Shown here: positions 1-55,002 of the stretch, piece after piece
How positions within the stretch are numbered: the first letter of the stretch is position 1
How the letters are laid out: the number at the start of each line of letters is the position of its first letter
Program-made: the position numbers and the translations under genes
IMG/VR virus record: IMGVR_UViG_3300021479_000008
Span: 1-55,002 of that record
Direction: 5' to 3' (one strand)
DNA length: 55,002 nucleotides
DNA from: a virus
Notes under the pieces: model-generated
Told to the model about the DNA's origin: nothing
Databases searched by the model: none
The model's input: only the letters and a program-made list of their open reading frames with translations

Positions 1-239
1 GTTTGCAAATGCATCATAGGATTTATACCCACTATCTTGAACAAGAATATTGCACCACACTTCGGACATACATCCAAGTTCTCATGGGTGAATGCTACAA
101 TGCTACACGTTCCTGAATTGGCTATCATTGGACGCTGTATCCGTGCTGTGACTTTTTCTTGGCAGTCTGGACACGTGAACTCGGCCATGTTCGGGCACTG
201 AATAGGATCTATTTGCGGTTGTGGTATTCCCGGTGTCAT
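1..239 (-). CDS. Partial zinc-ribbon protein, runs off the window
   Basis: The open frame starts with ATG at 239 and is still open at base 1, so about 79 residues are visible and the C-terminus is missing. It has two Cys pairs, CPDC near residue 23 and CPKC near residue 58, a spacing typical of a small zinc ribbon. Its start overlaps the queE stop as ATGA, the junction style used throughout the window, which supports a translated gene co-expressed with queE. No family is recognised. Confidence 0.6.
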   Translation of the reverse strand, partial: MTPGIPQPQIDPIQCPNMAEFTCPDCQEKVTARIQRPMIANSGTCSIVAFTHENLDVCPKCGAIFLFKIVGINPMMHLQ

Positions 240-958
240 CGTACCAACTCCTCCGTGTACAGACTCAACACCTTATGTAACTGCAAGCTGACCCGGAAAG
301 CGGGATATTTCTTTTGCCATTCCATACACAACCTAACGTTCTCTCCCCGAATAGTGTTCTCGTTGTTGATGGGTTGCAAGTATGTCGGCTTGCTTTTGGA
401 TATGGCTAACAGTTTTTCATCTGGAACAAAATCCTTATCGACAAGAATCTTCAGCTCATTTGCACGGTTCAACATCTCATCTTTCACACAAAGCTTCGGA
501 CTTACTGTAATCCACACGTCTTGTTTGAATGCCCATTCTGGTACGATTGTTCCTGATGTTTCGATATGCACTTTTTTGAACTTGCTCCAAAGATAGGAAA
601 GCAACGTACTGAGATCATGCATCATTGGTTCTCCACCGGTAATACATACCCGTTTTACGTCCTTTGGAATTTCGTTGACTATTTCCTCTGCTGTCATTCG
701 TTGCTTTACACGGTAATCGGTATCACAGGCGAAGCGTCTGCCGTCATATAGACTACACTGCTCGGTATAGATCGGTAAATGCAATGGCCGCTCGGATGAG
801 TCCGTACTATATCTTTCAACATAACGTTCCTTAGGAAAAGGCTTACCGACTGTACACCCGGCCAACCTCACGAAAGCCATAACTGCCCCACAATAAACTC
901 CCTCTCCTTGCGGAGATACAAACGTCTCACTTACTGGATACACCTTCCCATTTTCCAT
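236..958 (-). CDS. queE: 7-carboxy-7-deazaguanine synthase (QueE-like radical SAM)
   Basis: QueE is the radical SAM enzyme that converts 6-carboxytetrahydropterin to 7-carboxy-7-deazaguanine, the precursor of preQ0, queuosine and phage DNA deazaguanines. The 240-residue length fits. Visible landmarks are SPQGEG (residues 15-20), FVRLAGC, CDTDY near residue 78, ITGGEP near residue 108 and HIETSGT near residue 131. The cluster cysteines are unusual: C35, C68 and C78 replace the compact CxxxCxxC, so there is a long insertion, as if an extended version of the CX14CX2C form known from some QueE proteins. queD lies about 4 kb upstream in the same transcription direction. No QueC or FolE is visible. 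Start ATG overlaps the upstream stop as TAATG. Confidence 0.85.
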   Translation of the reverse strand: MENGKVYPVSETFVSPQGEGVYCGAVMAFVRLAGCTVGKPFPKERYVERYSTDSSERPLHLPIYTEQCSLYDGRRFACDTDYRVKQRMTAEEIVNEIPKDVKRVCITGGEPMMHDLSTLLSYLWSKFKKVHIETSGTIVPEWAFKQDVWITVSPKLCVKDEMLNRANELKILVDKDFVPDEKLLAISKSKPTYLQPINNENTIRGENVRLCMEWQKKYPAFRVSLQLHKVLSLYTEELVR

Positions 959-1431
959 TATCTGACTTCCTTTCCTTTTCTTTCTCCATACAACCCGGTA
1001 TGGCCTTTTCGTTCTGCAACTTCTTGTGACGGCGGTGGTTCCTTCTCTGGCATATCAAAACCTAATACCTTAAACAACGAACGTACTGAGCCGAACAATC
1101 CCCCAACCATTGGAAGTTTCTTTTGTCTCGGATCACTTTCTGGATACAAGACTAAGACTCCTCCTTCTTGGGAAATGTCCGCATCCATCGGTATTGGTAA
1201 TCCATCTACTCCCGACGTCAACTGGTACGATGTTAACACGTGGTCTTCTGGATTCTCTATCCCCTGCTCCTTCATTATACAGATTTGGCAAGCAGTAACT
1301 GAACGTATGATGGGATTTATGACCATCATAATTAACCGACCGCATCTCCGACAATGGATTGGCGTTCTTCCTTGACCATCGGTTCTACGGGGGACCTCGA
1401 AATGGACAAAGTCTCTGAAATTTTCTGCCAT
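958..1431 (-). CDS. Zinc-ribbon protein of unknown function
   Basis: A protein of about 157 residues with CRRC and CQIC pairs roughly 20 residues apart near the N-terminus, a probable zinc ribbon. A Gly/Pro-rich and then charged C-terminal tail follows. I chose ATG at 1431 because a GTGGAG ribosome-binding sequence lies six bases upstream; the frame can also be opened by a TTG at 1458. Either way the start lies inside the 3' end of the upstream glycosyltransferase-like gene, an overlap of about 100 bases. The sequence contains an internal TCTGTATAAT at 1274-1283, identical to the promoter-like element found elsewhere. Function unknown. Confidence 0.6.
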   Translation of the reverse strand: MAENFRDFVHFEVPRRTDGQGRTPIHCRRCGRLIMMVINPIIRSVTACQICIMKEQGIENPEDHVLTSYQLTSGVDGLPIPMDADISQEGGVLVLYPESDPRQKKLPMVGGLFGSVRSLFKVLGFDMPEKEPPPSQEVAERKGHTGLYGERKGKEVR

Positions 1432-2186
1432 GATTGACTCCACAACATCCACAACCAACTCGCGTTAATCGTTCCTGTTATTCCGTTGTACAATGGCTTC
1501 TTACTACCATACAAAATACCTTCTTCGTTACTGGGAAAGAACTCGAATACGGCTTTGTTCAACGATGCGGCGAGATACGGAACAATTCCACACTGTCCTA
1601 TTACTACGTCAAAGTAGTTCACGTAATTGACTATATCTTTTACTGGGAAAGAGCTTATATCTCTTGGATCTAACGTTAACTCAATCTCAGGATGATTACG
1701 TTGCAGGTACTCGTAAAACTTTTCACTTTCTGTATCATCCCAACGCTGGATTAATACTTGGATACTGTCTGTCTTTTCTCGTTGCAAACGTAACGCATTC
1801 AAGACTGGATTAGGTTTTGCACCGCAACCATACAGTATACTAAAACCATCCACAATGTTTTGACCCAGTTTCAATGCTATACTTTTCGCTCTGTCAAAGT
1901 CTTGATCGAAATCTAGGAAACAATCGTATTCTCGTCTTGCACGTTCTCGCCACCCGGAGTAATCGTATACGGGAACGTTTTCTTTTACTACACGCAGACA
2001 TGGTTCAAAGAATGAAAACCTTTCGTGCATTCTGAACGTAAACATATACTGTCCACGGGAAGTACGCGTAGCATTCTGCATGTTAAACATTCCCGTTGCC
2101 ATTTCCAATTGGTATGCTTGAACGACAGCGATACCAAATAGAAATTCTCGCAAGTCATTGGACATAGTTACTAGGATGTTATCCAC
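1332..2186 (-). CDS. GT9-like glycosyltransferase (heptosyltransferase fold)
   Basis: A 284-residue protein resembling ADP-heptose-type (GT9, GT-B fold) transferases. The first strand NILVTMSNDLREFLFGI matches the usual 'ILV..GDFL' opening, and near residue 195 DVVIGQCGIVPYLAASL followed by AVFEFFP resembles the GT9 donor-site segment. I keep the GTG start at 2186 because the downstream ATG at 2165 would remove the first beta strand. Ribosome binding is weak, suggesting coupling to the gene ending at 2188. Acceptor and donor are unknown. It is one of two GT9-like proteins in the window (the other at 22713-23591). Confidence 0.6.
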   Translation of the reverse strand: MDNILVTMSNDLREFLFGIAVVQAYQLEMATGMFNMQNATRTSRGQYMFTFRMHERFSFFEPCLRVVKENVPVYDYSGWRERARREYDCFLDFDQDFDRAKSIALKLGQNIVDGFSILYGCGAKPNPVLNALRLQREKTDSIQVLIQRWDDTESEKFYEYLQRNHPEIELTLDPRDISSFPVKDIVNYVNYFDVVIGQCGIVPYLAASLNKAVFEFFPSNEEGILYGSKKPLYNGITGTINASWLWMLWSQSWQKISETLSISRSPVEPMVKEERQSIVGDAVG

Positions 2187-2187
2187 T

Positions 2188-2505
2188 TTATACCAACTTC
2201 TTTTCTGGATCTATGAAAACCTTCTTAAAATAACAACTAGCGCAGACTTTGGTATTACCAATCTTGTCCCCAAGTTCTGGAAACAACTGAATCGCGTTTT
2301 CTTCCGTGAAATAAGACTTACATTCTGAACACCACAACATTGGTTTTTTAGGACGTTGCTTTACTTCGAGATAGGCTTCGAGTATTGCCGATCCAGCTAG
2401 TACTAAAAATTCGAGTATTGCCGATCCAGCTAGTACTAAAAATATGACTACACCCAATACCAAACATACTACCCAATGCGTTCCCATCCATACTAATACC
2501 TTCAT
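2188..2505 (-). CDS. Small membrane protein with zinc ribbon and duplicated helix segment
   Basis: A 105-residue protein with a long hydrophobic N-terminal half (residues 5-42) followed by a cytoplasmic-looking zinc-ribbon region with WCSEC and CASC pairs. The membrane segment holds two identical copies of an 11-residue block, LVLAGSAILEF/A, encoded by a perfect 33-bp tandem repeat. Before duplication the protein probably had a single transmembrane helix; the extra 11 residues are about three helical turns. Start ATG overlaps the stop of the intein-bearing glycosyltransferase (ATGA). No family recognised. Confidence 0.65.
   Translation of the reverse strand: MKVLVWMGTHWVVCLVLGVVIFLVLAGSAILEFLVLAGSAILEAYLEVKQRPKKPMLWCSECKSYFTEENAIQLFPELGDKIGNTKVCASCYFKKVFIDPEKKLV
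2378..2443. repeat. Perfect 33-bp tandem duplication
   Basis: Bases 2378-2410 and 2411-2443 are identical 33-mers. The unit is a multiple of three, so it duplicates 11 residues in frame inside the hydrophobic segment of the gene at 2188-2505. Complete identity suggests a recent duplication. Confidence 0.95.
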
Positions 2506-4721
2506 GCTGCTACCACCTTGTTGAAAACTCTTCGCCAGTTCTCTACCAACGTCTTGGCGTTGTAGAAACGCTCGGCAACACGATACATCTTCTCACCAAG
2601 CTCTTTTCTACGTTCTGGTTCGTTTACCAACGTAACGATTCTATCTGTCCACTCGGCTGGTGTACGGCAGAGTAACCACTTTAAGTCTTCTCCTCCCAGC
2701 TCGGCGAATTCTCGGTACGGTTGTACGTCACTCGATACACAAGGTACTTTCAACGCAGCGGCTTCTAACATTTTGATACAACTATTGTGTGTTACAATAC
2801 CTGATGGAAGCACAAATAAATGATCTCCATCAACTTCTACTGCAACTGTATTTACTTTCAATCTACTCAACGTAAGTATTTCTCCATTATCTCTTGTGGA
2901 CTGATACTTATCCATGGTTTTTCTTATACTTCCACTAATTATTTTATACTTTTTTCCAAAACCCGTAGCGAATCTTCTGCCAAATCTAAAACGATAACTT
3001 ACCAACAAACATGCTAACTGCAAATCTCTCACTAACTTCCAATTCCGTGTAATACCAAATTTCCAAACATGTTTATTCCCTCTAGTTCCAGCATATTTAC
3101 CATAATTCTCTCCTTTTGGTTTGTGTCCATCTCCTTCTAACCATCCGTCGATAATACCTTTTATAAACTCATCAGATTCTCTCCAAACAGCACGCAGAAG
3201 ATGTTTTGTATATGAATCTTTACCTCCCACAAACTGGTATAATAATCCTCTTAATGTATTCGAATTCGAAAAGGTAAAGCTTGCACCATGTCCTTCTGAT
3301 GATGGACTAACGAAAGTAGTAGCCCCCCACTCTTTCCCCACGTCATGTAATTTCTTTATAAGCCATTCCTTTCGTCCATCAATAGAAATAAAAATAGAAG
3401 TTGATCCACCTATTTTCCCAGTATCGGTTGGATTAGTACTAATACACCCATCAGCTACATACTGTCCAACAAACCATCCTGCTTTATAATTACAAATCCT
3501 AGAAGGATTTATTGGACGATCTGGAAGGTGCGTCGTAACTTCAATCAACGGCTTCCAACGTTCGCCCGAACTCTTACTTCCGACTGATTGCAAAATATCT
3601 CCGATCTTAAGATTTTTAGCTTTGATTATTTTACCGTTACTCAACTTAAATCTATGACTTCTAGTTACGTGGAAAAAGTCACCACCACGTATGCCTACTG
3701 AAACTCCCTTTTTGTTTTTCTGCATCAGTTCCCACGTAATAACTTTTCGCCACTTACCATCTGGTCCGGGTAAATGTTTTTCTTTTCCATCTGCCTTTAA
3801 AAAATGTATCAAACTACATCTTATTGGAACTTCATCAATTAATCCATATATTGACGTTTCAGTAGATAAACACTTACTCCGGTTGAACCTATGGTCAGAC
3901 AGAGGAGCTAACATGAAGTCCCAAGCCCAAGACGCTAAGCGATTCGGATACTCACTGACTGGCACCCAAGGACGAAACAGCGTATGGGGATGCGTGGCAA
4001 TAATACTTTGGGTTAGTACTCTTTGTTTATTGTAGACCGCAAACTGTTGTGCTCCGACTGCATACCCAAGTTTTTCTTTTGTACTGACTATCTTCTCGTC
4101 TATCGCGGGAGCACCAACTATCTCCATTCGCAGGTTCGGATACTTATCGAGTATATCTGGAATTACCGAGAAGCAGTCCTGTACATCTTCCCCGTGAGTG
4201 TTCGATCCGCCCCATCCCATGATTACGAAACCACTGTTATCAACTATTTCTTTGGGATGGAACAAATTTAGGTCTACGGCGTTTGGAACAACTACTATTT
4301 CTTTTCCGAGACGAAAGTTGAACTTGGCTGTGGACGCAAGACCTCTCGTACTCACGGTGAGTATGTCTGCTTCTGCGGCACAACGAGTAAACGAATCCGT
4401 TAACTGGTTAAATGCTTGCTTTCCGGGATTCGAAGCGGGTAGTGCCCATATATCGTCATCTAGATCGTAGACTATCTTTATACCCGCTTGTTTCATTCGT
4501 TTCAATGCGTAAAGGTTTAATTCGCCTACTTGACGCTGGACGACCGCAACTTTATACTGGGATAGCTCAGTAACGTCAAGGGCTCCGAAACGAAGTATGA
4601 ATGCTGAGCCGTACAGGTTCATGTGCGGCTGGAACATACGCCACAACGCACATGCGTCTACGCCCGCTGGCAGAAAGCATATCGGAATATTACTTTGAAC
4701 TATGTTTTGACTTGTGCCCAT
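2502..4721 (-). CDS. GT4-type glycosyltransferase interrupted by an intein
   Basis: The 739-residue product is a glycosyltransferase of about 376 residues split by an intein of 363. The N-extein (residues 1-283) has the GT-B opening PICFLPAGVDACALWRM, the segment VYDLDDDIW, the linker VVVPNAVDLNLF and MGWGGSNTHGED. The C-extein (647-739) continues with SCIKMLEAAALKVPCVSS, a typical donor-binding helix of family 4 transferases. Removing the intein joins FNRSK to SCIKMLE, a continuous and conserved-looking segment. The ATG at 4721 overlaps the preceding gene by 32 bases and has a weak ribosome site. Sugar donor and acceptor are unknown. Confidence 0.85.
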   Translation of the reverse strand: MGTSQNIVQSNIPICFLPAGVDACALWRMFQPHMNLYGSAFILRFGALDVTELSQYKVAVVQRQVGELNLYALKRMKQAGIKIVYDLDDDIWALPASNPGKQAFNQLTDSFTRCAAEADILTVSTRGLASTAKFNFRLGKEIVVVPNAVDLNLFHPKEIVDNSGFVIMGWGGSNTHGEDVQDCFSVIPDILDKYPNLRMEIVGAPAIDEKIVSTKEKLGYAVGAQQFAVYNKQRVLTQSIIATHPHTLFRPWVPVSEYPNRLASWAWDFMLAPLSDHRFNRSKCLSTETSIYGLIDEVPIRCSLIHFLKADGKEKHLPGPDGKWRKVITWELMQKNKKGVSVGIRGGDFFHVTRSHRFKLSNGKIIKAKNLKIGDILQSVGSKSSGERWKPLIEVTTHLPDRPINPSRICNYKAGWFVGQYVADGCISTNPTDTGKIGGSTSIFISIDGRKEWLIKKLHDVGKEWGATTFVSPSSEGHGASFTFSNSNTLRGLLYQFVGGKDSYTKHLLRAVWRESDEFIKGIIDGWLEGDGHKPKGENYGKYAGTRGNKHVWKFGITRNWKLVRDLQLACLLVSYRFRFGRRFATGFGKKYKIISGSIRKTMDKYQSTRDNGEILTLSRLKVNTVAVEVDGDHLFVLPSGIVTHNSCIKMLEAAALKVPCVSSDVQPYREFAELGGEDLKWLLCRTPAEWTDRIVTLVNEPERRKELGEKMYRVAERFYNAKTLVENWRRVFNKVVAA
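2784..3872 (-). mobile_element. Intein with LAGLIDADG homing endonuclease
   Basis: This is protein residues 284-646 of the host gene, 363 residues. The splice start is Cys284 (CLSTETSIYG, block A). Block B is HVTRSHRF with the TxxH signature, followed by KAKNLKIGD. Two LAGLIDADG helices are visible: WFVGQYVADG near residue 420 and GIIDGWLEGDG near residue 541. The C-terminal splice region is VAVEVDGDHLF followed by GIVTHN, and the next extein residue is Ser647. All splicing residues (Cys1, block B His, terminal His-Asn, Ser+1) are present, so splicing should work. Insertion lies in the donor-binding region of the glycosyltransferase, a typical conserved target. Confidence 0.93.
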
Positions 4722-5031
4722 GTTTCTTGTCTTTTACAACCTTGTGTTTTCTCTTTTGCTCTTTGTCGTATTTCCTGATCTCTTTCTCGGACTGCTTCTT
4801 ACGCCTGTGGCGCATCGTCTTACTGTAATCTGCGTCCTCAAAGCCCATGATCCAGAACGTTCTTTTTTTCAACAGCTTCCATATCTCTTCGTCTAACGTA
4901 TATGGGTTATCTGCTTTGGTTTGTCCCGCGAGACACGCTTTATAACCTTTCTTGGCATACTTATTCCGCAACCGTTCTTTCAGCGTCGACTTCCAAACCT
5001 TTTCGCTTGTTCCCAACGGAGATTTCATCAT
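4690..5031 (-). CDS. Small basic protein with ribosome-modulation-factor-like segment
   Basis: A 113-residue, very basic protein. Residues 28-70 (KGYKACLAGQTKADNPY, then W..MGFEDA) resemble E. coli RMF (RGYQAGIAGRSKEMCPY, then WLGGWREA), the hibernation factor that dimerises ribosomes. This is similarity by eye from memory, and the spacing between the two halves is longer here. The C-terminal 40 residues are a Lys/His/Arg-rich tail suited to nucleic acid binding. An AAGGA lies just upstream of two consecutive ATGs; the second, at 5028, has better spacing. It overlaps QueD by about 70 bases. Confidence 0.55.
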   Translation of the reverse strand: MMKSPLGTSEKVWKSTLKERLRNKYAKKGYKACLAGQTKADNPYTLDEEIWKLLKKRTFWIMGFEDADYSKTMRHRRKKQSEKEIRKYDKEQKRKHKVVKDKKHGHKSKHSSK

Positions 5032-5473
5032 ATTCCTTTTTCGTATACGTCGTTGAACATTTCGATGTCTCCCAAATCCGTACTGAAATCAAATCTACTC
5101 CTTTATCTAACAACAATCCAGGAGCAACGTCCTCAACAAAGTAATCGGCTAAGTTCTCGACTGTGGGATTGACTGGAATAGATACGAATGCTTTTCTTTC
5201 TTCCAGGTCAAGATTTGTTACTAACCACCAATACAACGGATCTTTCGTCCACAACAACGTCTTGTGGTCCCAGTTATCTTCCAACCATTTACAGAGAATG
5301 TCTTTGATGACTCCAAAATCAATTACCCGTCCGAGATTATCAAGACTGTGTGAACCTATTGTTAACTCCCAACGGTAGTTGTGCCCATGGATATACCTAC
5401 AGTTACTTTCGTGACCATATACCCTGTGTCCACAACAAATTTCGTGTTCACGCGTTACTGTGTATCCAGCCAT
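4961..5473 (-). CDS. queD: 6-carboxy-5,6,7,8-tetrahydropterin synthase (QueD)
   Basis: QueD converts dihydroneopterin triphosphate to 6-carboxytetrahydropterin, the substrate of QueE. Visible motifs are the zinc and catalytic segment EICCGHRVYGHESNC followed by RYIHGHNYRWEL (Cys plus HGH histidines), VIDFGVIKDIL, the strand near IPVNPTVENLADYF and VRIWETSKC with the conserved Glu. I start it at ATG 5473 (170 residues) because this forms a TAATG junction with the upstream gene; the longer open frame to 5524 would only add residues inside that gene. QueE lies downstream. Both act in the cytosol. Confidence 0.88.
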   Translation of the reverse strand: MAGYTVTREHEICCGHRVYGHESNCRYIHGHNYRWELTIGSHSLDNLGRVIDFGVIKDILCKWLEDNWDHKTLLWTKDPLYWWLVTNLDLEERKAFVSIPVNPTVENLADYFVEDVAPGLLLDKGVDLISVRIWETSKCSTTYTKKEYDEISVGNKRKGLEVDAERTVAE

Positions 5474-5763
5474 TACTGTACCCCAGCTTTCAGGGCGTGT
5501 TGCTGCATTAGCGTTTGAGTACATTCTATATCCACATTCCTACCACACTGGAACTTGTCGGCTATGAACTTATCGTCGGTGGTAATGACTATTCTGACGT
5601 GATCTTTTTTGTTTTCTCCTTGCTCACACGCGCAATCGGCCATGAGACAAATTTCGTAGTCAATTGTTTCATCGTCTGGATCGTAACATTCTTTCTTTTC
5701 TACTACCAACGTATGCTTGTCTAGAACCAGATCGTATTTTCCGTTGCTGTCTTTAGTTACCAT
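5473..5763 (-). CDS. Unknown 96-residue acidic protein
   Basis: A small acidic protein with five cysteines, including LMADCACEQGE near residue 44, and a region of alternating hydrophobic residues (HVRIVITTDD). The end forms TAATG with queD, and the start overlaps the endonuclease VII gene by 11 bases, so it is clearly part of the operon. No family recognised. Cysteine spacing is not a classic zinc ribbon. Confidence 0.55.
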   Translation of the reverse strand: MVTKDSNGKYDLVLDKHTLVVEKKECYDPDDETIDYEICLMADCACEQGENKKDHVRIVITTDDKFIADKFQCGRNVDIECTQTLMQQHALKAGVQ

Positions 5764-6310
5764 TACTGCTCCTTTGATTTAGGACGTAATCCCAACCTTG
5801 TTTTTCTTGCCAGTATTTCAAATACTTTGCTATGGCCTTGGCGACTTTCCAGTTGTCCCCAACCTTTTTTATTGCTGCATTACAATGCCAGCAAGTAATC
5901 CCACGACGACTTCTACGCTTAAGCTTGAGACGAACCATACGCACAGCTTTCTTACGACTACGACTGGTATATGCATACTTGTATTCTTCGTTGTATGCTC
6001 GCCATGTACCCATCTCAGTTTTTTCTGCTTTGATTTTAAGCTGAGCTATTTTGTGGCAATGATCTTGGTGTAAACCCACATTCTTAACCTCACGTCCGCA
6101 GATACAACGATTATTTTGTTTCTTCAACTGATTATAATATTCTTCGGATGTTTGCCCATACTGATTACGGTGAGTGGAATCGTGAGACTTGGCTACTGCC
6201 TCAGAATGATGCTTACGCCTATGCCGAAGAAACTTAGCGTAACCACCTTCAGCTTTGGTACCAAACTTCTTGTGGCACGGCTTGCATCGATATATTTTCT
6301 GTTTCTTCAA
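5753..6310 (-). CDS. Endonuclease VII-like Holliday junction resolvase
   Basis: A 185-residue protein resembling the recombination endonuclease VII family (T4 gp49), His-Me finger nucleases that cut branched DNA before packaging. The core is YYNQLKKQNNRCICGR, then GLHQDHCHK (the catalytic DHxH-like segment), then RRGITCWHCNAAIKKVGD and WKVAKAIAKYL, with the two CxC/CxxC pairs that bind the structural zinc. Residues 8-36 add a C2H2-like finger (CKPCHKKF, then HRRKHH). Residues 80-135 hold a basic insertion between the catalytic segment and the second Cys pair, longer than usual. ATGA overlap with the next gene. Confidence 0.82.
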   Translation of the reverse strand: MKKQKIYRCKPCHKKFGTKAEGGYAKFLRHRRKHHSEAVAKSHDSTHRNQYGQTSEEYYNQLKKQNNRCICGREVKNVGLHQDHCHKIAQLKIKAEKTEMGTWRAYNEEYKYAYTSRSRKKAVRMVRLKLKRRSRRGITCWHCNAAIKKVGDNWKVAKAIAKYLKYWQEKQGWDYVLNQRSSNGN

Positions 6311-6516
6311 CTGCTACGTTTCCCTTGTTTCCAATCTTTGTATTCTTCCCATGTCCAATTACTTTGACGAATAGCTTCTGCTGCGGCTTTACTTCCCGCG
6401 TTGTAACCTTTCATCCACTCCGGATTTCCCGGACACTCCAAACACGTTTCACTCTCTGCTACAAAAGCGTCAAGCTCTTTCTGTTGTTCTGCATTCATCT
6501 GTTGTTCTGCATTCAT
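6307..6516 (-). CDS. Small protein, weakly RMF-like, with duplicated N-terminus
   Basis: Up to 69 residues. The first 12 residues are MNAEQQ twice, from an 18-bp tandem repeat that duplicates the start codon, so translation could begin at 6516 or 6498. The body contains WMKGYNAGSKAAAEAI followed by W..YKDWKQG, faintly like the GYxAG...W pattern of ribosome modulation factor. A TCTGTATAAT element lies immediately upstream, only five bases before the first ATG, and no Shine-Dalgarno sequence is visible. Confidence 0.5.
   Translation of the reverse strand: MNAEQQMNAEQQKELDAFVAESETCLECPGNPEWMKGYNAGSKAAAEAIRQSNWTWEEYKDWKQGKRSS
6481..6516. repeat. Perfect 18-bp tandem repeat duplicating a start codon
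   Basis: Bases 6481-6498 and 6499-6516 are identical. Each copy encodes MNAEQQ, so the gene at 6307-6516 carries two in-frame ATGs in identical local context. Confidence 0.95.
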
Positions 6517-6521
6517 AAGAT

Positions 6522-6531
6522 ATTATACAGA
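6522..6531 (-). promoter_or_regulatory. TCTGTATAAT promoter-like element
   Basis: Read on the minus strand this is TCTG plus a perfect TATAAT -10 hexamer, between the TAG of the upstream gene and the ATG at 6516. The hexamer ends five bases before the ATG, so an RNA starting six to seven bases downstream would begin at the start codon. The same ten bases occur upstream of three other genes. No clear TTGACA -35 box is seen. Confidence 0.45.
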
Positions 6532-6535
6532 AACG

Positions 6536-6757
6536 CTAATTGAATTTTCTGTATACCTTCTCAAGTGTTTCAAATTGCTTTGGTGATAGGCTCTGGCCCT
6601 TGTAGAACCAATCACTGACACTGGCAACAAAGTCTATCTCCCAGTCCGTTAACTGTGCTTCATCTTCCAACGCCGTGAGCATGGCTAACGTTCTCTTGCC
6701 TTGATCGTTCAACGTAACCGTATCCGGCTTTACCGGAACTTTGTTTTTAGTCTTCAT
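6536..6757 (-). CDS. Unknown 73-residue protein
   Basis: A small protein whose C-terminal half, LTDWEIDFVASVSDWFY then GQSLSPKQFETLEKVYRK, resembles a short helical segment I have seen in phage replication and helicase-associated proteins ('E.DF..S....y..G..LS.KQ...L..I..K'). The resemblance is from memory and gives no firm function. It overlaps the upstream gene by four bases (ATGA) and is followed by a promoter-like element. Confidence 0.55.
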   Translation of the reverse strand: MKTKNKVPVKPDTVTLNDQGKRTLAMLTALEDEAQLTDWEIDFVASVSDWFYKGQSLSPKQFETLEKVYRKFN

Positions 6758-7158
6758 CTAAACTGTATCTTACTTTCAACTTCGAGCCATACATTCCCAT
6801 CCTCATCGGCTACACGATGTACTGGAGTATGTGTCTTGTTTGTTTCTCCAACGTTGGCTTTTATGATCGTAAGTTTCTTACCACGGCCTTTTCCTGAAAT
6901 GGCTGTGACTCTAGCTCCACGGGCAAACACTTTCGGCTTTACTTTCTGCGGACGGACTAAATCTACTTCTTCACGTTGTACTGGAGCACGTACTTTACCC
7001 GACGCGACAATGGCATCTGTAAATACACGATGGTCTGGTGGTGCTTCCGCTTCCATCATCTGTATATCTGCTACCGATGATGCTTGAGAAAAACTATTCT
7101 TCGCACCTGGTATTAACCAGCCCGAATCTACACGTTCCGGTTTCCAATCATTTCCCAT
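6754..7158 (-). CDS. Unknown 134-residue protein with KOW/SH3-like C-terminus
   Basis: The first 60 residues are polar and look disordered. Residues 75-134 contain FARGARVTAISGKGRGKKLTI and then HRVADEDGNVWLEVES, a pattern of short strands and glycines like KOW/SH3-type barrels. GAGGA lies upstream of the ATG. It sits directly downstream of the HExxE protein gene, with seven bases between. No family assigned. Confidence 0.5.
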   Translation of the reverse strand: MGNDWKPERVDSGWLIPGAKNSFSQASSVADIQMMEAEAPPDHRVFTDAIVASGKVRAPVQREEVDLVRPQKVKPKVFARGARVTAISGKGRGKKLTIIKANVGETNKTHTPVHRVADEDGNVWLEVESKIQFR

Positions 7159-7164
7159 AAATCC

Positions 7165-7854
7165 TCACAGTGCACTTAGTCTCCAATCGTTTTTGTTGAC
7201 TGTTCTACGATCACGTCTGCTGCCTGCTGGTATCTGTACTTCGGCTGTACTCTTGGCCATTACCTGAGTCCAGCCTTTCGTTTGATCGTAAATGGAAATA
7301 TACCCGCCTACCGCGAGTTCAAACTGCTTGGTCGTGTGCTGTTTGAAATCCTTACGGTCCAATGCTGTCGGCTCGAACCAAGACGGAGTGACGAAGTCTG
7401 ACAACAAGACTCCATCTATTTCATACCCCAACGAATCTGCTTCTACAGCGTCGCATACTTCCAACGCGTAGATGTTATTATCCGATCCCTGAATACACGT
7501 ATCGATCCAAGGGTCACCTAATATTTCAAGTAACTCATGGCTCAACGTTACCGTCCACGAATTACCTGATTGGATATCCAACTTGGCGAATACCTTACCA
7601 AGCGGTGTTCCTTGGGCTGTCATTTCGTGATAGCCCAAAGCTCCGGCTTGGTCTGGATTATCGACTATGACTAATTGCCACCAACCTTTCGTCAATACGT
7701 TTCCTTTGGGAAGGAAAATCAACGTACTATCGATCTGCCAGTAAGGACAGAAGTCACTACTGACTTGTTTCTGCAACGCAGGTAATACATCCGATACTTG
7801 CTTATCAGTCAATACGGTAGACTGATTGGTAATTGCTATGACTGGTATTGCCAT
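7165..7854 (-). CDS. Candidate HExxE zinc metalloprotease
   Basis: A 229-residue protein. VTLSHELLEILGDPW near residue 104 fits a zincin helix of the HExxE type, and a later LEVCDAVEAD could supply a third metal ligand. The C-terminus (residues 190-229) is basic and polar. Proteins with SHE(V/L)(L/I)E..(G/V)(D/N)P segments are, from memory, found in environmental phages and soil bacteria as putative proteases. No signal peptide is visible. It follows a Tat-signal protein gene by eight bases and has a strong GTAGGAGGATAG ribosome site. Protease activity is inferred only from the helix. Confidence 0.5.
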   Translation of the reverse strand: MAIPVIAITNQSTVLTDKQVSDVLPALQKQVSSDFCPYWQIDSTLIFLPKGNVLTKGWWQLVIVDNPDQAGALGYHEMTAQGTPLGKVFAKLDIQSGNSWTVTLSHELLEILGDPWIDTCIQGSDNNIYALEVCDAVEADSLGYEIDGVLLSDFVTPSWFEPTALDRKDFKQHTTKQFELAVGGYISIYDQTKGWTQVMAKSTAEVQIPAGSRRDRRTVNKNDWRLSAL

Positions 7855-7862
7855 CTATCCTC

Positions 7863-8474
7863 CTACTTCACTATATACTGGGTGTAGCCGTTCTCGGTCA
7901 GCTGCTGATTGAACTTCGCTTTGAACTCTTTTGGAGAAAGCTTCTGAGCAGGAACGTTAATCCTATTTGGCAACTCAGCTGCACGTTTGGCAATTGCCGT
8001 TGTGGCTGGTGTCGGTAGCTGAGTAGCAAACCCGGCAAGCACTGATAGGATGACTCCCAACAATCCCTGTACCAGACTCGATAACTTTGAATCTGGAATC
8101 TTGAGATCGTTCCAGAACTGCTGAATACTGGCTTGCAAAACACTTAACGCAGTGGAAATCTTACCCAGCAATGTTGTCTTGTCTCCGGTAGAGGCATTGT
8201 AATTGTTTACTGCCGTTTGGAGATCAGCAAATCCTGTTTTTACTAGCAGGATAGCTGTATCAATTACCGTTCCTTCTCCAACAGGAAGTACTCCTGCTCC
8301 ACTCAATAGATCGACTATAGATTGAAATGCTTGCAACCCAACGTTTACATACTTGAGTATCGAAGCAAAGACTGTTCCGAATGTACAGGCTGTTTCCAAC
8401 GTCATTGTTCCCAACGTGGATAATACTCCAACACTACCTAACAACAACTTCCCGAACGTTCTTCGTGTTTGCAT
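7863..8474 (-). CDS. Tat-exported protein, possibly a lipoprotein
   Basis: The 203-residue protein begins MQTRRTFGKLLLGSVG, a twin-arginine signal (RRxFGK) with a hydrophobic core, and LETAC at residues 26-30 is a possible lipobox. The mature part is mostly small hydrophobic and Ala/Ser-rich helices (for example residues 95-120 and 140-165), without enzymatic motifs I recognise. A good ribosome site (GAAGGAGAATACA) precedes the ATG, which lies inside the 3' end of a 57-residue gene. Tat export by a phage gene is unusual and suggests delivery to the host periplasm or envelope. Confidence 0.6.
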   Translation of the reverse strand: MQTRRTFGKLLLGSVGVLSTLGTMTLETACTFGTVFASILKYVNVGLQAFQSIVDLLSGAGVLPVGEGTVIDTAILLVKTGFADLQTAVNNYNASTGDKTTLLGKISTALSVLQASIQQFWNDLKIPDSKLSSLVQGLLGVILSVLAGFATQLPTPATTAIAKRAAELPNRINVPAQKLSPKEFKAKFNQQLTENGYTQYIVK

Positions 8475-8607
8475 TGTATTCTCCTTCGCTTATTTTTGCT
8501 ACTTCCCATGCAGTTACTACATCAATCGGATCACCAAAGAAATCTGGAAACCATATCCAACTTAAAAACAATTTGATTCGACGGTACCAATACTTTATCT
8601 TTTTCAT
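8434..8607 (-). CDS. Small 57-residue aromatic-rich protein
   Basis: This short frame begins with ATG at 8607, overlapping the glycosyltransferase stop as ATGA, with AAGG upstream. It encodes a basic start (MKKIKYWYRRIKLF), then LSWIWFPDFFGDPIDVV, possibly one membrane-associated helix. It overlaps the start of the Tat-signal gene by 41 bases. The junction structure supports it; function unknown. Confidence 0.5.
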   Translation of the reverse strand: MKKIKYWYRRIKLFLSWIWFPDFFGDPIDVVTAWEVAKISEGEYNANTKNVREVVVR

Positions 8608-9311
8608 TGGTACCTTTCGTTGACATCTTCCAATCGAAGACTTTGTACTCTAGCAATGTTATGTCCCCAACTCCTGCCTCCAATATGCCCGACTGCCGAC
8701 TTGAATGACTTCACACATTGCCACCCAAGATTATGTAACAACCAACAAATCTCAACGTCACTATGAATATGAATATTTCCTGGAGTAGATTCATCTAGGA
8801 ATACTCCAGTTTTATTACCACGTGCTACACTTACTTCTTTCATCGCTTGCATCGATAATACCCACGCGTGACCTGTGACATAATCGGCAGGAACACTTAT
8901 CTGATACCTTCTCGGTTCTGGATCGGATTGCAGACTACCGACTAGTCCGACCTTACCGGTTTTTTCTACCTCTGCCCACACGTCGTACATTTCTTCCAAC
9001 CATCCCGGTCCGAATACCATGTCCGAGTTCAAGACACAAACGCGTTCCGTTCTGGCAAGACTCAAACCAAGATTTACAGCTCGCGTAAACCATCGTTGGA
9101 ATCCCGTACGAACTAACAACGCATTCGGATACTTACGGATTAGGTTGTCAAGGAATTGTGCACCTGGAATATCGCTTGCGTCATCTACGACAATTATCCT
9201 AATGTTCTTGGTATGTTCTACCAACGTTGCAAGACACTGTTCTAGTAACTCACCCGTGGGGAACTGGGGAACTGAATGATACGTCACGATAGCGTCGGTC
9301 GGTGGAACCAT
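8604..9311 (-). CDS. Family 2 glycosyltransferase
   Basis: A 235-residue GT-A fold enzyme that would transfer a sugar from a nucleotide donor. Motifs: IIVVDDASD near residue 40 (first nucleotide-binding Asp pair), then RWFTRAVNLGLSLART, CVLNSDMVF near residue 94 (DxD-like, here NSD) and HSDVEICWLLHNLGW near residue 187 (acceptor-side ED equivalent). The length is that of a minimal single-domain GT2 without membrane anchor. Start forms TAATG with the upstream gene. Confidence 0.82.
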   Translation of the reverse strand: MVPPTDAIVTYHSVPQFPTGELLEQCLATLVEHTKNIRIIVVDDASDIPGAQFLDNLIRKYPNALLVRTGFQRWFTRAVNLGLSLARTERVCVLNSDMVFGPGWLEEMYDVWAEVEKTGKVGLVGSLQSDPEPRRYQISVPADYVTGHAWVLSMQAMKEVSVARGNKTGVFLDESTPGNIHIHSDVEICWLLHNLGWQCVKSFKSAVGHIGGRSWGHNIARVQSLRLEDVNERYQ

Positions 9312-9757
9312 TACTCTGATCTCCAGACTGCATCTGACTTTCTCAACAAAAGAACCTTATTGCCATACCAACTAACTTGTCTACGTTTGCGTAGTAGACG
9401 TTCAAACTTATTACTTTTAACGTAACCATACTTAGAATCCCACAACCAACCATATTTCGTAAGCTTCTGCTCATGGATGATTAGCCGCAGTTTTCTTATC
9501 TTCAGTCTACTACTAAATCGCAACACCTTACTTTGTATCGGGAAGTATTTCTTCTTGTCAATGTCTTTACTAAAGTTTCCCGACCGGTATATGTAAACCA
9601 TTTCATCTATATTACATACACCATGGTAAATCGCACCACTAAGAGCAAACGCATTCTTTGAATCTGTGCTGGAGTATAAGCTACCATTTTTTCTTAGCTC
9701 CAGAAAACTTCCATCTTTACTGACTATCTTTTTCACTACCTTCTGTGACTTGTCCAT
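9311..9757 (-). CDS. Unknown basic protein
   Basis: About 148 residues, strongly basic, especially residues 80-148 (RLKIRKLRLI, FERLLRKRRQ). The N-terminal third has a strand-rich look with SSTDSKNAFALSGAIYHG. I start it at ATG 9757, just after the upstream stop at 9760, rather than at 9790 inside that gene. Possibly nucleic-acid binding because of its charge. No family recognised. Confidence 0.5.
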   Translation of the reverse strand: MDKSQKVVKKIVSKDGSFLELRKNGSLYSSTDSKNAFALSGAIYHGVCNIDEMVYIYRSGNFSKDIDKKKYFPIQSKVLRFSSRLKIRKLRLIIHEQKLTKYGWLWDSKYGYVKSNKFERLLRKRRQVSWYGNKVLLLRKSDAVWRSE

Positions 9758-9759
9758 AA

Positions 9760-10029
9760 TTACTGGGAAATTATTGCAATGTCTTTGCACTTCTTCAATC
9801 CAGCTTGCAGGTTTGTCAGTGTCTTAACTATACTCTTGTCATCTATGAAAGGTAGGACTTGATTGATCTCACTCGCTACTACATCGGGTTTGGTTGTTTC
9901 TCCGGTTGCTAAGAAACTACTGAGCGGAGTGTTACGTAACTTTTTCAAAGCGTTACTGACGTCACTCCAGCCTTTGGCAGTGGAAATGTCTGATACGAAA
10001 CCTTCACTGTCCACAAGAAAGAAACTCAT
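9760..10029 (-). CDS. Unknown 89-residue protein
   Basis: Begins MSFFLVDSEGFVSDISTAKGW and is followed by two amphipathic helices. I chose ATG 10029 because GAGGA lies five bases upstream; the frame remains open to 10041. The 5' region carries a TCTGTATAAT element, so this gene may head its own transcript. Function unknown. FLVDSEGFVSDI resembles the opening of small phage proteins of unknown role, but I cannot name a family. Confidence 0.5.
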   Translation of the reverse strand: MSFFLVDSEGFVSDISTAKGWSDVSNALKKLRNTPLSSFLATGETTKPDVVASEINQVLPFIDDKSIVKTLTNLQAGLKKCKDIAIISQ

Positions 10030-10045
10030 TTTGTTCCTCATTCAT

Positions 10046-10055
10046 ATTATACAGA
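10046..10055 (-). promoter_or_regulatory. TCTGTATAAT promoter-like element
   Basis: Second copy of the element, ten identical bases, between the stop at 10066 and the gene starting at 10029. TATAAT ends 16 bases before the ATG that has a ribosome site, so any transcript would have a very short leader holding only the Shine-Dalgarno sequence. Confidence 0.45.
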
Positions 10056-10065
10056 TACGCAGTTT

Positions 10066-11679
10066 CTATTTTATATACTTCGTCAGGCCCGCGAAAGTAT
10101 TGACACTTTTCATCATGTGAAGGTTAAATGATCCCAACCCAGCTCGTACCAGTACATCTAATTTCTTTTGACGCATATCAACAACTACCGTGTACGTTCT
10201 CAATTTCTTCTGTCTTGCTTCTTTCATTTTCCTTGCCAATGAAGACTTGTGCATGGTAATTTTCGTATTCTTCATTCCTGGGAATAGGGTTTTTACTTCT
10301 ATACCTACTCCCTTTTTCATCACGTCGAACGGTTCGTGATCGGCTAATTGCGTACCACCTATTGCTTTCGCGACTAGACCTTCACTCAACGTCGATATGT
10401 TATACTTTTCTTTCGTCATGGGAACATACGATGCTTTCGCGCGCTCGATCTTGTTCTCGTCTTTGGGTTTACGCCCGTAAGGATGACGGCCTGAGCCTAG
10501 TCCTCCTCCGTACATGGATACTGGTTTGTGAGACTGAATGGAAACCTGGGGATAGTTATGAACATGATCTTTTATATACTTTTCTATAAACTCTTTCTTG
10601 GAAGGCTCCATCTGATATCCCTTTCCAAGAAGTACAAATGCCCCGCAATCGGCAAAATCTTCGTTTGGATTTCGCTCTGCGTAATGGCGGGTGAACTTTA
10701 TTCCAGCTTTATGTGTCCACTTACTCGTAGCTTTTGGCCATCCTGGTCTTTTCTCAACATAAGGTAAGGATTGCCCTGGTTTCCATCCTATTATCCAACC
10801 CGATAAATCCTGCCATGCTTTTTTCTCCTCTTGTGAAAAGTTTTCGTATATAGAATGAAATACTTCATGTACCACAGTTATTTCTATGTGGTATATCCAA
10901 CCTTCTCCTTTTCCAAGCCTAGTTCTGTTGATGAAATTTTTCGGATTAAAGAATATCGTACTCGTCTCCGGTTCATACTTACCGTGTACTGCATTTAATT
11001 CGTTGGCACTTTTGATCTGCTTTACGTATACCAATAATTCTGGTGGTACACGGGAGATCATCGCTCTAAGACCTTCTTCTTCCGGTCCGGTAAATCCACT
11101 GATCTTGATTCCGTGCCACAACGTTCCGGAATAATCTCCTGCTGGGGAAGATTCTGTGGCTGCTTCTAACTCTTTCTTAGGCTCCCACCAGTCACTACAA
11201 AATTCGTCTGCGGGTAGGGGAAGTTTCTTAGAGCCATCATTCCACTTGATGTAATACTCGTTACTACATTCTTTCTTATCTTCGCTCACATACTTACACG
11301 AAGCACAACTACTTCCTCCTTTTGGAACCTGCATTGCTGCTTTGTGATCATCTGGGTAAGTTGCTTCACCAGCTTTCAAAGACTGCCTCAACGTCTCGGC
11401 TAAATCACCTTGGAAAGAAGTAGCATACCTACGTAAGAAAGATTCTCCGTGACGCTTGTACTGATTCCTCATGTCCTCTATCGCATCGGCATTGGAAATA
11501 CCACGATGCCTGCCGTAACGTTCTACGGCTTCATTGCACTTAGGACATAGATTCTTTTTTGTGTTTACGTTGCAGACTTCACAGTGTCTACCTGATCCCG
11601 GACCACCACTGGTAATATCGTGGACGGTATCGGCTATTGCTTCTACAGCACTGGCGACGATGTCTTCTACGGGAATCAT
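10066..11679 (-). CDS. Polyvalent protein: zinc ribbon, HExxH zincin and nuclease-like domains
   Basis: A 537-residue modular protein. After an amphipathic leader, GGPGSGR (residues 25-31) precedes a CEVC/CPKC zinc ribbon. A second cysteine module follows (CASC at 125, C138, FCSDWW at 160), possibly a small Fe-S or zinc domain. HEVFHSIYENF (271-281) with NPNEDFADC (337-345) is a zincin active site plus third ligand. GGLGSGR (392-398) then introduces a C-terminal domain with LSEGLVAKAIGG, PFDVMKKGVGIEVKT and RTYTVVVDMR, a pattern like PD-(D/E)XK nucleases. This composition fits the phage 'polyvalent proteins', long modular proteins thought to enter the cell with the DNA. Activities are inferred from motifs only. 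Confidence 0.65.
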   Translation of the reverse strand: MIPVEDIVASAVEAIADTVHDITSGGPGSGRHCEVCNVNTKKNLCPKCNEAVERYGRHRGISNADAIEDMRNQYKRHGESFLRRYATSFQGDLAETLRQSLKAGEATYPDDHKAAMQVPKGGSSCASCKYVSEDKKECSNEYYIKWNDGSKKLPLPADEFCSDWWEPKKELEAATESSPAGDYSGTLWHGIKISGFTGPEEEGLRAMISRVPPELLVYVKQIKSANELNAVHGKYEPETSTIFFNPKNFINRTRLGKGEGWIYHIEITVVHEVFHSIYENFSQEEKKAWQDLSGWIIGWKPGQSLPYVEKRPGWPKATSKWTHKAGIKFTRHYAERNPNEDFADCGAFVLLGKGYQMEPSKKEFIEKYIKDHVHNYPQVSIQSHKPVSMYGGGLGSGRHPYGRKPKDENKIERAKASYVPMTKEKYNISTLSEGLVAKAIGGTQLADHEPFDVMKKGVGIEVKTLFPGMKNTKITMHKSSLARKMKEARQKKLRTYTVVVDMRQKKLDVLVRAGLGSFNLHMMKSVNTFAGLTKYIK

Positions 11680-11685
11680 TTTTAC

Positions 11686-12072
11686 CTAAGCGAATGTAAC
11701 GTTTCCTTGTTGAACAAAAAAGTGGGCTTCACAACCACTCGTAAGCAATACAGATGATGAACCTGCGACTAGACTTAAATCTTCGTAATTTGTACCCACA
11801 AGATTCCAACGCCCTGGCTTAGGATCAATATCAGGTGGAACTTTGGGAGACCAACACAATACCCAATGTGTTCCAACCGATCCTTTATTCTGTTCAAAAC
11901 ACTTAGGACACATAAACGTTATTCCATCAGCTTCTTGTGGTGTATCTACATATACTTGATATTCACGTGGTCCTGTTACTTCCTCATCAGTACCATCTTC
12001 CTTACGTCTAGTCCATTGCTCTACTCTTTCTTCGCGACGTAGGAACTGCGGTTCTAATGTACTAAGTCTCAT
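11686..12072 (-). CDS. Unknown protein, DUF6527-like by eye
   Basis: A 128-residue protein with CPKCFEQ near residue 55, THWVLCWSP, PGRWNLVGTNYEDLSL and LTSGCEAHFFVQQG at the end. The order 'Cys pair, W..G...L.PS.....GC.AHFFI..G' resembles DUF6527 proteins, small zinc-binding proteins seen near phage and ubiquitin-like conflict genes. The match is from memory. It sits between two polyvalent protein genes, starting with an ATGA overlap, so it may work with them. Confidence 0.5.
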   Translation of the reverse strand: MRLSTLEPQFLRREERVEQWTRRKEDGTDEEVTGPREYQVYVDTPQEADGITFMCPKCFEQNKGSVGTHWVLCWSPKVPPDIDPKPGRWNLVGTNYEDLSLVAGSSSVLLTSGCEAHFFVQQGNVTFA

Positions 12073-14099
12073 ATTGCTGCAGCTCCAAAAGCGCGGAACA
12101 TACCACCGCCATTTATCCTGCGTCTCCTGTTACGCAATGCACTGGCATAATAGGCACTAGGTGTTGCTATGGCTGTAGTACGAACGGGTACCATTGGAGG
12201 AATTCCACCCGGCTTTGAACGTTTCAACAACTTCATTCTTTGTTCCTTGGTGTCTTTACTATTACGTCTTTGTACGTCCATAAATTTGTTGTCCTTTTCC
12301 TGCGGATCGTCTACCGGTACTTTCTGCCCTTTTCCTCTCTTGGCTAACGAAGGAGGAGCGAACCACGTCATTGGATCGATATAACCCCATGACTGGGCTC
12401 CGGCCATTGGTTCTCCTTGATCTCCGAACGCGGCTATCTTCGGTGGCCGTATTAACTTATCCGATCTATCTGGGAACAACTTCAATTGGTTTTTGTTCTT
12501 ATGGGCTAGTGCTCGTTCCTTTTCCGGACTCTTCCACTGGTTAAGACCTTTTGCGGAAGATTTACGTCCTGAACCTGGTCCACCCGCTTTGATAGTTGTC
12601 TCTCCACCTATACCGTACCTTTCACTCAAAAAAGTTTTCAAATCATTGAGCGCAACTTTGAAAGACTGTTCTTTATCTTGTTCTGCGTTATGCTGGGTGT
12701 AGTAACCGATCCTCTCTAGTTTATTTCCCGTAGCTCTTGGAGCGTTTGTTATCTCTGTAACTTTAACATGTCCAACATCAGTAGGATGCTTTACTACATT
12801 TACTTGATGGCCTCTAGCTGTGTAGTACTGATTACTAGTACTTTTGAACCCTTCTTTGAACTTGCCATAACTTGGATGCCTACCACTACCGGGGCCACCT
12901 GCATCCACATACGGTTCTATTCCAGCCCGACGCTCTGATTTCTTAAACTCAGAAGGCGATTGTCTGATTACTTTCCCTGCATACATCCGTGTCATCTTCT
13001 CTACGTACGCACTGGTTGCTTCTTTATGCGCGTCCTCGTGCTTCATACCTGCTTGTTTCGCTAACTGATATATACGCTGGTACTCCTTCATTGCTTGTTT
13101 CTTGCGGCCACTTCCCGGTCCTCCGGCGAATAGATTCTTTGGAAGACTAGGTTCTATGAAGCTTTTTCTGTCGGCTACGGCTTGGCCCATCTCTCTACTG
13201 GGGTAGCAGCCAAAGCTACGGTCTACACCCGAATCACTTACAACACAATACTGAGTTCCCTGTTTTACTATTCTCTTTTTCCCTTTTGGTGGGTTTGGCG
13301 ACGTTTCCAGTTCTACATTCTCTTCTTTCGCTTCTACTAATCCTCCAACGTGTTTCTGCTTTCTGATGAGCTTACGGAAATGTTTACGCTCTCTACCATT
13401 GTGATCGTCTGGTGGTAGTATTTCTCCCGTCTTACGGTCTACTTCCCACTGAACATCTTTATAGGCTTCGTGCGTAATCGTCGCATCTGGATCGTCAGGA
13501 TCGTGGGTTGCCTTTACACTTGTCGGAAACATGCTAGGCTCTCTGTCTGCCAGATTTGTGAGATACATGAAATCGCGAGAAATATTCTCACCGTTACGGA
13601 AACGTATGTTGGCTCGCGTTCCTTTTACTTTCATGACTACGCCACGTCCGTGGAATCCGTGTACGTATACCTGGTCTCCAACTCCGAATGTACTGGAGAA
13701 TAACATCTTGTTACTTTCTTCTTTGATACGCTGCTTGAATTCTTTCAACGGGCAAACCGTAACACTTCCGTAAAAATGATTGGGCAAATCATAGTTTTTG
13801 AAATAGGCTTCCTTGGCGGCTAACACATCTGGGAACCCAAGCATACATTTGTCTTCGTCCCATTGCGTTCCTTGCTTGTCCGTCTGGTGGATAATGTACA
13901 CGAACTTTGCTGATGTATCTGGTCCGAGAAAAACATCTATGGCGTCCCCGTCGGCTCCTGTTGTACCAACTATGTACCCATAATCATGTGAAAGTACCGT
14001 ACTCCACGGTTTTCCAGATTGTTTATCAACTCCAGACCGGGTGCTTCCGGCTGGATTCTCTATACAAATCTTTATTCCACGGAATACGGTGTATTTCAC
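12069..14099 (-). CDS. Polyvalent protein with InPase-like domain and three GGPGSGR-headed modules
   Basis: A 676-residue modular protein with a GTG start (GGAGGGTGAT upstream). Residues 1-125 match the 'InPase' domain of phage polyvalent proteins: IENPAGSTRSGVD, DYGYIVGTTGADGDAIDVF, DEDKCMLGFPD and LKEFK. Residues 138-182 look like an SH3/KOW barrel (FGVGDQVYVHGFHGRGVV). Residues 280-310 hold YCVVSDSGVDRSFGCY. GGPGSGR then occurs at 326-332, 401-407 and 506-512, each starting a new basic, helical or strand-rich module. The C-terminus is proline- and arginine-rich. The protein is probably virion-associated or injected, but no capsid gene is visible to support that. InPase catalysis is not established for these domains. 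Confidence 0.7.
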   Translation of the reverse strand: MKYTVFRGIKICIENPAGSTRSGVDKQSGKPWSTVLSHDYGYIVGTTGADGDAIDVFLGPDTSAKFVYIIHQTDKQGTQWDEDKCMLGFPDVLAAKEAYFKNYDLPNHFYGSVTVCPLKEFKQRIKEESNKMLFSSTFGVGDQVYVHGFHGRGVVMKVKGTRANIRFRNGENISRDFMYLTNLADREPSMFPTSVKATHDPDDPDATITHEAYKDVQWEVDRKTGEILPPDDHNGRERKHFRKLIRKQKHVGGLVEAKEENVELETSPNPPKGKKRIVKQGTQYCVVSDSGVDRSFGCYPSREMGQAVADRKSFIEPSLPKNLFAGGPGSGRKKQAMKEYQRIYQLAKQAGMKHEDAHKEATSAYVEKMTRMYAGKVIRQSPSEFKKSERRAGIEPYVDAGGPGSGRHPSYGKFKEGFKSTSNQYYTARGHQVNVVKHPTDVGHVKVTEITNAPRATGNKLERIGYYTQHNAEQDKEQSFKVALNDLKTFLSERYGIGGETTIKAGGPGSGRKSSAKGLNQWKSPEKERALAHKNKNQLKLFPDRSDKLIRPPKIAAFGDQGEPMAGAQSWGYIDPMTWFAPPSLAKRGKGQKVPVDDPQEKDNKFMDVQRRNSKDTKEQRMKLLKRSKPGGIPPMVPVRTTAIATPSAYYASALRNRRRRINGGGMFRAFGAAAI

Positions 14100-14258
14100 A
14101 TCACCCTCCGATCAAAATTCTCGTGTTTAAGACACGTATAGGAGATAGGGCGTGCCTGCGTTTACGTGGTTTGAGACGGGTTATTTTCGTAGCAGAGGGG
14201 TTTGGATAGGGAAAGGGAAAGGACGTGTGTAAACGCGTTTTGCACATAAGTAACAACT
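14100..14258. other. 159-bp non-coding region with inverted repeats
   Basis: This is the longest gap between genes. It contains an 8-bp inverted repeat (GCGTTTAC at 14158-14165 with GTAAACGC at 14229-14236), a palindrome AAACGCGTTT at 14231-14240 and a short hairpin CGTGT/ACACG at about 14123-14137 just before the ribosome site of the polyvalent gene. I see no convincing -35/-10 pair. It probably holds the control region for the downstream genes. Confidence 0.5.
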
Positions 14259-14462
14259 TTACGAACCACTTGGAATCTGCGGCGGTGTAAAAGACGTATT
14301 GTTGAACAAATACGTTACTTTCGGGCTCTCACGAAATGTACCACCAGCGTTTTCAAGACTTTTCTGGTTGGTAAGTCCTTGCGAGGCCAACTTTACTAAC
14401 AAGCCAGCAGTTTCTAGCGCATCTTCACGAGCGCGCAATAGTGGAGCAACGTGTAACGGCAT
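14259..14462 (-). CDS. Unknown 67-residue protein
   Basis: Starts MPLHVAPLLRAREDALETAG, a predicted amphipathic helix, followed by a polar C-terminus. The ATG at 14462 has a very strong AAGGAGGG site overlapping the stop of the nucleotidyltransferase gene; the frame stays open further upstream inside that gene but without a start signal. It is the last gene before the 159-bp gap. Function unknown. Confidence 0.6.
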   Translation of the reverse strand: MPLHVAPLLRAREDALETAGLLVKLASQGLTNQKSLENAGGTFRESPKVTYLFNNTSFTPPQIPSGS

Positions 14463-14463
14463 T

Positions 14464-14814
14464 TTAATACCCTCCTTGGAGTGATAGTTCTTTGTAACTG
14501 TAATCCTTTTCTTTACCTTTGTGCTTCTGGTGCAAAGATTCTGCACACTCAACGGTCCCAAAGATCACGTGTACTCTATTTGTCCCAAGTTTCTGATGAA
14601 TTTCTGCAATCTGTTCCCACGAAGGATACTCAATACGGAACTCTGTACGTGGCAACTGGATAAGAAGGTCTATGTCGGACCAGTCAGTCTGCTTCCCCGA
14701 TGCATACGAACCTATCAACAGAATCTTTTCTACTTTCTTCGGGAATAGGACTATGTTACAAATGTCTCTTACCAGTCCTGCTTTCTCCAGAATCTGTGAT
14801 TTGGTAAATATCAT
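14464..14814 (-). CDS. Minimal nucleotidyltransferase (MNT type)
   Basis: A 116-residue protein with LLIGSYASGKQTDWSDIDLL near residues 32-51, the GSxxxG...SDxD active site of the DNA polymerase beta nucleotidyltransferase fold. A third Asp may be replaced by the HVIFGTVE segment near residue 82. Stand-alone proteins of this size are usually MNT partners of HEPN toxins that adenylylate the toxin, but no HEPN gene lies next to it; the neighbours are two small unknown proteins. In a phage it could act as an orphan antitoxin or nucleotidyl-transfer enzyme. Confidence 0.75.
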   Translation of the reverse strand: MIFTKSQILEKAGLVRDICNIVLFPKKVEKILLIGSYASGKQTDWSDIDLLIQLPRTEFRIEYPSWEQIAEIHQKLGTNRVHVIFGTVECAESLHQKHKGKEKDYSYKELSLQGGY

Positions 14815-15326
14815 TAGTCACCATACGTACTAGTAAATCGTTGTATTCCTTTAATCCCATTGGCAACTTGTGGTTTAGCAGTTCTACTCCCATTCCAACA
14901 CTGTACCTTTCCAACTTTACCATTTACAAAATTAACCTGTATCCAAGTTCCGTCACCTTCATATTCTGTGTTTCGAGAATACATCCGACGGGTTACTGAA
15001 TTATTATCTTTCCCAAAAGAACGCATTTCCATCATATGATCAACAGTTTCAATACTATCCGAACCCGCATTCATATCGGGATTATGTTCGACCAGTCTTT
15101 GTCTCGCTTTCTGCCGTACTGCCGGTGTAGTGCTTGGATCTGGACGCGAAATGATCTTCGAGTAAGGTCTAGCTAGCATTGCTGTCTCGGCTTCACTCGG
15201 CGTATCGTGCTCACTGATTACATCCTGATATTTCGTATCGACAACTTTATACTTACGTCCTATCTTGGAACTGCCCCCTCCTTGACTTCCTTCACAGTAT
15301 AACGTTATGGAATCTTGAAGGTTCAT
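14814..15326 (-). CDS. Unknown protein with MNLQ leader
   Basis: A 170-residue protein starting MNLQDSITL, nearly the same as MNLQTAITL (27859) and MNLQEAVSM (26429). Residues 12-24 (EGSQGGGSSKIGRK) sit where GGPGSGC sits in the protein at 26954-27859 and may be a degenerate form. The middle is polar, and the C-terminal 60 residues have strand-like TWIQVNFVNGKVGKVQCWN. Start ATG overlaps the gmd stop (ATGA). Function unknown; the leader links it to the GGPGSGR proteins. Confidence 0.55.
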   Translation of the reverse strand: MNLQDSITLYCEGSQGGGSSKIGRKYKVVDTKYQDVISEHDTPSEAETAMLARPYSKIISRPDPSTTPAVRQKARQRLVEHNPDMNAGSDSIETVDHMMEMRSFGKDNNSVTRRMYSRNTEYEGDGTWIQVNFVNGKVGKVQCWNGSRTAKPQVANGIKGIQRFTSTYGD

Positions 15327-16294
15327 GCCGTCACCATACGCTGTGCTTCTTTTATGTCAGCTAAAACCATCAACTTTACCAAATCCAAAAAGTTTGTTTC
15401 TGGAACCCATCCCAACTTAACGGCCGCTTTGGTAGCATCAGCTAAAATTGTATATGTTTCACTATGTCGCAACGAATCACTAGAGAATGGGACTAGATCT
15501 ATTGTACGTACATCGGCAGCTTGCATTGCAGCTTTCAGAAATTCTTGTACCGTATGACCAATCCCCGTACCTATCACAAAATCTTCCGGTATATCCTGTT
15601 GTAGCATCTTATACATCGCTTTGACGTAATCGCTGGCATAGCCCCAATCACGTACTGTTGTAATTGTACCAAGCTTTAACGCAGGTTTCTCTCCGATCGC
15701 ATACTGTGCAACTGCACGTGTAATTTTTCTCGTGACCATGTCTTCTGTTCTTCGAGGACTTTCGTGATTGAAAAGAATACCACCAACCACGTAATAGCCT
15801 TTGTCTCTGTACATCTCAACTATTCTGTGTGCTGCATACTTGGATATACTGTACGGAGTAATAGGATTAAACGAAGTATTTTCATTTACTACAACCTGTC
15901 CTTTCCCATCAAACTTACCGTACATAGTTGCAGAAGATGCCTGGTAAACACGAGTATTCTTGAACTGCAACTTTTCGACGCAACGCATAAGCCGCATGAA
16001 ACCGTTCGTGTTAACATCAAACGTATCAACGGGATATTCTATACTGGCTGGAACAGTTGACTGTCCCGCAAAATTGTAAATCTCATCTGGTTCAACTCTT
16101 CTGAGTAACGTCAATAATGATAATTCGTCTCGTATATCGGCATAAGCATATCTAACCCCGGAAATAAAATTCCCGCCAGATGATAGTGTACTTCCTCTGG
16201 CCGTTCCCCATACCTCATAACCAAGTCCGAGTAACAACTCTGCCATATAACTTCCATCTTGTCCAAGAGCGCCAGTGATTAAAGCTTTTTTCAT
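15323..16294 (-). CDS. gmd: GDP-mannose 4,6-dehydratase
   Basis: GMD makes GDP-4-keto-6-deoxymannose, the branch point to GDP-fucose, rhamnose and related sugars. The 323-residue protein has the NAD(P)-binding ITGALGQDGSYMAELLL, NFAGQSTVPASIE, the S-(Y)xxxK dyad in SSATMYG and PYSISKYAAH, the GMD signature LFNHESPRR and RDWGYASDYV. It is a short-chain extended dehydrogenase of near-normal length (E. coli Gmd has about 373 residues). It overlaps the methyltransferase gene by four bases, consistent with one sugar pathway. Confidence 0.9.
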   Translation of the reverse strand: MKKALITGALGQDGSYMAELLLGLGYEVWGTARGSTLSSGGNFISGVRYAYADIRDELSLLTLLRRVEPDEIYNFAGQSTVPASIEYPVDTFDVNTNGFMRLMRCVEKLQFKNTRVYQASSATMYGKFDGKGQVVVNENTSFNPITPYSISKYAAHRIVEMYRDKGYYVVGGILFNHESPRRTEDMVTRKITRAVAQYAIGEKPALKLGTITTVRDWGYASDYVKAMYKMLQQDIPEDFVIGTGIGHTVQEFLKAAMQAADVRTIDLVPFSSDSLRHSETYTILADATKAAVKLGWVPETNFLDLVKLMVLADIKEAQRMVTA

Positions 16295-17568
16295 TTTGCC
16301 CCTATCGTCATCGTAGCGATTCGCTGTTCTGTCTCAACTATCATGGGACGTGGAAGTGGGAAGATAAACCTGCCCCCACCTTCCAACCATTTCTCTTCTC
16401 GTTTACGAATACTCTCACGGAAGTGCCACGGAAGTACGAGTGCTGTTTTTGCCTTACTACGAAACTCTTCTTCAGTAATAATTGGCCACCATGTTCCAAC
16501 CATTCGTAACCCAATCTTATGCTCATCTCGATCGGCTACACCAAGGACCATTTCCGATCCGCCGTTCCGAAACATAAACTGGGTTAAGACTGTACCGCGA
16601 GTAGAAGCTCCGTACGCATACAAAGGAGCATATTTCTCCAACGTCATTTTCAACACAGTAGCCAGATTCTTTGCCCGTTCTGAAAACAAATAGTAGGCTG
16701 CATTCGTATCAAGACCCATCTTCATTTCCAACAACTGGGTTGTGTACATTGTATCACCCAACGACTTCGTTTCCTCTGTCATTTTGTTTACAAATGGCGG
16801 ATGGGAAATATATACCCGTAACGATCCACCGTTTGACTGACTCAGTTCCACACCTTTTATTTCTAGACCTGCACGCTTCACCGCTTCTTGTAACGATAAC
16901 AACGAGTAGTAGGCAATATGTTCGTGACAAATAAAATCCAACGCACAGTCTTTCAGCATCGTACCGAGATAGTTTAACTGGATGATAAGAATGCCTTCAT
17001 CATCTAACAGGTCTCGGCAATCTTCCAGAAACTTTACCGGATCACTCACATCGTAGAACATTGCGACTGCCGTAATGATCTTGAACTTGGGAACGACTCC
17101 CATTACCGTGACTGCTTCTTTGGAAAAGAACTCCGGTATACCTACATCTATCTTATCGTTCGCCATGCCTTCGGCAATAAGTTCTCCGCACGGATCGACT
17201 CCGAATGTCATGACTCTTTTATCGTACCAACCTAATAGGGTACCGTCATTCGCGCCAATATCCAATACTCTATCTCCCGGTTCCATCTGAACTGCTGCCT
17301 GGGCATGTTGCACAACTGCAAGCAATTCGTCTCTCATCTGTTCGTTGATACCACTACGATACCAGAACTTACGGTACAACCTTTCTGGGCTGACTTTATT
17401 CTTCAACTGAACAAGATGGCAACTTGGACACTTCATAAGTATAAGCGGAGCTTTCAATAATTTCTCGTCTTTCTCTTTTACGAAATCAACAACGTATTGC
17501 TCCCCCATGTCTAACAACGGTGTTACGGGTGTCTTGCAGATCAAACATTCTTTCATTTCTTCGATCAT
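16291..17568 (-). CDS. Sugar C-methyltransferase (SAM dependent)
   Basis: A 425-residue protein with the three-part structure of NDP-sugar C-methyltransferases. An N-terminal zinc module has CLIC and CPSC pairs (residues 8-50). The class I SAM-binding core has VLDIGANDGTLLG. The C-terminal domain has LYAYGASTRGTVLTQF and VLPWHFRESI, typical of the domain that completes the active site. Such enzymes add a methyl branch at C-3 of keto-sugars. Placed directly after gmd, it may act on the 4-keto-6-deoxy sugar made there (inference). ATGA junctions on both sides. Confidence 0.85.
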   Translation of the reverse strand: MIEEMKECLICKTPVTPLLDMGEQYVVDFVKEKDEKLLKAPLILMKCPSCHLVQLKNKVSPERLYRKFWYRSGINEQMRDELLAVVQHAQAAVQMEPGDRVLDIGANDGTLLGWYDKRVMTFGVDPCGELIAEGMANDKIDVGIPEFFSKEAVTVMGVVPKFKIITAVAMFYDVSDPVKFLEDCRDLLDDEGILIIQLNYLGTMLKDCALDFICHEHIAYYSLLSLQEAVKRAGLEIKGVELSQSNGGSLRVYISHPPFVNKMTEETKSLGDTMYTTQLLEMKMGLDTNAAYYLFSERAKNLATVLKMTLEKYAPLYAYGASTRGTVLTQFMFRNGGSEMVLGVADRDEHKIGLRMVGTWWPIITEEEFRSKAKTALVLPWHFRESIRKREEKWLEGGGRFIFPLPRPMIVETEQRIATMTIGAK

Positions 17569-18698
17569 ACCAACACTCCCTTATATTCCAGACTACACAC
17601 TCGATTATAAGCCCCAACCCATTTTCTCATGCAATACGCCGTTCGATGTATAAATGACTTGGCATCTACAGTCCAAATCTTTCCTGTAAATTTCTCTACT
17701 TGATCTTCCATTCTTTCTGCCAACGAAAGATAACAATCTGAATACGTCGTACCATCCAACTTTTCTTCATGCAACCATTCTGTCAAATCTTCGAGCATCT
17801 GGATACAAGCATATTCTTTTACTAGGTCTTCCATGTAGTCGTGATTGTTACGAATGTGATTTACAATGGGAGTACCTATTCTGATCTTCTGTCCCATCTT
17901 CTTAACGCATGCTTGCAAAAAATATCCGGTAAAAATATCAGCGTGATGGTCTATTCGCATTCCGTTGATTACATTTCCCATCGGGATGAAGTAGTTGGCG
18001 ACCATTGCTTCTCGACTAACGGCTGTGTTCTGGGAATTTATGGGAGACCACGTCTTGTCCCCAAGAAAGAACGATCTACTATTATATACCGGTTCTGGCT
18101 TTGACGTAAAACTCATCCACGTTAAAGCGTCTAGGTCTGGATCTTCCATCCACAACCCCTCATTAACAGCTACAATTCCGTTTACATCACTCTTTAATAT
18201 GACTGGCCCTTTTTCATTTCTTTGTTTATAAGGAAATCCTCTGGGATAAGCCTTCAAACGCAAATGATTGCAAATGTTACACCACGACGATTGTACTTCC
18301 GACTGTGTGTCTCTTTGTCCAACTAAACTGTGTAAATTAAAAAATCCAGAATCTTCGCGACAGTAATTATCATCATCTATACTGATGATGACTTCACACC
18401 CATCTTGAAGTGCTTTGAGATACCCAACGTTCCGACGATTATCCGAATTTACTGGGATAAGATCAAAGCCGAATTGTTCACGTAAAAACATCCGCTGCAC
18501 GTTTATAGGTTCATGCCAAACATCCCATCCAGCGGATGAAAACCTATAACACTGTTCGTACAACTCATGCGGCGTTTTTAGATCTGGAACAATGTAAAAC
18601 GTAACATCTTCTTGTACACCTTCGGCTTCCGCTTGCTTACAGTATCCTTCCAGAAACTTTCCATCGCCAATCGTCGTGCATACTAATCCAATTTTCAT
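17565..18698 (-). CDS. GT75/STELLO-like glycosyltransferase
   Basis: A 377-residue protein. IISIDDDNYC near residue 105 is a GT-A DxD metal site. YPRGFPYKQRN, PINSQNTAVSREAMVANYF and RIDHHADIFTGYF resemble reversibly glycosylated polypeptide (GT75) and DUF288/STELLO proteins, where similar 'PRGFPL' and 'NSQNT' segments occur. These proteins bind NDP-sugars and act as mutases or transferases. No signal peptide is visible. Its position between the methyltransferase and the radical SAM enzyme suggests the same glycan pathway. Confidence 0.65.
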   Translation of the reverse strand: MKIGLVCTTIGDGKFLEGYCKQAEAEGVQEDVTFYIVPDLKTPHELYEQCYRFSSAGWDVWHEPINVQRMFLREQFGFDLIPVNSDNRRNVGYLKALQDGCEVIISIDDDNYCREDSGFFNLHSLVGQRDTQSEVQSSWCNICNHLRLKAYPRGFPYKQRNEKGPVILKSDVNGIVAVNEGLWMEDPDLDALTWMSFTSKPEPVYNSRSFFLGDKTWSPINSQNTAVSREAMVANYFIPMGNVINGMRIDHHADIFTGYFLQACVKKMGQKIRIGTPIVNHIRNNHDYMEDLVKEYACIQMLEDLTEWLHEEKLDGTTYSDCYLSLAERMEDQVEKFTGKIWTVDAKSFIHRTAYCMRKWVGAYNRVCSLEYKGVLV

Positions 18699-18704
18699 AT
18701 TCTC

Positions 18705-21122
18705 CTATCTGTTTGCTGGCCTCATGCTGATGTTGTCTTTGATCCATGTTCCCAGTTGCGTTCTCGCAGTAAACAACTCCTGCTTTGTCATCGTATCCAA
18801 ATCCAATATCAATGTACTGGGATCGTCGTCGTTTAGTTCCCACATCTTCGAGAAAGCGTCAATCGGAAGTTCTTTGATACCAAAACGTTCTGGGGTAATC
18901 CATACTTGCGATCCCGGATATGGCTGAAACATATGCAGACTAGCTGCGTCGGGTTTCGCTGTCTCCAACCATTTCTGCATCTCGTCTATACTCTCCCAAG
19001 TCTCACCGGGAAAACCTATCAACAAATAGGCTCTGGCGACTATACCCGCGTCTTGGCAAATCTTGATGCCTATCGTGTTTGCTTCTGGAGTAGTTCCTTT
19101 GTTCATGGCTTTGAGCATTCTCGGGGAACCATGCTCGACACCGAATCCCATTTCGGTGCATCCACGTACTGCCATGTACTCGAACAACTTTGGGTCCATC
19201 AGATTAACTCTACTCCATCCGCGCCAGAGCATTCCGTAGTCATGGAATATATCTACCAGCTCCATACAACGTTTTGCTTTGATTGTTAAGACGTCATCCC
19301 ATATTCTCAACGAATTAATGCCATGATTGGCCAACCATTTAACTTCTGCTTCCACCTGAGCAGGGGTTTCTTCACGTAACTTTGTTCTTGCGTCTGCACA
19401 AAAGTAGCACCCATACGGACAATTATGCACTAACACTCCATTCGCAAAGTAGTTATGCACTGGATGAACGGTAATATTATAAACCTTTGCTTTACCAACA
19501 AATGTTTTTTTAACTACCTTTGTCCAAACCCCATAAGCTGTTGTATTAGATGGGACCTGTTGTAGGTTTTCAAATGGCGAGTCCACACTATAAAAATCTT
19601 CCACCCATATTTCTTGTAATCTTTCCGTTCTACCTTGTCTTTTTTCTTGTCTTTGTGCCAATGTTCTCCATGTACCAAAATAGCTTTTTTCTTCTTTGAA
19701 TCTACAAAATCCGGATTTCGTCTTGTGCCAGATATACACGGCCCTATCCAAAACTGTCCATCTCCAACGTAACGAAAGTCTGGAAGATATTGACGTAATA
19801 TAACTTCCAATCTTGCCTCGGGCCTGCTTTGCGTGATCCCTGTTCCGTGAGATCGTTCCCACGGCATCGTCATTAAACCTTTTTTCCATCTCTTGGTCAA
19901 AGCCTTCGACATTATTTTGCTGTATTTCCTCTTGATTGTTTCTGAAACTTTTTTTGCTACTTCCGGACGTTTCATTGGATTCAAGTCGCCTTTCTTGCAT
20001 TCCGATAAAAGCTTCCGAACCCTTTTGGTAGGAACAGGAGGATGCCCCCAAAACTTGGACCGTTCCTCCTTCGTCATTTTCCTCGCCATTCGTCTCATCT
20101 GTCTGTTGCCGTGTGTTGCCATATAAGCTTTGTAACATTCCACAGAACAATACGTTGCCTTCCTGATCTTGTATTCCTGAAACTCGGTCAGACATTGTGG
20201 ACAACATATCCATTCCTTCACAGACATCTTTGATTTCTTCCCATCCATATGGACTCCAAACGGGATGTTCTCCGGTAATCTGTAAAACTGTTCCATTTTC
20301 TAACTTTAATTCCCACACATCAGTTGCATCTCTTTCCCAAACTGCTTGAACCGGAGCTGATACACATTCAGAACTATCTGTATTAAAACCCCGTACTAAA
20401 TCTCCAACTTTAATCGCTTCAACTGGAAGCGCTGTTCCATCGTGTAATGTTACTAACGTTCCTGCTACAATACATCCCCGCGCAGTCCATAAAGAACCAA
20501 TAGTCCGTTCTGTTGCATCCACTGATTTACCATGCTGGGAATTAACAAGTAGACCTCCTTTGCCCCATTCTCCATCCCACAGATCGTATGCTGGTAATGG
20601 CATCTTCAACACATCCGGTAACGGTGGTTGTGGATTGTAATGTATCGTTCCATCTAAGTCAAACCATCCGAAACCCGGCACGTTTAGAATTTTGCCTTGT
20701 TCCCAATCGTTGCAAAACTGGACGAAGGAGTCTTCGCACTCTCCAGCCATGAGATAATCAAAACCTTGAAAGAACTTCTTGTGCTTGAACTGCTTATGTG
20801 GTCCGTGGAGAATATACGTTACATGCGGACCACCTGCTACCTTTACTTTCGCTGGCCATGTGGCAGCAAGCTGTCCTCCGAATTCTGCGTTAGGCGTTAC
20901 GCAACTTACTCCGAGAATATCACATGGCTCAAGCAACTCTTTCAAAACGATTAACTTTCCACGTTCGTTATCCCACGCTGTCAGTTTGTGACAATCAACA
21001 ATCTTTACCTCATGCCCAGCTTCACGTAAAGCCGCACCTAGATAAAGTAAACCAAGGCTAACATGGAGGCTTGGCGTGAATAAAGCAAACGACGGACCGC
21101 CTGTGAGAATTACTTTAGCCAT
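18705..21122 (-). CDS. Cobalamin-binding radical SAM enzyme interrupted by an intein
   Basis: The 805-residue product contains a host enzyme of 454 residues. Residues 1-150 look like a B12-binding Rossmann domain (GLLYLGAALREAGHEVKIVD, DILGVSC, VAGGPHVT, LMAGECED). After the intein (217-567) comes CPYGCYFCAD, the CxxxCxxC motif that binds the [4Fe-4S] cluster and SAM, followed by IWDDVL, GFGVEHGS and LLIGFPGETWES, typical of B12-dependent radical SAM methylases and BchE-like enzymes. The unspliced protein separates the cluster motif from its N-terminal half, so activity should require splicing. Substrate unknown; the location suggests sugar or glycan modification. Confidence 0.87.
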   Translation of the reverse strand: MAKVILTGGPSFALFTPSLHVSLGLLYLGAALREAGHEVKIVDCHKLTAWDNERGKLIVLKELLEPCDILGVSCVTPNAEFGGQLAATWPAKVKVAGGPHVTYILHGPHKQFKHKKFFQGFDYLMAGECEDSFVQFCNDWEQGKILNVPGFGWFDLDGTIHYNPQPPLPDVLKMPLPAYDLWDGEWGKGGLLVNSQHGKSVDATERTIGSLWTARGCIVAGTLVTLHDGTALPVEAIKVGDLVRGFNTDSSECVSAPVQAVWERDATDVWELKLENGTVLQITGEHPVWSPYGWEEIKDVCEGMDMLSTMSDRVSGIQDQEGNVLFCGMLQSLYGNTRQQTDETNGEENDEGGTVQVLGASSCSYQKGSEAFIGMQERRLESNETSGSSKKSFRNNQEEIQQNNVEGFDQEMEKRFNDDAVGTISRNRDHAKQARGKIGSYITSISSRLSLRWRWTVLDRAVYIWHKTKSGFCRFKEEKSYFGTWRTLAQRQEKRQGRTERLQEIWVEDFYSVDSPFENLQQVPSNTTAYGVWTKVVKKTFVGKAKVYNITVHPVHNYFANGVLVHNCPYGCYFCADARTKLREETPAQVEAEVKWLANHGINSLRIWDDVLTIKAKRCMELVDIFHDYGMLWRGWSRVNLMDPKLFEYMAVRGCTEMGFGVEHGSPRMLKAMNKGTTPEANTIGIKICQDAGIVARAYLLIGFPGETWESIDEMQKWLETAKPDAASLHMFQPYPGSQVWITPERFGIKELPIDAFSKMWELNDDDPSTLILDLDTMTKQELFTARTQLGTWIKDNISMRPANR
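19422..20474 (-). mobile_element. Intein at the radical SAM cluster cysteine, with an out-of-frame nested endonuclease
   Basis: This is residues 217-567 of the radical SAM gene. The intein starts CIVAGTLVTLHDG (Cys1), has block B ITGEHPVW near residues 282-289 and ends VYNITVHPVHNYF then GVLVHN; the next residue is Cys568, the first cluster cysteine. The Hint blocks are intact, so splicing is expected. Between blocks B and F the intein frame encodes about 245 residues rich in Gln, Asn, Glu and Ser with no recognisable fold. Over this stretch the +1 frame encodes a complete EDxHD-type endonuclease (19514-20296), which explains the odd composition. Confidence 0.9.
19514..20296 (-). CDS. EDxHD (Vsr-like) homing endonuclease nested in the intein frame
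   Basis: A 260-residue protein read in the +1 frame relative to the surrounding intein. It has a CPQC...CSVEC treble-clef-like finger (residues 32-55), a NUMOD3-like helix array (KGDLNPMKRPEVAKKVSETI) and a Vsr-fold nuclease core: SRPEARLEVILRQYLPDF (Glu), RRNPDFVDS (Asp), ILVHGEHWHKD (His) and RKDYKKYGWKIFIVW (Asp). This E-D-H-D order matches the family of I-Bth0305I and of the endonucleases linked to split inteins. The coherent architecture shows this frame is under selection. No strong ribosome site precedes the ATG. It would cut intein-less alleles of the radical SAM gene (inference). Confidence 0.85.
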   Translation of the reverse strand: MEQFYRLPENIPFGVHMDGKKSKMSVKEWICCPQCLTEFQEYKIRKATYCSVECYKAYMATHGNRQMRRMARKMTKEERSKFWGHPPVPTKRVRKLLSECKKGDLNPMKRPEVAKKVSETIKRKYSKIMSKALTKRWKKGLMTMPWERSHGTGITQSRPEARLEVILRQYLPDFRYVGDGQFWIGPCISGTRRNPDFVDSKKKKAILVHGEHWHKDKKKDKVERKDYKKYGWKIFIVWTRHLKTYNRSHLIQQLMGFGQR

Positions 21123-21473
21123 TTATTTTCTCCACGGCTCATGGACCAATTCATCGTCTCGATCTAATCCACTACTTTGCCTAAATGCTTGATTCGATTT
21201 GAATCCTATAGGCTTACCTTTTGGGTCCGTTTCTATCACATACGCCATTTTCTGCATTTGGTATAAACTGAGAGTATTACGTAACGTATATGATGAACAC
21301 TCTACTACCGTTCTAAACGGAACAATAATTGGTTTATACGAAACAGCATCACACGTAACATGCTGTTCACTTGTAGCTTCCCCACGAATTGTTCTGGCAA
21401 AGATGCACGAATCACACAACGATTTTCCATGCAACGGCGTGCCATCCCTTACACCTCTCCATCTTTGGCTCAT
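21123..21473 (-). CDS. Small cysteine-containing protein, unknown
   Basis: About 116 residues. LCDSCIFARTIRGE, HVTCDAV, IIVPFRTVVECSSY and QMQKMAYVIE follow a pattern ('C..C......C......iPf.V.eC..Y...') that I recall from small phage and soil-bacterial proteins, probably zinc or Fe-S binding. I start it at ATG 21473 because AGGAGAATAAGT precedes it and it directly follows the upstream stop; the longer frame to 21491 lies inside the upstream gene. It abuts the radical SAM gene (TAA-ATG). Confidence 0.6.
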   Translation of the reverse strand: MSQRWRGVRDGTPLHGKSLCDSCIFARTIRGEATSEQHVTCDAVSYKPIIVPFRTVVECSSYTLRNTLSLYQMQKMAYVIETDPKGKPIGFKSNQAFRQSSGLDRDDELVHEPWRK

Positions 21474-21475
21474 AC

Positions 21476-22210
21476 TTATTCTCCTATCCAATTCAACGCG
21501 ACTTCGTGATTACTGTTTCCGTGTGTTCCTACTGCACCGATATGCTGCCAATAACTATTCTCCGTTGTCCAACGTTCTCCCGGTCTGGCATAAGCGTGAT
21601 GAAGGTCTACTGTATTACCTCCACCCAAATGTTCTGGTACTGCAAATCCTCCATGACCTAGTCTCCAATTCGGAGCGTACTCTTCCCATTCGCGTCTGGA
21701 GACGGTTCCTATACCGGCTATGGACGTTACTTGAATATCTGTTCCTCCCGGGCCTGGTAAATACATCCAACCTTGTGTTTTAACTGTACGATGATGACGC
21801 GTGTAAGAGCTTCGGTATACTGACCATGCTTTTGCATTAGGGCGACGTTCTATCAGCATTATCAATGCCGTTAACCAATCTGGGTTATACAAGACATCAT
21901 CGGTCAACAAACAAACGTGAGTGACTTCCGGGTGATGACGAAACATCTGATCTGTCGTCCATATCACAACTGGATCTAATCCGTTTATCCATTCCGGTTG
22001 TTCCGCCGTTAACGTTCTGGAAAAGGGGAACTTGAATATCCAAGACTTGTAGTCGAATGTAATATTCGAAACTTTGTACGTAAAGTACATCCCAAACACT
22101 TTGTCTTTCAAATCTAGCTTTGTTTTTACCAACGAAGCAAAAGAACGTTCGGCATACTCCTTTCTCTGCTCGTTGTAAATATACGACACCAAATTTAGCC
22201 CAAGGTTCAC
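21476..22210 (-). CDS. GT-A type glycosyltransferase, putative
   Basis: About 244 residues. NLVSYIYNEQRKEYAERSF at the N-terminus and HVCLLTDDVLYNPDWLTAL near residue 110 (a TDD in place of DxD, followed by 'pdwL') match GT2-like enzymes. Residues 150-200 (SSYTRHHRTVKTQGW, GIGTVSRREWEEY) and the His/Gly-rich C-terminus would form the acceptor side. I choose the GTG at 22210: it overlaps the upstream stop as GTGA and AAGGAG lies five bases before it. A longer frame to 22258 lies inside the upstream gene without signals. Confidence 0.62.
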   Translation of the reverse strand: MNLGLNLVSYIYNEQRKEYAERSFASLVKTKLDLKDKVFGMYFTYKVSNITFDYKSWIFKFPFSRTLTAEQPEWINGLDPVVIWTTDQMFRHHPEVTHVCLLTDDVLYNPDWLTALIMLIERRPNAKAWSVYRSSYTRHHRTVKTQGWMYLPGPGGTDIQVTSIAGIGTVSRREWEEYAPNWRLGHGGFAVPEHLGGGNTVDLHHAYARPGERWTTENSYWQHIGAVGTHGNSNHEVALNWIGE

Positions 22211-22722
22211 GCTATCTCCTTGACTGCATACATCTTTTCTTGGTGGTCTATATTCCACAACAAGTCGATCTGGTGAATTATCTCTGAGCGCTTGTCGTTC
22301 AGATCGTTGATACTGAACAAAACTTCGGCGGCTCGTTTCGAGGCTTGTACGGCAAACCTGTCTGGAGCGTCTCTCAGGATTCTGGCTTCGTCTTCCAATT
22401 CCCAGATCTTTCCGTTTATGTCTGAAAGCTGATCGTACAACGAATCGTATTTACTAACTATCTGGTCACTCGTTGCAATATCTGGAATATAGTACTTGAT
22501 AAGATAGTCTTGGACTAGCTCGTACTCATCCATAAAGGCCAGGGCATTTCTGTGTTTTGTCTTGTCTCCTTCTAACACTTGACGGGTTACGGCTTTCAAC
22601 ATTGCTTTAGGACGCATCTCTGGTTGTCGTTCCATGACTCCCGTATCGCAATGAACCAGTTTCAGTTCCAAAATCGTCTGTCGATCTACAAGTTCACCAG
22701 GCTTTGGACGAATTATTGACAT
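22207..22722 (-). CDS. DUF6165-like helical protein
   Basis: A 171-residue, almost entirely helical protein. Its start PKPGELVDRQTILELKLVHC and end KIWELEDEARIL, SINDLNDKRSEIIHQIDLL resemble DUF6165 ('SPGELIDKITILEIK ... N..LW.IED.IR ... IN..Ra..K..IN'), a family usually found beside glycosyltransferases. Here too it sits between two glycosyltransferase genes, overlapping both. The biochemical role of the family is not known to me. Confidence 0.65.
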   Translation of the reverse strand: MSIIRPKPGELVDRQTILELKLVHCDTGVMERQPEMRPKAMLKAVTRQVLEGDKTKHRNALAFMDEYELVQDYLIKYYIPDIATSDQIVSKYDSLYDQLSDINGKIWELEDEARILRDAPDRFAVQASKRAAEVLFSINDLNDKRSEIIHQIDLLWNIDHQEKMYAVKEIA

Positions 22723-23591
22723 ACACTCTCCTTTTCCAACTTTCTATTCAATCCATGCTGTCCAAAGAATAATGCACACTGCTTGGCTGCTTCTTCTGGA
22801 GGCGTACCATATACTGGTGATGCTTCCGGCCAATGTGTATTACTAAATGTGCTTCCAAACTGTCCTTGATGATGTCTTGCGGGGTGTGGCTCGTATAAAA
22901 ATATATTTGCTTGTCCTACACCACTCGCTAGTACGTACTGACTTGATCTACATCCGACGAATGCTTTGGCAGACTTTATTACAAATGTAGCCATTCTCCA
23001 ACTTAACTTATTCGTTTCTATAAATTGCTCATCTGGGAGCAATGAACGTAACGTGTTCAGGAAAGCTCCTTTCTGATCTGCATACAGCTCGTTAAAAGAA
23101 TAAGCTATGAAATCTTCCGGCTTGTTTTTCCACCTACCAGCTTTAGTTAGTATCAAATCCCAATACTGATTGTCTGCTTCATTAGCGTGAGCGGGAAATA
23201 TTGCTGCACCAGTACTGATAAAAGGACAAACAGGCTCGGGTAGAACGATTCCTTGCTGCGATGCTATGAAATCGACTAACGGTTGATTTGGTGCTGGATG
23301 ATGCCTGTACGTAAGGTGATAAACATTCTCGTACTGATATCTCAATGCTTCGTCGTTCTGCGGGATGGCTGGCTGATCACCATATGGACTGCCTTCACAT
23401 GCCCACGGCTCATTTACGAAAGCAGTGTCTATATACTCCTGTTGCTGGAGTAATGGAAGCAGGCTACGGTAACTGGGCATGATGCCCATATCTACTTTTT
23501 CATTATGCTTACGACTCAGTTCTCGTACTGTCGGAAGGCTCCACAAAATGTCCCCAAATTTTCCACTGAACGTACAGAGCGTCTTACTCAT
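22713..23591 (-). CDS. GT9-like glycosyltransferase (heptosyltransferase fold)
   Basis: A 292-residue protein. The opening TLCTFSGKFGDILWSLPTVREL is the characteristic 'G.lGD.i...P....L' of ADP-heptose-type GT-B transferases, and KAFVGCRSSQYVLASGVG near residue 215 matches the 'fig.dsg..HlAaalg' donor-site segment with C/R replacements. The C-terminal half is shorter than in LPS heptosyltransferases (about 350 residues). It begins the sugar island downstream of a proline-rich gene with a TAATG junction. Confidence 0.72.
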   Translation of the reverse strand: MSKTLCTFSGKFGDILWSLPTVRELSRKHNEKVDMGIMPSYRSLLPLLQQQEYIDTAFVNEPWACEGSPYGDQPAIPQNDEALRYQYENVYHLTYRHHPAPNQPLVDFIASQQGIVLPEPVCPFISTGAAIFPAHANEADNQYWDLILTKAGRWKNKPEDFIAYSFNELYADQKGAFLNTLRSLLPDEQFIETNKLSWRMATFVIKSAKAFVGCRSSQYVLASGVGQANIFLYEPHPARHHQGQFGSTFSNTHWPEASPVYGTPPEEAAKQCALFFGQHGLNRKLEKESVCQ

Positions 23592-24922
23592 TATGCTCTC
23601 CTATTAGCCTTCATACACTTTTCTCCGTCGGCGTGCAAAGCACCGCACTTGGTACATACTTTAATCGTTTTTCCTTTACCACGTACAACTGGGTTATAGG
23701 CTATTTGGTTTTCAGTATCGTCTACCTTATCGGACAACGCGGCAGGCCCAGCTTTCATCTTTTTCTTAGCGAACATCTTCTGTCCGCGTACTGGACTAGG
23801 ACTAATTGGCATCGGGTGTGTTGAACGCATACTGCTTCCATTCGGTGTAGTTATACGTCCCATGTTCCCTGGCATCATTGCATCCATGCTGTCGTGCTGT
23901 GCTTTCTTTTCTTTACTACTAATATGGCCTTTGTTTCTCGTTGACCAGTTTTTCTTTGCTCCTACTGACGTTCCGGCTGCGGCTACGTACTGGATTTTTA
24001 CCTTTTCTGGATCGCCTACCAAACTTACTTCGTTGTCTTCCAGTTCGTATTCCTGTTTGAATGTTTTTCCATCGCAGCTATATACAAAATACTTCTTGTA
24101 TGGAAATACATCGGTGATATACGGATACGGTCCCGATACAGCTTTGGGGGAAGAGCTATCACCGCCCTTGTGATACTTTTTCTGGATACATTCTTGTAAC
24201 TGACTACGTAGATCGTTTTCTCCCATATCTGCGGCGGCGTTCAACTTGGCGATTCCGAACTGTGTGTCGATCGTACTTGAACCGTGGATCACGGGTATAC
24301 TGGAAGATGATCCATGGACTGTGACGTTGATCGGTCTGCCTGTTCCGGCTTTCGATTTCTGTGAATTACCTTTACCCTTACCACCTTGTCCCAAAGCTTT
24401 GGCGGGGGGTTTGATACTCTGTCCCGGATTGCCGGCTCGCGTAGAAGCATTTCCCTGTCCCGGCTTTGGTACACCCATCTTCGGAGGAACAACCTGCGCA
24501 CTCGGTCCTGGTGCTACACCAGGCTGGTGCCCGACTAGACTTGGACGTGATTGGTTCATCGTTTGTCCCGGCTGCTGCTGAGTGTTAATAGGATTGCCGT
24601 TCTCGTCGTATCCCTGTGCCTCATCTGGATTCTGTCCGTTCTGATCCAACATTGGTTGCTGATTAGGCTGGAGATTGTGTAACGTGCTCAGATGACTGAT
24701 GACACTCTGCACGGGCGCCAAGTTACGCTGGGTCTCTTCTCGGGCCATGTCGTACTCAAGCTTTTTCTGTTGCAGCTTACCGAACTGATCTTTGGTGGCT
24801 CCAACAGGGTCCTGGACATGACGGGAGACGTGGTTTGTCAACGGCGATGCTTTCGTTGCAGCTAACAACGCAGGTATATTTTCAATCGCCTTGCCGTCAA
24901 TTATATCGCGTAGGGTTGTCAT
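23591..24922 (-). CDS. Low-complexity Gln/Pro/Gly-rich protein with terminal zinc finger
   Basis: A 443-residue protein. Residues 1-80 are helical (QFGKLQQKKLEYDMAREE), 80-205 are a Gln/Asn/Pro/Gly-rich disordered stretch, and 255-310 contain YITDVFPYKKYFVYSCDG, KQEYELEDNEVSLVGDP and VKIQYV, a strand-rich segment I recall from the ends of phage scaffold or protease proteins. The last 25 residues carry VCTKCGALHADGEKC, a probable zinc knuckle. Possibly virion-associated or scaffold-like. It overlaps the Fis-type gene by 26 bases. Confidence 0.5.
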   Translation of the reverse strand: MTTLRDIIDGKAIENIPALLAATKASPLTNHVSRHVQDPVGATKDQFGKLQQKKLEYDMAREETQRNLAPVQSVISHLSTLHNLQPNQQPMLDQNGQNPDEAQGYDENGNPINTQQQPGQTMNQSRPSLVGHQPGVAPGPSAQVVPPKMGVPKPGQGNASTRAGNPGQSIKPPAKALGQGGKGKGNSQKSKAGTGRPINVTVHGSSSSIPVIHGSSTIDTQFGIAKLNAAADMGENDLRSQLQECIQKKYHKGGDSSSPKAVSGPYPYITDVFPYKKYFVYSCDGKTFKQEYELEDNEVSLVGDPEKVKIQYVAAAGTSVGAKKNWSTRNKGHISSKEKKAQHDSMDAMMPGNMGRITTPNGSSMRSTHPMPISPSPVRGQKMFAKKKMKAGPAALSDKVDDTENQIAYNPVVRGKGKTIKVCTKCGALHADGEKCMKANRRA

Positions 24923-25139
24923 GTTGTTTTTCCTTTTCGAGCAACATCGTCGGAACGTTTAACGATTTCGCATACTTGATTGTCTTCGCATTTATACCAA
25001 GGTCTTTGCACAACCTATCGATTGTATTTCTGTGTACTTCCAGTTCCCGTGCTGCGGCTGACAAGTTTCCTTCGCACTCAAGAATCTTTTCTAATACTAC
25101 TTGTCGCTTCAACTCGAATATTGTCTCTTTGAGGCCCAT
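24897..25139 (-). CDS. Fis-type helix-turn-helix protein
   Basis: An 80-residue protein. Residues 12-55, VVLEKILECEGNLSAAAREL and EVHRNTIDRLCKDLGI, are a clear Fis/NtrC C-terminal HTH (HTH_8), which binds DNA as a dimer. There is no AAA+ or receiver domain, so it is a stand-alone DNA-binding protein, perhaps a phage regulator or nucleoid factor. TAATG junction with a tiny upstream frame. A second Fis-type protein is at 49998-50369. Confidence 0.8.
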   Translation of the reverse strand: MGLKETIFELKRQVVLEKILECEGNLSAAARELEVHRNTIDRLCKDLGINAKTIKYAKSLNVPTMLLEKEKQHDNPTRYN

Positions 25140-25231
25140 TACTTCTTACCTCGCTTTGACTTGTTGTGTTGACTCCATGCTATTTGGAATGGGATAGAGC
25201 TATCTTCACCATACTTTTCTTTTAACTTCAA
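25139..25231 (-). CDS. Tiny 30-residue basic frame, tentative
   Basis: A short frame ending in TAATG with the Fis-type gene, the junction used throughout the window. It reads KLKEKYGEDSSIPFQIAWSQ then a Lys/Arg-rich tail. The only start is a TTG at 25231 with GAGAGGA about eight bases upstream. It overlaps the last 26 bases of the ParB-like gene. It fills what would otherwise be a gap of about 65 bases. Confidence 0.35.
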   Translation of the reverse strand: MKLKEKYGEDSSIPFQIAWSQHNKSKRGKK

Positions 25232-26429
25232 AACTTTGTTCCTCTCGTCCCGGAGGCGCCGTAAACTTCATACGCTTCTTGGTACGCATCTTCTTGATTA
25301 GCTTACTACCTTTTAGCACATCATACTGTTTTCCAACACCATGGCAATCTGGACATTGCTTGGGAAGACTGTTTTCATCTTTAGCAGGTATGCGTCCTTT
25401 ACCCTTACAAGTAACGCACCTTCTACCACTGCCGGGACCACCTGCCTTAACGACGCGGGAGAAATCAGAATTCGTAGCGCCTTTATTCAATACTCTCGGT
25501 CCTACTCCCGTTCCCGGTCCCATCAATGGTGCTTGTCCGAATCGATCGGTATAACCCGGCTTCGTTCCTGGTGCGAATACTTGACTCTTACGTGCGTTCC
25601 ATTTCAGTTTTTTCTGGTGGTGGATTGGCAGACTATCGGATGAACTTTCTTCCAACGAACCACTTGATCTCGCCATCTTTCCCGATTCCTGTTTGCTGGA
25701 GAATACGCCACTGTCGGATAGTACCGGTCCTTGATTTTCTCGAATCTGTGCCGTTCTCAGTTTCTTTACTTTCTTCTTCGAGTGCATCGTATCGTGCGGC
25801 CGACTACCCGCTTCTCCGGTGTCTTGCAGTCCGACTGGTTCTGGTCTGCTCATGCCCACTGCCGCACGCAACTGGCAGGCTGTACTCAATGGACTACCAA
25901 TGGCTTTTATTATCCCATTTCCATTACCGTTCTTTTTTGGTGGGCCGATCAAAGCCATTCGCTTCAAGGCTTTCGTTCCAACCCATGCCATGATCCTGAC
26001 TTCGCCACGCTGTCTCGCGGCTGTCGTTCTGTGTTTGCCGTCTAGTACGACTATTTCTGGAATGTATCCCAAGGCGGTCATTCCACGTTTTCGCTTGTTC
26101 AGGTCTATGACTATCGGTTCGTCGGCCATCGTTCCGGCGTTGATGAAATGTTTTACGCGGTCCGGGTGTGCTGGATTACTACAACATGCGGCGGCATTTA
26201 TGTCTACTTCCATGAGCACAAACTTCTTCGAGCTCAACCAACGGTCTGCCCACTGTTCTCCCGTCAGGTATTCTCCCGATCCCGCGGCTATGGTAAGCCT
26301 CTGCTTAATCATGTGGGCCATATCCGATACACGTCTTCCGACTTGGTGCTTCGTACGCGTTTTCGGTATCACTGGTAACGGTTGTGGCAGGTACAATGGC
26401 TGCATGGAGACGGCTTCTTGTAGATTCAT
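25206..26429 (-). CDS. ParB-like protein with GGPGSGR and DnaJ-type zinc finger
   Basis: A 407-residue protein starting MNLQEAVSM. Residues 70-155 are a ParB/Sulfiredoxin-like domain: VLMEVDINAA, PIVIDLNKRKRG, then EIVVLDGKHRTTAARQRGEV, the 'vlDGrHR..Aa...G' motif. A low-complexity linker (residues 160-325) follows. GGPGSGR at 330-336 directly precedes RCVTCKGKGRI and CPDCHGVGK, two CxxCxGxG repeats like the DnaJ cysteine-rich domain. The combination is unusual. The leader and the GGPGSGR link it to the polyvalent proteins. Confidence 0.65.
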   Translation of the reverse strand: MNLQEAVSMQPLYLPQPLPVIPKTRTKHQVGRRVSDMAHMIKQRLTIAAGSGEYLTGEQWADRWLSSKKFVLMEVDINAAACCSNPAHPDRVKHFINAGTMADEPIVIDLNKRKRGMTALGYIPEIVVLDGKHRTTAARQRGEVRIMAWVGTKALKRMALIGPPKKNGNGNGIIKAIGSPLSTACQLRAAVGMSRPEPVGLQDTGEAGSRPHDTMHSKKKVKKLRTAQIRENQGPVLSDSGVFSSKQESGKMARSSGSLEESSSDSLPIHHQKKLKWNARKSQVFAPGTKPGYTDRFGQAPLMGPGTGVGPRVLNKGATNSDFSRVVKAGGPGSGRRCVTCKGKGRIPAKDENSLPKQCPDCHGVGKQYDVLKGSKLIKKMRTKKRMKFTAPPGREEQSFEVKRKVW

Positions 26430-26713
26430 CGCTTACTCCCTTTACTGGGATAATGTTCAACTGGGCATGGAACGTTTACACCAGTGTTTCCATTCTCGTA
26501 ATTATTACAATGTGGCTGCTTGTACACGACTGCACCTATACTGATTCCAACTCCGGCTAGTTCCCATACTATATTCTTTTTCAGGAAATGTACTACACGA
26601 TTAGGTTTATGCTGTGGTTCCTGCAATACCCGCCACTCGTCACGTTTGTATGTCTGGGCAGAACATATCCCGACTAGGAGGATAATTGCAATGATCGTTC
26701 GCATGATATTCAT
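26426..26713 (-). CDS. Small exported membrane protein
   Basis: A 95-residue protein with an N-terminal signal peptide (RTIIAIILLVGICSAQ; C at the LVGIC-SAQ position could be a lipobox) and a second hydrophobic stretch IVWELAGVGISIGAVVY near residues 48-64. The C-terminus has two cysteines and polar residues. The first ATG (26713) overlaps the upstream stop as TAATG; a second ATG at 26704 gives the more natural signal peptide and lies seven bases after a TATAAT. Could be a lysis or envelope protein, but no spanin or holin signature is clear. Confidence 0.55.
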   Translation of the reverse strand: MNIMRTIIAIILLVGICSAQTYKRDEWRVLQEPQHKPNRVVHFLKKNIVWELAGVGISIGAVVYKQPHCNNYENGNTGVNVPCPVEHYPSKGSKR

Positions 26714-26721
26714 TATACAGA
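26712..26721 (-). promoter_or_regulatory. TCTGTATAAT promoter-like element
   Basis: Third copy of the element. Here it overlaps coding sequence: it spells the last codons and stop of the gene at 26713-26952 and the first base of the next ATG. TATAAT ends seven bases before the alternative start at 26704, so a leaderless transcript is possible. Confidence 0.35.
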
Positions 26722-26952
26722 ACCTCTCGTTCTAAACATTTTCTGTGACGTGAACTTGGGAGCCATGTCGATATGAATGAACGTACCCAGACTAATACGT
26801 TCACGCTGACCGTTATCTAACCGGATGAACACGACTGGACCGTGACTGTCTCTACGGATGGAAAGAAACTCAAAATTATGTGGCAACGCAAGTTCACAAA
26901 TCGCTATGAACTCGTCTACGTTTAGCTTTTCGCAGACTTCGAGCCCAGTCAT
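26713..26952 (-). CDS. Unknown 79-residue protein
   Basis: A compact alpha/beta-looking protein (LEVCEKLNVDEFIAICELAL, then PVVFIRLDNGQRERISLG). Its stop and the promoter-like element coincide. It follows the GGPGSGC protein gene by two bases. No family recognised. Confidence 0.5.
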   Translation of the reverse strand: MTGLEVCEKLNVDEFIAICELALPHNFEFLSIRRDSHGPVVFIRLDNGQRERISLGTFIHIDMAPKFTSQKMFRTRGSV

Positions 26953-26953
26953 A

Positions 26954-27859
26954 CTAGTTGCTCCTCACGAGATTCTTTAACGATGTTTTGATTCCGTACC
27001 GCTGTTTCAACATCCCGACTGACTTGGCTATCTGGGTTTTATCTTTACTTGTGTTTCTGTACTCGAACGTTCCCTGACTGACTCGTTGTGCGCTGGTAGT
27101 GTAGTTCCTCTCCGTTACGTTGACACCTTTTATTTTCCCGTTGCTGAGATATGCATCTACCTGTACTGATGCTCCCGGTCCTTGGTGCAAATGGGCTGGC
27201 ATACTGGAAGTGTCGTAAATACGACTGACTCTTTTCTCGCCTTGGTACTCACCCGGTGCTGGTACTGTCTTGGTGACTTTGGAGATTAGAGCGAAGTCAC
27301 CTTTCAACCTATGTGGCTCCGACGAAAGATTCTTGATGTTCTCAGTTTCGTCCTTTGGCTTGACCCAAGTGAGTCTGGCTCCATCCGATGTCTTGGTCTG
27401 CATTATGACTTGACTCTTCGGAACTGACTTTATTGATATGGCGTTTGGATCAGGGGGAACTATATGTCCCGACTTATCTGTGACTGGAATAAAATTGCCT
27501 GATCTACTTACCTTACTCGGAGTACTAAACACAGGAGGAGTTCTACTATCGTGACTTTCTTGTAACTCCAGATCAGACATTTTCGCATACGGAACCATAC
27601 CGCCCAAACCTTTTACTGGGTGTAGTGGTTCTACGGCTACCATCTGATCACTGTGTCCTATCTTCGGCATTACGTTACTGACCTTTAATTCGGTACCATG
27701 CGGAAACTCAAACTTACCTCCACTCTTCGGATGGTAAGAAGACGTACCCGGTTTCATCGTGACCGTATCACCTTCTTTGATAGGACGACCGCAGTTCGGA
27801 CCATGACATCCACTGCCCGGTCCGCCTGCCAGTAACGTTATGGCTGTTTGTAGGTTCAT
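26954..27859 (-). CDS. MNLQ-leader protein with GGPGSGC motif
   Basis: A 301-residue protein beginning MNLQTAITLLAGGPGSGCHG, so the conserved peptide follows an 11-residue leader directly. Residues 24-95 have an SH3-like look (GDTVTMKPGTSSYHP, GTELKVSNVMPKIGHSD). The middle is Ser/Lys-rich, and residues 225-275 (VQVDAYLSNGKIKGVNVTER) are strand-rich. A TATAAT lies six bases upstream of the ATG, and no clear Shine-Dalgarno sequence is seen. Function unknown; shared features suggest the same destination as the other GGPGSGR proteins. Confidence 0.6.
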   Translation of the reverse strand: MNLQTAITLLAGGPGSGCHGPNCGRPIKEGDTVTMKPGTSSYHPKSGGKFEFPHGTELKVSNVMPKIGHSDQMVAVEPLHPVKGLGGMVPYAKMSDLELQESHDSRTPPVFSTPSKVSRSGNFIPVTDKSGHIVPPDPNAISIKSVPKSQVIMQTKTSDGARLTWVKPKDETENIKNLSSEPHRLKGDFALISKVTKTVPAPGEYQGEKRVSRIYDTSSMPAHLHQGPGASVQVDAYLSNGKIKGVNVTERNYTTSAQRVSQGTFEYRNTSKDKTQIAKSVGMLKQRYGIKTSLKNLVRSN

Positions 27860-27865
27860 ATGCTT

Positions 27866-27875
27866 ATTATACAGA
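27866..27875 (-). promoter_or_regulatory. TCTGTATAAT promoter-like element
   Basis: Fourth copy, intergenic, between the stop at 27878 and ATG 27859. TATAAT ends six bases before the ATG, so initiation at the usual distance would start the RNA at the start codon. Confidence 0.45.
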
Positions 27876-27877
27876 TT

Positions 27878-28132
27878 CTAAGTTCCTATTTCCCAAAGAG
27901 ACTGCCACCATGTTAATACTTTCGCTTTTTCTGGTATTGGTTCTGTTACTGGCTCGTCTGGATGCAACAACTCAACCGGTTCAGGTATTTCTTCTACCGG
28001 AACTGGAGGTGCGTCTTCGGCGTCTATCACCATACGCACAATTGGTTTTTCACCTTTTGGTTCTACCCGTGTCACCGCACGTAACTTGAGACTTACCTTT
28101 CTGACTTTCCTTTCTTTTGGTTTCCGCGGCAT
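27878..28132 (-). CDS. Unknown 84-residue protein, basic head and acidic proline-rich tail
   Basis: Begins MPRKPKERKVRKVSLKLRAV (very basic) and changes at residue 40 to an acidic Pro/Glu/Val segment (PPVPVEEIPEPVELL) with LTWWQSLWEIGT at the end, which could be an amphipathic anchor. Strong GTAGGAGGATAT ribosome site. No family recognised. Confidence 0.5.
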   Translation of the reverse strand: MPRKPKERKVRKVSLKLRAVTRVEPKGEKPIVRMVIDAEDAPPVPVEEIPEPVELLHPDEPVTEPIPEKAKVLTWWQSLWEIGT

Positions 28133-28140
28133 ATATCCTC

Positions 28141-28305
28141 CTACGAGTTTTTCATTCGATTGTTATCGTTCGTCCACACTGGATCACCGGCACTGGGATT
28201 GACCGGAACAACCTTACCGCAAATAGGACAAGGCTTTCCGGGTACCTGTTCGGGTGAATCATGCTTGGAGGATGTCGAAGCGTCGTTAATATTGAAATCT
28301 GCCAT
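28141..28305 (-). CDS. Small 54-residue protein with one CPIC motif
   Basis: A short frame from ATG 28305 (AAGGAGAAGTA upstream, TAATG junction) to TAG at 28141. It reads MADFNINDASTSSKHDSPEQ then PGKPCPICGKVVPVNP and a polar tail. A single CxxC may bind zinc as a dimer or bind a partner. It fills the space between two genes and is well supported by its start signals. Confidence 0.62.
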   Translation of the reverse strand: MADFNINDASTSSKHDSPEQVPGKPCPICGKVVPVNPSAGDPVWTNDNNRMKNS

Positions 28306-28757
28306 TACTTCTCCTTCTTATCTGGAAACGGCGGTGAATCAGGAACCGGAATTGGATTATCTCCGGCTAGTGCTGTTTCTTCCAATACCTTATCCATTAC
28401 ACCAAGCATCAAAGCAGCACTCGATCGTTGCTGTGGAGTAATGTCTGGATGCGTATCTACTGCACGTATACTCAATAATTCTTTCAATCGCGTACGTTCG
28501 CCATCGGCGAGAGTCAACGGTTTGGCTTCTAACTTTTCCAGAAGCTTATCCATTTCTTTATAGCGTAAATGTGGATGGTGGAGCTCCTTGGCTATACGAG
28601 CTTGTACCTGTGCCCACAACGGACTTACTTGCGTGCCCAATTCCACCATTTTTAATTCCATAGTTCTCATACGGGAGTACACTAAACCTATAGCGCCAAG
28701 AAAGGCAACAAATAAAGCTACAACCATACCTGCGATGATTTGTTCAAATACAGTCAT
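28305..28757 (-). CDS. Membrane-anchored coiled-coil protein
   Basis: A 150-residue protein with one N-terminal transmembrane helix (IIAGMVVALFVAFLGAIGLVY), then a helical region containing LHHPHLRYKEMDKLLEKLEA, ERTRLKELLSIRA and ITPQQRSSAALML. The order resembles a phage family of unknown function with conserved 'HHP..R..E.D.LL..L'. A bitopic topology with an internal C-terminus or an i-spanin-like role are both possible. RBS AAAGGAGATAAAGCT is strong. Confidence 0.55.
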   Translation of the reverse strand: MTVFEQIIAGMVVALFVAFLGAIGLVYSRMRTMELKMVELGTQVSPLWAQVQARIAKELHHPHLRYKEMDKLLEKLEAKPLTLADGERTRLKELLSIRAVDTHPDITPQQRSSAALMLGVMDKVLEETALAGDNPIPVPDSPPFPDKKEK

Positions 28758-28789
28758 AGCTTTATCTCCTTTGTAAACATTACTACAGT

Positions 28790-28993
28790 TTAGTGAGGAG
28801 GACGATCTCCTTCTAAAGGATCGACTGACTGACCAGTTTGTCCCGGCACAACTGTTAACGTTGCTTTCGTACCGTCTGCATTCGTAAACTCAGTACTGAT
28901 GGTGTTAAGCTGCGTGAAAGCTTTTACTTTTGTTGGAACCCACAAAATGTCTCCAACGTTAATTACGTTACCCCAATAGTCAGTTAGCGACAT
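28790..28993 (-). CDS. Unknown 67-residue protein
   Basis: A small, probably beta-rich protein (WGNVINVGDILWVPTKVKAF, KATLTVVPGQT), like a short SH3-type barrel. Its ATG lies within the 3' end of the upstream membrane gene with an AAAGGAGG site nine bases before. Function unknown. Confidence 0.5.
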   Translation of the reverse strand: MSLTDYWGNVINVGDILWVPTKVKAFTQLNTISTEFTNADGTKATLTVVPGQTGQSVDPLEGDRPPH

Positions 28994-29783
28994 ACACTGC
29001 CTCCTTTGCTACATAGATCGGATTCTTACTACTGTCCCGACGCTTGAAAAATCCAGCGTGCTTGTCTGGGTGTAGACTCCAGCATTTTCCTTCGTCCGTA
29101 TGGGTCATACTGTTCAATATTGTTCCAATCTTAAAATCTTCTTCTGGAGACGTGTAGTCTGGGCAAATGTCGTGCGTAAATTCTGTTCCAGGAATCAACT
29201 GATTCTTATCAGTCACTTTCTGCCACGTATATCTAAATGAGTTCTCAACTTGAACAACGGCGATGCTCCATTCAGTAGTAACCGGATACTGTACTTGTTT
29301 CTGATGTTCTTTGATCTCATACAACTCTTCTTTCAACTGCTCGATTGTTTGTTTATCCTTCACTATCTGTATGTGATTATACCAGGCTAACCCACCCCAT
29401 CCAAGCCAACTACAGATCAAAATAAAGCTCAATGCTACGCCTGTAACTCTGGAATACCCACGATTATCCTTCCCGCGTTGGATACTCCGGGAGCTTGTCT
29501 TTAGCTTCGAGATAAAGTATGTCCACGTAACGCCTAGTATCGTTGATCTCTGCACCATGTTTCTCACGCGTACTTTCAACCCGTGCTTCAAGCTTCTCAA
29601 AACGGGCATCCACTGTTCTCTCTCTGGTTCTGCGAGCAATACGAGCAGCGCCAAGAGCAGCAAGAATAAAGCCAGCCACGATAAGTTGGAGTGTAGCCTG
29701 TGTAAAGCTCCACCACTCACTGGCGTTGTTGGTTGCAGGTTCGAGATAAACATTATATACCATCCGCTTGGACTCCTTGTCAT
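28980..29783 (-). CDS. Membrane protein with helix plus coiled coil; start uncertain
   Basis: The frame is open for 267 residues. The secure part is the C-terminal 150 or so: ALSFILICSWLGWGGLAWY (transmembrane), KDKQTIEQLKEELYEIKEHQ (coiled coil), then a globular periplasmic-looking domain with two cysteines (DICPDY, GKCWSL). This resembles an i-spanin-type layout. The first 115 residues, including another hydrophobic run, overlap the gene at 29464-29763 in a different frame. Two starts are possible: ATG 29783 (AGGAG seven bases upstream, directly after a stop) or an internal start such as TTG 29432. Confidence 0.55.
   Translation of the reverse strand: MTRSPSGWYIMFISNLQPTTPVSGGALHRLHSNLSWLALFLLLLALLVLLAEPEREQWMPVLRSLKHGLKVRVRNMVQRSTILGVTWTYFISKLKTSSRSIQRGKDNRGYSRVTGVALSFILICSWLGWGGLAWYNHIQIVKDKQTIEQLKEELYEIKEHQKQVQYPVTTEWSIAVVQVENSFRYTWQKVTDKNQLIPGTEFTHDICPDYTSPEEDFKIGTILNSMTHTDEGKCWSLHPDKHAGFFKRRDSSKNPIYVAKEAVYVAN
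29464..29763 (-). CDS. Small bitopic membrane protein with coiled coil, nested in another frame
   Basis: A 99-residue protein: a short N-terminus, TLQLIVAGFILAALGAARIA (transmembrane), then RRTRERTVDARFEKLEARVESTR-type coiled coil. Charged-residue periodicity makes this frame convincing. AAGGAG lies nine bases before the ATG. It lies wholly inside the longer open frame at 28980-29783. The layout resembles the membrane-coiled-coil protein at 28305-28757. Confidence 0.65.
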   Translation of the reverse strand: MVYNVYLEPATNNASEWWSFTQATLQLIVAGFILAALGAARIARRTRERTVDARFEKLEARVESTREKHGAEINDTRRYVDILYLEAKDKLPEYPTREG

Positions 29784-30200
29784 TTAGTTGCTCCTGGCAC
29801 GTATTTCGACTAAAATCTCCATGTGCAAGACAGCATTTCCATAACTTCCGTCCAAGTATAGTGTATATTCTGTTCCCACTGTCGGCTGAAACGAAGCGTC
29901 TCCAAAACTTCCTTGGAATACCCCAATACTACCTGGTACAAAGTTTAACGGTACGTTGATACATTCTTGTACTGGTGCTCCGTTACTATCGTACAAGTTT
30001 CCGGTTATACTTGCTCCACTGGCCCAGTACTGATTCAACACGTTGTCGTATACACCGTTTACCACCAAAGTCTGGGTATTGCCTTGGGTAATAATCAGCT
30101 TTGCTGGCGTTGCTGAAATCATCTGACTATTTCCTCCAAGAGTTGCCCCGCCTTTTACTACAACTTGCGGACTTACGTTAGCTTGGTATACTGAAATCAT
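29784..30200 (-). CDS. Beta-sandwich-like protein, possibly structural
   Basis: A 138-residue protein rich in Gly, Ser, Thr, Val and Asn with alternating strands (KLIITQGNTQTLVVNGVYD, GASITGNLYDSNGAPV, GTEYTLYLDGSYG), suggesting an Ig-like or fibre-associated fold. It lacks a signal peptide. It lies next to secreted and fibre-like proteins. No family recognised. Confidence 0.5.
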   Translation of the reverse strand: MISVYQANVSPQVVVKGGATLGGNSQMISATPAKLIITQGNTQTLVVNGVYDNVLNQYWASGASITGNLYDSNGAPVQECINVPLNFVPGSIGVFQGSFGDASFQPTVGTEYTLYLDGSYGNAVLHMEILVEIRARSN

Positions 30201-30202
30201 AA

Positions 30203-31228
30203 TTACCTGGCAGCGATTGCCGTTCTGTATGCCGCACCATATTTCTTGTAGTTAACGTTGTTCGGGTCGTAGGCTATTTCCAAATCTGTACGATATAATT
30301 CCAACGTTGTGGGATGAAACGTCGCAGCGAATGGAATCAACGGAACCAACGACCCCGTCAATCCTTTTCCTGTTGGATCAGAAGCTCCTATTGTTTGCAA
30401 TCCCAATACCACGGCTTTCGGATACCTGATGAAGATGTTGCACCAGTCGTTGGAACAGGAATTATTCGAGTGGCTAAGAGTGATGTCGGAATTACTAAGG
30501 CTCTCTGCTCCTATTCCCAGTCCATTGTTAAATCCAGAAGCAGCTTCAGTGTCTGGATACGTGATTGGAACTAGGGGACCATTCCCACCATACATAGATA
30601 TCTCAATGGGAAATGAAGCTTTGTCGTTCTTCATTGCTGCATACATTGCATCAACGTATACTGTCCACGTGTTCTGCAACCCACTTGCGTTCTTTGGATT
30701 GGAATACGGATACAACTGCCCTGGGCACGGAATGACTGCTCCTCCACCGCCTCCGATACCCAACCTGATGTAGGCTAACTGATTCTTCCAACTGACTGTA
30801 TTGTAATGCTTAACCAATGCTGCGTGGAAGGCTTGCAATCTTGTCTGGAAGAAACTGTTGAATACGACAGGATAGTTACTGTAGGCGGGGCAACTTACGG
30901 ACGGAACCTGTTTCAACACATAGCTGGGTGTGCTCGTATTCGGACTGCCACTCGTTACTGCCCAGACAACTAATGCTATTTTCTTCTTGGCGTTGACATA
31001 CGTTTGCAGGCTGTTGTCGAATGACGTAAAGCTGTAAACGCCTTGCGATGTCTCGATCTTGTTCCACGACATGACTACAACAACACCGTCGATGTTCGGT
31101 ACTACGTATTTCTGGAAATCATTGTAGTCTGCGTTGCCTTGGTTGGGAAGATTCCAGGCCATGACTAACGGTTTTTGTCCCCAACAGAGGCTGCTTACTA
31201 ACATCATCAATACTAAAGCTTTTTTCAT
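30203..31228 (-). CDS. Secreted TIM-barrel-like protein, glycosidase-like
   Basis: A 341-residue protein with signal peptide MKKALVLMMLVSSLCWGQ. The mature start, LVMAWNLPNQGNADYNDFQK then VDGVVVVMSWNKIETSQGVYSF, matches the opening of glycoside-hydrolase TIM barrels ('..W..iEp..G.Y.f..ld'). Further on, LAYIRLGIGGGG and FPIEISMYGG look like barrel strands. The catalytic acids cannot be assigned with confidence. A strong AAGGAGAAAGGT site precedes the ATG. It is related in layout to the next gene upstream. Probably acts outside the cytoplasm on polysaccharide or serves as a receptor protein. Confidence 0.62.
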   Translation of the reverse strand: MKKALVLMMLVSSLCWGQKPLVMAWNLPNQGNADYNDFQKYVVPNIDGVVVVMSWNKIETSQGVYSFTSFDNSLQTYVNAKKKIALVVWAVTSGSPNTSTPSYVLKQVPSVSCPAYSNYPVVFNSFFQTRLQAFHAALVKHYNTVSWKNQLAYIRLGIGGGGGAVIPCPGQLYPYSNPKNASGLQNTWTVYVDAMYAAMKNDKASFPIEISMYGGNGPLVPITYPDTEAASGFNNGLGIGAESLSNSDITLSHSNNSCSNDWCNIFIRYPKAVVLGLQTIGASDPTGKGLTGSLVPLIPFAATFHPTTLELYRTDLEIAYDPNNVNYKKYGAAYRTAIAAR

Positions 31229-31238
31229 ACCTTTCTCC

Positions 31239-33047
31239 TTATTGTACAGATGCTTTTCCGGTGACTGTGGCTTTTCCTGCCATGTTCGCCGTTCCGTTTG
31301 GAGCTTGATTCGTAAAGTTTGCTATGGCTTGGGCGTATGGATTGTTGACTCCTGCCCCACCACCTGACACATTGTAACTACCCGCACTTCCTGATACCCC
31401 GGAAATATTGATGGTAAAGCCCGTTCCCGATCCGGATGTTGCTACCGTAGCTACACCATTTCCTGTGGTACAGGCTGTCCCCGTCTGGTTGATGGAAAAC
31501 GTGAATACGGCTGTTCCACTAACGGAAGTCACAATGTATGTTGCATCGTTGTTCCCGCAAGTGACTGTTCCTTTGTCTCCAATCGCGTAGGTTGCTCCAC
31601 CTGATCCCAACGTACTAGCTATGATTCCACCCGATGATCTGTTGTACCATGACGCACAGTTTGTCAACGTACCCGGATTACCTGTTGCTGGCAGTCCTGC
31701 CCACGTAGTCGTAAAGGCGAAAAGGGCGTCACATGAATAAATCTCAGCTACCTTGGCATGTCGCTGAGCGGCGAAGCTTAGCAGATATGTTAACGAACCT
31801 GTAGCACTGGAAGCTGAGGCAGCGGCTGGTGCTCCTGTACCATTTGTTGGATCTGTCGTGGTCAACGTTTGCAGGTAATTGATCGTACCATTCAGAAAGT
31901 ACAAATTAAAATTGAAACACCAATCGCTGATACACGAAGTCGTATCGTCTACGTCATTATCTCCAGACGCATAATTGGCTGCGTCTCTATTCTGCAACCC
32001 GTTCGTACCGAATCCAAACTTATTCTGGGTAGAGTACAAGGCTTCGCAATCTGAATAGGCGGAGTTCTGCGGATTGCCGTTGGAGTGCATCGACTCAATT
32101 ACTCCCCAGGCTGGTGCATACGTTACGATTAAACTACCTATCGTAATGTACATCGATTCTATATAGCTCTTAACGTTTCCCGTTCCCGTTACGTTGCATA
32201 CTGGAACAGCTGGAGAGACTGAGCTCGTTCCTGCGTAGGCAATAGCGAATGAAGCATATGCCGCTGGAACTGTCCAGAAGTTTAAGCCCAAGACACTCGC
32301 TTCTCCTCCTTGCGTCATACCAAACTTTACGTACTTCAAATGGGATAATATCGAAGGGACGTTCGCACAGTCTGTCGTTCCTACTCCACTGGCACAACTG
32401 GCTGAGAAATGAATAAAGAACTGAGTAATAAAAGCTGGCCATGCTGTTGCTATTGGCTGTCCTGGTAACGAGACGGGAAGGCCAGTCGTATCTCCACCAC
32501 CGAATGTACACCCACCTGTAATACACTGAGTTATGTTGTACTCACATCCTGTTCCACAACCTGTCGCTCCGTTGGCGTTGCCAAAAGGACTCGTGGCTGG
32601 GTTTCCAGCGTAGTTTGCACTGACCGTCATATACTGCGGTGCTGCGGCTCCGATGGCTGTCGCATAAGTCTGGGTGAAAACGTATGGGGGAGTACAGTTA
32701 TTATTCCCGCCTTCCAACGCGGGAGCGACTATCATGCCTATTGACGTGGCTCCATTACTAATCCAGGCGTTTAGATTTGCATCTAACGTTGTCCAGTTCA
32801 ACGACATTGACGTTGCGCCCGTATCTACAACGTTCCAACAAACAATCGGCGTTACTCCTTTTATACTGGAAGCGAGTGAACCGACTGTTGCGTTGTTAAA
32901 AACGTTGTTGACTATGTCTGTGTATACTGTACCAGTTTGTCCGCCACTGGCTAACGGGGCTTGGGCTATCATTACTCCGTTAAACTGGGCGTAGGATAGG
33001 ACTGTCAATGTACACACGAGAACGAGTAATTGTAAAACCTTTTTCAT
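31239..33047 (-). CDS. Secreted barrel-like protein, Gly/Thr-rich
   Basis: A 602-residue protein with signal MKKVLQLLVLVCTLTVLSYAQ (start at ATG 33047, TAATG with the fibre gene). FNGVMIAQAPLASGGQ, VTPIVCWNVVDTGA, LNWTTLDANLNAWISNG and SIGMIVAPALEGG parallel the barrel start of the gene at 30203-31228, so the two are probably distant paralogues. Many cysteines occur in pairs, consistent with oxidised export. Residues 470-570 become a Gly/Thr/Ser-rich, strand-like domain resembling fibre or adhesin repeats. Likely surface or extracellular. Confidence 0.6.
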   Translation of the reverse strand: MKKVLQLLVLVCTLTVLSYAQFNGVMIAQAPLASGGQTGTVYTDIVNNVFNNATVGSLASSIKGVTPIVCWNVVDTGATSMSLNWTTLDANLNAWISNGATSIGMIVAPALEGGNNNCTPPYVFTQTYATAIGAAAPQYMTVSANYAGNPATSPFGNANGATGCGTGCEYNITQCITGGCTFGGGDTTGLPVSLPGQPIATAWPAFITQFFIHFSASCASGVGTTDCANVPSILSHLKYVKFGMTQGGEASVLGLNFWTVPAAYASFAIAYAGTSSVSPAVPVCNVTGTGNVKSYIESMYITIGSLIVTYAPAWGVIESMHSNGNPQNSAYSDCEALYSTQNKFGFGTNGLQNRDAANYASGDNDVDDTTSCISDWCFNFNLYFLNGTINYLQTLTTTDPTNGTGAPAAASASSATGSLTYLLSFAAQRHAKVAEIYSCDALFAFTTTWAGLPATGNPGTLTNCASWYNRSSGGIIASTLGSGGATYAIGDKGTVTCGNNDATYIVTSVSGTAVFTFSINQTGTACTTGNGVATVATSGSGTGFTINISGVSGSAGSYNVSGGGAGVNNPYAQAIANFTNQAPNGTANMAGKATVTGKASVQ

Positions 33048-36000
33048 TACCATACCCAACATCCCGATCCACGATAGAACGTAAGTAAATCAGCAGCGGC
33101 TCCCGTTAGACCCAGTACGTTGAAGACTGTACCAGAAGCTGATGCTCCTTCTATCGTTCCGGTAAGATGTATCTTTTGCTTTGATCCCGTACCACCTGGT
33201 GTAAATGTAATTACTGATTGTGCTGTAGTCGTAGAGGCTACATCTGTAATTACACCATCACCGATGACTGCAGCAGCAGTAAAGGCATCTGCTCCAGCCG
33301 TAAGATTAGTAGCTCCGTTTGTAGCAGTCTGTACTCCGATCTGATCTGCAGCAGCAGCTGTTGCCTGAGAGTAGTAAATTGTACAATCGAAACTCCAATT
33401 GGCTGCAACCAATGGTAACGTAGCAGTTAACCCCGTGATCGTTGTCAACGCAGTGCACGGAGTAAGTGTACCACCCGTGCCGCATGTTACATCTGCACCA
33501 GTTACAGCTATAAACTGGGCTGTCTTTATAAAACCAAGTGTATTAGCTGCGGTGGTTCCAACTCCAAGCAAACCCGATGCGACTTCGTTTATGTTTGTTG
33601 CAACCGCGGTATTGATACCACCGGAATTGAATCCGATCAATCCCGTATTGATTGTCCTTACACTACCTTGTTGCTGTGACGTACCTCCCTTATCTACCTG
33701 CCACTCGGACGTTGCTCCACCCGCACCACCTAAAAACTGTCCTAGTAACGCTGTAGCGGATGATGACGTAACTGTTACAGCAACAGAAAAGGCCGGACCT
33801 GCTATACTAGCGTTGTTCCATGTCTCCGTGACGGCTAATGCTGGAATATTTGTAGCAGTTGCATTTGTTCCTTCATCTAGTTCAGTCGAACCCGACTGCA
33901 CCCAAAACGCAAAAGGGTTCGTGATGATCGCATTCGTTCCAGCTATAGGGGCTCCACTCACGGCCAACGTTGCTGCTTTCGTAAACGTCTGGGAAGCAGA
34001 AGCTGATGCATAAGTCGGAGCGACAAATAAGAATTCTCGTTGCGTTGCCACGGTACCAGTCGTAGCCCACGTACGTGTGCCAGTTACCGTTTGTAACCCA
34101 GGCGCTTCCGTTGCTGCTGTCAATCCAGTATCAGTTGGTATTGTCAACTGCCAATACGGTAAAACTCCTGATGATCTAGTGGTAGAAGTAAACGCGACTG
34201 GCTGATTGGCTGTGATTAACGATGCTGAAAATGTAAACTTCGGTGTTCCCGTATCCGCACTTCCAACTGATCCTCCAGCTGCAACCGCTAACACTCCAGC
34301 CGCGCTCAACGTAGAAGTATTTGATGGTGTCTGCGATGCTTGTGCTCCAGCTCCTGTCATGAGTGCAGTACTGGTAAGAGAAGCTGCACTCGTTACACAC
34401 GTTGTACATGGAACTAAATCACCGGCTACGATCGTGTGGTAAGACCAGAATGACTGCACTGGAACGGATGCTGTTGCTGATGTATACCCCGTGCCGGCTG
34501 CACCAACATTAAAACTGGCTACGGCTGTACCTGCACCGTTCATCGTTGTCGTACACGTTGCGTTCGCACCATTTCCAGCAATAGCACAGGCTGGTCCGGC
34601 TCCACTACCTGGATACATTCCGGCTGGATATGTTCCTCCACTATTGAGTGGAATCGTTGCTATACCACCGCCGCTGAATGTGATTGTTCCTGCTGTTGCT
34701 TGGGTGACGTTGGTACTATAGACAAATCCCGTGGCTGACGTATTCGGTTCTACGATCTGGTATAACGTTCCACTTACTATCGGGCAGACTATCTCGACCA
34801 TGTTTCCCGTAATAGGAAAAGGATCTGCACCTTGTCCACAAGAAAATCTTCCAGCTCCCGGTGATCCGTTTGAACTTACTCCACCACCTGCGGCTACAAG
34901 ACCCACTGTACTTAATCCATTCACACCAGAATAACTCAACAATCCTGTTATATCGGTAATATTACTATCCCATCCTGGAACTGTGCTGTTGACGAATAAG
35001 AATTGTCCGTTACCTCCGATCGGTAACCTGGCCATGGCTGGTGTACTGTTCATATACAACGTATCACCGGCTGTGGTCAACGGCGCTATTGTTTGTGGGT
35101 TCTGGAGAATGAATTCTGTACCGTCATAGATCACACTAGCTATGGCTGTCGTTACTAGGTCATTGGCTATGAGAGCGGTTGTTCCACTTTTCGTAATTGG
35201 CTTGGCAGTTAGTCCATTTACCGCCAACGTTGGTGCTGCGCCACTATTATTCGCGACTGGTAGAAAATTTATCTCAAGTCCGGCTACCAACGATGTTGCG
35301 GGAGGGGCTAACGTTACAACCTGTGCTTGGGCAGTACCTGTGGCTGCCATGTACTGTGTACTGGTTAAATCTGCCCAGCTTTTATACGTTGGGTCTGCAC
35401 TATTTCCGGCTGAAGCGAACAACATATTCGTCGTACCCGGTCCTGCTCCTCCTATTGCACTTCCGTTACCTTCGTTTATACTTACTGTATGCGCTCCAGC
35501 TCCAACGTTCACGTTACATGTACTACCTAACACACAGGATTGTCCGTTGGCTGTTAACGTCGAACTTGTTGGGGAAGTCTGGGGATTCTGCAACTGGAAT
35601 TGTGTACCATCGTAAATGACAGATGCGATTGCCGTAGTAGTTAAATCGTTCGCTACGAGTGCTGTCGTTCCGCCTTTGGTGATAGGCTTGGCTGTCAAAC
35701 CATTCACAGCTAACGTCGGAGCGGCTAGTGTATTATTTGCTACCGGAAGGAAATTGATTTCTAATCCAGGAACTAATGCTGTAACAGGAGACGCCAATGT
35801 TACTACTTGGGCTTGTGCTGAACCCGTTGCGGCTACGTACTGCGACGAATCTAAATCCCCCCAACTCTTTCCTTGCAGTGCTGTACCACTTACCCACTGA
35901 GCTATCTGAACATTGGCGGGTGATCCTGATATCGTCGCGCAACCAGCGCATGTACCACTGGAAGTGACTAGAAGATTTCCGGAGCTGTCTACTTTGAGGT

Positions 36001-36259
36001 AATGCCAGTTGCCCGCACTGTCTTGGGCTACTACTGCACTTGGGGGAACGAAGCCGCCTATCTGAGCACGTATACCCGTACTGCCTGATGTTAGAAGATT
36101 ACCCGAGCTGTCTAGCCCTAGATAGGCGAATATTCCATTTGTCTGTTGACCAGACAATGCAACTGGTTGCACGAAGCCTGTCGGTGGGGCTTGTCCTTGT
36201 CCGTACGACAGGACTGTTAACAATAGCATCAAAACAACTAACTGGAGTAGTTTCTTCAT
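33047..36259 (-). CDS. Tail-fibre-like repeat protein with Sec signal peptide
   Basis: A 1070-residue protein rich in Ala, Thr, Gly, Ser and Val, almost free of charged residues. It begins MKKLLQLVVLMLLLTVLSYG, a Sec signal nearly identical to the next gene's. Residues 133-228 and 295-390 are two copies of a 96-residue repeat with EINFLPVANN and APTLAVNGLTAKPITK, a known tail-fibre repeat pattern ('ATGTA.AYVVTL...NTGA.TLNVNGLGAKPI'). A short 13-residue repeat (YLGLDSSGNLLTS) is also doubled. The C-terminal third resembles fibre-shaft sequence ending GSGCWVW. Export of a fibre-type protein is unexpected for a virion component. Confidence 0.7.
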   Translation of the reverse strand: MKKLLQLVVLMLLLTVLSYGQGQAPPTGFVQPVALSGQQTNGIFAYLGLDSSGNLLTSGSTGIRAQIGGFVPPSAVVAQDSAGNWHYLKVDSSGNLLVTSSGTCAGCATISGSPANVQIAQWVSGTALQGKSWGDLDSSQYVAATGSAQAQVVTLASPVTALVPGLEINFLPVANNTLAAPTLAVNGLTAKPITKGGTTALVANDLTTTAIASVIYDGTQFQLQNPQTSPTSSTLTANGQSCVLGSTCNVNVGAGAHTVSINEGNGSAIGGAGPGTTNMLFASAGNSADPTYKSWADLTSTQYMAATGTAQAQVVTLAPPATSLVAGLEINFLPVANNSGAAPTLAVNGLTAKPITKSGTTALIANDLVTTAIASVIYDGTEFILQNPQTIAPLTTAGDTLYMNSTPAMARLPIGGNGQFLFVNSTVPGWDSNITDITGLLSYSGVNGLSTVGLVAAGGGVSSNGSPGAGRFSCGQGADPFPITGNMVEIVCPIVSGTLYQIVEPNTSATGFVYSTNVTQATAGTITFSGGGIATIPLNSGGTYPAGMYPGSGAGPACAIAGNGANATCTTTMNGAGTAVASFNVGAAGTGYTSATASVPVQSFWSYHTIVAGDLVPCTTCVTSAASLTSTALMTGAGAQASQTPSNTSTLSAAGVLAVAAGGSVGSADTGTPKFTFSASLITANQPVAFTSTTRSSGVLPYWQLTIPTDTGLTAATEAPGLQTVTGTRTWATTGTVATQREFLFVAPTYASASASQTFTKAATLAVSGAPIAGTNAIITNPFAFWVQSGSTELDEGTNATATNIPALAVTETWNNASIAGPAFSVAVTVTSSSATALLGQFLGGAGGATSEWQVDKGGTSQQQGSVRTINTGLIGFNSGGINTAVATNINEVASGLLGVGTTAANTLGFIKTAQFIAVTGADVTCGTGGTLTPCTALTTITGLTATLPLVAANWSFDCTIYYSQATAAAADQIGVQTATNGATNLTAGADAFTAAAVIGDGVITDVASTTTAQSVITFTPGGTGSKQKIHLTGTIEGASASGTVFNVLGLTGAAADLLTFYRGSGCWVW
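35090..35863. repeat. Two diverged copies of a 96-residue coding repeat
   Basis: Copies span 35576-35863 and 35090-35377 (protein residues 133-228 and 295-390). They share AQVVTLA, LEINFLPVANN, APTLAVNGLTAKPITK and AIASVIYDGT with scattered substitutions, so duplication is not recent. Confidence 0.85.
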
Positions 36260-36819
36260 ACTGTTCCTCTTGGTAACGTTACCATTACTGGAACATGATC
36301 CGGTTCGTGGAGAGCTTTTCTATGGGCTTCATACCAGAACATCAGCTCTAGTCTGTTGTCACATCCGGTCTTGTCGAATACATCTCGCAGGTAATTCTTT
36401 ACTTCTTGCTGAGACGCCAACCCGACGTTCTTGGCTATTTCGGGATATGTCTTTCCTTCGACCAGAAGCCTTACTATGCTAAATTCTCTGGGGGTGAAAT
36501 GGAAATGTCCCGGTACCGATTGCTGTTCGAGATTCAACACGTCTACGAACATCTTGCCGATCTCAAACGTTACGTGCAACGAATGTATCCCAAGTCTCTT
36601 ACCAAGACGATTGATTCTGTTCTTTACTGCGTTGTATGACTTGTTCAATTTTCTAGAGGCTTCATCGTGCTGCATTCCTTGCAGAATACAATTTACAACT
36701 TCTTTGTCTAACGGAGGCAGTAACGTATACAATTCTTTCGCCCTCATAACTGTTGTCCAAGCCGCCGTAGCTGTATAATCCAAAACTTCCTGTATCTGAT
36801 GATCTAGTACTGTCTGCAT
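36256..36819 (-). CDS. Regulator with two helix-turn-helix domains
   Basis: A 187-residue protein. Residues 34-78 (PPLDKEVVNCILQGMQHDEA, LNKSYNAVKNRINRLGKRLG) form a sigma-r4/LuxR-like HTH. Residues 107-160 (FTPREFSIVRLLVEGKTYPE, IAKNVGLASQQEVKNYLRD) form a second, GerE/LuxR-type HTH. No receiver or ligand domain is seen, so it may bind DNA bidentately. It lies directly after a 105-bp gap holding an inverted repeat, which may be its own operator or leader. It would control the fibre and secreted-protein genes downstream (inference). Confidence 0.72.
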   Translation of the reverse strand: MQTVLDHQIQEVLDYTATAAWTTVMRAKELYTLLPPLDKEVVNCILQGMQHDEASRKLNKSYNAVKNRINRLGKRLGIHSLHVTFEIGKMFVDVLNLEQQSVPGHFHFTPREFSIVRLLVEGKTYPEIAKNVGLASQQEVKNYLRDVFDKTGCDNRLELMFWYEAHRKALHEPDHVPVMVTLPRGTV

Positions 36820-36837
36820 ACCATCCTCTTAGAAAAC

Positions 36838-36920
36838 TTTGGTGCGGCCCAGTTTCTTCGTCGCTTTGCACCGTTGCAACCATTGACGCTTATAAAGAAC
36901 ATGCTGGTCTCCGCACCAAA
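36838..36920 (-). other. Inverted repeat enclosing a 63-nt structured leader
   Basis: TTTGGTGCGG at 36838-36847 pairs perfectly with CCGCACCAAA at 36911-36920. Inside lies a second small hairpin (TTGCA ACGG TGCAA on the minus strand). The element fills the gap before the double-HTH gene, whose ATG is 18 bases beyond it. No poly-U tail follows, so it is not a standard terminator. It lacks a T-arm, so it is not a tRNA. It may be a structured RNA or an operator. Confidence 0.5.
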
Positions 36921-36924
36921 CCTT

Positions 36925-37500
36925 TTATGCTGCCGTACCGAATTGCAATACCAACTTGGTACCTGGCCCGGCTGTGACTGTCAACGTATCCATTCCCACC
37001 AACGGAGGATTGACGGAATTATCCGTACACGTAACGTTGGCTGTTCCAACCTTCAGTGCTTTAAACGTCGCACTTCCGTCTGGGTTCTGTGTCAACGTGG
37101 CTATGGTTGGATCGTCAATGCCCCACGTTACCGAGGCTGGGTTAAGAGTTACGGAATTGCCTACGGCGTCTGTCTCAATCGCAGAACATGGAATTGTCTG
37201 AGTGTCTGTTTCTTTACCTGGCATACCTGGTTGTTCTCCTTGAAACTGAATTTCCAGTTTTACTGGATGTTGGGATGGTTGCAGAATCTCAAGAATTGAC
37301 TTCACGTTGTCTTGCGTACTTTCTACTGCATTTTGGACTGAGATCTGACTCCTTGCTATGATCGCCTGTCCTTTTACTAACAAATCGATCTGCTCTTTCA
37401 ACTGATCGACCGACTTGTTAATCTTATCTATATCGGAATCAATATCATTCAACTTGCGGAACAACTGATCGTGGTTTTCGGCTAGCCAGTTCACTTCCAT
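36925..37500 (-). CDS. Coiled-coil plus BIG2-like Ig domain protein
   Basis: A 191-residue protein. Residues 8-75 are a long heptad coiled coil (LFRKLNDIDSDIDKINKSVD, QLKEQIDLLVKG). Residues 100-185 are an Ig-like domain of the BIG2 type: NSVTLNPASVTWGIDDPTIA, GSATFKALKVGTANVTCTD. Such proteins are typical virion decorations or fibres. There is no signal peptide, in contrast to its neighbours. RBS GGAGGAAGT precedes the ATG. Confidence 0.68.
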   Translation of the reverse strand: MEVNWLAENHDQLFRKLNDIDSDIDKINKSVDQLKEQIDLLVKGQAIIARSQISVQNAVESTQDNVKSILEILQPSQHPVKLEIQFQGEQPGMPGKETDTQTIPCSAIETDAVGNSVTLNPASVTWGIDDPTIATLTQNPDGSATFKALKVGTANVTCTDNSVNPPLVGMDTLTVTAGPGTKLVLQFGTAA

Positions 37501-37509
37501 ACTTCCTCC

Positions 37510-37794
37510 CTACAACTCCTCAATCATCTTCTCAAGATCGACTGGTAGTGATAATCCGTGTACGGAAATACCTTTCGTTGTTACGTAATCTTGTTGCTTA
37601 TCTGCATCGACGGTTGGTTTGTCCGCTCCCATTAGTACGTCTTTCTCGTCTGCTCCTATTACCTTGAATATGAGATCGGGCCGTTCTCGTATCGCATCAA
37701 GACGTTCCTTCGTACTCATCTGGGTGATGACTCGTACTACGTGTCTTACTACCCCGGCTGGTGTTTCTATCAATACGAAGTCACGGTGTATCAT
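37510..37794 (-). CDS. Unknown 94-residue protein
   Basis: A mixed alpha/beta protein: VLIETPAGVVRHVVRVITQM, then RLDAIRERPDLIFKVIGAD and an acidic helical C-terminus (VDLEKMIEEL). Strong GAGGAGTAGTT ribosome site. No family recognised. Confidence 0.5.
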   Translation of the reverse strand: MIHRDFVLIETPAGVVRHVVRVITQMSTKERLDAIRERPDLIFKVIGADEKDVLMGADKPTVDADKQQDYVTTKGISVHGLSLPVDLEKMIEEL

Positions 37795-37803
37795 AACTAC
37801 TCC

Positions 37804-38118
37804 TCAACGACTGTACCAACCTTTGGTAATATCCGGAAACTTCTCGGCTAGACTATTGCCTGGACTACCATCGAATTTGGTTGTGTTTGTCAGCCCATCT
37901 ACACCAAAAGGAGCGAATGGTCTCTCACTAACTACCTTCTGCATCATCTCTTTACTCGGACTGAGACCAATCGTCAAATGCTGGATAATATGCTGGCAAC
38001 GATTCACGTTACGAATAATAGCGTCACGTTGTTTAAATCCAAATACAGAAAAGAATAACAACGCCAATGCTTCCCCGAATACTGTTGGTCTATCAAATCC
38101 AATTATCTCTTTATCCAT
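37804..38118 (-). CDS. Unknown 104-residue protein with hydrophobic segment
   Basis: Residues 14-28 (FGEALALLFFSVFGF) form a short hydrophobic helix followed by a basic/helical stretch (RDAIIRNVNRCQHIIQHLTI). The C-terminus is polar. Could be membrane-associated. It lies between a lipoprotein gene and an unknown gene with GGAGG ribosome sites on both sides. Confidence 0.5.
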   Translation of the reverse strand: MDKEIIGFDRPTVFGEALALLFFSVFGFKQRDAIIRNVNRCQHIIQHLTIGLSPSKEMMQKVVSERPFAPFGVDGLTNTTKFDGSPGNSLAEKFPDITKGWYSR

Positions 38119-38126
38119 ACTTCCTC

Positions 38127-39896
38127 CTATTGCGTTAAGTCTAATACGAAATCATCGTTACGGCAAATGCTCGGTGTTCCTGGTGTCATACCAAGACCAC
38201 ACAACATATCTGACGTGAAAAATATCTTCGTTCTATCCTGGGAAGGGGAACTGATGCAGTACTGTGCCCAGAAGTTCGATACGGGAGTACCACTGTTGTA
38301 ACACTTACCGAATCGGAGTATCTTATCGGTTCCATCTACAGTGACTCCGTACAATTCGTTCTTGTAAGGACCTACCCATACTGCGTTCGGTCCAGCGGAT
38401 GAACCTAACAACGGATTCACGTCACTGGTGATATCTGCGCTGAAATGGTTTTCTTGGCATGGGTGACAGTCGAACGTTGCTATGGTAGTAAACGCATCAA
38501 GACTGGTATATGGGTGCTCGTCTATAGAAGGATTTCCGGAATTGAAATAAAAGCTCTTACCCATTGCCCCGTGGCCTGTAGCGTTTGACTTGGGCGTAAA
38601 AATAACAAAGTTAGCTGTCTTCGGCTGCCAGAAAAAAGGACCAAGATTATTACACGATGTTCCTATACAACTCGCAGGAGAGAAACTTACCCAAGGACCT
38701 ATCGTTGTTGCTTCATGCATTCCCCACGTAGCGTTTATTGCTGTCAATACGTTTGTGCTACCATCTGGACCATACCAGATTGGATTCGTCCCATTACCTT
38801 TCGTATCGAATGTCGTACAGCCTATTCCCGGTTCGTAATAGAAATACAAATGGGAACTGTCTTGCGCTCCGGCCCAACTAATGCCACTGGAAAAGGTTTT
38901 ATCTCCCAGACCAACTGAAAAGATCGTATGCGAGATAGGCTTGCCCGGTTGTGCGAACTTGCACTGGGCTAAATCGTATACCTTTGACCAGACTGGGGGA
39001 TTATCTAGATCTAGGCACTGTCCTTTACCACAAAGAGTACTTGAAGCTGAAAACGTTACTGCGTAGATCTGGAGACCCGTTCCCGTACCACCTGGAGTAA
39101 CGTTACTGAATCCCGGAATACAATACCAGATTAGTGGATTTACCTGTGACCACTGTGCTCCACCATCCGGACATTCTGTGATTACTTTACCTGAGTATGC
39201 TTTGTCCGTTACTGGATTGAATCCACTTACGTAATTACTTCCCCACGTACTCTTCAACGTGATTGCTGTGGTGGCAGTGTTACTGATACGATCGAACGAT
39301 CCACCACTAGGCGTACTGTTCCACTGGGTATTAGCGTCTTTACCCATTGTGTTTTCGTCACTGACACGACACAATCGGAACTTACTGAGGACTGTATCCT
39401 GTACACAGGTCCCGGCTGGTATTTTCGTGTTGAACGGTGCGGCTGGTGTTTGGACTATATCTGTTCCCGTGTAGGCGTTGGAATACGATGGCGGTCCCGT
39501 ACTGGGCAATGATGCTACAACGTTGACTGTTGCAGTGGCTGATTCGGTTGCTCCTGTACTGTCTGTTGCGGTAAAGTGTACAACGTACGTTCCTATCTTA
39601 GGATAAAAATGAGTGACTGACATACCGCAAAAGTTTGGCGACGTACACGTTATACCATCACCGAATGTCCATGTCCACGTTGTGATCTTGGCGTTGGTAT
39701 CTGACTTCGCTGTTCCGACGAAAGCGACCTTGGAATTTGAACTCGACACAATCGTGGAGCTTACTGGGGTGACAGTTACGGTGATATTATCTAAGGCTAA
39801 CGTGGTAGCGTTTGGCGTTGGTGCTTTACTACTTACTGGATGAATGATACTACATCCTATTCCGAATAGCAACGTTAACAACCAAAATTTTCTCAT
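38127..39896 (-). CDS. PKD-domain lipoprotein
   Basis: A 589-residue protein. MRKFWLLTLLFGIGC is a type II signal peptide with lipobox FGIGC, so Cys15 would be lipidated. Residues 38-130 are a PKD domain: VTVTPVSSTIVSSSNSKVAF, TWTWTFGDG, THFYPKIGTYVVHFTATDST. The remaining 450 residues form a cysteine-containing, strand-rich domain (GMSVTHFY, WYCIPGF, FFWQPKT) that could be a beta-propeller-like fold, but I cannot name it. A phage-encoded surface lipoprotein could alter adsorption or exclude superinfecting phage (inference). Confidence 0.7.
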   Translation of the reverse strand: MRKFWLLTLLFGIGCSIIHPVSSKAPTPNATTLALDNITVTVTPVSSTIVSSSNSKVAFVGTAKSDTNAKITTWTWTFGDGITCTSPNFCGMSVTHFYPKIGTYVVHFTATDSTGATESATATVNVVASLPSTGPPSYSNAYTGTDIVQTPAAPFNTKIPAGTCVQDTVLSKFRLCRVSDENTMGKDANTQWNSTPSGGSFDRISNTATTAITLKSTWGSNYVSGFNPVTDKAYSGKVITECPDGGAQWSQVNPLIWYCIPGFSNVTPGGTGTGLQIYAVTFSASSTLCGKGQCLDLDNPPVWSKVYDLAQCKFAQPGKPISHTIFSVGLGDKTFSSGISWAGAQDSSHLYFYYEPGIGCTTFDTKGNGTNPIWYGPDGSTNVLTAINATWGMHEATTIGPWVSFSPASCIGTSCNNLGPFFWQPKTANFVIFTPKSNATGHGAMGKSFYFNSGNPSIDEHPYTSLDAFTTIATFDCHPCQENHFSADITSDVNPLLGSSAGPNAVWVGPYKNELYGVTVDGTDKILRFGKCYNSGTPVSNFWAQYCISSPSQDRTKIFFTSDMLCGLGMTPGTPSICRNDDFVLDLTQ

Positions 39897-39899
39897 AAA

Positions 39900-40106
39900 C
39901 TATCCTTTTACCAACTTCAATGTCCTTGGATTGCTTTCAGCTTCCACCTCACGATCAGTCCTATTACCATTCTTTATAAAACTATTTACGGCATCGACTG
40001 TTTCTGTTACCAATTCTGTTGTAGCCAAATCGGTAGACTTTCCTTCCATCAACTTATTCCCATATCTGATTTGAATCTGTTCTCGTACGTCAGGTAACAT
40101 TCCCAT
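39900..40106 (-). CDS. Unknown 68-residue protein
   Basis: A short, hydrophilic helical protein (QIQIRYGNKLMEGKSTDLAT, LVTETVDAVNSFIKN). GGAGGAAGT ribosome site. It sits between a GH99-like gene and the PKD lipoprotein gene. Function unknown. Confidence 0.48.
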   Translation of the reverse strand: MGMLPDVREQIQIRYGNKLMEGKSTDLATTELVTETVDAVNSFIKNGNRTDREVEAESNPRTLKLVKG

Positions 40107-40119
40107 ACTTCCTCCCTCG

Positions 40120-41022
40120 TTACAACTGACTCCAGTCTATGCCTTGTTCTTCGGCCAATACCTTTTCTCGTGGGCCACTACTCTGCTCATCGTAATCGTT
40201 CCAAGTACCGCGTGCTACTTTTCTGGTGACTGGGGTAATGGTCTGCAATATCTGTGTTTCTAATTCTCCACTGAAGCTTTCCAATATTCGTGCTGCGACT
40301 GGATTTGGGCTCCACACCGACTGAGCGTAATCACGTTTACCACCGGCTGCATCGAAGGCCGCTTGACTTTGTACTCCTTGGGGCAACGGCATTCCACTAT
40401 CGTCAAAGCTGCTCCAGTAACTGGCTACCTTCATTAACGAATTACTATGCTGTGCCTTAATATCATTTACTGCGACAACGTTTCGTGCTACACTATCCGT
40501 TATCGAGGGGATACTTATCCAACTAAAATCTGTTCCCTGCTTACCGAACGTAATACCCGAAAACTTCTGGGCTAATACCTTAAGATCTGCACCAGTATTA
40601 AAATCTAAAATCAAACGTTGATCGTCGTAATTGGAAGCGTTGAGTATTTTCTGGGTAGAAGCTGCACTTAGCGAATCGACTACATTCTGTGTTGATGGAA
40701 CCGTAACTCCTTTGGCGTTTAACTTAGCGCACCAAGGATCTAACAGAAACATGAACTTCAATCCCATTTGCTGGCAAAGACTGGCTAACGTAATCGCGTT
40801 CTGATTACAGGCTGTGGCGTATGCCCCTTGCCACGTTCCAATTACTTCCGTAATACCGTCATCCAACATCATTTCTAATTGCTTGGTGATTATCTTGGGG
40901 TCGTTTGGGCTATACGGAATACCACGATGTACGTGAACATCACCATTATAACAAATGTAGTGAGTACACTGTATACCAGCCCAGCCTTTGACTTTACTTT
41001 GAATCAAATCTAGTGCGTTCAT
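40120..41022 (-). CDS. GH99/GH71-like TIM-barrel protein
   Basis: A 300-residue protein without signal peptide. Residues 10-110 show CTHYICYNGDVHVHRGIPYS, MLDDGITEVIGTWQG, LASLCQQMGLKFMFLLDPWC, a strand-helix sequence typical of GH99/GH71-like barrels ('...W.GP........f........fa'). It then has DFSWISIPS and a C-terminal helical tail. Catalytic residues are not certain. Possibly a virion-associated glycan-binding or hydrolysing protein; it lies with other barrel-like proteins. Confidence 0.55.
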   Translation of the reverse strand: MNALDLIQSKVKGWAGIQCTHYICYNGDVHVHRGIPYSPNDPKIITKQLEMMLDDGITEVIGTWQGAYATACNQNAITLASLCQQMGLKFMFLLDPWCAKLNAKGVTVPSTQNVVDSLSAASTQKILNASNYDDQRLILDFNTGADLKVLAQKFSGITFGKQGTDFSWISIPSITDSVARNVVAVNDIKAQHSNSLMKVASYWSSFDDSGMPLPQGVQSQAAFDAAGGKRDYAQSVWSPNPVAARILESFSGELETQILQTITPVTRKVARGTWNDYDEQSSGPREKVLAEEQGIDWSQL

Positions 41023-41030
41023 ACTACTCC

Positions 41031-41264
41031 TTAGTACAGACCAAACAAATGCAGAAACAAACCAAATACCAACAGGATCAAAAACCAGTATATGATCTGT
41101 TGAGTCAATGCATCAGCTCCAAGTTTTGCGGCGACTAGGAACGTGAGCTTGAAAAGAATCAAGCAGAGAAAAATCAAAATAATTACCCCGATTATAATCC
41201 CCGCGAATCCGTCTATACCTAAAAACCCGTAACGCGTTAACGGTGCTACTAAAGATGCTAACAT
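41031..41264 (-). CDS. Small two-helix membrane protein (holin-like)
   Basis: A 77-residue protein with two transmembrane helices: IIIGVIILIFLCLILFKLTF and IIYWFLILLVFGLFLHLFGL, joined by LVAAKLGADALTQQ. Size and topology fit a class II holin, but no endolysin gene is adjacent, so it could equally be another small membrane protein. AAAGGATAAT precedes the ATG. Confidence 0.6.
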   Translation of the reverse strand: MLASLVAPLTRYGFLGIDGFAGIIIGVIILIFLCLILFKLTFLVAAKLGADALTQQIIYWFLILLVFGLFLHLFGLY

Positions 41265-41265
41265 A

Positions 41266-41427
41266 TTATCCTTTCTTTAACCAGAATGGAAGTAACCTAC
41301 CTGGATTAGGGAAATAACTTATACCTATTCCAACTTGTAGACTTGCACACCACACTGGACGATGGAATATTCCACGACAGAAATGAATGTCTCTATACCA
41401 CACAACTTTACCAGCCTTAGTTTGCAT
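41266..41427 (-). CDS. Small 53-residue protein
   Basis: A short frame from ATG 41427, overlapping the end of the upstream gene by 11 bases, to TAA 41266, immediately before the holin-like ATG. It reads MQTKAGKVVWYRDIHFCRGI, then FHRPVWCASLQVGIGISYFP and a basic C-terminus. The two cysteines and aromatic residues suggest a compact or membrane-associated peptide. It occupies all of a 150-bp apparent gap. Confidence 0.5.
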   Translation of the reverse strand: MQTKAGKVVWYRDIHFCRGIFHRPVWCASLQVGIGISYFPNPGRLLPFWLKKG

Positions 41428-42391
41428 GCTTGGCATGACCGTTTGTTTTCTCTTTCTTGGGAACTTCCTCGGCTTCTATGACTGGCAACGGACGTTTGAA
41501 CGTCGATTCGTGATTACGTAACTGAGCGGCTAACATTAATGCATCCAGACTTACCACAACGTTATTACCATCTCCCGTGGTAAGTAAATGACTTCCGTTT
41601 TGTCCTGGAATAGGCTGCATATTAAGACCGGCTGTCATTCCCGTCAATGCTGCACTGGCTCCAACTTGCCCACTCAATGCTGCCAACGTTGCCATATCTG
41701 CCATCTCATGCGGATTCTTCGGATTCACACCATGGATTCTCATCCATTCGTGTATCGCACCGAATATGTCTGATTCTGCTTCCAGTAACATTTTCCTGTA
41801 GGTATTGACTCTACGTTGATTGTTCTTACTGTCCAGTCTTTCGTCTGCATAAAAAGGCTCACCCTGAAATTTCTCATTTATCTTTTCTACCAGACGTTGA
41901 CGACGCATAAGAACCTGGATAATAAAAGGGGCTGTTGCTCGTATTGCTTTTCCTGATTCCAGATTTTCTCTTACTGCTTTCCTCAACGAACCTACTAACG
42001 CACGATTCGTTAACCAGTAACCGTTTTTCCTTTTTGCTTCCCAGTCTCCCAACCAAGGGACACGTTTCTTGTTTCCGTGTTTGCTTAGAGCTTCCTGTTC
42101 CCATACCTTCTTTGGTGAGACCATCCATATAAAAAACTTCCGTTCTAACTTGTCCTTGAGTTTCTTCTTGGCGAAGGATTCTATGCAACGGTGGTGGTTC
42201 ATAGAACCTTTGTGTTTTCGATACGTTACTTCCCCGTTGAATTCTCTCCACCAGTCTGGTAGTAGATCCTTTAGTTTGAGATAGAATTTCCATCCTGCAC
42301 TCTCGTACTCTTTACTGCTCTTTGCTTCGTCACTCAGGATTTCTAACTCTTCCTCGTCTTCCAACCAATCTTCTTGTTCACGCTTGCTCAT
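41417..42391 (-). CDS. Unknown 324-residue protein
   Basis: An acidic N-terminus (EDWLEDEEELEILSDEA), a basic helical middle (YLKLKDLLPDWWREF, KRVPWLGDWEAKRKNGYWLT, RALVGSLRKAVRENLESG) and an Ala/Gly-rich segment (residues 235-262) before a polar end. GDW and NGYWLTN blocks look conserved, but I recognise no family. A DNA-packaging or head-assembly role is possible but not supported by a motif. Start follows a TAA by two bases. Confidence 0.5.
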   Translation of the reverse strand: MSKREQEDWLEDEEELEILSDEAKSSKEYESAGWKFYLKLKDLLPDWWREFNGEVTYRKHKGSMNHHRCIESFAKKKLKDKLERKFFIWMVSPKKVWEQEALSKHGNKKRVPWLGDWEAKRKNGYWLTNRALVGSLRKAVRENLESGKAIRATAPFIIQVLMRRQRLVEKINEKFQGEPFYADERLDSKNNQRRVNTYRKMLLEAESDIFGAIHEWMRIHGVNPKNPHEMADMATLAALSGQVGASAALTGMTAGLNMQPIPGQNGSHLLTTGDGNNVVVSLDALMLAAQLRNHESTFKRPLPVIEAEEVPKKEKTNGHAKHAN

Positions 42392-42393
42392 AC

Positions 42394-42483
42394 TTAGGCA
42401 GTTGCAACTTTACTGGGATCGTATGTTTCTAACACTGGTCTGTTAGCTTGTTCTATTGCTTCAAACAACTGATCGATACTCAA
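42394..42483 (-). CDS. Tiny 29-residue protein, TTG start
   Basis: The frame reads SIDQLFEAIEQANRPVLETY and DPSKVATA after a TTG start at 42483 with GGAGG nine bases upstream. The TTG overlaps the stop of the preceding tiny gene (TTGA), and its own TAA lies two bases before the next ATG. The amphipathic helix and the junctions support translation. Confidence 0.45.
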   Translation of the reverse strand: MSIDQLFEAIEQANRPVLETYDPSKVATA

Positions 42484-42560
42484 CTCATCCAACCTCCAAC
42501 CATCATATATATATCTTTTGCACGTTCAAGACCTTTTCCTATCTCTTCTTTGGTATACAT
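42480..42560 (-). CDS. Tiny 26-residue protein
   Basis: Starts ATG 42560 with TGAGG six bases upstream and reads MYTKEEIGKGLERAKDIYMM then VGGWMS. Charged amphipathic helix. Ends in a TTGA overlap with the next tiny frame. The two together could instead be one gene broken by a frameshift. Confidence 0.45.
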   Translation of the reverse strand: MYTKEEIGKGLERAKDIYMMVGGWMS

Positions 42561-42567
42561 AAATACC

Positions 42568-42870
42568 TCACTTGACTATTGCTTTGGCTGCTGCTTGCAT
42601 TAGATCGACTGTACTGGAAGGAACTTCAGAAGTAAGGGGAATAACCTTTTCGATGACTTCTTTGATTACCTGCTTGGCTGACCTTTTTGGTTTACCACGT
42701 TTCTGGATAAACCTATAAAAATCTCTGCCGTATAGGTCTCTGGTTTGGCAACCAGCTTTGGTGGCCCTGTCTTCCAGAAATTCTGGTGTACTATTCTTGG
42801 CTGTTGCTAGACCACCTAAACTACCTCTAGCCTTTGCGGTTAATGCTCGTCTCGACACGAAGGCGCCCAT
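42568..42870 (-). CDS. Small protein with KGG-like pattern
   Basis: A 100-residue protein. Residues 8-60, TAKARGSLGGLATAKNSTPE, FLEDRATKAGCQTRDLYGRD, FYRFIQKRGK, show Gly-Gly and 'R..G..T...YG..FY..I...G' blocks like short KGG/stress-type repeats found in bacteria and some phages. ATG 42870 has AAGGA seven bases upstream; a TTG further up lacks a site. The C-terminal half is a polar helix. Confidence 0.5.
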   Translation of the reverse strand: MGAFVSRRALTAKARGSLGGLATAKNSTPEFLEDRATKAGCQTRDLYGRDFYRFIQKRGKPKRSAKQVIKEVIEKVIPLTSEVPSSTVDLMQAAAKAIVK

Positions 42871-42910
42871 TTCGTTTTCCTTCAACAGGATTAACGACTA
42901 CCTTACGTTA

Positions 42911-43075
42911 CTACTTCTTAGGGATGGGTGCCTGGTTGTTAGTGAACTTTTTACCAAGGGCTTGGGCGGCTGACGTACTCGTATCTTGCTGCTTACCCCA
43001 GCTCTGATCTATGCTATGCTGAACCACTGGACTTGTACTGTTTCCTTTTTGATTATTTTGCGCTGTGGCGGCCAT
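42911..43075 (-). CDS. Small 54-residue disordered protein
   Basis: ATG 43075 has AGGAGA eight bases upstream and the frame closes with TAG at 42911. It reads MAATAQNNQKGNSTSPVVQH, then a Gln/Ser/Ala-rich stretch and FTNNQAPIPKK. Low complexity suggests a disordered peptide. The 92 bases upstream (43076-43167) are non-coding, AT-rich, with a short hairpin (AGACT/AGTCT). Confidence 0.5.
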   Translation of the reverse strand: MAATAQNNQKGNSTSPVVQHSIDQSWGKQQDTSTSAAQALGKKFTNNQAPIPKK

Positions 43076-43167
43076 TTGAATTTCTCCTGCCGAAGACTAC
43101 TGAACGAAGTCTGGGGCGTAAGTATATTAACAAACTCAGGTTGTTCCTAGCTACAACTTACCTAATA

Positions 43168-43656
43168 TTACGTAGAGGGCAGACTTGACGCATCTTTCAA
43201 CGTATCTGGGTGTTTTGCTCCAACTTCACCTGATGGTAAATAAATAGTGTATGGAAGTCCTTTGGCTTTAATTTTATTGACTAGATCGAACATCGTACCA
43301 CCTTTCATTCTCTCCTCTGGGAAGAGAAAGAATTCGTCACCTAGGTTTACCAGCGTATCGTTCTGGGCCATCCAGTGGCTAGTTATCTCGGACTGACTGA
43401 GATCGTTAATTAAACAGTGATACAGTTCTAGGATTAGGCAGTCGAACTCGAATTTCCCGTTCTGGTCTCGGTACTTACTGTTTCTTTCTTTCACTACCTT
43501 TCCTATACCTTTATCGACGGAGGAGATCACAAATAAGACGTGGGCATACTTTGCCTTTACCTCGTCGATTATGTCGTTTACTAGCTTGATGTCTATGGCG
43601 TTGATACGATTGTAATTCGTTCTACGGTTGTAGGCTCCGACTAGGACTACTCTCAC
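43168..43656 (-). CDS. SLOG/LOG-like nucleotide-binding protein, putative
   Basis: A 162-residue protein. MRVVLVGAYNRRTNYNRINA (first strand and loop), YAHVLFVISSVDKGIG, and then DTLVNLGDEFFLFPEERMKG with GTMFDLVNKIKAKGLPYTIY match the SLOG superfamily pattern ('aD.vv.FPg..GT..li..A...g.pv'). Members bind nucleotides or cleave nucleotide derivatives. Start is GTG (GGAGGTGGTCA upstream) with GTGA overlap. Role in the phage unknown. Confidence 0.5.
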   Translation of the reverse strand: MRVVLVGAYNRRTNYNRINAIDIKLVNDIIDEVKAKYAHVLFVISSVDKGIGKVVKERNSKYRDQNGKFEFDCLILELYHCLINDLSQSEITSHWMAQNDTLVNLGDEFFLFPEERMKGGTMFDLVNKIKAKGLPYTIYLPSGEVGAKHPDTLKDASSLPST

Positions 43657-43835
43657 TGACCACCTCCAACTGGTACGTAATCATAAGCTTTGTGATTTAT
43701 AACAAGCCTGACTTTTTCCGGTCTTTTATTTTTCACAGCCATATCTAAAATCATTGCATCACCAGACGAGTTTGCATCTGGAACTAAGTTGATATACAAG
43801 CTTTCATCTTTTGCCCATGACACTAGTGCTCTCAT
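43653..43835 (-). CDS. Unknown 60-residue protein
   Basis: A short alternating-strand protein (ESLYINLVPDANSSGDAMIL, KVRLVINHKAYDYV). Both ends are ATGA/GTGA junctions, which support translation. Function unknown. Confidence 0.5.
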   Translation of the reverse strand: MRALVSWAKDESLYINLVPDANSSGDAMILDMAVKNKRPEKVRLVINHKAYDYVPVGGGQ

Positions 43836-44023
43836 ACTGTATCTCCATTCGTAGATTGATGCTTGACTAGATATTCTTTATCGTGTTTACTGGCTTCTTC
43901 TATTGTCTTGAAACCTACCCCAGGATATTTTATACCTTCAATTTCTGTTACAGCGTTGATCGGAGGACGAGCACATATATGACACCAGACAACGTAACCT
44001 TTCGGCAATCTCCACTGACTCAT
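43832..44023 (-). CDS. Unknown 63-residue protein with one CxxC
   Basis: Contains VVWCHICARPPINAV, a single Cys pair, and IEEASKHDKEYLVKH. Four-base overlaps on both sides. Possibly a zinc-binding dimer. No family recognised. Confidence 0.5.
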   Translation of the reverse strand: MSQWRLPKGYVVWCHICARPPINAVTEIEGIKYPGVGFKTIEEASKHDKEYLVKHQSTNGDTV

Positions 44024-44247
44024 ACTTCCTCCAATACAACTACTTCCTGGGCATGGTAACCTTTTTGTGTTTTCTCTGGCTTGAATTCTACACGTTCACC
44101 ATCTCGCAACGTTTTGAATCCTTTACCGTCAAGCTGGGAATAGTGTACGAATATATCGTCGGTCATTCCCGTCTTTTCGTCAGGGATAATAAACCCGTAG
44201 CCTTTGCTGTTGGAAAACCACTTGACACGTCCTTCTATTCTATCCAC
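44020..44247 (-). CDS. csp: Cold-shock domain protein
   Basis: A 75-residue single cold-shock domain with EGRVKWFSNSKGYGFI (RNP1, KGYGFI) and DIFVHYSQL (RNP2, FVHYS), EKTGMTDD and VEFKPEKTQKGYHAQEV. It binds single-stranded RNA or DNA and melts secondary structure. Start is GTG at 44247 with AAAGGAG six bases upstream, overlapping the preceding small gene by eight bases. Near full similarity to bacterial CspA suggests capture from a host. Confidence 0.92.
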   Translation of the reverse strand: MDRIEGRVKWFSNSKGYGFIIPDEKTGMTDDIFVHYSQLDGKGFKTLRDGERVEFKPEKTQKGYHAQEVVVLEEV

Positions 44248-44410
44248 AACTTTCTCCTTTTATTTTCTTGATCTCTTTTACTATGTCTTCAACTGTTGGT
44301 CTACTTAATCCTAAAGCAGCACCAATTCTATTTATCTCAGCGTCATGACTTTGACGTTCTAAATATTCGTCTTGATTAGCTGGATCTAACGTATCATCTC
44401 CAAAGCTCAT
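44240..44410 (-). CDS. Small 56-residue HTH-like protein
   Basis: ATG 44410 overlaps the metallopeptidase stop (ATGA). It reads MSFGDDTLDPANQDEYLERQ then INRIGAALGLSRPTVEDIVK and EIKKIKGE. IGAALGLSRPTVEDIV looks like a short helix-turn-helix. Stop TAG lies inside the start of csp. Possibly a small regulator coupled to csp. Confidence 0.55.
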   Translation of the reverse strand: MSFGDDTLDPANQDEYLERQSHDAEINRIGAALGLSRPTVEDIVKEIKKIKGESCG

Positions 44411-44907
44411 TGACGTCTCTTTTTCTTCAACAATGCCTCGGCAAACAGCTCCAAATCCCTCTTCCAGACTCCATGATGCTTAACTACACTACGAAACTCT
44501 TCTATATCATGTTTACGGACGCGGAACAAATATCTACCACGTTCGTCTTTCTTCTGCTTTGAATGCTTGTTGAGAATAACACCTACGTGACATAATTCAT
44601 GGTCTATCAACGCGTACTTCTTTTTCTTACCGAACTTTGGATCGTTCCACACTTCCTTGTTCAAGAGTATTACAAAATCGTATACCGCTAACTCACGCTG
44701 TAGATCAGAGGCTTTACAACACTTACCAAGAATAAGATGACCGTCTCGGTCTGGTTTCAATGCAATACGCCACGCCAACGCGATTTTGGCTCTCTTAATT
44801 TCCTTATGATACTTTTTACGCATTTTACGCATGTACTTATACGGAGATTCAGTTTCTGGTATAAGCTCAAATCGTACTGGCTTTGGTTTTTCCTTTTTCT
44901 CTTTCAT
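44407..44907 (-). CDS. Putative phage metallopeptidase
   Basis: A 166-residue protein with AKIALAWRIALKPDRDGHLI, LGKCCKASDLQRELAVYDFV and YALIDHELCHVGVI. The HELCH zincin helix and the 'LGK..k.S...R.l..YDFVI' lead match the family called putative phage metallopeptidase (PF18894 by memory). The end, HDIEEFRSVVKHHGVWKRDL, also fits ('DIEEF..vV.RHG.w'). I use ATG 44907 (TGATG overlap, GGAG upstream) over the adjacent GTG. The substrate is unknown. Confidence 0.8.
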   Translation of the reverse strand: MKEKKEKPKPVRFELIPETESPYKYMRKMRKKYHKEIKRAKIALAWRIALKPDRDGHLILGKCCKASDLQRELAVYDFVILLNKEVWNDPKFGKKKKYALIDHELCHVGVILNKHSKQKKDERGRYLFRVRKHDIEEFRSVVKHHGVWKRDLELFAEALLKKKRRQ

Positions 44908-45098
44908 CACAACTCCGAAATAAACTTAGGTCTTGTTTCCAACGTCAACTGCCACTGATGCCAATAAGTAGATCTACCAACTCTGTACACAAGCGTACCT
45001 ACTTGTAAACCAACGGCACTAACAACTCCACGTCCCTTGGGTGTTTTTACAATATCACCACGTTGAAACTTTGCTGGTATACAACGCAAATCTTTCAT
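44907..45098 (-). CDS. Small KOW-like protein
   Basis: A 63-residue beta-rich protein (KFQRGDIVKTPKGRGVVSAV, GTLVYRVGRSTYWHQWQLTL) resembling a KOW/SH3-type barrel. Overlaps the SbcDC fusion gene by four bases (ATGA). Function unknown; possibly nucleic-acid or protein binding. Confidence 0.55.
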   Translation of the reverse strand: MKDLRCIPAKFQRGDIVKTPKGRGVVSAVGLQVGTLVYRVGRSTYWHQWQLTLETRPKFISEL

Positions 45099-47842
45099 TC
45101 TACCTCCAATCTACTGACTCGATTATGCTTACGTACTGTAATTGTTCTTTCTCCATGTAACTCAGAAAGTATTTCCCGGTTATGACTACAAATCCAGATA
45201 GCGCCAAATCGTTTCTTCAGGTCTTGCAACGAACGAGCAAACTGTCTGGCTGTCTGGGCATCAAGCCCTTCTCCCGGTTCGTCGAGTATCAGAAGATTAC
45301 ATTTCGGGGCTACCTCACGTAAAGCAAAACTGGAAATAAGTCCTGCTAGTGCTCTTTCTCCACTTGACTGATCGTCTATCTCTGCTCCACCTCTTGGGTT
45401 GATGATCTTAGGAGAAAACTCGCCGTCTTCAATCTCAAACCGCACTTGTAACTCATTATCACTGAACAACTCGGCATAATAACTGGCAGCTCGATTAAGT
45501 ACTGGGCACAACTGTACATTAAGAAAAGCGGGGATACCATCTCTGGAAAATGCCTCGGCAGCGAATTGATATACCTTAGATTTTCTCGCATAGTGTTTCA
45601 ACTGTAGCTTCAACTTTGCTTTCTTTCGTTTGAGTTTTCTAAGTCTTGACTCTGCATGTTTGATTGTTCTTGATTCTTTGGACTTGGCCAATATATCGGC
45701 GTACTGCGAACGCAACGTTTTCTCCTGCAAACTAAGTTTAGTAAACTGTTCCTGTTCTTCGTATTCCTTATCCTGTAACACACTAACTTTTTTGTCATAA
45801 CGTTTTAACCTTTTCTCTGCTTCATCCCATATCCTACGTCTTCGATCGAACTCGGCTTGTACTTTTTTGGAATAACGCTTTGTCCACGTCTTACTGACTG
45901 GTTGGAAACACGTTGGACATTCTTTCTTATGGGCGACTTTAAACCACCTACCACTTACCTCTGTATATTGCTCGAACTCACGTTGACTGACTATATACTT
46001 TTCCTTCAGCTTATTCAACTTATGAATCTGACTTACCAACTTCTTGTTACTGGGGCAAATGATCTTTGATAACTCCTTCTTGGCATTTTCCCAATTCTCT
46101 TTCACGTTCCTTAACTGAATACTGGAAATAGACTTGAGATCTACTATGGAACGTACTGTATGCTTGATTGCTTCTCTGGCCCCATTCAACTTCCCAAGTA
46201 TTCTATAACGCTTGGCTTCATTTTCAGTAATATCCAACTTTACAAGCTTAAGCGCTTTTTCAAAACGTTCAAGATTTTGGACGCGAGACAATACTTCAGT
46301 TCTGGACTTTCTGGTTCCAGATAGAAACGCATTGGCAACAGATCTGTCAATGTAAACGGCGTTGGCAAGCGTTTGCCAAGTAAAACCTGTACTTTGTTCA
46401 ATTTGAATCTGTGTAGTACCTTCTTTTCTGTCATTTGATTTCATCCCCGAACTAACATCTACTCCATCTTTCTTCATCTGTAGCATTGGTGGCCTACGAC
46501 CACGTTTTATCTGAATGATCTGACCTTGATGATTTCGTAACTTCAACCTAACGTATGCTTCATCTTTTGTCCAACGACTGGCCCAACTGTCATGCTTCTG
46601 TTCTTTAAACGTCCTACCAAATAAAGCGACTGGAATAGGCTGTAACAATGATGTCTTTCCGGACCCGTTGCTCTTACCACCTCTGTCTTCGTTTACTCCC
46701 CGAATAATAGTAATACCATTACTTGAAAGATCAACGTCAAGTGTTCTGTATGAAAGAAAGTTCTTGGCTCTCATACTAAGAAACTTCATACTAAGACTTT
46801 GACGTGTACCACCTTCACACTGGGATAGGACTTGGAGCATGTACTCTATAACCATCGACGGGGCATTCTTGCTTTGCTTAATAAATTCTCGTACTTTCTT
46901 TTCGTCGGAATCGGATGTGCTAATTCTGGATCGTCCAAAGTCGCTAACGCTTTCATTGAACTTTGGTACGACGAAGATTTCTGCTCCTTTATACTTTCGT
47001 TCTGCTGTATGTCTAGCTTTTTCAAGTCGTCTACCGTAATCTTGACTAGCATCACAGGACACGGGATATCTAATCCTGGTGCCTGTCCAGCTCGTAGGCT
47101 TATATCTTTCAAACCCATCGACACTGACGTCATACCATCCTGGGATGGTTGAAAGCTCAGATGCGAGCCCATCTTTCCCCACAATAATATATCGTTTTTG
47201 TTGATTGACTTCACCCCAATCTGTGCAGAAAGGGCTTCCAACATAATACGTCTGCGTTCCTTCAATACGTTGCGGTAGATGGATATGACCAGCAATAGTG
47301 TATCTATAACTAGTAACCCGAAGATCGCCCACAGAAAGTTTTGCATCTGACTTACCTCCCAAATTATTGTACTTTGCTCCACTAATGTCTTGGTGAAACA
47401 ACAACACATCTTTCGTTTTATCTGGGTGTGACTTTAGTAAATTCTTGGCTGATGCTTTTACGTTTGCTACTGTATCCCAAGGGAGAATAAACAACCTCTC
47501 TTCTCCTGTGTTGTATATACCCGGTTTATCGTATGTCTTGGCCCCTGCTCGGCGTAATATTGAAAACCAGTTATTGGCCTGCGTGTACTGCCCTATCCTG
47601 TCGTGGTTTCCAAGTACACATATGACTGTGTATCCAAGTTTTACTGCTTGGCGTATTGCCCTTTGCCACCACTGCACAACTCTAACGTCCACTGGATTGT
47701 ATGTGGCTTTGAGGTCTCCACATACTACGATCGTACGCAGCTTATACTTCTTGCACAAACGCAGTATCTGATCCCATGCTTTGGAGCAGAGATCCAGATT
47801 TGAAAAGTCACACTGAAAATCGCCTGTAACTAAAAACGACAT
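45095..47842 (-). CDS. SbcD-SbcC (Mre11-Rad50) fusion protein
   Basis: A 915-residue single-chain recombination nuclease. Residues 1-245 are the Mre11/SbcD phosphoesterase: TGDFQCD, VVCGDLKATYN, VLGNHDR (78-82), LLFHQD and AGHIHLP (184-190). Residues 352-915 are Rad50/SbcC: MKFLSMRAKNFLSY, Walker A GGKSNGSGKTS (388-398), long coiled coil, zinc hook CPTC near 640, signature SSGERALAGL near 838, Walker B NLLILDEPGEGLD near 860. T4 and bacteria use two separate chains (gp47 and gp46). No internal stop or reinitiation site is evident at the junction near residue 345. It would trim DNA ends for recombination. Confidence 0.9.
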   Translation of the reverse strand: MSFLVTGDFQCDFSNLDLCSKAWDQILRLCKKYKLRTIVVCGDLKATYNPVDVRVVQWWQRAIRQAVKLGYTVICVLGNHDRIGQYTQANNWFSILRRAGAKTYDKPGIYNTGEERLFILPWDTVANVKASAKNLLKSHPDKTKDVLLFHQDISGAKYNNLGGKSDAKLSVGDLRVTSYRYTIAGHIHLPQRIEGTQTYYVGSPFCTDWGEVNQQKRYIIVGKDGLASELSTIPGWYDVSVDGFERYKPTSWTGTRIRYPVSCDASQDYGRRLEKARHTAERKYKGAEIFVVPKFNESVSDFGRSRISTSDSDEKKVREFIKQSKNAPSMVIEYMLQVLSQCEGGTRQSLSMKFLSMRAKNFLSYRTLDVDLSSNGITIIRGVNEDRGGKSNGSGKTSLLQPIPVALFGRTFKEQKHDSWASRWTKDEAYVRLKLRNHQGQIIQIKRGRRPPMLQMKKDGVDVSSGMKSNDRKEGTTQIQIEQSTGFTWQTLANAVYIDRSVANAFLSGTRKSRTEVLSRVQNLERFEKALKLVKLDITENEAKRYRILGKLNGAREAIKHTVRSIVDLKSISSIQLRNVKENWENAKKELSKIICPSNKKLVSQIHKLNKLKEKYIVSQREFEQYTEVSGRWFKVAHKKECPTCFQPVSKTWTKRYSKKVQAEFDRRRRIWDEAEKRLKRYDKKVSVLQDKEYEEQEQFTKLSLQEKTLRSQYADILAKSKESRTIKHAESRLRKLKRKKAKLKLQLKHYARKSKVYQFAAEAFSRDGIPAFLNVQLCPVLNRAASYYAELFSDNELQVRFEIEDGEFSPKIINPRGGAEIDDQSSGERALAGLISSFALREVAPKCNLLILDEPGEGLDAQTARQFARSLQDLKKRFGAIWICSHNREILSELHGERTITVRKHNRVSRLEVE

Positions 47843-48121
47843 TTACGTATTTTCTTCCAACACTTTTCCACGACCAGCTTCATGTACAGCCGGGATAGAA
47901 CACCAATCTGGTGATAACTGAGAATACTCTTCATCTGTTAAAGCCCTTCGGTAATGTATCGCCAATTCCATTGCTTCAACTGAACTTGGAAACTGTCCAA
48001 CACCACTCAAAAGAAACTTAGCCGTTTTTATCAACACGCGCTTCGTTGATTCTGAGACTTCATCCAACAACAATGTTCTTCGTTTCTCCATGTCTAATGC
48101 TGCAACTGAGGAATGCCACAC
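47843..48121 (-). CDS. Unknown 92-residue protein
   Basis: A helical protein (RRTLLLDEVSESTKRVLIKT, SVEAMELAIHYRRALTDEEY). The first start is a GTG at 48121 with GGGAGG close upstream; an ATG at 48091 is the alternative but lacks a site. It abuts the SbcDC gene (TAA-ATG). No family recognised. Confidence 0.48.
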   Translation of the reverse strand: MWHSSVAALDMEKRRTLLLDEVSESTKRVLIKTAKFLLSGVGQFPSSVEAMELAIHYRRALTDEEYSQLSPDWCSIPAVHEAGRGKVLEENT

Positions 48122-48145
48122 GGGCCTCCCATCATTAAAATCGAG

Positions 48146-48277
48146 TCACTTATTGACTGTAACGATTGTCGATACGTAACGAGCATCAACTATCAAACCT
48201 TCCCAAAATTTCTGATCCATTGTCTCTTGAGCTTCAGCGCATGGATTCTTTATGGCAACTACACATCGTTCATTCAT
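48146..48277 (-). CDS. Small 43-residue protein
   Basis: ATG 48277 has GAGGATGTT upstream. It reads MNERCVVAIKNPCAEAQETM, then DQKFWEGLIVDARYVSTIVT. A compact alpha/beta peptide with two cysteines. It fills an apparent gap between two genes. Function unknown. Confidence 0.48.
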   Translation of the reverse strand: MNERCVVAIKNPCAEAQETMDQKFWEGLIVDARYVSTIVTVNK

Positions 48278-48284
48278 AACATCC

Positions 48285-48467
48285 TCACTCGTCGATCTTC
48301 TTGCCTTTGGCAATTGCTTGAAATGATTTACCCAACGTATCTAGCTGGGCACGACTCATTTCTAATGGCTCATCCCGTCCTGTCTTACTCAACACTTCCA
48401 TTGTATATCTTCCTTCTCCAACGTACGTAACGTAAATCGTTCCTCTTCCAATTCTTATCTCAGCCAT
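48285..48467 (-). CDS. Unknown 60-residue protein
   Basis: Strand-rich start (AEIRIGRGTIYVTYVGEGRY) and helical end (SRAQLDTLGKSFQAIAKGKK). TAATG junction with the upstream signal-peptide gene. No family recognised. Confidence 0.48.
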   Translation of the reverse strand: MAEIRIGRGTIYVTYVGEGRYTMEVLSKTGRDEPLEMSRAQLDTLGKSFQAIAKGKKIDE

Positions 48468-48823
48468 TACTTTTTCTCCTCTTTCTTCTCGATCTTGGTA
48501 AACTTCCCTTCTACAACATCGAGTGAATATACATCCTTCTTTACCTTTGCTTGCTCGTATACCTTATCTGATTCTTTTTGCATTTCGGAATTAGCTTTCG
48601 CTTCATCAGCTTTTGCGGTATCAAAAGCTAGCTGTAATTCTCTCATTTGTAGATTAAGTCTTTGTGCATCACTAGTAGCTTGTACTTGCCGTTTCTGCGC
48701 ATCGTCTATCTTATGCTGAATGGAAAGCAATACAACGTGATCTTCCGGTTTTACGGTTGGTATTTCCTGTGCGCCTATAATCCCAATACTAAAAAACAAC
48801 ATTACTGCCCACTTCTTCTTCAT
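48467..48823 (-). CDS. Exported coiled-coil protein
   Basis: A protein of about 118 residues with signal peptide MKKKWAVMLFFSIGIIGAQE and a long charged helix (HKIDDAQKRQVQATSDAQRL, QLAFDTAKADEAKANSEMQK). ATG 48823 has AAAGGAG nine bases upstream. Probably periplasmic; its size and coiled coil resemble spanin-like or Skp-like proteins, but no lipobox is present. It lies in the replication region, away from other exported genes. Confidence 0.55.
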   Translation of the reverse strand: MKKKWAVMLFFSIGIIGAQEIPTVKPEDHVVLLSIQHKIDDAQKRQVQATSDAQRLNLQMRELQLAFDTAKADEAKANSEMQKESDKVYEQAKVKKDVYSLDVVEGKFTKIEKKEEKK

Positions 48824-48837
48824 CGTTCGTTCTCCTT

Positions 48838-48990
48838 TTATATTTTTGCCCATCCAAACGGTGTTTTAATCTTATAACACCTAATACACTCATACAAACC
48901 AACTGAAAGAGGATTAGCTGCTACTTGTGGTCGTCTAACAGTAACTAATTGCGGTTTATGCCAACCTATAAAACACAATAATCTACTCAT
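48838..48990 (-). CDS. Small DUF1660-like zinc protein
   Basis: About 50 residues starting at ATG 48990 (ATGA overlap with the clamp loader). MSRLLCFIGWHKPQLV and LYECIRCYKIK match the common phage pattern 'RLLCRLFGHKW...C.RC', often annotated DUF1660. It probably binds one zinc. The longer frame to 49026 lies inside the clamp-loader gene. Confidence 0.6.
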   Translation of the reverse strand: MSRLLCFIGWHKPQLVTVRRPQVAANPLSVGLYECIRCYKIKTPFGWAKI

Positions 48991-49985
48991 CTTTCTTCCC
49001 TCCTGAAATACTTGCAGAGTTTCCACAACACTGCAACTGTGGCAGGCATGTCATCGCCTACCGAATTTAACAACAGAATTGACTTACTGATTACATTTGT
49101 ACGTTCTGAAAAATCTGTTTCTGCTACCAGAATTGCTTGCAGGTATTGACTTACCCTACGACGTATGATTACGTTTGATTCTGGAGCAGTGCTCATTAGA
49201 CGCTTGCCGACACTTTCCCAATCTCCCTTTATCACTCCACGGCAAATGGCATATACGTCCGCTTCTGTTTCTAATGCTACCTTTGACGCTTCTTCGGCTG
49301 TTGTTTCTGGTTCAATGTATTTCTGTACTGCACGCAATACTGATCTACCACCTGTGATTCCTTTTTCCAACAAACAATCTGCTAACTCACTTACGCTCTT
49401 GTCACTTTTACATTTCTCCAACGCACGCTTGACAAGCTTCTTGACTCCACTAATATCTAACGTACTAATTTCGTACATCGTACAGCGAGACTGGAGTGTG
49501 TCGAGTATACTGACTGGTTTGGTAGTACAAATAAACCACCACGTTGTCTTTGGACTCTCCTCGAAGAACTTAAGTAACAGATTCTGTGCGTGCTTAGACA
49601 GCTGATGGGCTTCATCGAGAATATATACCCGCTTCTTGCTTCCTGGCTTTGGAAAATTAAATGCTCCACTTGTAGCTTCTCTCAACGCGTCTATTCCCGT
49701 AATATCAGAAGCGTTGATTTCAACTATATCGAATGCACTGCTTCTACGTCTACATTTTCTACACGGATGACCAAATCGTTTCTGGTGAGTACACTGGAGT
49801 GAAATGGCCATGATTCTTGCAATAGTAGTTTTTCCTGTTCCTGTTTGACCATGCAACAACCAACAACGTGAACTGTGTCCCGAATCCATCTGCCCGCGTA
49901 TTTTCTTAACTAGACGGTCCAACCCAACTAACTCCTCAAACGTCTGAGGTCTCATGCTCAACGCGAGATCGTCTGACGGTTTCAT
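48987..49985 (-). CDS. Clamp-loader ATPase (DnaX/RFC small-subunit-like)
   Basis: A 332-residue AAA+ protein. MRPQTFEELVGLDRLVKKI opens the domain. Walker A is GQTGTGKTT (46-54), a Cys cluster (C65, C75, C78) matches the zinc module of DnaX, Walker B is YILDEAHQL near 127, sensor 1 is WWFICTTKP and the SRC motif (LQSRC) follows near 168. It loads the sliding clamp for the phage polymerase. No tau-type C-terminal extension is present. Other subunits and the clamp are not visible here. Confidence 0.87.
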   Translation of the reverse strand: MKPSDDLALSMRPQTFEELVGLDRLVKKIRGQMDSGHSSRCWLLHGQTGTGKTTIARIMAISLQCTHQKRFGHPCRKCRRRSSAFDIVEINASDITGIDALREATSGAFNFPKPGSKKRVYILDEAHQLSKHAQNLLLKFFEESPKTTWWFICTTKPVSILDTLQSRCTMYEISTLDISGVKKLVKRALEKCKSDKSVSELADCLLEKGITGGRSVLRAVQKYIEPETTAEEASKVALETEADVYAICRGVIKGDWESVGKRLMSTAPESNVIIRRRVSQYLQAILVAETDFSERTNVISKSILLLNSVGDDMPATVAVLWKLCKYFRREER

Positions 49986-49997
49986 ACTAAACGTATC

Positions 49998-50369
49998 TCA
50001 TCTAACAACATCTGACCACACTTTGGACATCGTAGATTTAGCTATCGTTCTTTCGACTGGTGTTGATGGTATCGTTAACAAACGTATAGGAACTTTTCTA
50101 GGTGTATAAGAACGTACTGGAATAGAACGTAGGGCGGAAGCTTGGTGTAACAACACTTGATGCAATTCAATATCGACTAAAATCTTTGACTTCAATGCCG
50201 GATGACTTATTTTATCTCCCCTATACGTATAGCTCCAGTCGTGCAACCATTTATACAACGTTGTTTTTCCTATTCCAAGAGCTCTAGCGGCTAGTATTCG
50301 ATCTCCGTGTAGTAGACTAACTGTTTCGAGAACATACTCCTTCTCTACTTCATACAACGGGCGAATCAT
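49998..50369 (-). CDS. Fis-type helix-turn-helix protein
   Basis: A 123-residue protein. Residues 9-45, EKEYVLETVSLLHGDRILAA and RALGIGKTTLYKWLHDW, form a Fis/NtrC-type HTH. The rest is a basic, proline-containing tail (SIPVRSYTPRKVPIRLLTIP). It overlaps the acyl carrier protein gene by 20 bases. A DNA-binding regulator is likely; target unknown. Confidence 0.75.
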   Translation of the reverse strand: MIRPLYEVEKEYVLETVSLLHGDRILAARALGIGKTTLYKWLHDWSYTYRGDKISHPALKSKILVDIELHQVLLHQASALRSIPVRSYTPRKVPIRLLTIPSTPVERTIAKSTMSKVWSDVVR

Positions 50370-50616
50370 ACTTCACCCCCTTCGGCGTGTACCTAATGAC
50401 TGCATCTACCAGATCTTGTACCGTTTTTATACGATCATACTCTTCATCTGGAATTACCGTATGGTAGTACTCTTCCACATATGTTCCTAACTTTATTACA
50501 TCTAACGAATCCAAACCCAAACTTTCTAACGTTTTTTCTGGGGGCAGCTCAACTGTCCGTATCTTATCGTGATACTCAACTATCTTTTTTGGAACGTATG
50601 TGCTTGGATGTTCCAT
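50350..50616 (-). CDS. acpP: Acyl carrier protein
   Basis: An 88-residue protein with LESLGLDSLDVIKLGTYVEE, where Ser37 in DSL is the 4'-phosphopantetheine attachment site, and VIPDEEYDRIKTVQDLVDAV, the typical helix III. It carries acyl groups as thioesters in fatty acid, lipid or lipid A synthesis. No ketosynthase, acyltransferase or ACP synthase gene lies nearby, so it would depend on host enzymes for phosphopantetheine loading. It lies between the UvsX and clamp-loader modules, which does not explain its role. Confidence 0.88.
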   Translation of the reverse strand: MEHPSTYVPKKIVEYHDKIRTVELPPEKTLESLGLDSLDVIKLGTYVEEYYHTVIPDEEYDRIKTVQDLVDAVIRYTPKGVKYDSPVV

Positions 50617-50853
50617 TTAGTCGGCTCGTCTCTTTGTTACGAATTGCGAACGTTGCATTTCCATCGCCAGTTCAAATGCGTCTTCTAACTTAGCTTCGGA
50701 GGCAGTCTCGAAATTCTCCATGATCCAAAACAAGATCGTTCTGGGTGATGTAACGTCATGCTCTACTAACGTAAACGTTCGCTCTCCATTCTTAGTAGCT
50801 TTGGCGTAACACTTATTATCAATCTGTACTTGTCTGTCCTTGGATGTACGCAT
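50617..50853 (-). CDS. Unknown 78-residue protein
   Basis: Starts at ATG 50853 (AGGAGAAAT upstream, just after the preceding stop). MRTSKDRQVQIDNKCYAKAT, then RTILFWIMENFETASEAKLE, DAFELAMEMQRSQ. Largely helical C-terminus. No family recognised. Confidence 0.5.
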   Translation of the reverse strand: MRTSKDRQVQIDNKCYAKATKNGERTFTLVEHDVTSPRTILFWIMENFETASEAKLEDAFELAMEMQRSQFVTKRRAD

Positions 50854-50860
50854 ATTTCTC

Positions 50861-51184
50861 CTATCCGATGCTTTGACCAACGCGTGCTGCCATCGACTCA
50901 AGTGCCAACTGACCACGCCTCAACTGTTCAAGTATCTCCCTTTTCTTCTGACTACGTTTCAATCTAATCTCATCTGTATCTCCTACTGGTACAGTCCTAA
51001 GGAATGTATCAATAGCGACTTGTAACTGCGGCATGTTGTTTGCATCGCGTATGACCAACGGAAGAGCTTGCCCTATTACCGTAGCAAGATCATCATGTCT
51101 ATCTTCATACCCAAACAACGTAGAGATAGGATCTTCCTTAGGTTCTTGTATTTTTTCTGGTACATGAATATCTGTCTTAGCCAT
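50861..51184 (-). CDS. Unknown 107-residue helical protein
   Basis: Hydrophilic, helical (DLATVIGQALPLVIRDANNM, LKRSQKKREILEQLRRGQLA). AAAGGAGAAATAACA precedes its ATG, and it follows the recombinase gene by two bases. Could be an accessory factor of the recombinase, but the sequence alone does not show this. Confidence 0.5.
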   Translation of the reverse strand: MAKTDIHVPEKIQEPKEDPISTLFGYEDRHDDLATVIGQALPLVIRDANNMPQLQVAIDTFLRTVPVGDTDEIRLKRSQKKREILEQLRRGQLALESMAARVGQSIG

Positions 51185-51186
51185 TG

Positions 51187-52131
51187 TTATTTCTCCTTTT
51201 TCTTAATTGTTTCTGGATCTACAAAGTTCCACTTAGGTTCGTAGAAGTAGGCCATATACCCAGTCTTTTTTCTTTCAATTGAACCACCACCAGCTTTGTT
51301 TTTACGATTGCTTATAATTCCTTTTACTCCCACTTGCTTCCCTTTACGGATGATTGCCCCATCCGCAATTCTACGCATCCATACAACTACACTGGAATAG
51401 TATTGGATTCCGTTTCCGCCTGTTACATACTCCGGGTTGCCAAACATTTTACCTGGGTTTGTTCTCAACTGCGCGATCAGAATAATCAACGTATTTGTTC
51501 TAGCTGCTAGCGCCATCCAGCGCTTACTCACTGCATTCAAAAACACAGCGGGGGACGTTCTTGTCCGCATGTTTTGCTCGGTTAAGCCCGCCATCAATTC
51601 TTCTTCTGGAGAAAATGACGTTGTGGAATCTACAACGAGTACCCGCTTTCCTTTAGGGTCTTGCTTGTGCATCAACTTCATCCACATCTCAGCACGATTG
51701 AACACATCTTCGGCAGCTTCCACATCGTATGGAACAAGCTTATTTTTCTTCTGTTTCTTGTGTTTGAATTCTCCATACTCCGGTTCAAACAATGCGACTA
51801 ATTCTGGATCTACACCCTGTCTTGCAATATGAATTGGATCGTAGCTATTTTCTCCGTCTAGCCATGCTCCATCGGCATCGTCTTTTTGGGCCAGTCCCAA
51901 TATCCATGCTGCTATCGCCGATTTACCTGATGACGGGGGACCGGCAATAAGTACTACCTTTCCATACGGTACACCAAGTTTCTTTGAACCGAATACCTTG
52001 TTTGCCCAACTAGACAAAAGATCAAGCCAATGCAAAGGAGGCTTAACAAGGCTTTTATACCCAAGATTCTTCTTGATAAGCTCAACTACCTCTTGTCCGG
52101 ATATCTTCTTTTTACGATGGTGACGACTCAT
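51187..52131 (-). CDS. RecA/UvsX-like recombinase
   Basis: A 314-residue RecA-fold ATPase. Walker A GPPSSGKS (64-71), WLDGENSYDPIHIARQGVD, Walker B VLVVDSTTSF near 164, and GGNGIQYYSSVVVWMRR near 245, where RecA has 'GG.alkfyas.r..i.r'. LIAQLRTNPG corresponds to the RecA 'iNQ.R' region that contacts DNA. It would promote strand exchange in recombination-dependent replication with the SSB and SbcDC fusion. Overlaps thyX by four bases. Confidence 0.87.
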   Translation of the reverse strand: MSRHHRKKKISGQEVVELIKKNLGYKSLVKPPLHWLDLLSSWANKVFGSKKLGVPYGKVVLIAGPPSSGKSAIAAWILGLAQKDDADGAWLDGENSYDPIHIARQGVDPELVALFEPEYGEFKHKKQKKNKLVPYDVEAAEDVFNRAEMWMKLMHKQDPKGKRVLVVDSTTSFSPEEELMAGLTEQNMRTRTSPAVFLNAVSKRWMALAARTNTLIILIAQLRTNPGKMFGNPEYVTGGNGIQYYSSVVVWMRRIADGAIIRKGKQVGVKGIISNRKNKAGGGSIERKKTGYMAYFYEPKWNFVDPETIKKKEK

Positions 52132-52901
52132 CTCATCCTCTTCCCAGCTTCTGACTGTTTCTGGTCTGGGATTATGTCATCGAAGATCATGGGCACTTTC
52201 TCTTGGAATTCTTTCAACAACGGAATCGTTACCTGCTTCATCTGGGGATGTGTTTCTTTACTGGTACGCATCACTAGGAAATGTCTCCAGTTCCTCAGGT
52301 TACCGGTGATGATTATTCTGGATGCAAGGGCGTTGGGGAATACTGAACGGGCTAGTTGTGGTGCCCATTTCTTAGCTAGTAAACCTTTGTACACATTTTC
52401 TGCATGCTGTATCGCACCTAACCACGTCTCATCGTATAGGCACGGACCACCATGTTGATGGGACCAAAATGTATCGTGCACAGCGGCACGTTTGGCTTCA
52501 TCTCCAGCTAAACAAAACTCACACTCAACTCCAACTACAGGATAAATAAAAGAGGGAGGAATCTTTTTCTCGTAATTTACAAACCTCGTGCTTTCCTGGG
52601 TATAGCTGAATAGACGATGGCGGACTATCTCGTGGGTAATTCCGCGATCAACGTAAGCGTCTACACTTACTGTAGCGTGCTCGACTACTGACCAGTCTCC
52701 GTGCTCCAATACTACGTGCTGTATGATCTTCTTCCAACTATCTTGGGTGACTGCATCCTCCGAACGATGACTGATTCTAGCACACCATTCTATATGCTTC
52801 AACAAATGCAAACCATGTCTATATTCAAACTGATCCGTTATCAATGAATCCATATCATTTGCTGGTGGTAACATCTTCGCATACGGCTTAATTATCTTCA
52901 T
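52128..52901 (-). CDS. thyX: FAD-dependent thymidylate synthase ThyX
   Basis: ThyX makes dTMP from dUMP using FAD, NADPH and methylenetetrahydrofolate. The 257-residue protein has the defining RHRx7S motif as RHRLFSYTQES (94-104), plus ISHRSEDA, LEHGDWSVVEHATVSV, SRFVNY-like STRFVNY and a C-terminal NLRNWRHFLVMRTS (substrate-binding Arg). Normal length. It supplies dTTP for phage replication and is unrelated in fold to ThyA. Confidence 0.95.
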   Translation of the reverse strand: MKIIKPYAKMLPPANDMDSLITDQFEYRHGLHLLKHIEWCARISHRSEDAVTQDSWKKIIQHVVLEHGDWSVVEHATVSVDAYVDRGITHEIVRHRLFSYTQESTRFVNYEKKIPPSFIYPVVGVECEFCLAGDEAKRAAVHDTFWSHQHGGPCLYDETWLGAIQHAENVYKGLLAKKWAPQLARSVFPNALASRIIITGNLRNWRHFLVMRTSKETHPQMKQVTIPLLKEFQEKVPMIFDDIIPDQKQSEAGKRMR

Positions 52902-53390
52902 TTAATCTCCTTCTCGTGCTTGTCTAACGTGATGCCTGTGTAACAAATTTTGTACCACCTGTCCTCCAACCAATACTGCACCTGGAGATTCTTCCGATGA
53001 CGTTGCACGGTAATGTGCTTTCTTATGGTTTGGTCGCATGAATTCCATCATCGCATAGTTTGCAATGTCTATCAACCATTCTGTGTTTCCCGTTTCTTTG
53101 TATTTCTTCAAACGCTGCACCAAACACGGGATGGAATCTGGTACATACTCTTTACGCATGACATGACCATACTTTATGAATCCATGAATCATTCTATTGA
53201 CCATGCCTTGCATGAAAAATACACTTACTTGATCTTGCGGAACATGCTTTGTCCACTTAATGACTAATTTGGCTGGATTAGTGTCTTTAGGAGTGCTTGC
53301 CTGATAGGGCGTAGACGCAATAGGACGCGTTTTAAGCGATGTTTTTCGTTTTGTAGTGGTTTTGGTGGTTGGAGTGCTTTTTCTTGCCAT
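52902..53390 (-). CDS. Unknown phage protein
   Basis: A 162-residue protein with a Thr/Lys-rich disordered first 40 residues, then helical: VSVFFMQGMVNRMIHGFIKY, TEWLIDIANYAMMEFMRPNH and YRATSSEESPG. From memory, 'T.WL.D.aNy.M.EFm.P......f..T.s..SPG' occurs in small proteins of unknown role in many phages. AAGGA precedes the ATG, just downstream of a hairpin terminator. Confidence 0.6.
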   Translation of the reverse strand: MARKSTPTTKTTTKRKTSLKTRPIASTPYQASTPKDTNPAKLVIKWTKHVPQDQVSVFFMQGMVNRMIHGFIKYGHVMRKEYVPDSIPCLVQRLKKYKETGNTEWLIDIANYAMMEFMRPNHKKAHYRATSSEESPGAVLVGGQVVQNLLHRHHVRQAREGD

Positions 53391-53415
53391 TTTCGATTCC
53401 TTACAAATGTAAAAT

Positions 53416-53439
53416 GCGGGAGGCTTTTACACCTCCCGC
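53416..53439 (-). terminator. Hairpin terminator after the SSB gene
   Basis: Bases 53416-53423 (GCGGGAGG) and 53432-53439 (CCTCCCGC) form a perfect 8-bp GC-rich stem with an 8-nt loop. On the minus strand the 3' side continues ATTTTACATTT, a short U-rich tract. It lies nine bases beyond the SSB stop and before the next gene. It probably attenuates transcription, giving high SSB expression relative to downstream genes. Confidence 0.7.
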
Positions 53440-53447
53440 TACCCGTA

Positions 53448-53894
53448 CTACTTCCGTGGCTTACGCGGTTTGCGCTTCTTTGCTGCTTTCTTCCGTGGCT
53501 TACGTTTTGGCTTCTCCTCGGCCTCCGACTCTTCTGATTCTTCGGCTTCGGATTCTTCCTCGGACTCGGATTCGCTTTCACTTTCTGACTCCGACTCTTC
53601 CTTACTCTTTTTACCTTTCTTCTTTTTCTTCTTGTCCGATTCGGACTCCGATTCACTCTCGGACTCTTCTTCACTCTCTTCTTCGGACTCTTCCTCGGAT
53701 TCGGACTCCGATTCGCTCTCGGATTCCTCACCTTTCTTTTTCTTCTTCTTTTTCTTCTTATCCGACTCGGATTCACTTTCCGATTCAGACTCTTCTTCCG
53801 ATTCTTCGGCTTCGGATTCCTCTTCCGATTCCTCGGCGCTGGATTCTTCGGCTTCTGAACTGCTCTCTTCTACTTCTTCATCTTCCTTCTTCTT
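53448..53894. repeat. Low-complexity Ser-Glu and Lys repeat tract
   Basis: The last 150 codons of the SSB-like gene alternate Glu-Ser repeats with poly-Lys blocks. At the DNA level this gives a strongly purine-rich coding strand (GAA, GAG, TCC, TCG, AAG codons) with many near-repeats. Such tracts are prone to length change. Confidence 0.9.
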
Positions 53895-54596
53895 ACGTCC
53901 CATATTACCTTTCTCCTTTTCAGTGTCTTCACGTCCAAAGTACGCATCCTTCTGCCATTGTTCGTCGTACGGGTACATATTACAATCAACAAACGGTTTC
54001 AGCTGTTTGATGATGCCTTTAGGAACGGAAGTCTTTTCGTCTTCAGCTTCGATTTCACCATATCTCGTCTTAAGACGTTGACCACGACGCCGGATGCTGA
54101 AATTATACCCGGCTTTGTGATTGAGATAAGCCTTCCTGTCGTTGTTGATGACTGATAGAAGCTTATACCCAATGTTCTCCGTTCCGCTTCCCTGACTTAC
54201 TGTCCATAAAAAAGGACCGACTAGTTCTTCCAACTCCTTATCAAATACGGCCACGTTAACAGCTAACTTCAAAGCTGGAGCAAGTTTCTTTGCTTCTTTT
54301 GTCCTCCCTTCTTTTTCTAGTTTTGCACGCTTCTTGCACAACCAACACTTTCCAACTTCACCCGGTCTGTTACCACAACGTGCAAGTCGTTTGTTCGGTC
54401 CAATGTCTCTGTGTTCCTGATACTCCATGTAGATAAATGGAGAGTCTCTTTCTTTGTCGGCTGGCGTACGGAGCAGCCGGAGTATGTTACGTCCTTCCTG
54501 GAGTGTGAATTTACCTCCCATCTCCGCGCGCTTCATTTTCTGCCCAGCTTGCTTTTGTACTTCCGCTAACTCTTCGTCTTCTTCGTGATGTCCCAT
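53448..54596 (-). CDS. gp32-like single-stranded DNA-binding protein with giant acidic/basic tail
   Basis: A 382-residue protein. Residues 25-230 look like the OB-fold core of phage SSBs: FTLQEGRNILRLLRTPADKE, CGNRPGEVGKCWLCKKRAKL (zinc-binding Cys as in gp32), PFLWTVSQGSG, GYNFSIRRRGQRLKTRYG. From residue 235 the sequence becomes (SE)n blocks separated by runs of up to nine Lys, ending RKPRKKAAKKRKPRKPRK. Normal SSBs end in a short acidic tip that contacts partners. Here the acidic part is about 110 residues long and is capped by a basic tail, which is exceptional. Strong AAGGAGAAAC site. Confidence 0.8.
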   Translation of the reverse strand: MGHHEEDEELAEVQKQAGQKMKRAEMGGKFTLQEGRNILRLLRTPADKERDSPFIYMEYQEHRDIGPNKRLARCGNRPGEVGKCWLCKKRAKLEKEGRTKEAKKLAPALKLAVNVAVFDKELEELVGPFLWTVSQGSGTENIGYKLLSVINNDRKAYLNHKAGYNFSIRRRGQRLKTRYGEIEAEDEKTSVPKGIIKQLKPFVDCNMYPYDEQWQKDAYFGREDTEKEKGNMGRKKKEDEEVEESSSEAEESSAEESEEESEAEESEEESESESESESDKKKKKKKKKGEESESESESESEEESEEESEEESESESESESDKKKKKKGKKSKEESESESESESESEEESEAEESEESEAEEKPKRKPRKKAAKKRKPRKPRK

Positions 54597-54604
54597 GTTT
54601 CTCC

Positions 54605-54838
54605 TTAATCAAACTCGCATTTAGTTATTTCAATCTGAACTCTATCGCACGTCAAACAATGACGTTTATGCTTTTTCCACTCACCTCCGGTATACCACCT
54701 TGGATCTTTTGTAAACATCTGAGCTAGTGGTGGTAGACCATATTGGACTGGACCTGATGCTATTACTTTCCACTTAGACCATGTATGTAAATGAAATATG
54801 CCCCACAATTTTCGTTCCTGAACTTGTACTACTTCCAT
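54605..54838 (-). CDS. Unknown 77-residue protein with one CxxC
   Basis: Begins MEVVQVQERKLWGIFHLHTW and ends KRHCLTCDRVQIEITKCEFD. Contains HLHTWSKWKV and GEWKKHKRHCLTC, aromatic- and His-rich stretches that could bind zinc with the single Cys pair. GGAGGTAGT precedes the ATG. No family recognised. Confidence 0.5.
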   Translation of the reverse strand: MEVVQVQERKLWGIFHLHTWSKWKVIASGPVQYGLPPLAQMFTKDPRWYTGGEWKKHKRHCLTCDRVQIEITKCEFD

Positions 54839-54848
54839 ACTACCTCCA

Positions 54849-55002
54849 CTAATTGTACGTTTTGAGAACTTCGTCGTCTATGCCACTGACCCTTTTCAAC
54901 GATGCTTCTCGTTCCTGAAACCAGAATGAAATACAACTACGCGCTGCACCACTTAACAATATTACACCTATGATGATAAGAAAAAGAAAGCCGACTAACA
55001 CC
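54849..55002 (-). CDS. Partial small membrane protein, runs off the window
   Basis: The frame ends at TAG 54849 and is open to the window edge. The 50 visible residues begin VLVGFLFLIIIGVILLSGAA, a transmembrane helix, followed by FWFQEREASLKRVSGIDDEV. The N-terminus is missing. The next gene's GGAGG site follows the stop directly. Confidence 0.55.
   Translation of the reverse strand, partial: VLVGFLFLIIIGVILLSGAARSCISFWFQEREASLKRVSGIDDEVLKTYN

What the first reader, a model, noticed from the sequence alone, without database searches (positions are those of the whole stretch)
19514..20296. Complete homing endonuclease gene nested out of frame inside a functional-looking intein
Seen: the intein frame of the radical SAM gene is open from residue 217 to 567 with intact splice blocks at both ends. 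Between blocks B and F, over about 780 bp, the +1 frame encodes a 260-residue protein with a finger, NUMOD3-like helices and a complete E-D-H-D Vsr-type nuclease core. In the same stretch the intein frame is Gln/Asn/Glu-rich without a fold. Known: most intein endonucleases are fused in frame (LAGLIDADG or HNH), and EDxHD endonucleases are known as free genes near split inteins or group I introns. I do not know a described case of a full overprinted endonuclease within a contiguous intein. Inference: a free-standing endonuclease invaded a mini-intein out of frame, and selection kept the intein frame free of stops.
Basis: partly seen in the sequence, partly recalled or inferred. Interest (0 to 1): 0.92.

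Follow-up and report, generated by a model that had tools for sequence, protein, structure and literature searches.

The report
Intein hiding an out-of-frame homing endonuclease
A self-splicing protein insert in a phage enzyme gene carries the DNA-cutting gene that probably spreads it, written on the same DNA in a second reading frame, and the same two-layer arrangement turned up in three other phage contigs, so it is real and recurrent rather than a sequencing accident.

Summary
The 805-codon B12-binding radical SAM gene (18705-21122, minus strand) contains a contiguous intein (C217-N567) with intact splicing residues. A 260-codon ORF (19514-20296, minus strand) lies inside it in the +1 frame and encodes an EDxHD/Vsr-type homing endonuclease, probably started at 20248. 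Given the endonuclease protein, 14-18 stops are expected in the intein frame and none occur; 41 related endonuclease genes have at least 9 stops in every alternative frame. Three further viral contigs carry the same layout in the same phase: L010 (homologous gene, 43% identity), L023 and L042 (different radical SAM genes, different insertion site). In the overlap only the endonuclease frame is conserved; the intein frame is merely kept open. AlphaFold gives a confident HINT fold with a low-confidence linker, and a confident nuclease domain in the other frame. Best reading: a cis-splicing mobile intein whose nuclease is a separately started, overprinted gene. The phase is explicable: in it every stop can be removed by a synonymous T-to-C change in the endonuclease. 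Closest precedent: the ShiLan-type out-of-frame HNH insertion, which lacks any splicing domain. How the arrangement arose is unresolved. A 2025 preprint that may bear on priority could not be read.

The parts
18705..21122 (-). Host gene: B12-binding radical SAM protein interrupted by an intein, 805 aa
   Evidence: ORF; Pfam
20475..21122 (-). N-extein (residues 1-216), B12-binding domain, ends ...WTARG
   Evidence: intein-less homologue in Streptomyces phage SF3 reads SRGCPYDCGFC across the site
19422..20474 (-). Intein, residues C217-N567, inserted before the first Cys of the radical SAM CxxxCxxC motif
20190..20474 (-). N-terminal splicing subdomain (C217; block B T283-G-E-H286; GW motif)
   Evidence: alignment; AlphaFold pLDDT about 83-93
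19539..20189 (-). Intein-frame linker, stop-free but without confident fold; overprinted by the endonuclease
   Evidence: pLDDT 28-52; intein-frame identity no higher than dictated by the other frame
19422..19532 (-). C-terminal splicing subdomain, blocks F and G, ends VHN/C
18705..19421 (-). C-extein, radical SAM domain starting CPYGCYFC
19514..20296 (-). Overprinted EDxHD/Vsr-type homing endonuclease ORF in the +1 frame, 260 aa from the first ATG
20246..20248 (-). Probable real start codon of the endonuclease (ATG, codon 17 of the ORF)
   Evidence: GGAG with 5-nt spacing; aligns near the start of the L010 protein
20254..20257 (-). Shine-Dalgarno-like GGAG inside the intein codons W289-S290
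20135..20206 (-). Cysteine-rich finger of the endonuclease (C31 C32-x2-C35 ... C50-x3-C54)
   Evidence: sequence; weak zf matches
19517..19846 (-). Nuclease catalytic domain, residues 151-260 (E160, D196, H214, D226)

Best explanation
This is a mobile, cis-splicing intein in a phage B12-radical SAM gene whose homing endonuclease is not a domain of the intein but a second gene overprinted in the +1 frame of the intein's linker. Shown by sequence: both frames are intact; the endonuclease frame alone carries residue-level conservation in the overlap; the intein frame is held stop-free; the layout recurs in four contigs. Inferred: the ribosome reads the whole intein frame, and the long unfolded linker is removed with the intein by splicing. 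The endonuclease is started separately at an internal ATG whose Shine-Dalgarno sequence sits in the conserved GW region after block B. It cuts intein-less radical SAM alleles, and repair copies intein and endonuclease together. The +1 phase is the only one in which the intein frame can be opened without changing the endonuclease: stops there arise only from NNT codons followed by AA, AG or GA codons, and NNT to NNC is always synonymous, whereas in the other phase Met followed by M, I, K, N or T gives an unavoidable TGA.
For: Intact intein residues and domain matches in all four hosts; HINT fold confident and matched to DnaB mini-inteins; nuclease fold matched to I-Bth0305I, probability 1.00, E 2e-3. 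Four independent contigs, same phase. Stops in the intein frame 0 against permuted means of 14.4, 14.8, 9.4 and 8.6; NNT before AA/AG/GA codons 0/83, 0/65, 0/68, 0/73 against 19-35% elsewhere, replaced by C. 41 control genes: at least 9 stops in either alternative frame. Window versus L010: endonuclease identity 51%, codon-position mismatch 0.42/0.31/0.62; intein-frame similarity equals the null (z 0.2) while endonuclease similarity exceeds the reverse null by z 11.6; the most variable host codon position switches from 3 in the flanks to 1 in the overlap. Empty sites: SF3 for the window site, a 735-kb phage for the L042 site at 49% identity. Phase argument.
Against: No expression, splicing or cleavage was measured. 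All four cases are metagenomic contigs. Start signals are good in the window and L042 but weak in L010 and L023. The L042 endonuclease lacks the usual His and may be a variant or decayed. Mobility is inferred from disjunct insertion, not from closely related filled and empty alleles.
Confidence: 0.82

Rival explanations
1. The overlap is accidental or caused by a sequencing frameshift: an in-frame intein endonuclease was put out of frame by an assembly error, or the second frame is open by chance.
For: Single metagenomic contig in the window; some phage endonuclease genes do carry frameshifts (L002).
Against: Four contigs with the same layout. Single indels would not leave both frames open for 240-275 codons, since 9-15 stops are expected. 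Codon-position variation follows the endonuclease frame throughout the overlap.
Confidence: 0.02
2. A programmed frameshift links the frames, so that an N-intein-endonuclease fusion is made besides the spliced host protein; the internal start is not the main source of nuclease.
For: N-intein-endonuclease fusions exist as split genes (L028). The endonuclease ORF begins inside the N-terminal splicing subdomain, so a fusion is possible in principle; start signals are weak in L010 and L023.
Against: A good Shine-Dalgarno sequence precedes codon 17 in the window and GTG codon 31 in L042. No search for a slippery site was made.
Confidence: 0.08
3. The intein acts as a split intein: the C-part is made separately and trans-splices, so continuous reading of the intein frame is unimportant.
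For: Related radical SAM genes do have split inteins with an endonuclease gene between the halves (L061, L063, L066).
Against: There would be no reason to clear all stops from the linker, yet all four are clear; the nearest intein-frame start codons before the C-part of the window are GTG codons without clear signals.
Confidence: 0.04
4. ShiLan-like element: an out-of-frame endonuclease inserted in a host gene and retained in the protein, without splicing.
For: Out-of-frame endonuclease in a phage gene, no known intron; precedent PMC11855218.
Against: Complete intein splicing residues and HINT fold flank the endonuclease; insertion within the catalytic Cys cluster of a radical SAM enzyme would be expected to abolish it without splicing.
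Confidence: 0.03

Closest known systems
ShiLan domain and Pacc40 insertion: out-of-frame HNH endonucleases in mycobacteriophage methylase genes (Arsenault et al. 2025, PMC11855218)
   Same: Complete endonuclease read in another frame of an insertion that leaves the host frame open; disjunct distribution
   Different: No intein splicing domain and no detected self-splicing; HNH, not EDxHD; by the paper's coordinates (GTG at positions 18-20) the ShiLan nuclease is in the +2 frame of the host, not +1
Fractured genes: split inteins with an endonuclease gene between the halves (Dassa et al. 2009, from memory; also seen here in L061, L063, L066)
   Same: Intein plus separately coded endonuclease at the canonical insertion point between the two splicing subdomains
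   Different: There the host gene and intein are broken into two ORFs; here the intein frame is continuous through the endonuclease gene
Classical bifunctional inteins with in-frame LAGLIDADG, HNH or EDxHD domains (in-frame EDxHD examples seen here: L040, L157)
   Same: Same insertion point, same homing logic
   Different: Nuclease and splicing domain are one polypeptide in one frame
I-Bth0305I, EDxHD endonuclease of a phage group I intron (PDB 3r3p; PMC3943268)
   Same: Catalytic domain fold and motif
   Different: Encoded in a group I intron, not in an intein
Vsr mismatch endonuclease (PDB 1cw0, 1vsr)
   Same: Shared nuclease fold and PDF-x11-HGxxWH motif
   Different: Repair enzyme, not mobile; no finger or NUMOD-type DNA-binding region

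Membership tests
Intein (contiguous, class 1 type) | N-terminal nucleophile and block B TxxH | tested here: met
   C217, T283-G-E-H286; C and H invariant in alignment A5
Intein (contiguous, class 1 type) | C-terminal HN followed by C, S or T | tested here: met
   H566 N567 / C568
Intein (contiguous, class 1 type) | HINT fold | tested here: met
   AlphaFold pLDDT about 90 in both halves; Foldseek E 1e-8 to Ssp and Npu DnaB inteins
Intein (contiguous, class 1 type) | Insertion in a conserved host motif with empty homologues known | tested here: met
   Radical SAM CxxxCxxC; SF3 and LR756501 lack the intein
Intein (contiguous, class 1 type) | Protein splicing | not testable with these tools
   needs expression
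EDxHD homing endonuclease | E-D-x-H-D catalytic residues | tested here: met
   E160, D196 and H214 conserved in the 41-member alignment, D226 in window, L010 and L023; L042 lacks the His
EDxHD homing endonuclease | Homology to I-Bth0305I or Vsr fold | tested here: met
   profile E 5e-8; Foldseek probability 1.00
EDxHD homing endonuclease | Cleavage of the intein-less allele | not testable with these tools
   needs assay
Split intein / fractured gene | Host and intein coded by two separate ORFs | tested here: not met
   one ORF of 805 codons
ShiLan-type out-of-frame endonuclease insertion | Endonuclease out of frame in an open host frame | tested here: met
   definition from PMC11855218
ShiLan-type out-of-frame endonuclease insertion | No splicing domain in the host frame | tested here: not met
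   intein present
Group I or II intron with endonuclease | Catalytic intron RNA | tested here: not met
   no Rfam match beyond one sub-threshold hit outside the intein

The most novel reading that the evidence does not exclude
A class of mobile inteins exists in which splicing and homing are decoupled by overprinting: a contiguous cis-splicing intein whose endonuclease is an independently started gene in the +1 frame. It arose more than once among phage radical SAM genes, always in the one phase where all stops can be removed synonymously, perhaps first in very GC-rich genomes where that frame is often open by default (simulated chance open about 0.2 at GC3 0.95).
Probability: 0.55. Interest if true: 0.86.

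Novelty: new variant of a known kind. Interest (0 to 1): 0.78.

Why it matters
Inteins are textbook cases of an endonuclease fused to, or lost from, a splicing domain. An overprinted endonuclease is a third arrangement: it lets the nuclease be made at its own level and time, in free form, and ties two selfish functions to the same bases so that a stop codon in the intein frame kills the host gene. The synonymous T-to-C rule is a simple, testable reason for the phase and gives a DNA signature by which more cases can be found in genomes where annotation sees only one protein with a disordered insert. Four diverged examples at two insertion sites give an immediate test set for splicing, translation and homing assays.

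Tried and rejected
Single-protein searches for relatives in viral contigs found none, as did DNA search of phages; degenerate motif and alignment searches found them. Genome contigs gave no relatives: A3 scan none; the intein-end pattern gave no intein among the 51 genome stretches, mainly radical SAM proteins that happen to read VHNCPFECSYC and short chance frames. Known phages gave no overprinted case: Vibrio phage 13VV501A, Microcystis phage Mvi-JY20 and Mycobacterium phage Cane17 carry ordinary mini- or in-frame inteins. Sequencing error, chance, intron and split intein were considered and rejected (see rivals). A claim of two independent origins was weakened: the tree separates L042 from the other three, but one clade is not rejected (AU p 0.227) and long branches are involved. 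The first ATG of the ORF was set aside as the likely start, having no Shine-Dalgarno sequence. The preprint most likely to hold prior art (bioRxiv 2025.01.02.630785, on non-canonical actinobacteriophage inteins) is not in the library.

Full report
What is there. On the minus strand the window holds an 805-codon ORF (18705-21122) and, nested in it in the +1 frame, a 260-codon ORF (19514-20296). The large ORF is a B12-binding radical SAM protein interrupted by an intein: Radical_SAM E 5e-15, B12-binding 1.8e-8, Intein_splicing 3.2e-12. The intein runs from C217 to N567 and sits directly before the first Cys of the CxxxCxxC motif (RG/CPYGCYFC). An intein-less B12-radical SAM protein of Streptomyces phage SF3 reads SRGCPYDCGFC across the site.

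The nested protein alone gives weak hits, but its family profile of 41 sequences matches the EDxHD homing endonuclease I-Bth0305I (3r3p, E 5e-8) and Vsr (1cw0, E 5.6e-8). AlphaFold gives the catalytic region (residues 151-260) pLDDT mostly 85-97, and Foldseek returns I-Bth0305I first, probability 1.00, although at E 2e-3. E160, D196 and H214 are invariant or nearly so in the family, and D226 fits the second aspartate.

Not chance. If the codons of the endonuclease are permuted among its own synonymous positions, the intein frame acquires about 14 stops (18 with local codon usage); none are present, while the unused third frame has 17 stops as expected. In 41 related endonuclease genes that are free, split or in frame, each alternative frame holds at least 9 stops.

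Recurrence. A motif search brought in L010 (175,952-bp contig): a homologous radical SAM gene, 43% identical, with the same intein at the same site and a 51% identical endonuclease in the same phase. An alignment search brought in L023 (34,805-bp contig): a different radical SAM gene with its intein before the third Cys of the motif and an endonuclease of the same subfamily (GDGxxWxGPCxSGTxRNPDF) overprinted in the same phase. A further search brought in L042 (199,098-bp contig): another radical SAM gene, again the third-Cys site, with a more distant endonuclease, same phase. An intein-less relative of the L042 host (49% identity) in a 735-kb phage shows the clean empty site. In all four the intein frame has zero stops against permuted means of 14.4, 14.8, 9.4 and 8.6.

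Which frame is under selection. Between window and L010, mismatches by endonuclease codon position are 0.42, 0.31 and 0.62, the pattern of a conserved protein. Intein-frame similarity in the overlap is exactly what the endonuclease dictates (z 0.2), while endonuclease similarity exceeds what the intein frame would dictate by z 11.6; other pairs behave alike. In host-frame terms the most variable position is the third in exteins and splicing subdomains and switches to the first inside the overlap. So the linker residues of the intein are unconstrained apart from being codons. Structure prediction agrees: both HINT halves have pLDDT near 90 and match DnaB mini-inteins, the linker 28-52.

Why this phase. 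In the +1 arrangement, a stop in the intein frame needs an endonuclease codon ending in T followed by one starting AA, AG or GA. NNT to NNC is always synonymous, so every stop can be removed at no cost to the nuclease. The four genes show it: 0 of 83, 65, 68 and 73 codons before such risky codons end in T (19-35% elsewhere), and the pyrimidine-ending ones are all C. In the other phase Met before M, I, K, N or T makes an unavoidable TGA; each of the four proteins has 2 to 4 of these. Simulation shows that only the observed phase becomes open by default in GC-rich coding (about 0.2 at GC3 0.95, never in the other phase). This suggests, but does not show, an origin in GC-rich genomes.

Expression. 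The first ATG lacks a Shine-Dalgarno sequence; the ATG at 20248 has GGAG five bases upstream and gives a protein whose N-terminus resembles that of L010. L042 has AAGG six bases before a GTG at codon 31. L010 and L023 have weaker candidates. These signals lie in the DNA of the conserved GW region after block B, the canonical endonuclease insertion point.

Setting and origin. Among related loci the same problem is solved in other ways: in-frame EDxHD domain (L040 in a QueE-like radical SAM protein; L157 in a terminase); split intein with the endonuclease ORF between the halves, overlapping by 11-35 bases (L061, L063, L066); endonuclease fused to the N-half (L028) or the C-half (L058) of a split intein. 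The endonuclease tree puts window, L010 and L023 together (98/96) and L042 with in-frame L040 and half-fused L028 (99/97), hinting at two origins, but a single clade is not rejected (p 0.227). Whether the overprint came from invasion, from a frame change of a fused endonuclease or from rejoining of a split gene is open.

Prior art. Out-of-frame HNH endonucleases in phage methylase genes are published (PMC11855218), with no splicing domain; that paper cites a 2025 preprint on non-canonical actinobacteriophage inteins that could not be read. Text searches found no described contiguous intein with an overprinted endonuclease; subscription papers are not covered.

Verdict. Observation confirmed; mechanism (cis-splicing intein plus separately started overprinted endonuclease) well supported by sequence, untested at the bench. 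New variant of a known kind, with priority still to be checked.

Noticed in passing
window 46846-47409 (-), inside 45095-47842 (-): A 187-codon ORF nested in the +1 frame of an SbcC/SbcD-like gene; synonymous permutation of the host never gave an open run that long (0 of 500). It has a hydrophobic stretch and no PHROG match; possibly a second overprinted gene.
   Followed up: partly
L058 2837-5673 (also L059, L064, L068): Two inteins in one radical SAM CxxxCxxC motif: a mini-intein before the first Cys and a split intein before the third Cys, with the endonuclease fused to the C-half.
   Followed up: no
L061 2966-5643, L063 4070-6688, L066 6616-8135, L062 1-2037: Radical SAM genes of viral contigs fractured by split inteins with a NUMOD-type endonuclease ORF overlapping both halves.
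   Followed up: partly
L028 2870-5345: Helicase gene split by an intein whose N-half is fused in frame to an EDxHD endonuclease; the C-half ORF overlaps its end by 8 bases.
   Followed up: no
L040 3443-5251: QueE-like radical SAM protein with an intein containing an in-frame EDxHD endonuclease.
   Followed up: no
L157 10428-13968: Terminase-like ORF with two inteins, the second with an in-frame EDxHD endonuclease.
   Followed up: no
window 15323-23591 (-): The radical SAM gene lies in a run of sugar or surface-modification genes (C-methyltransferase, RGP-type glycosyltransferase).
   Followed up: no
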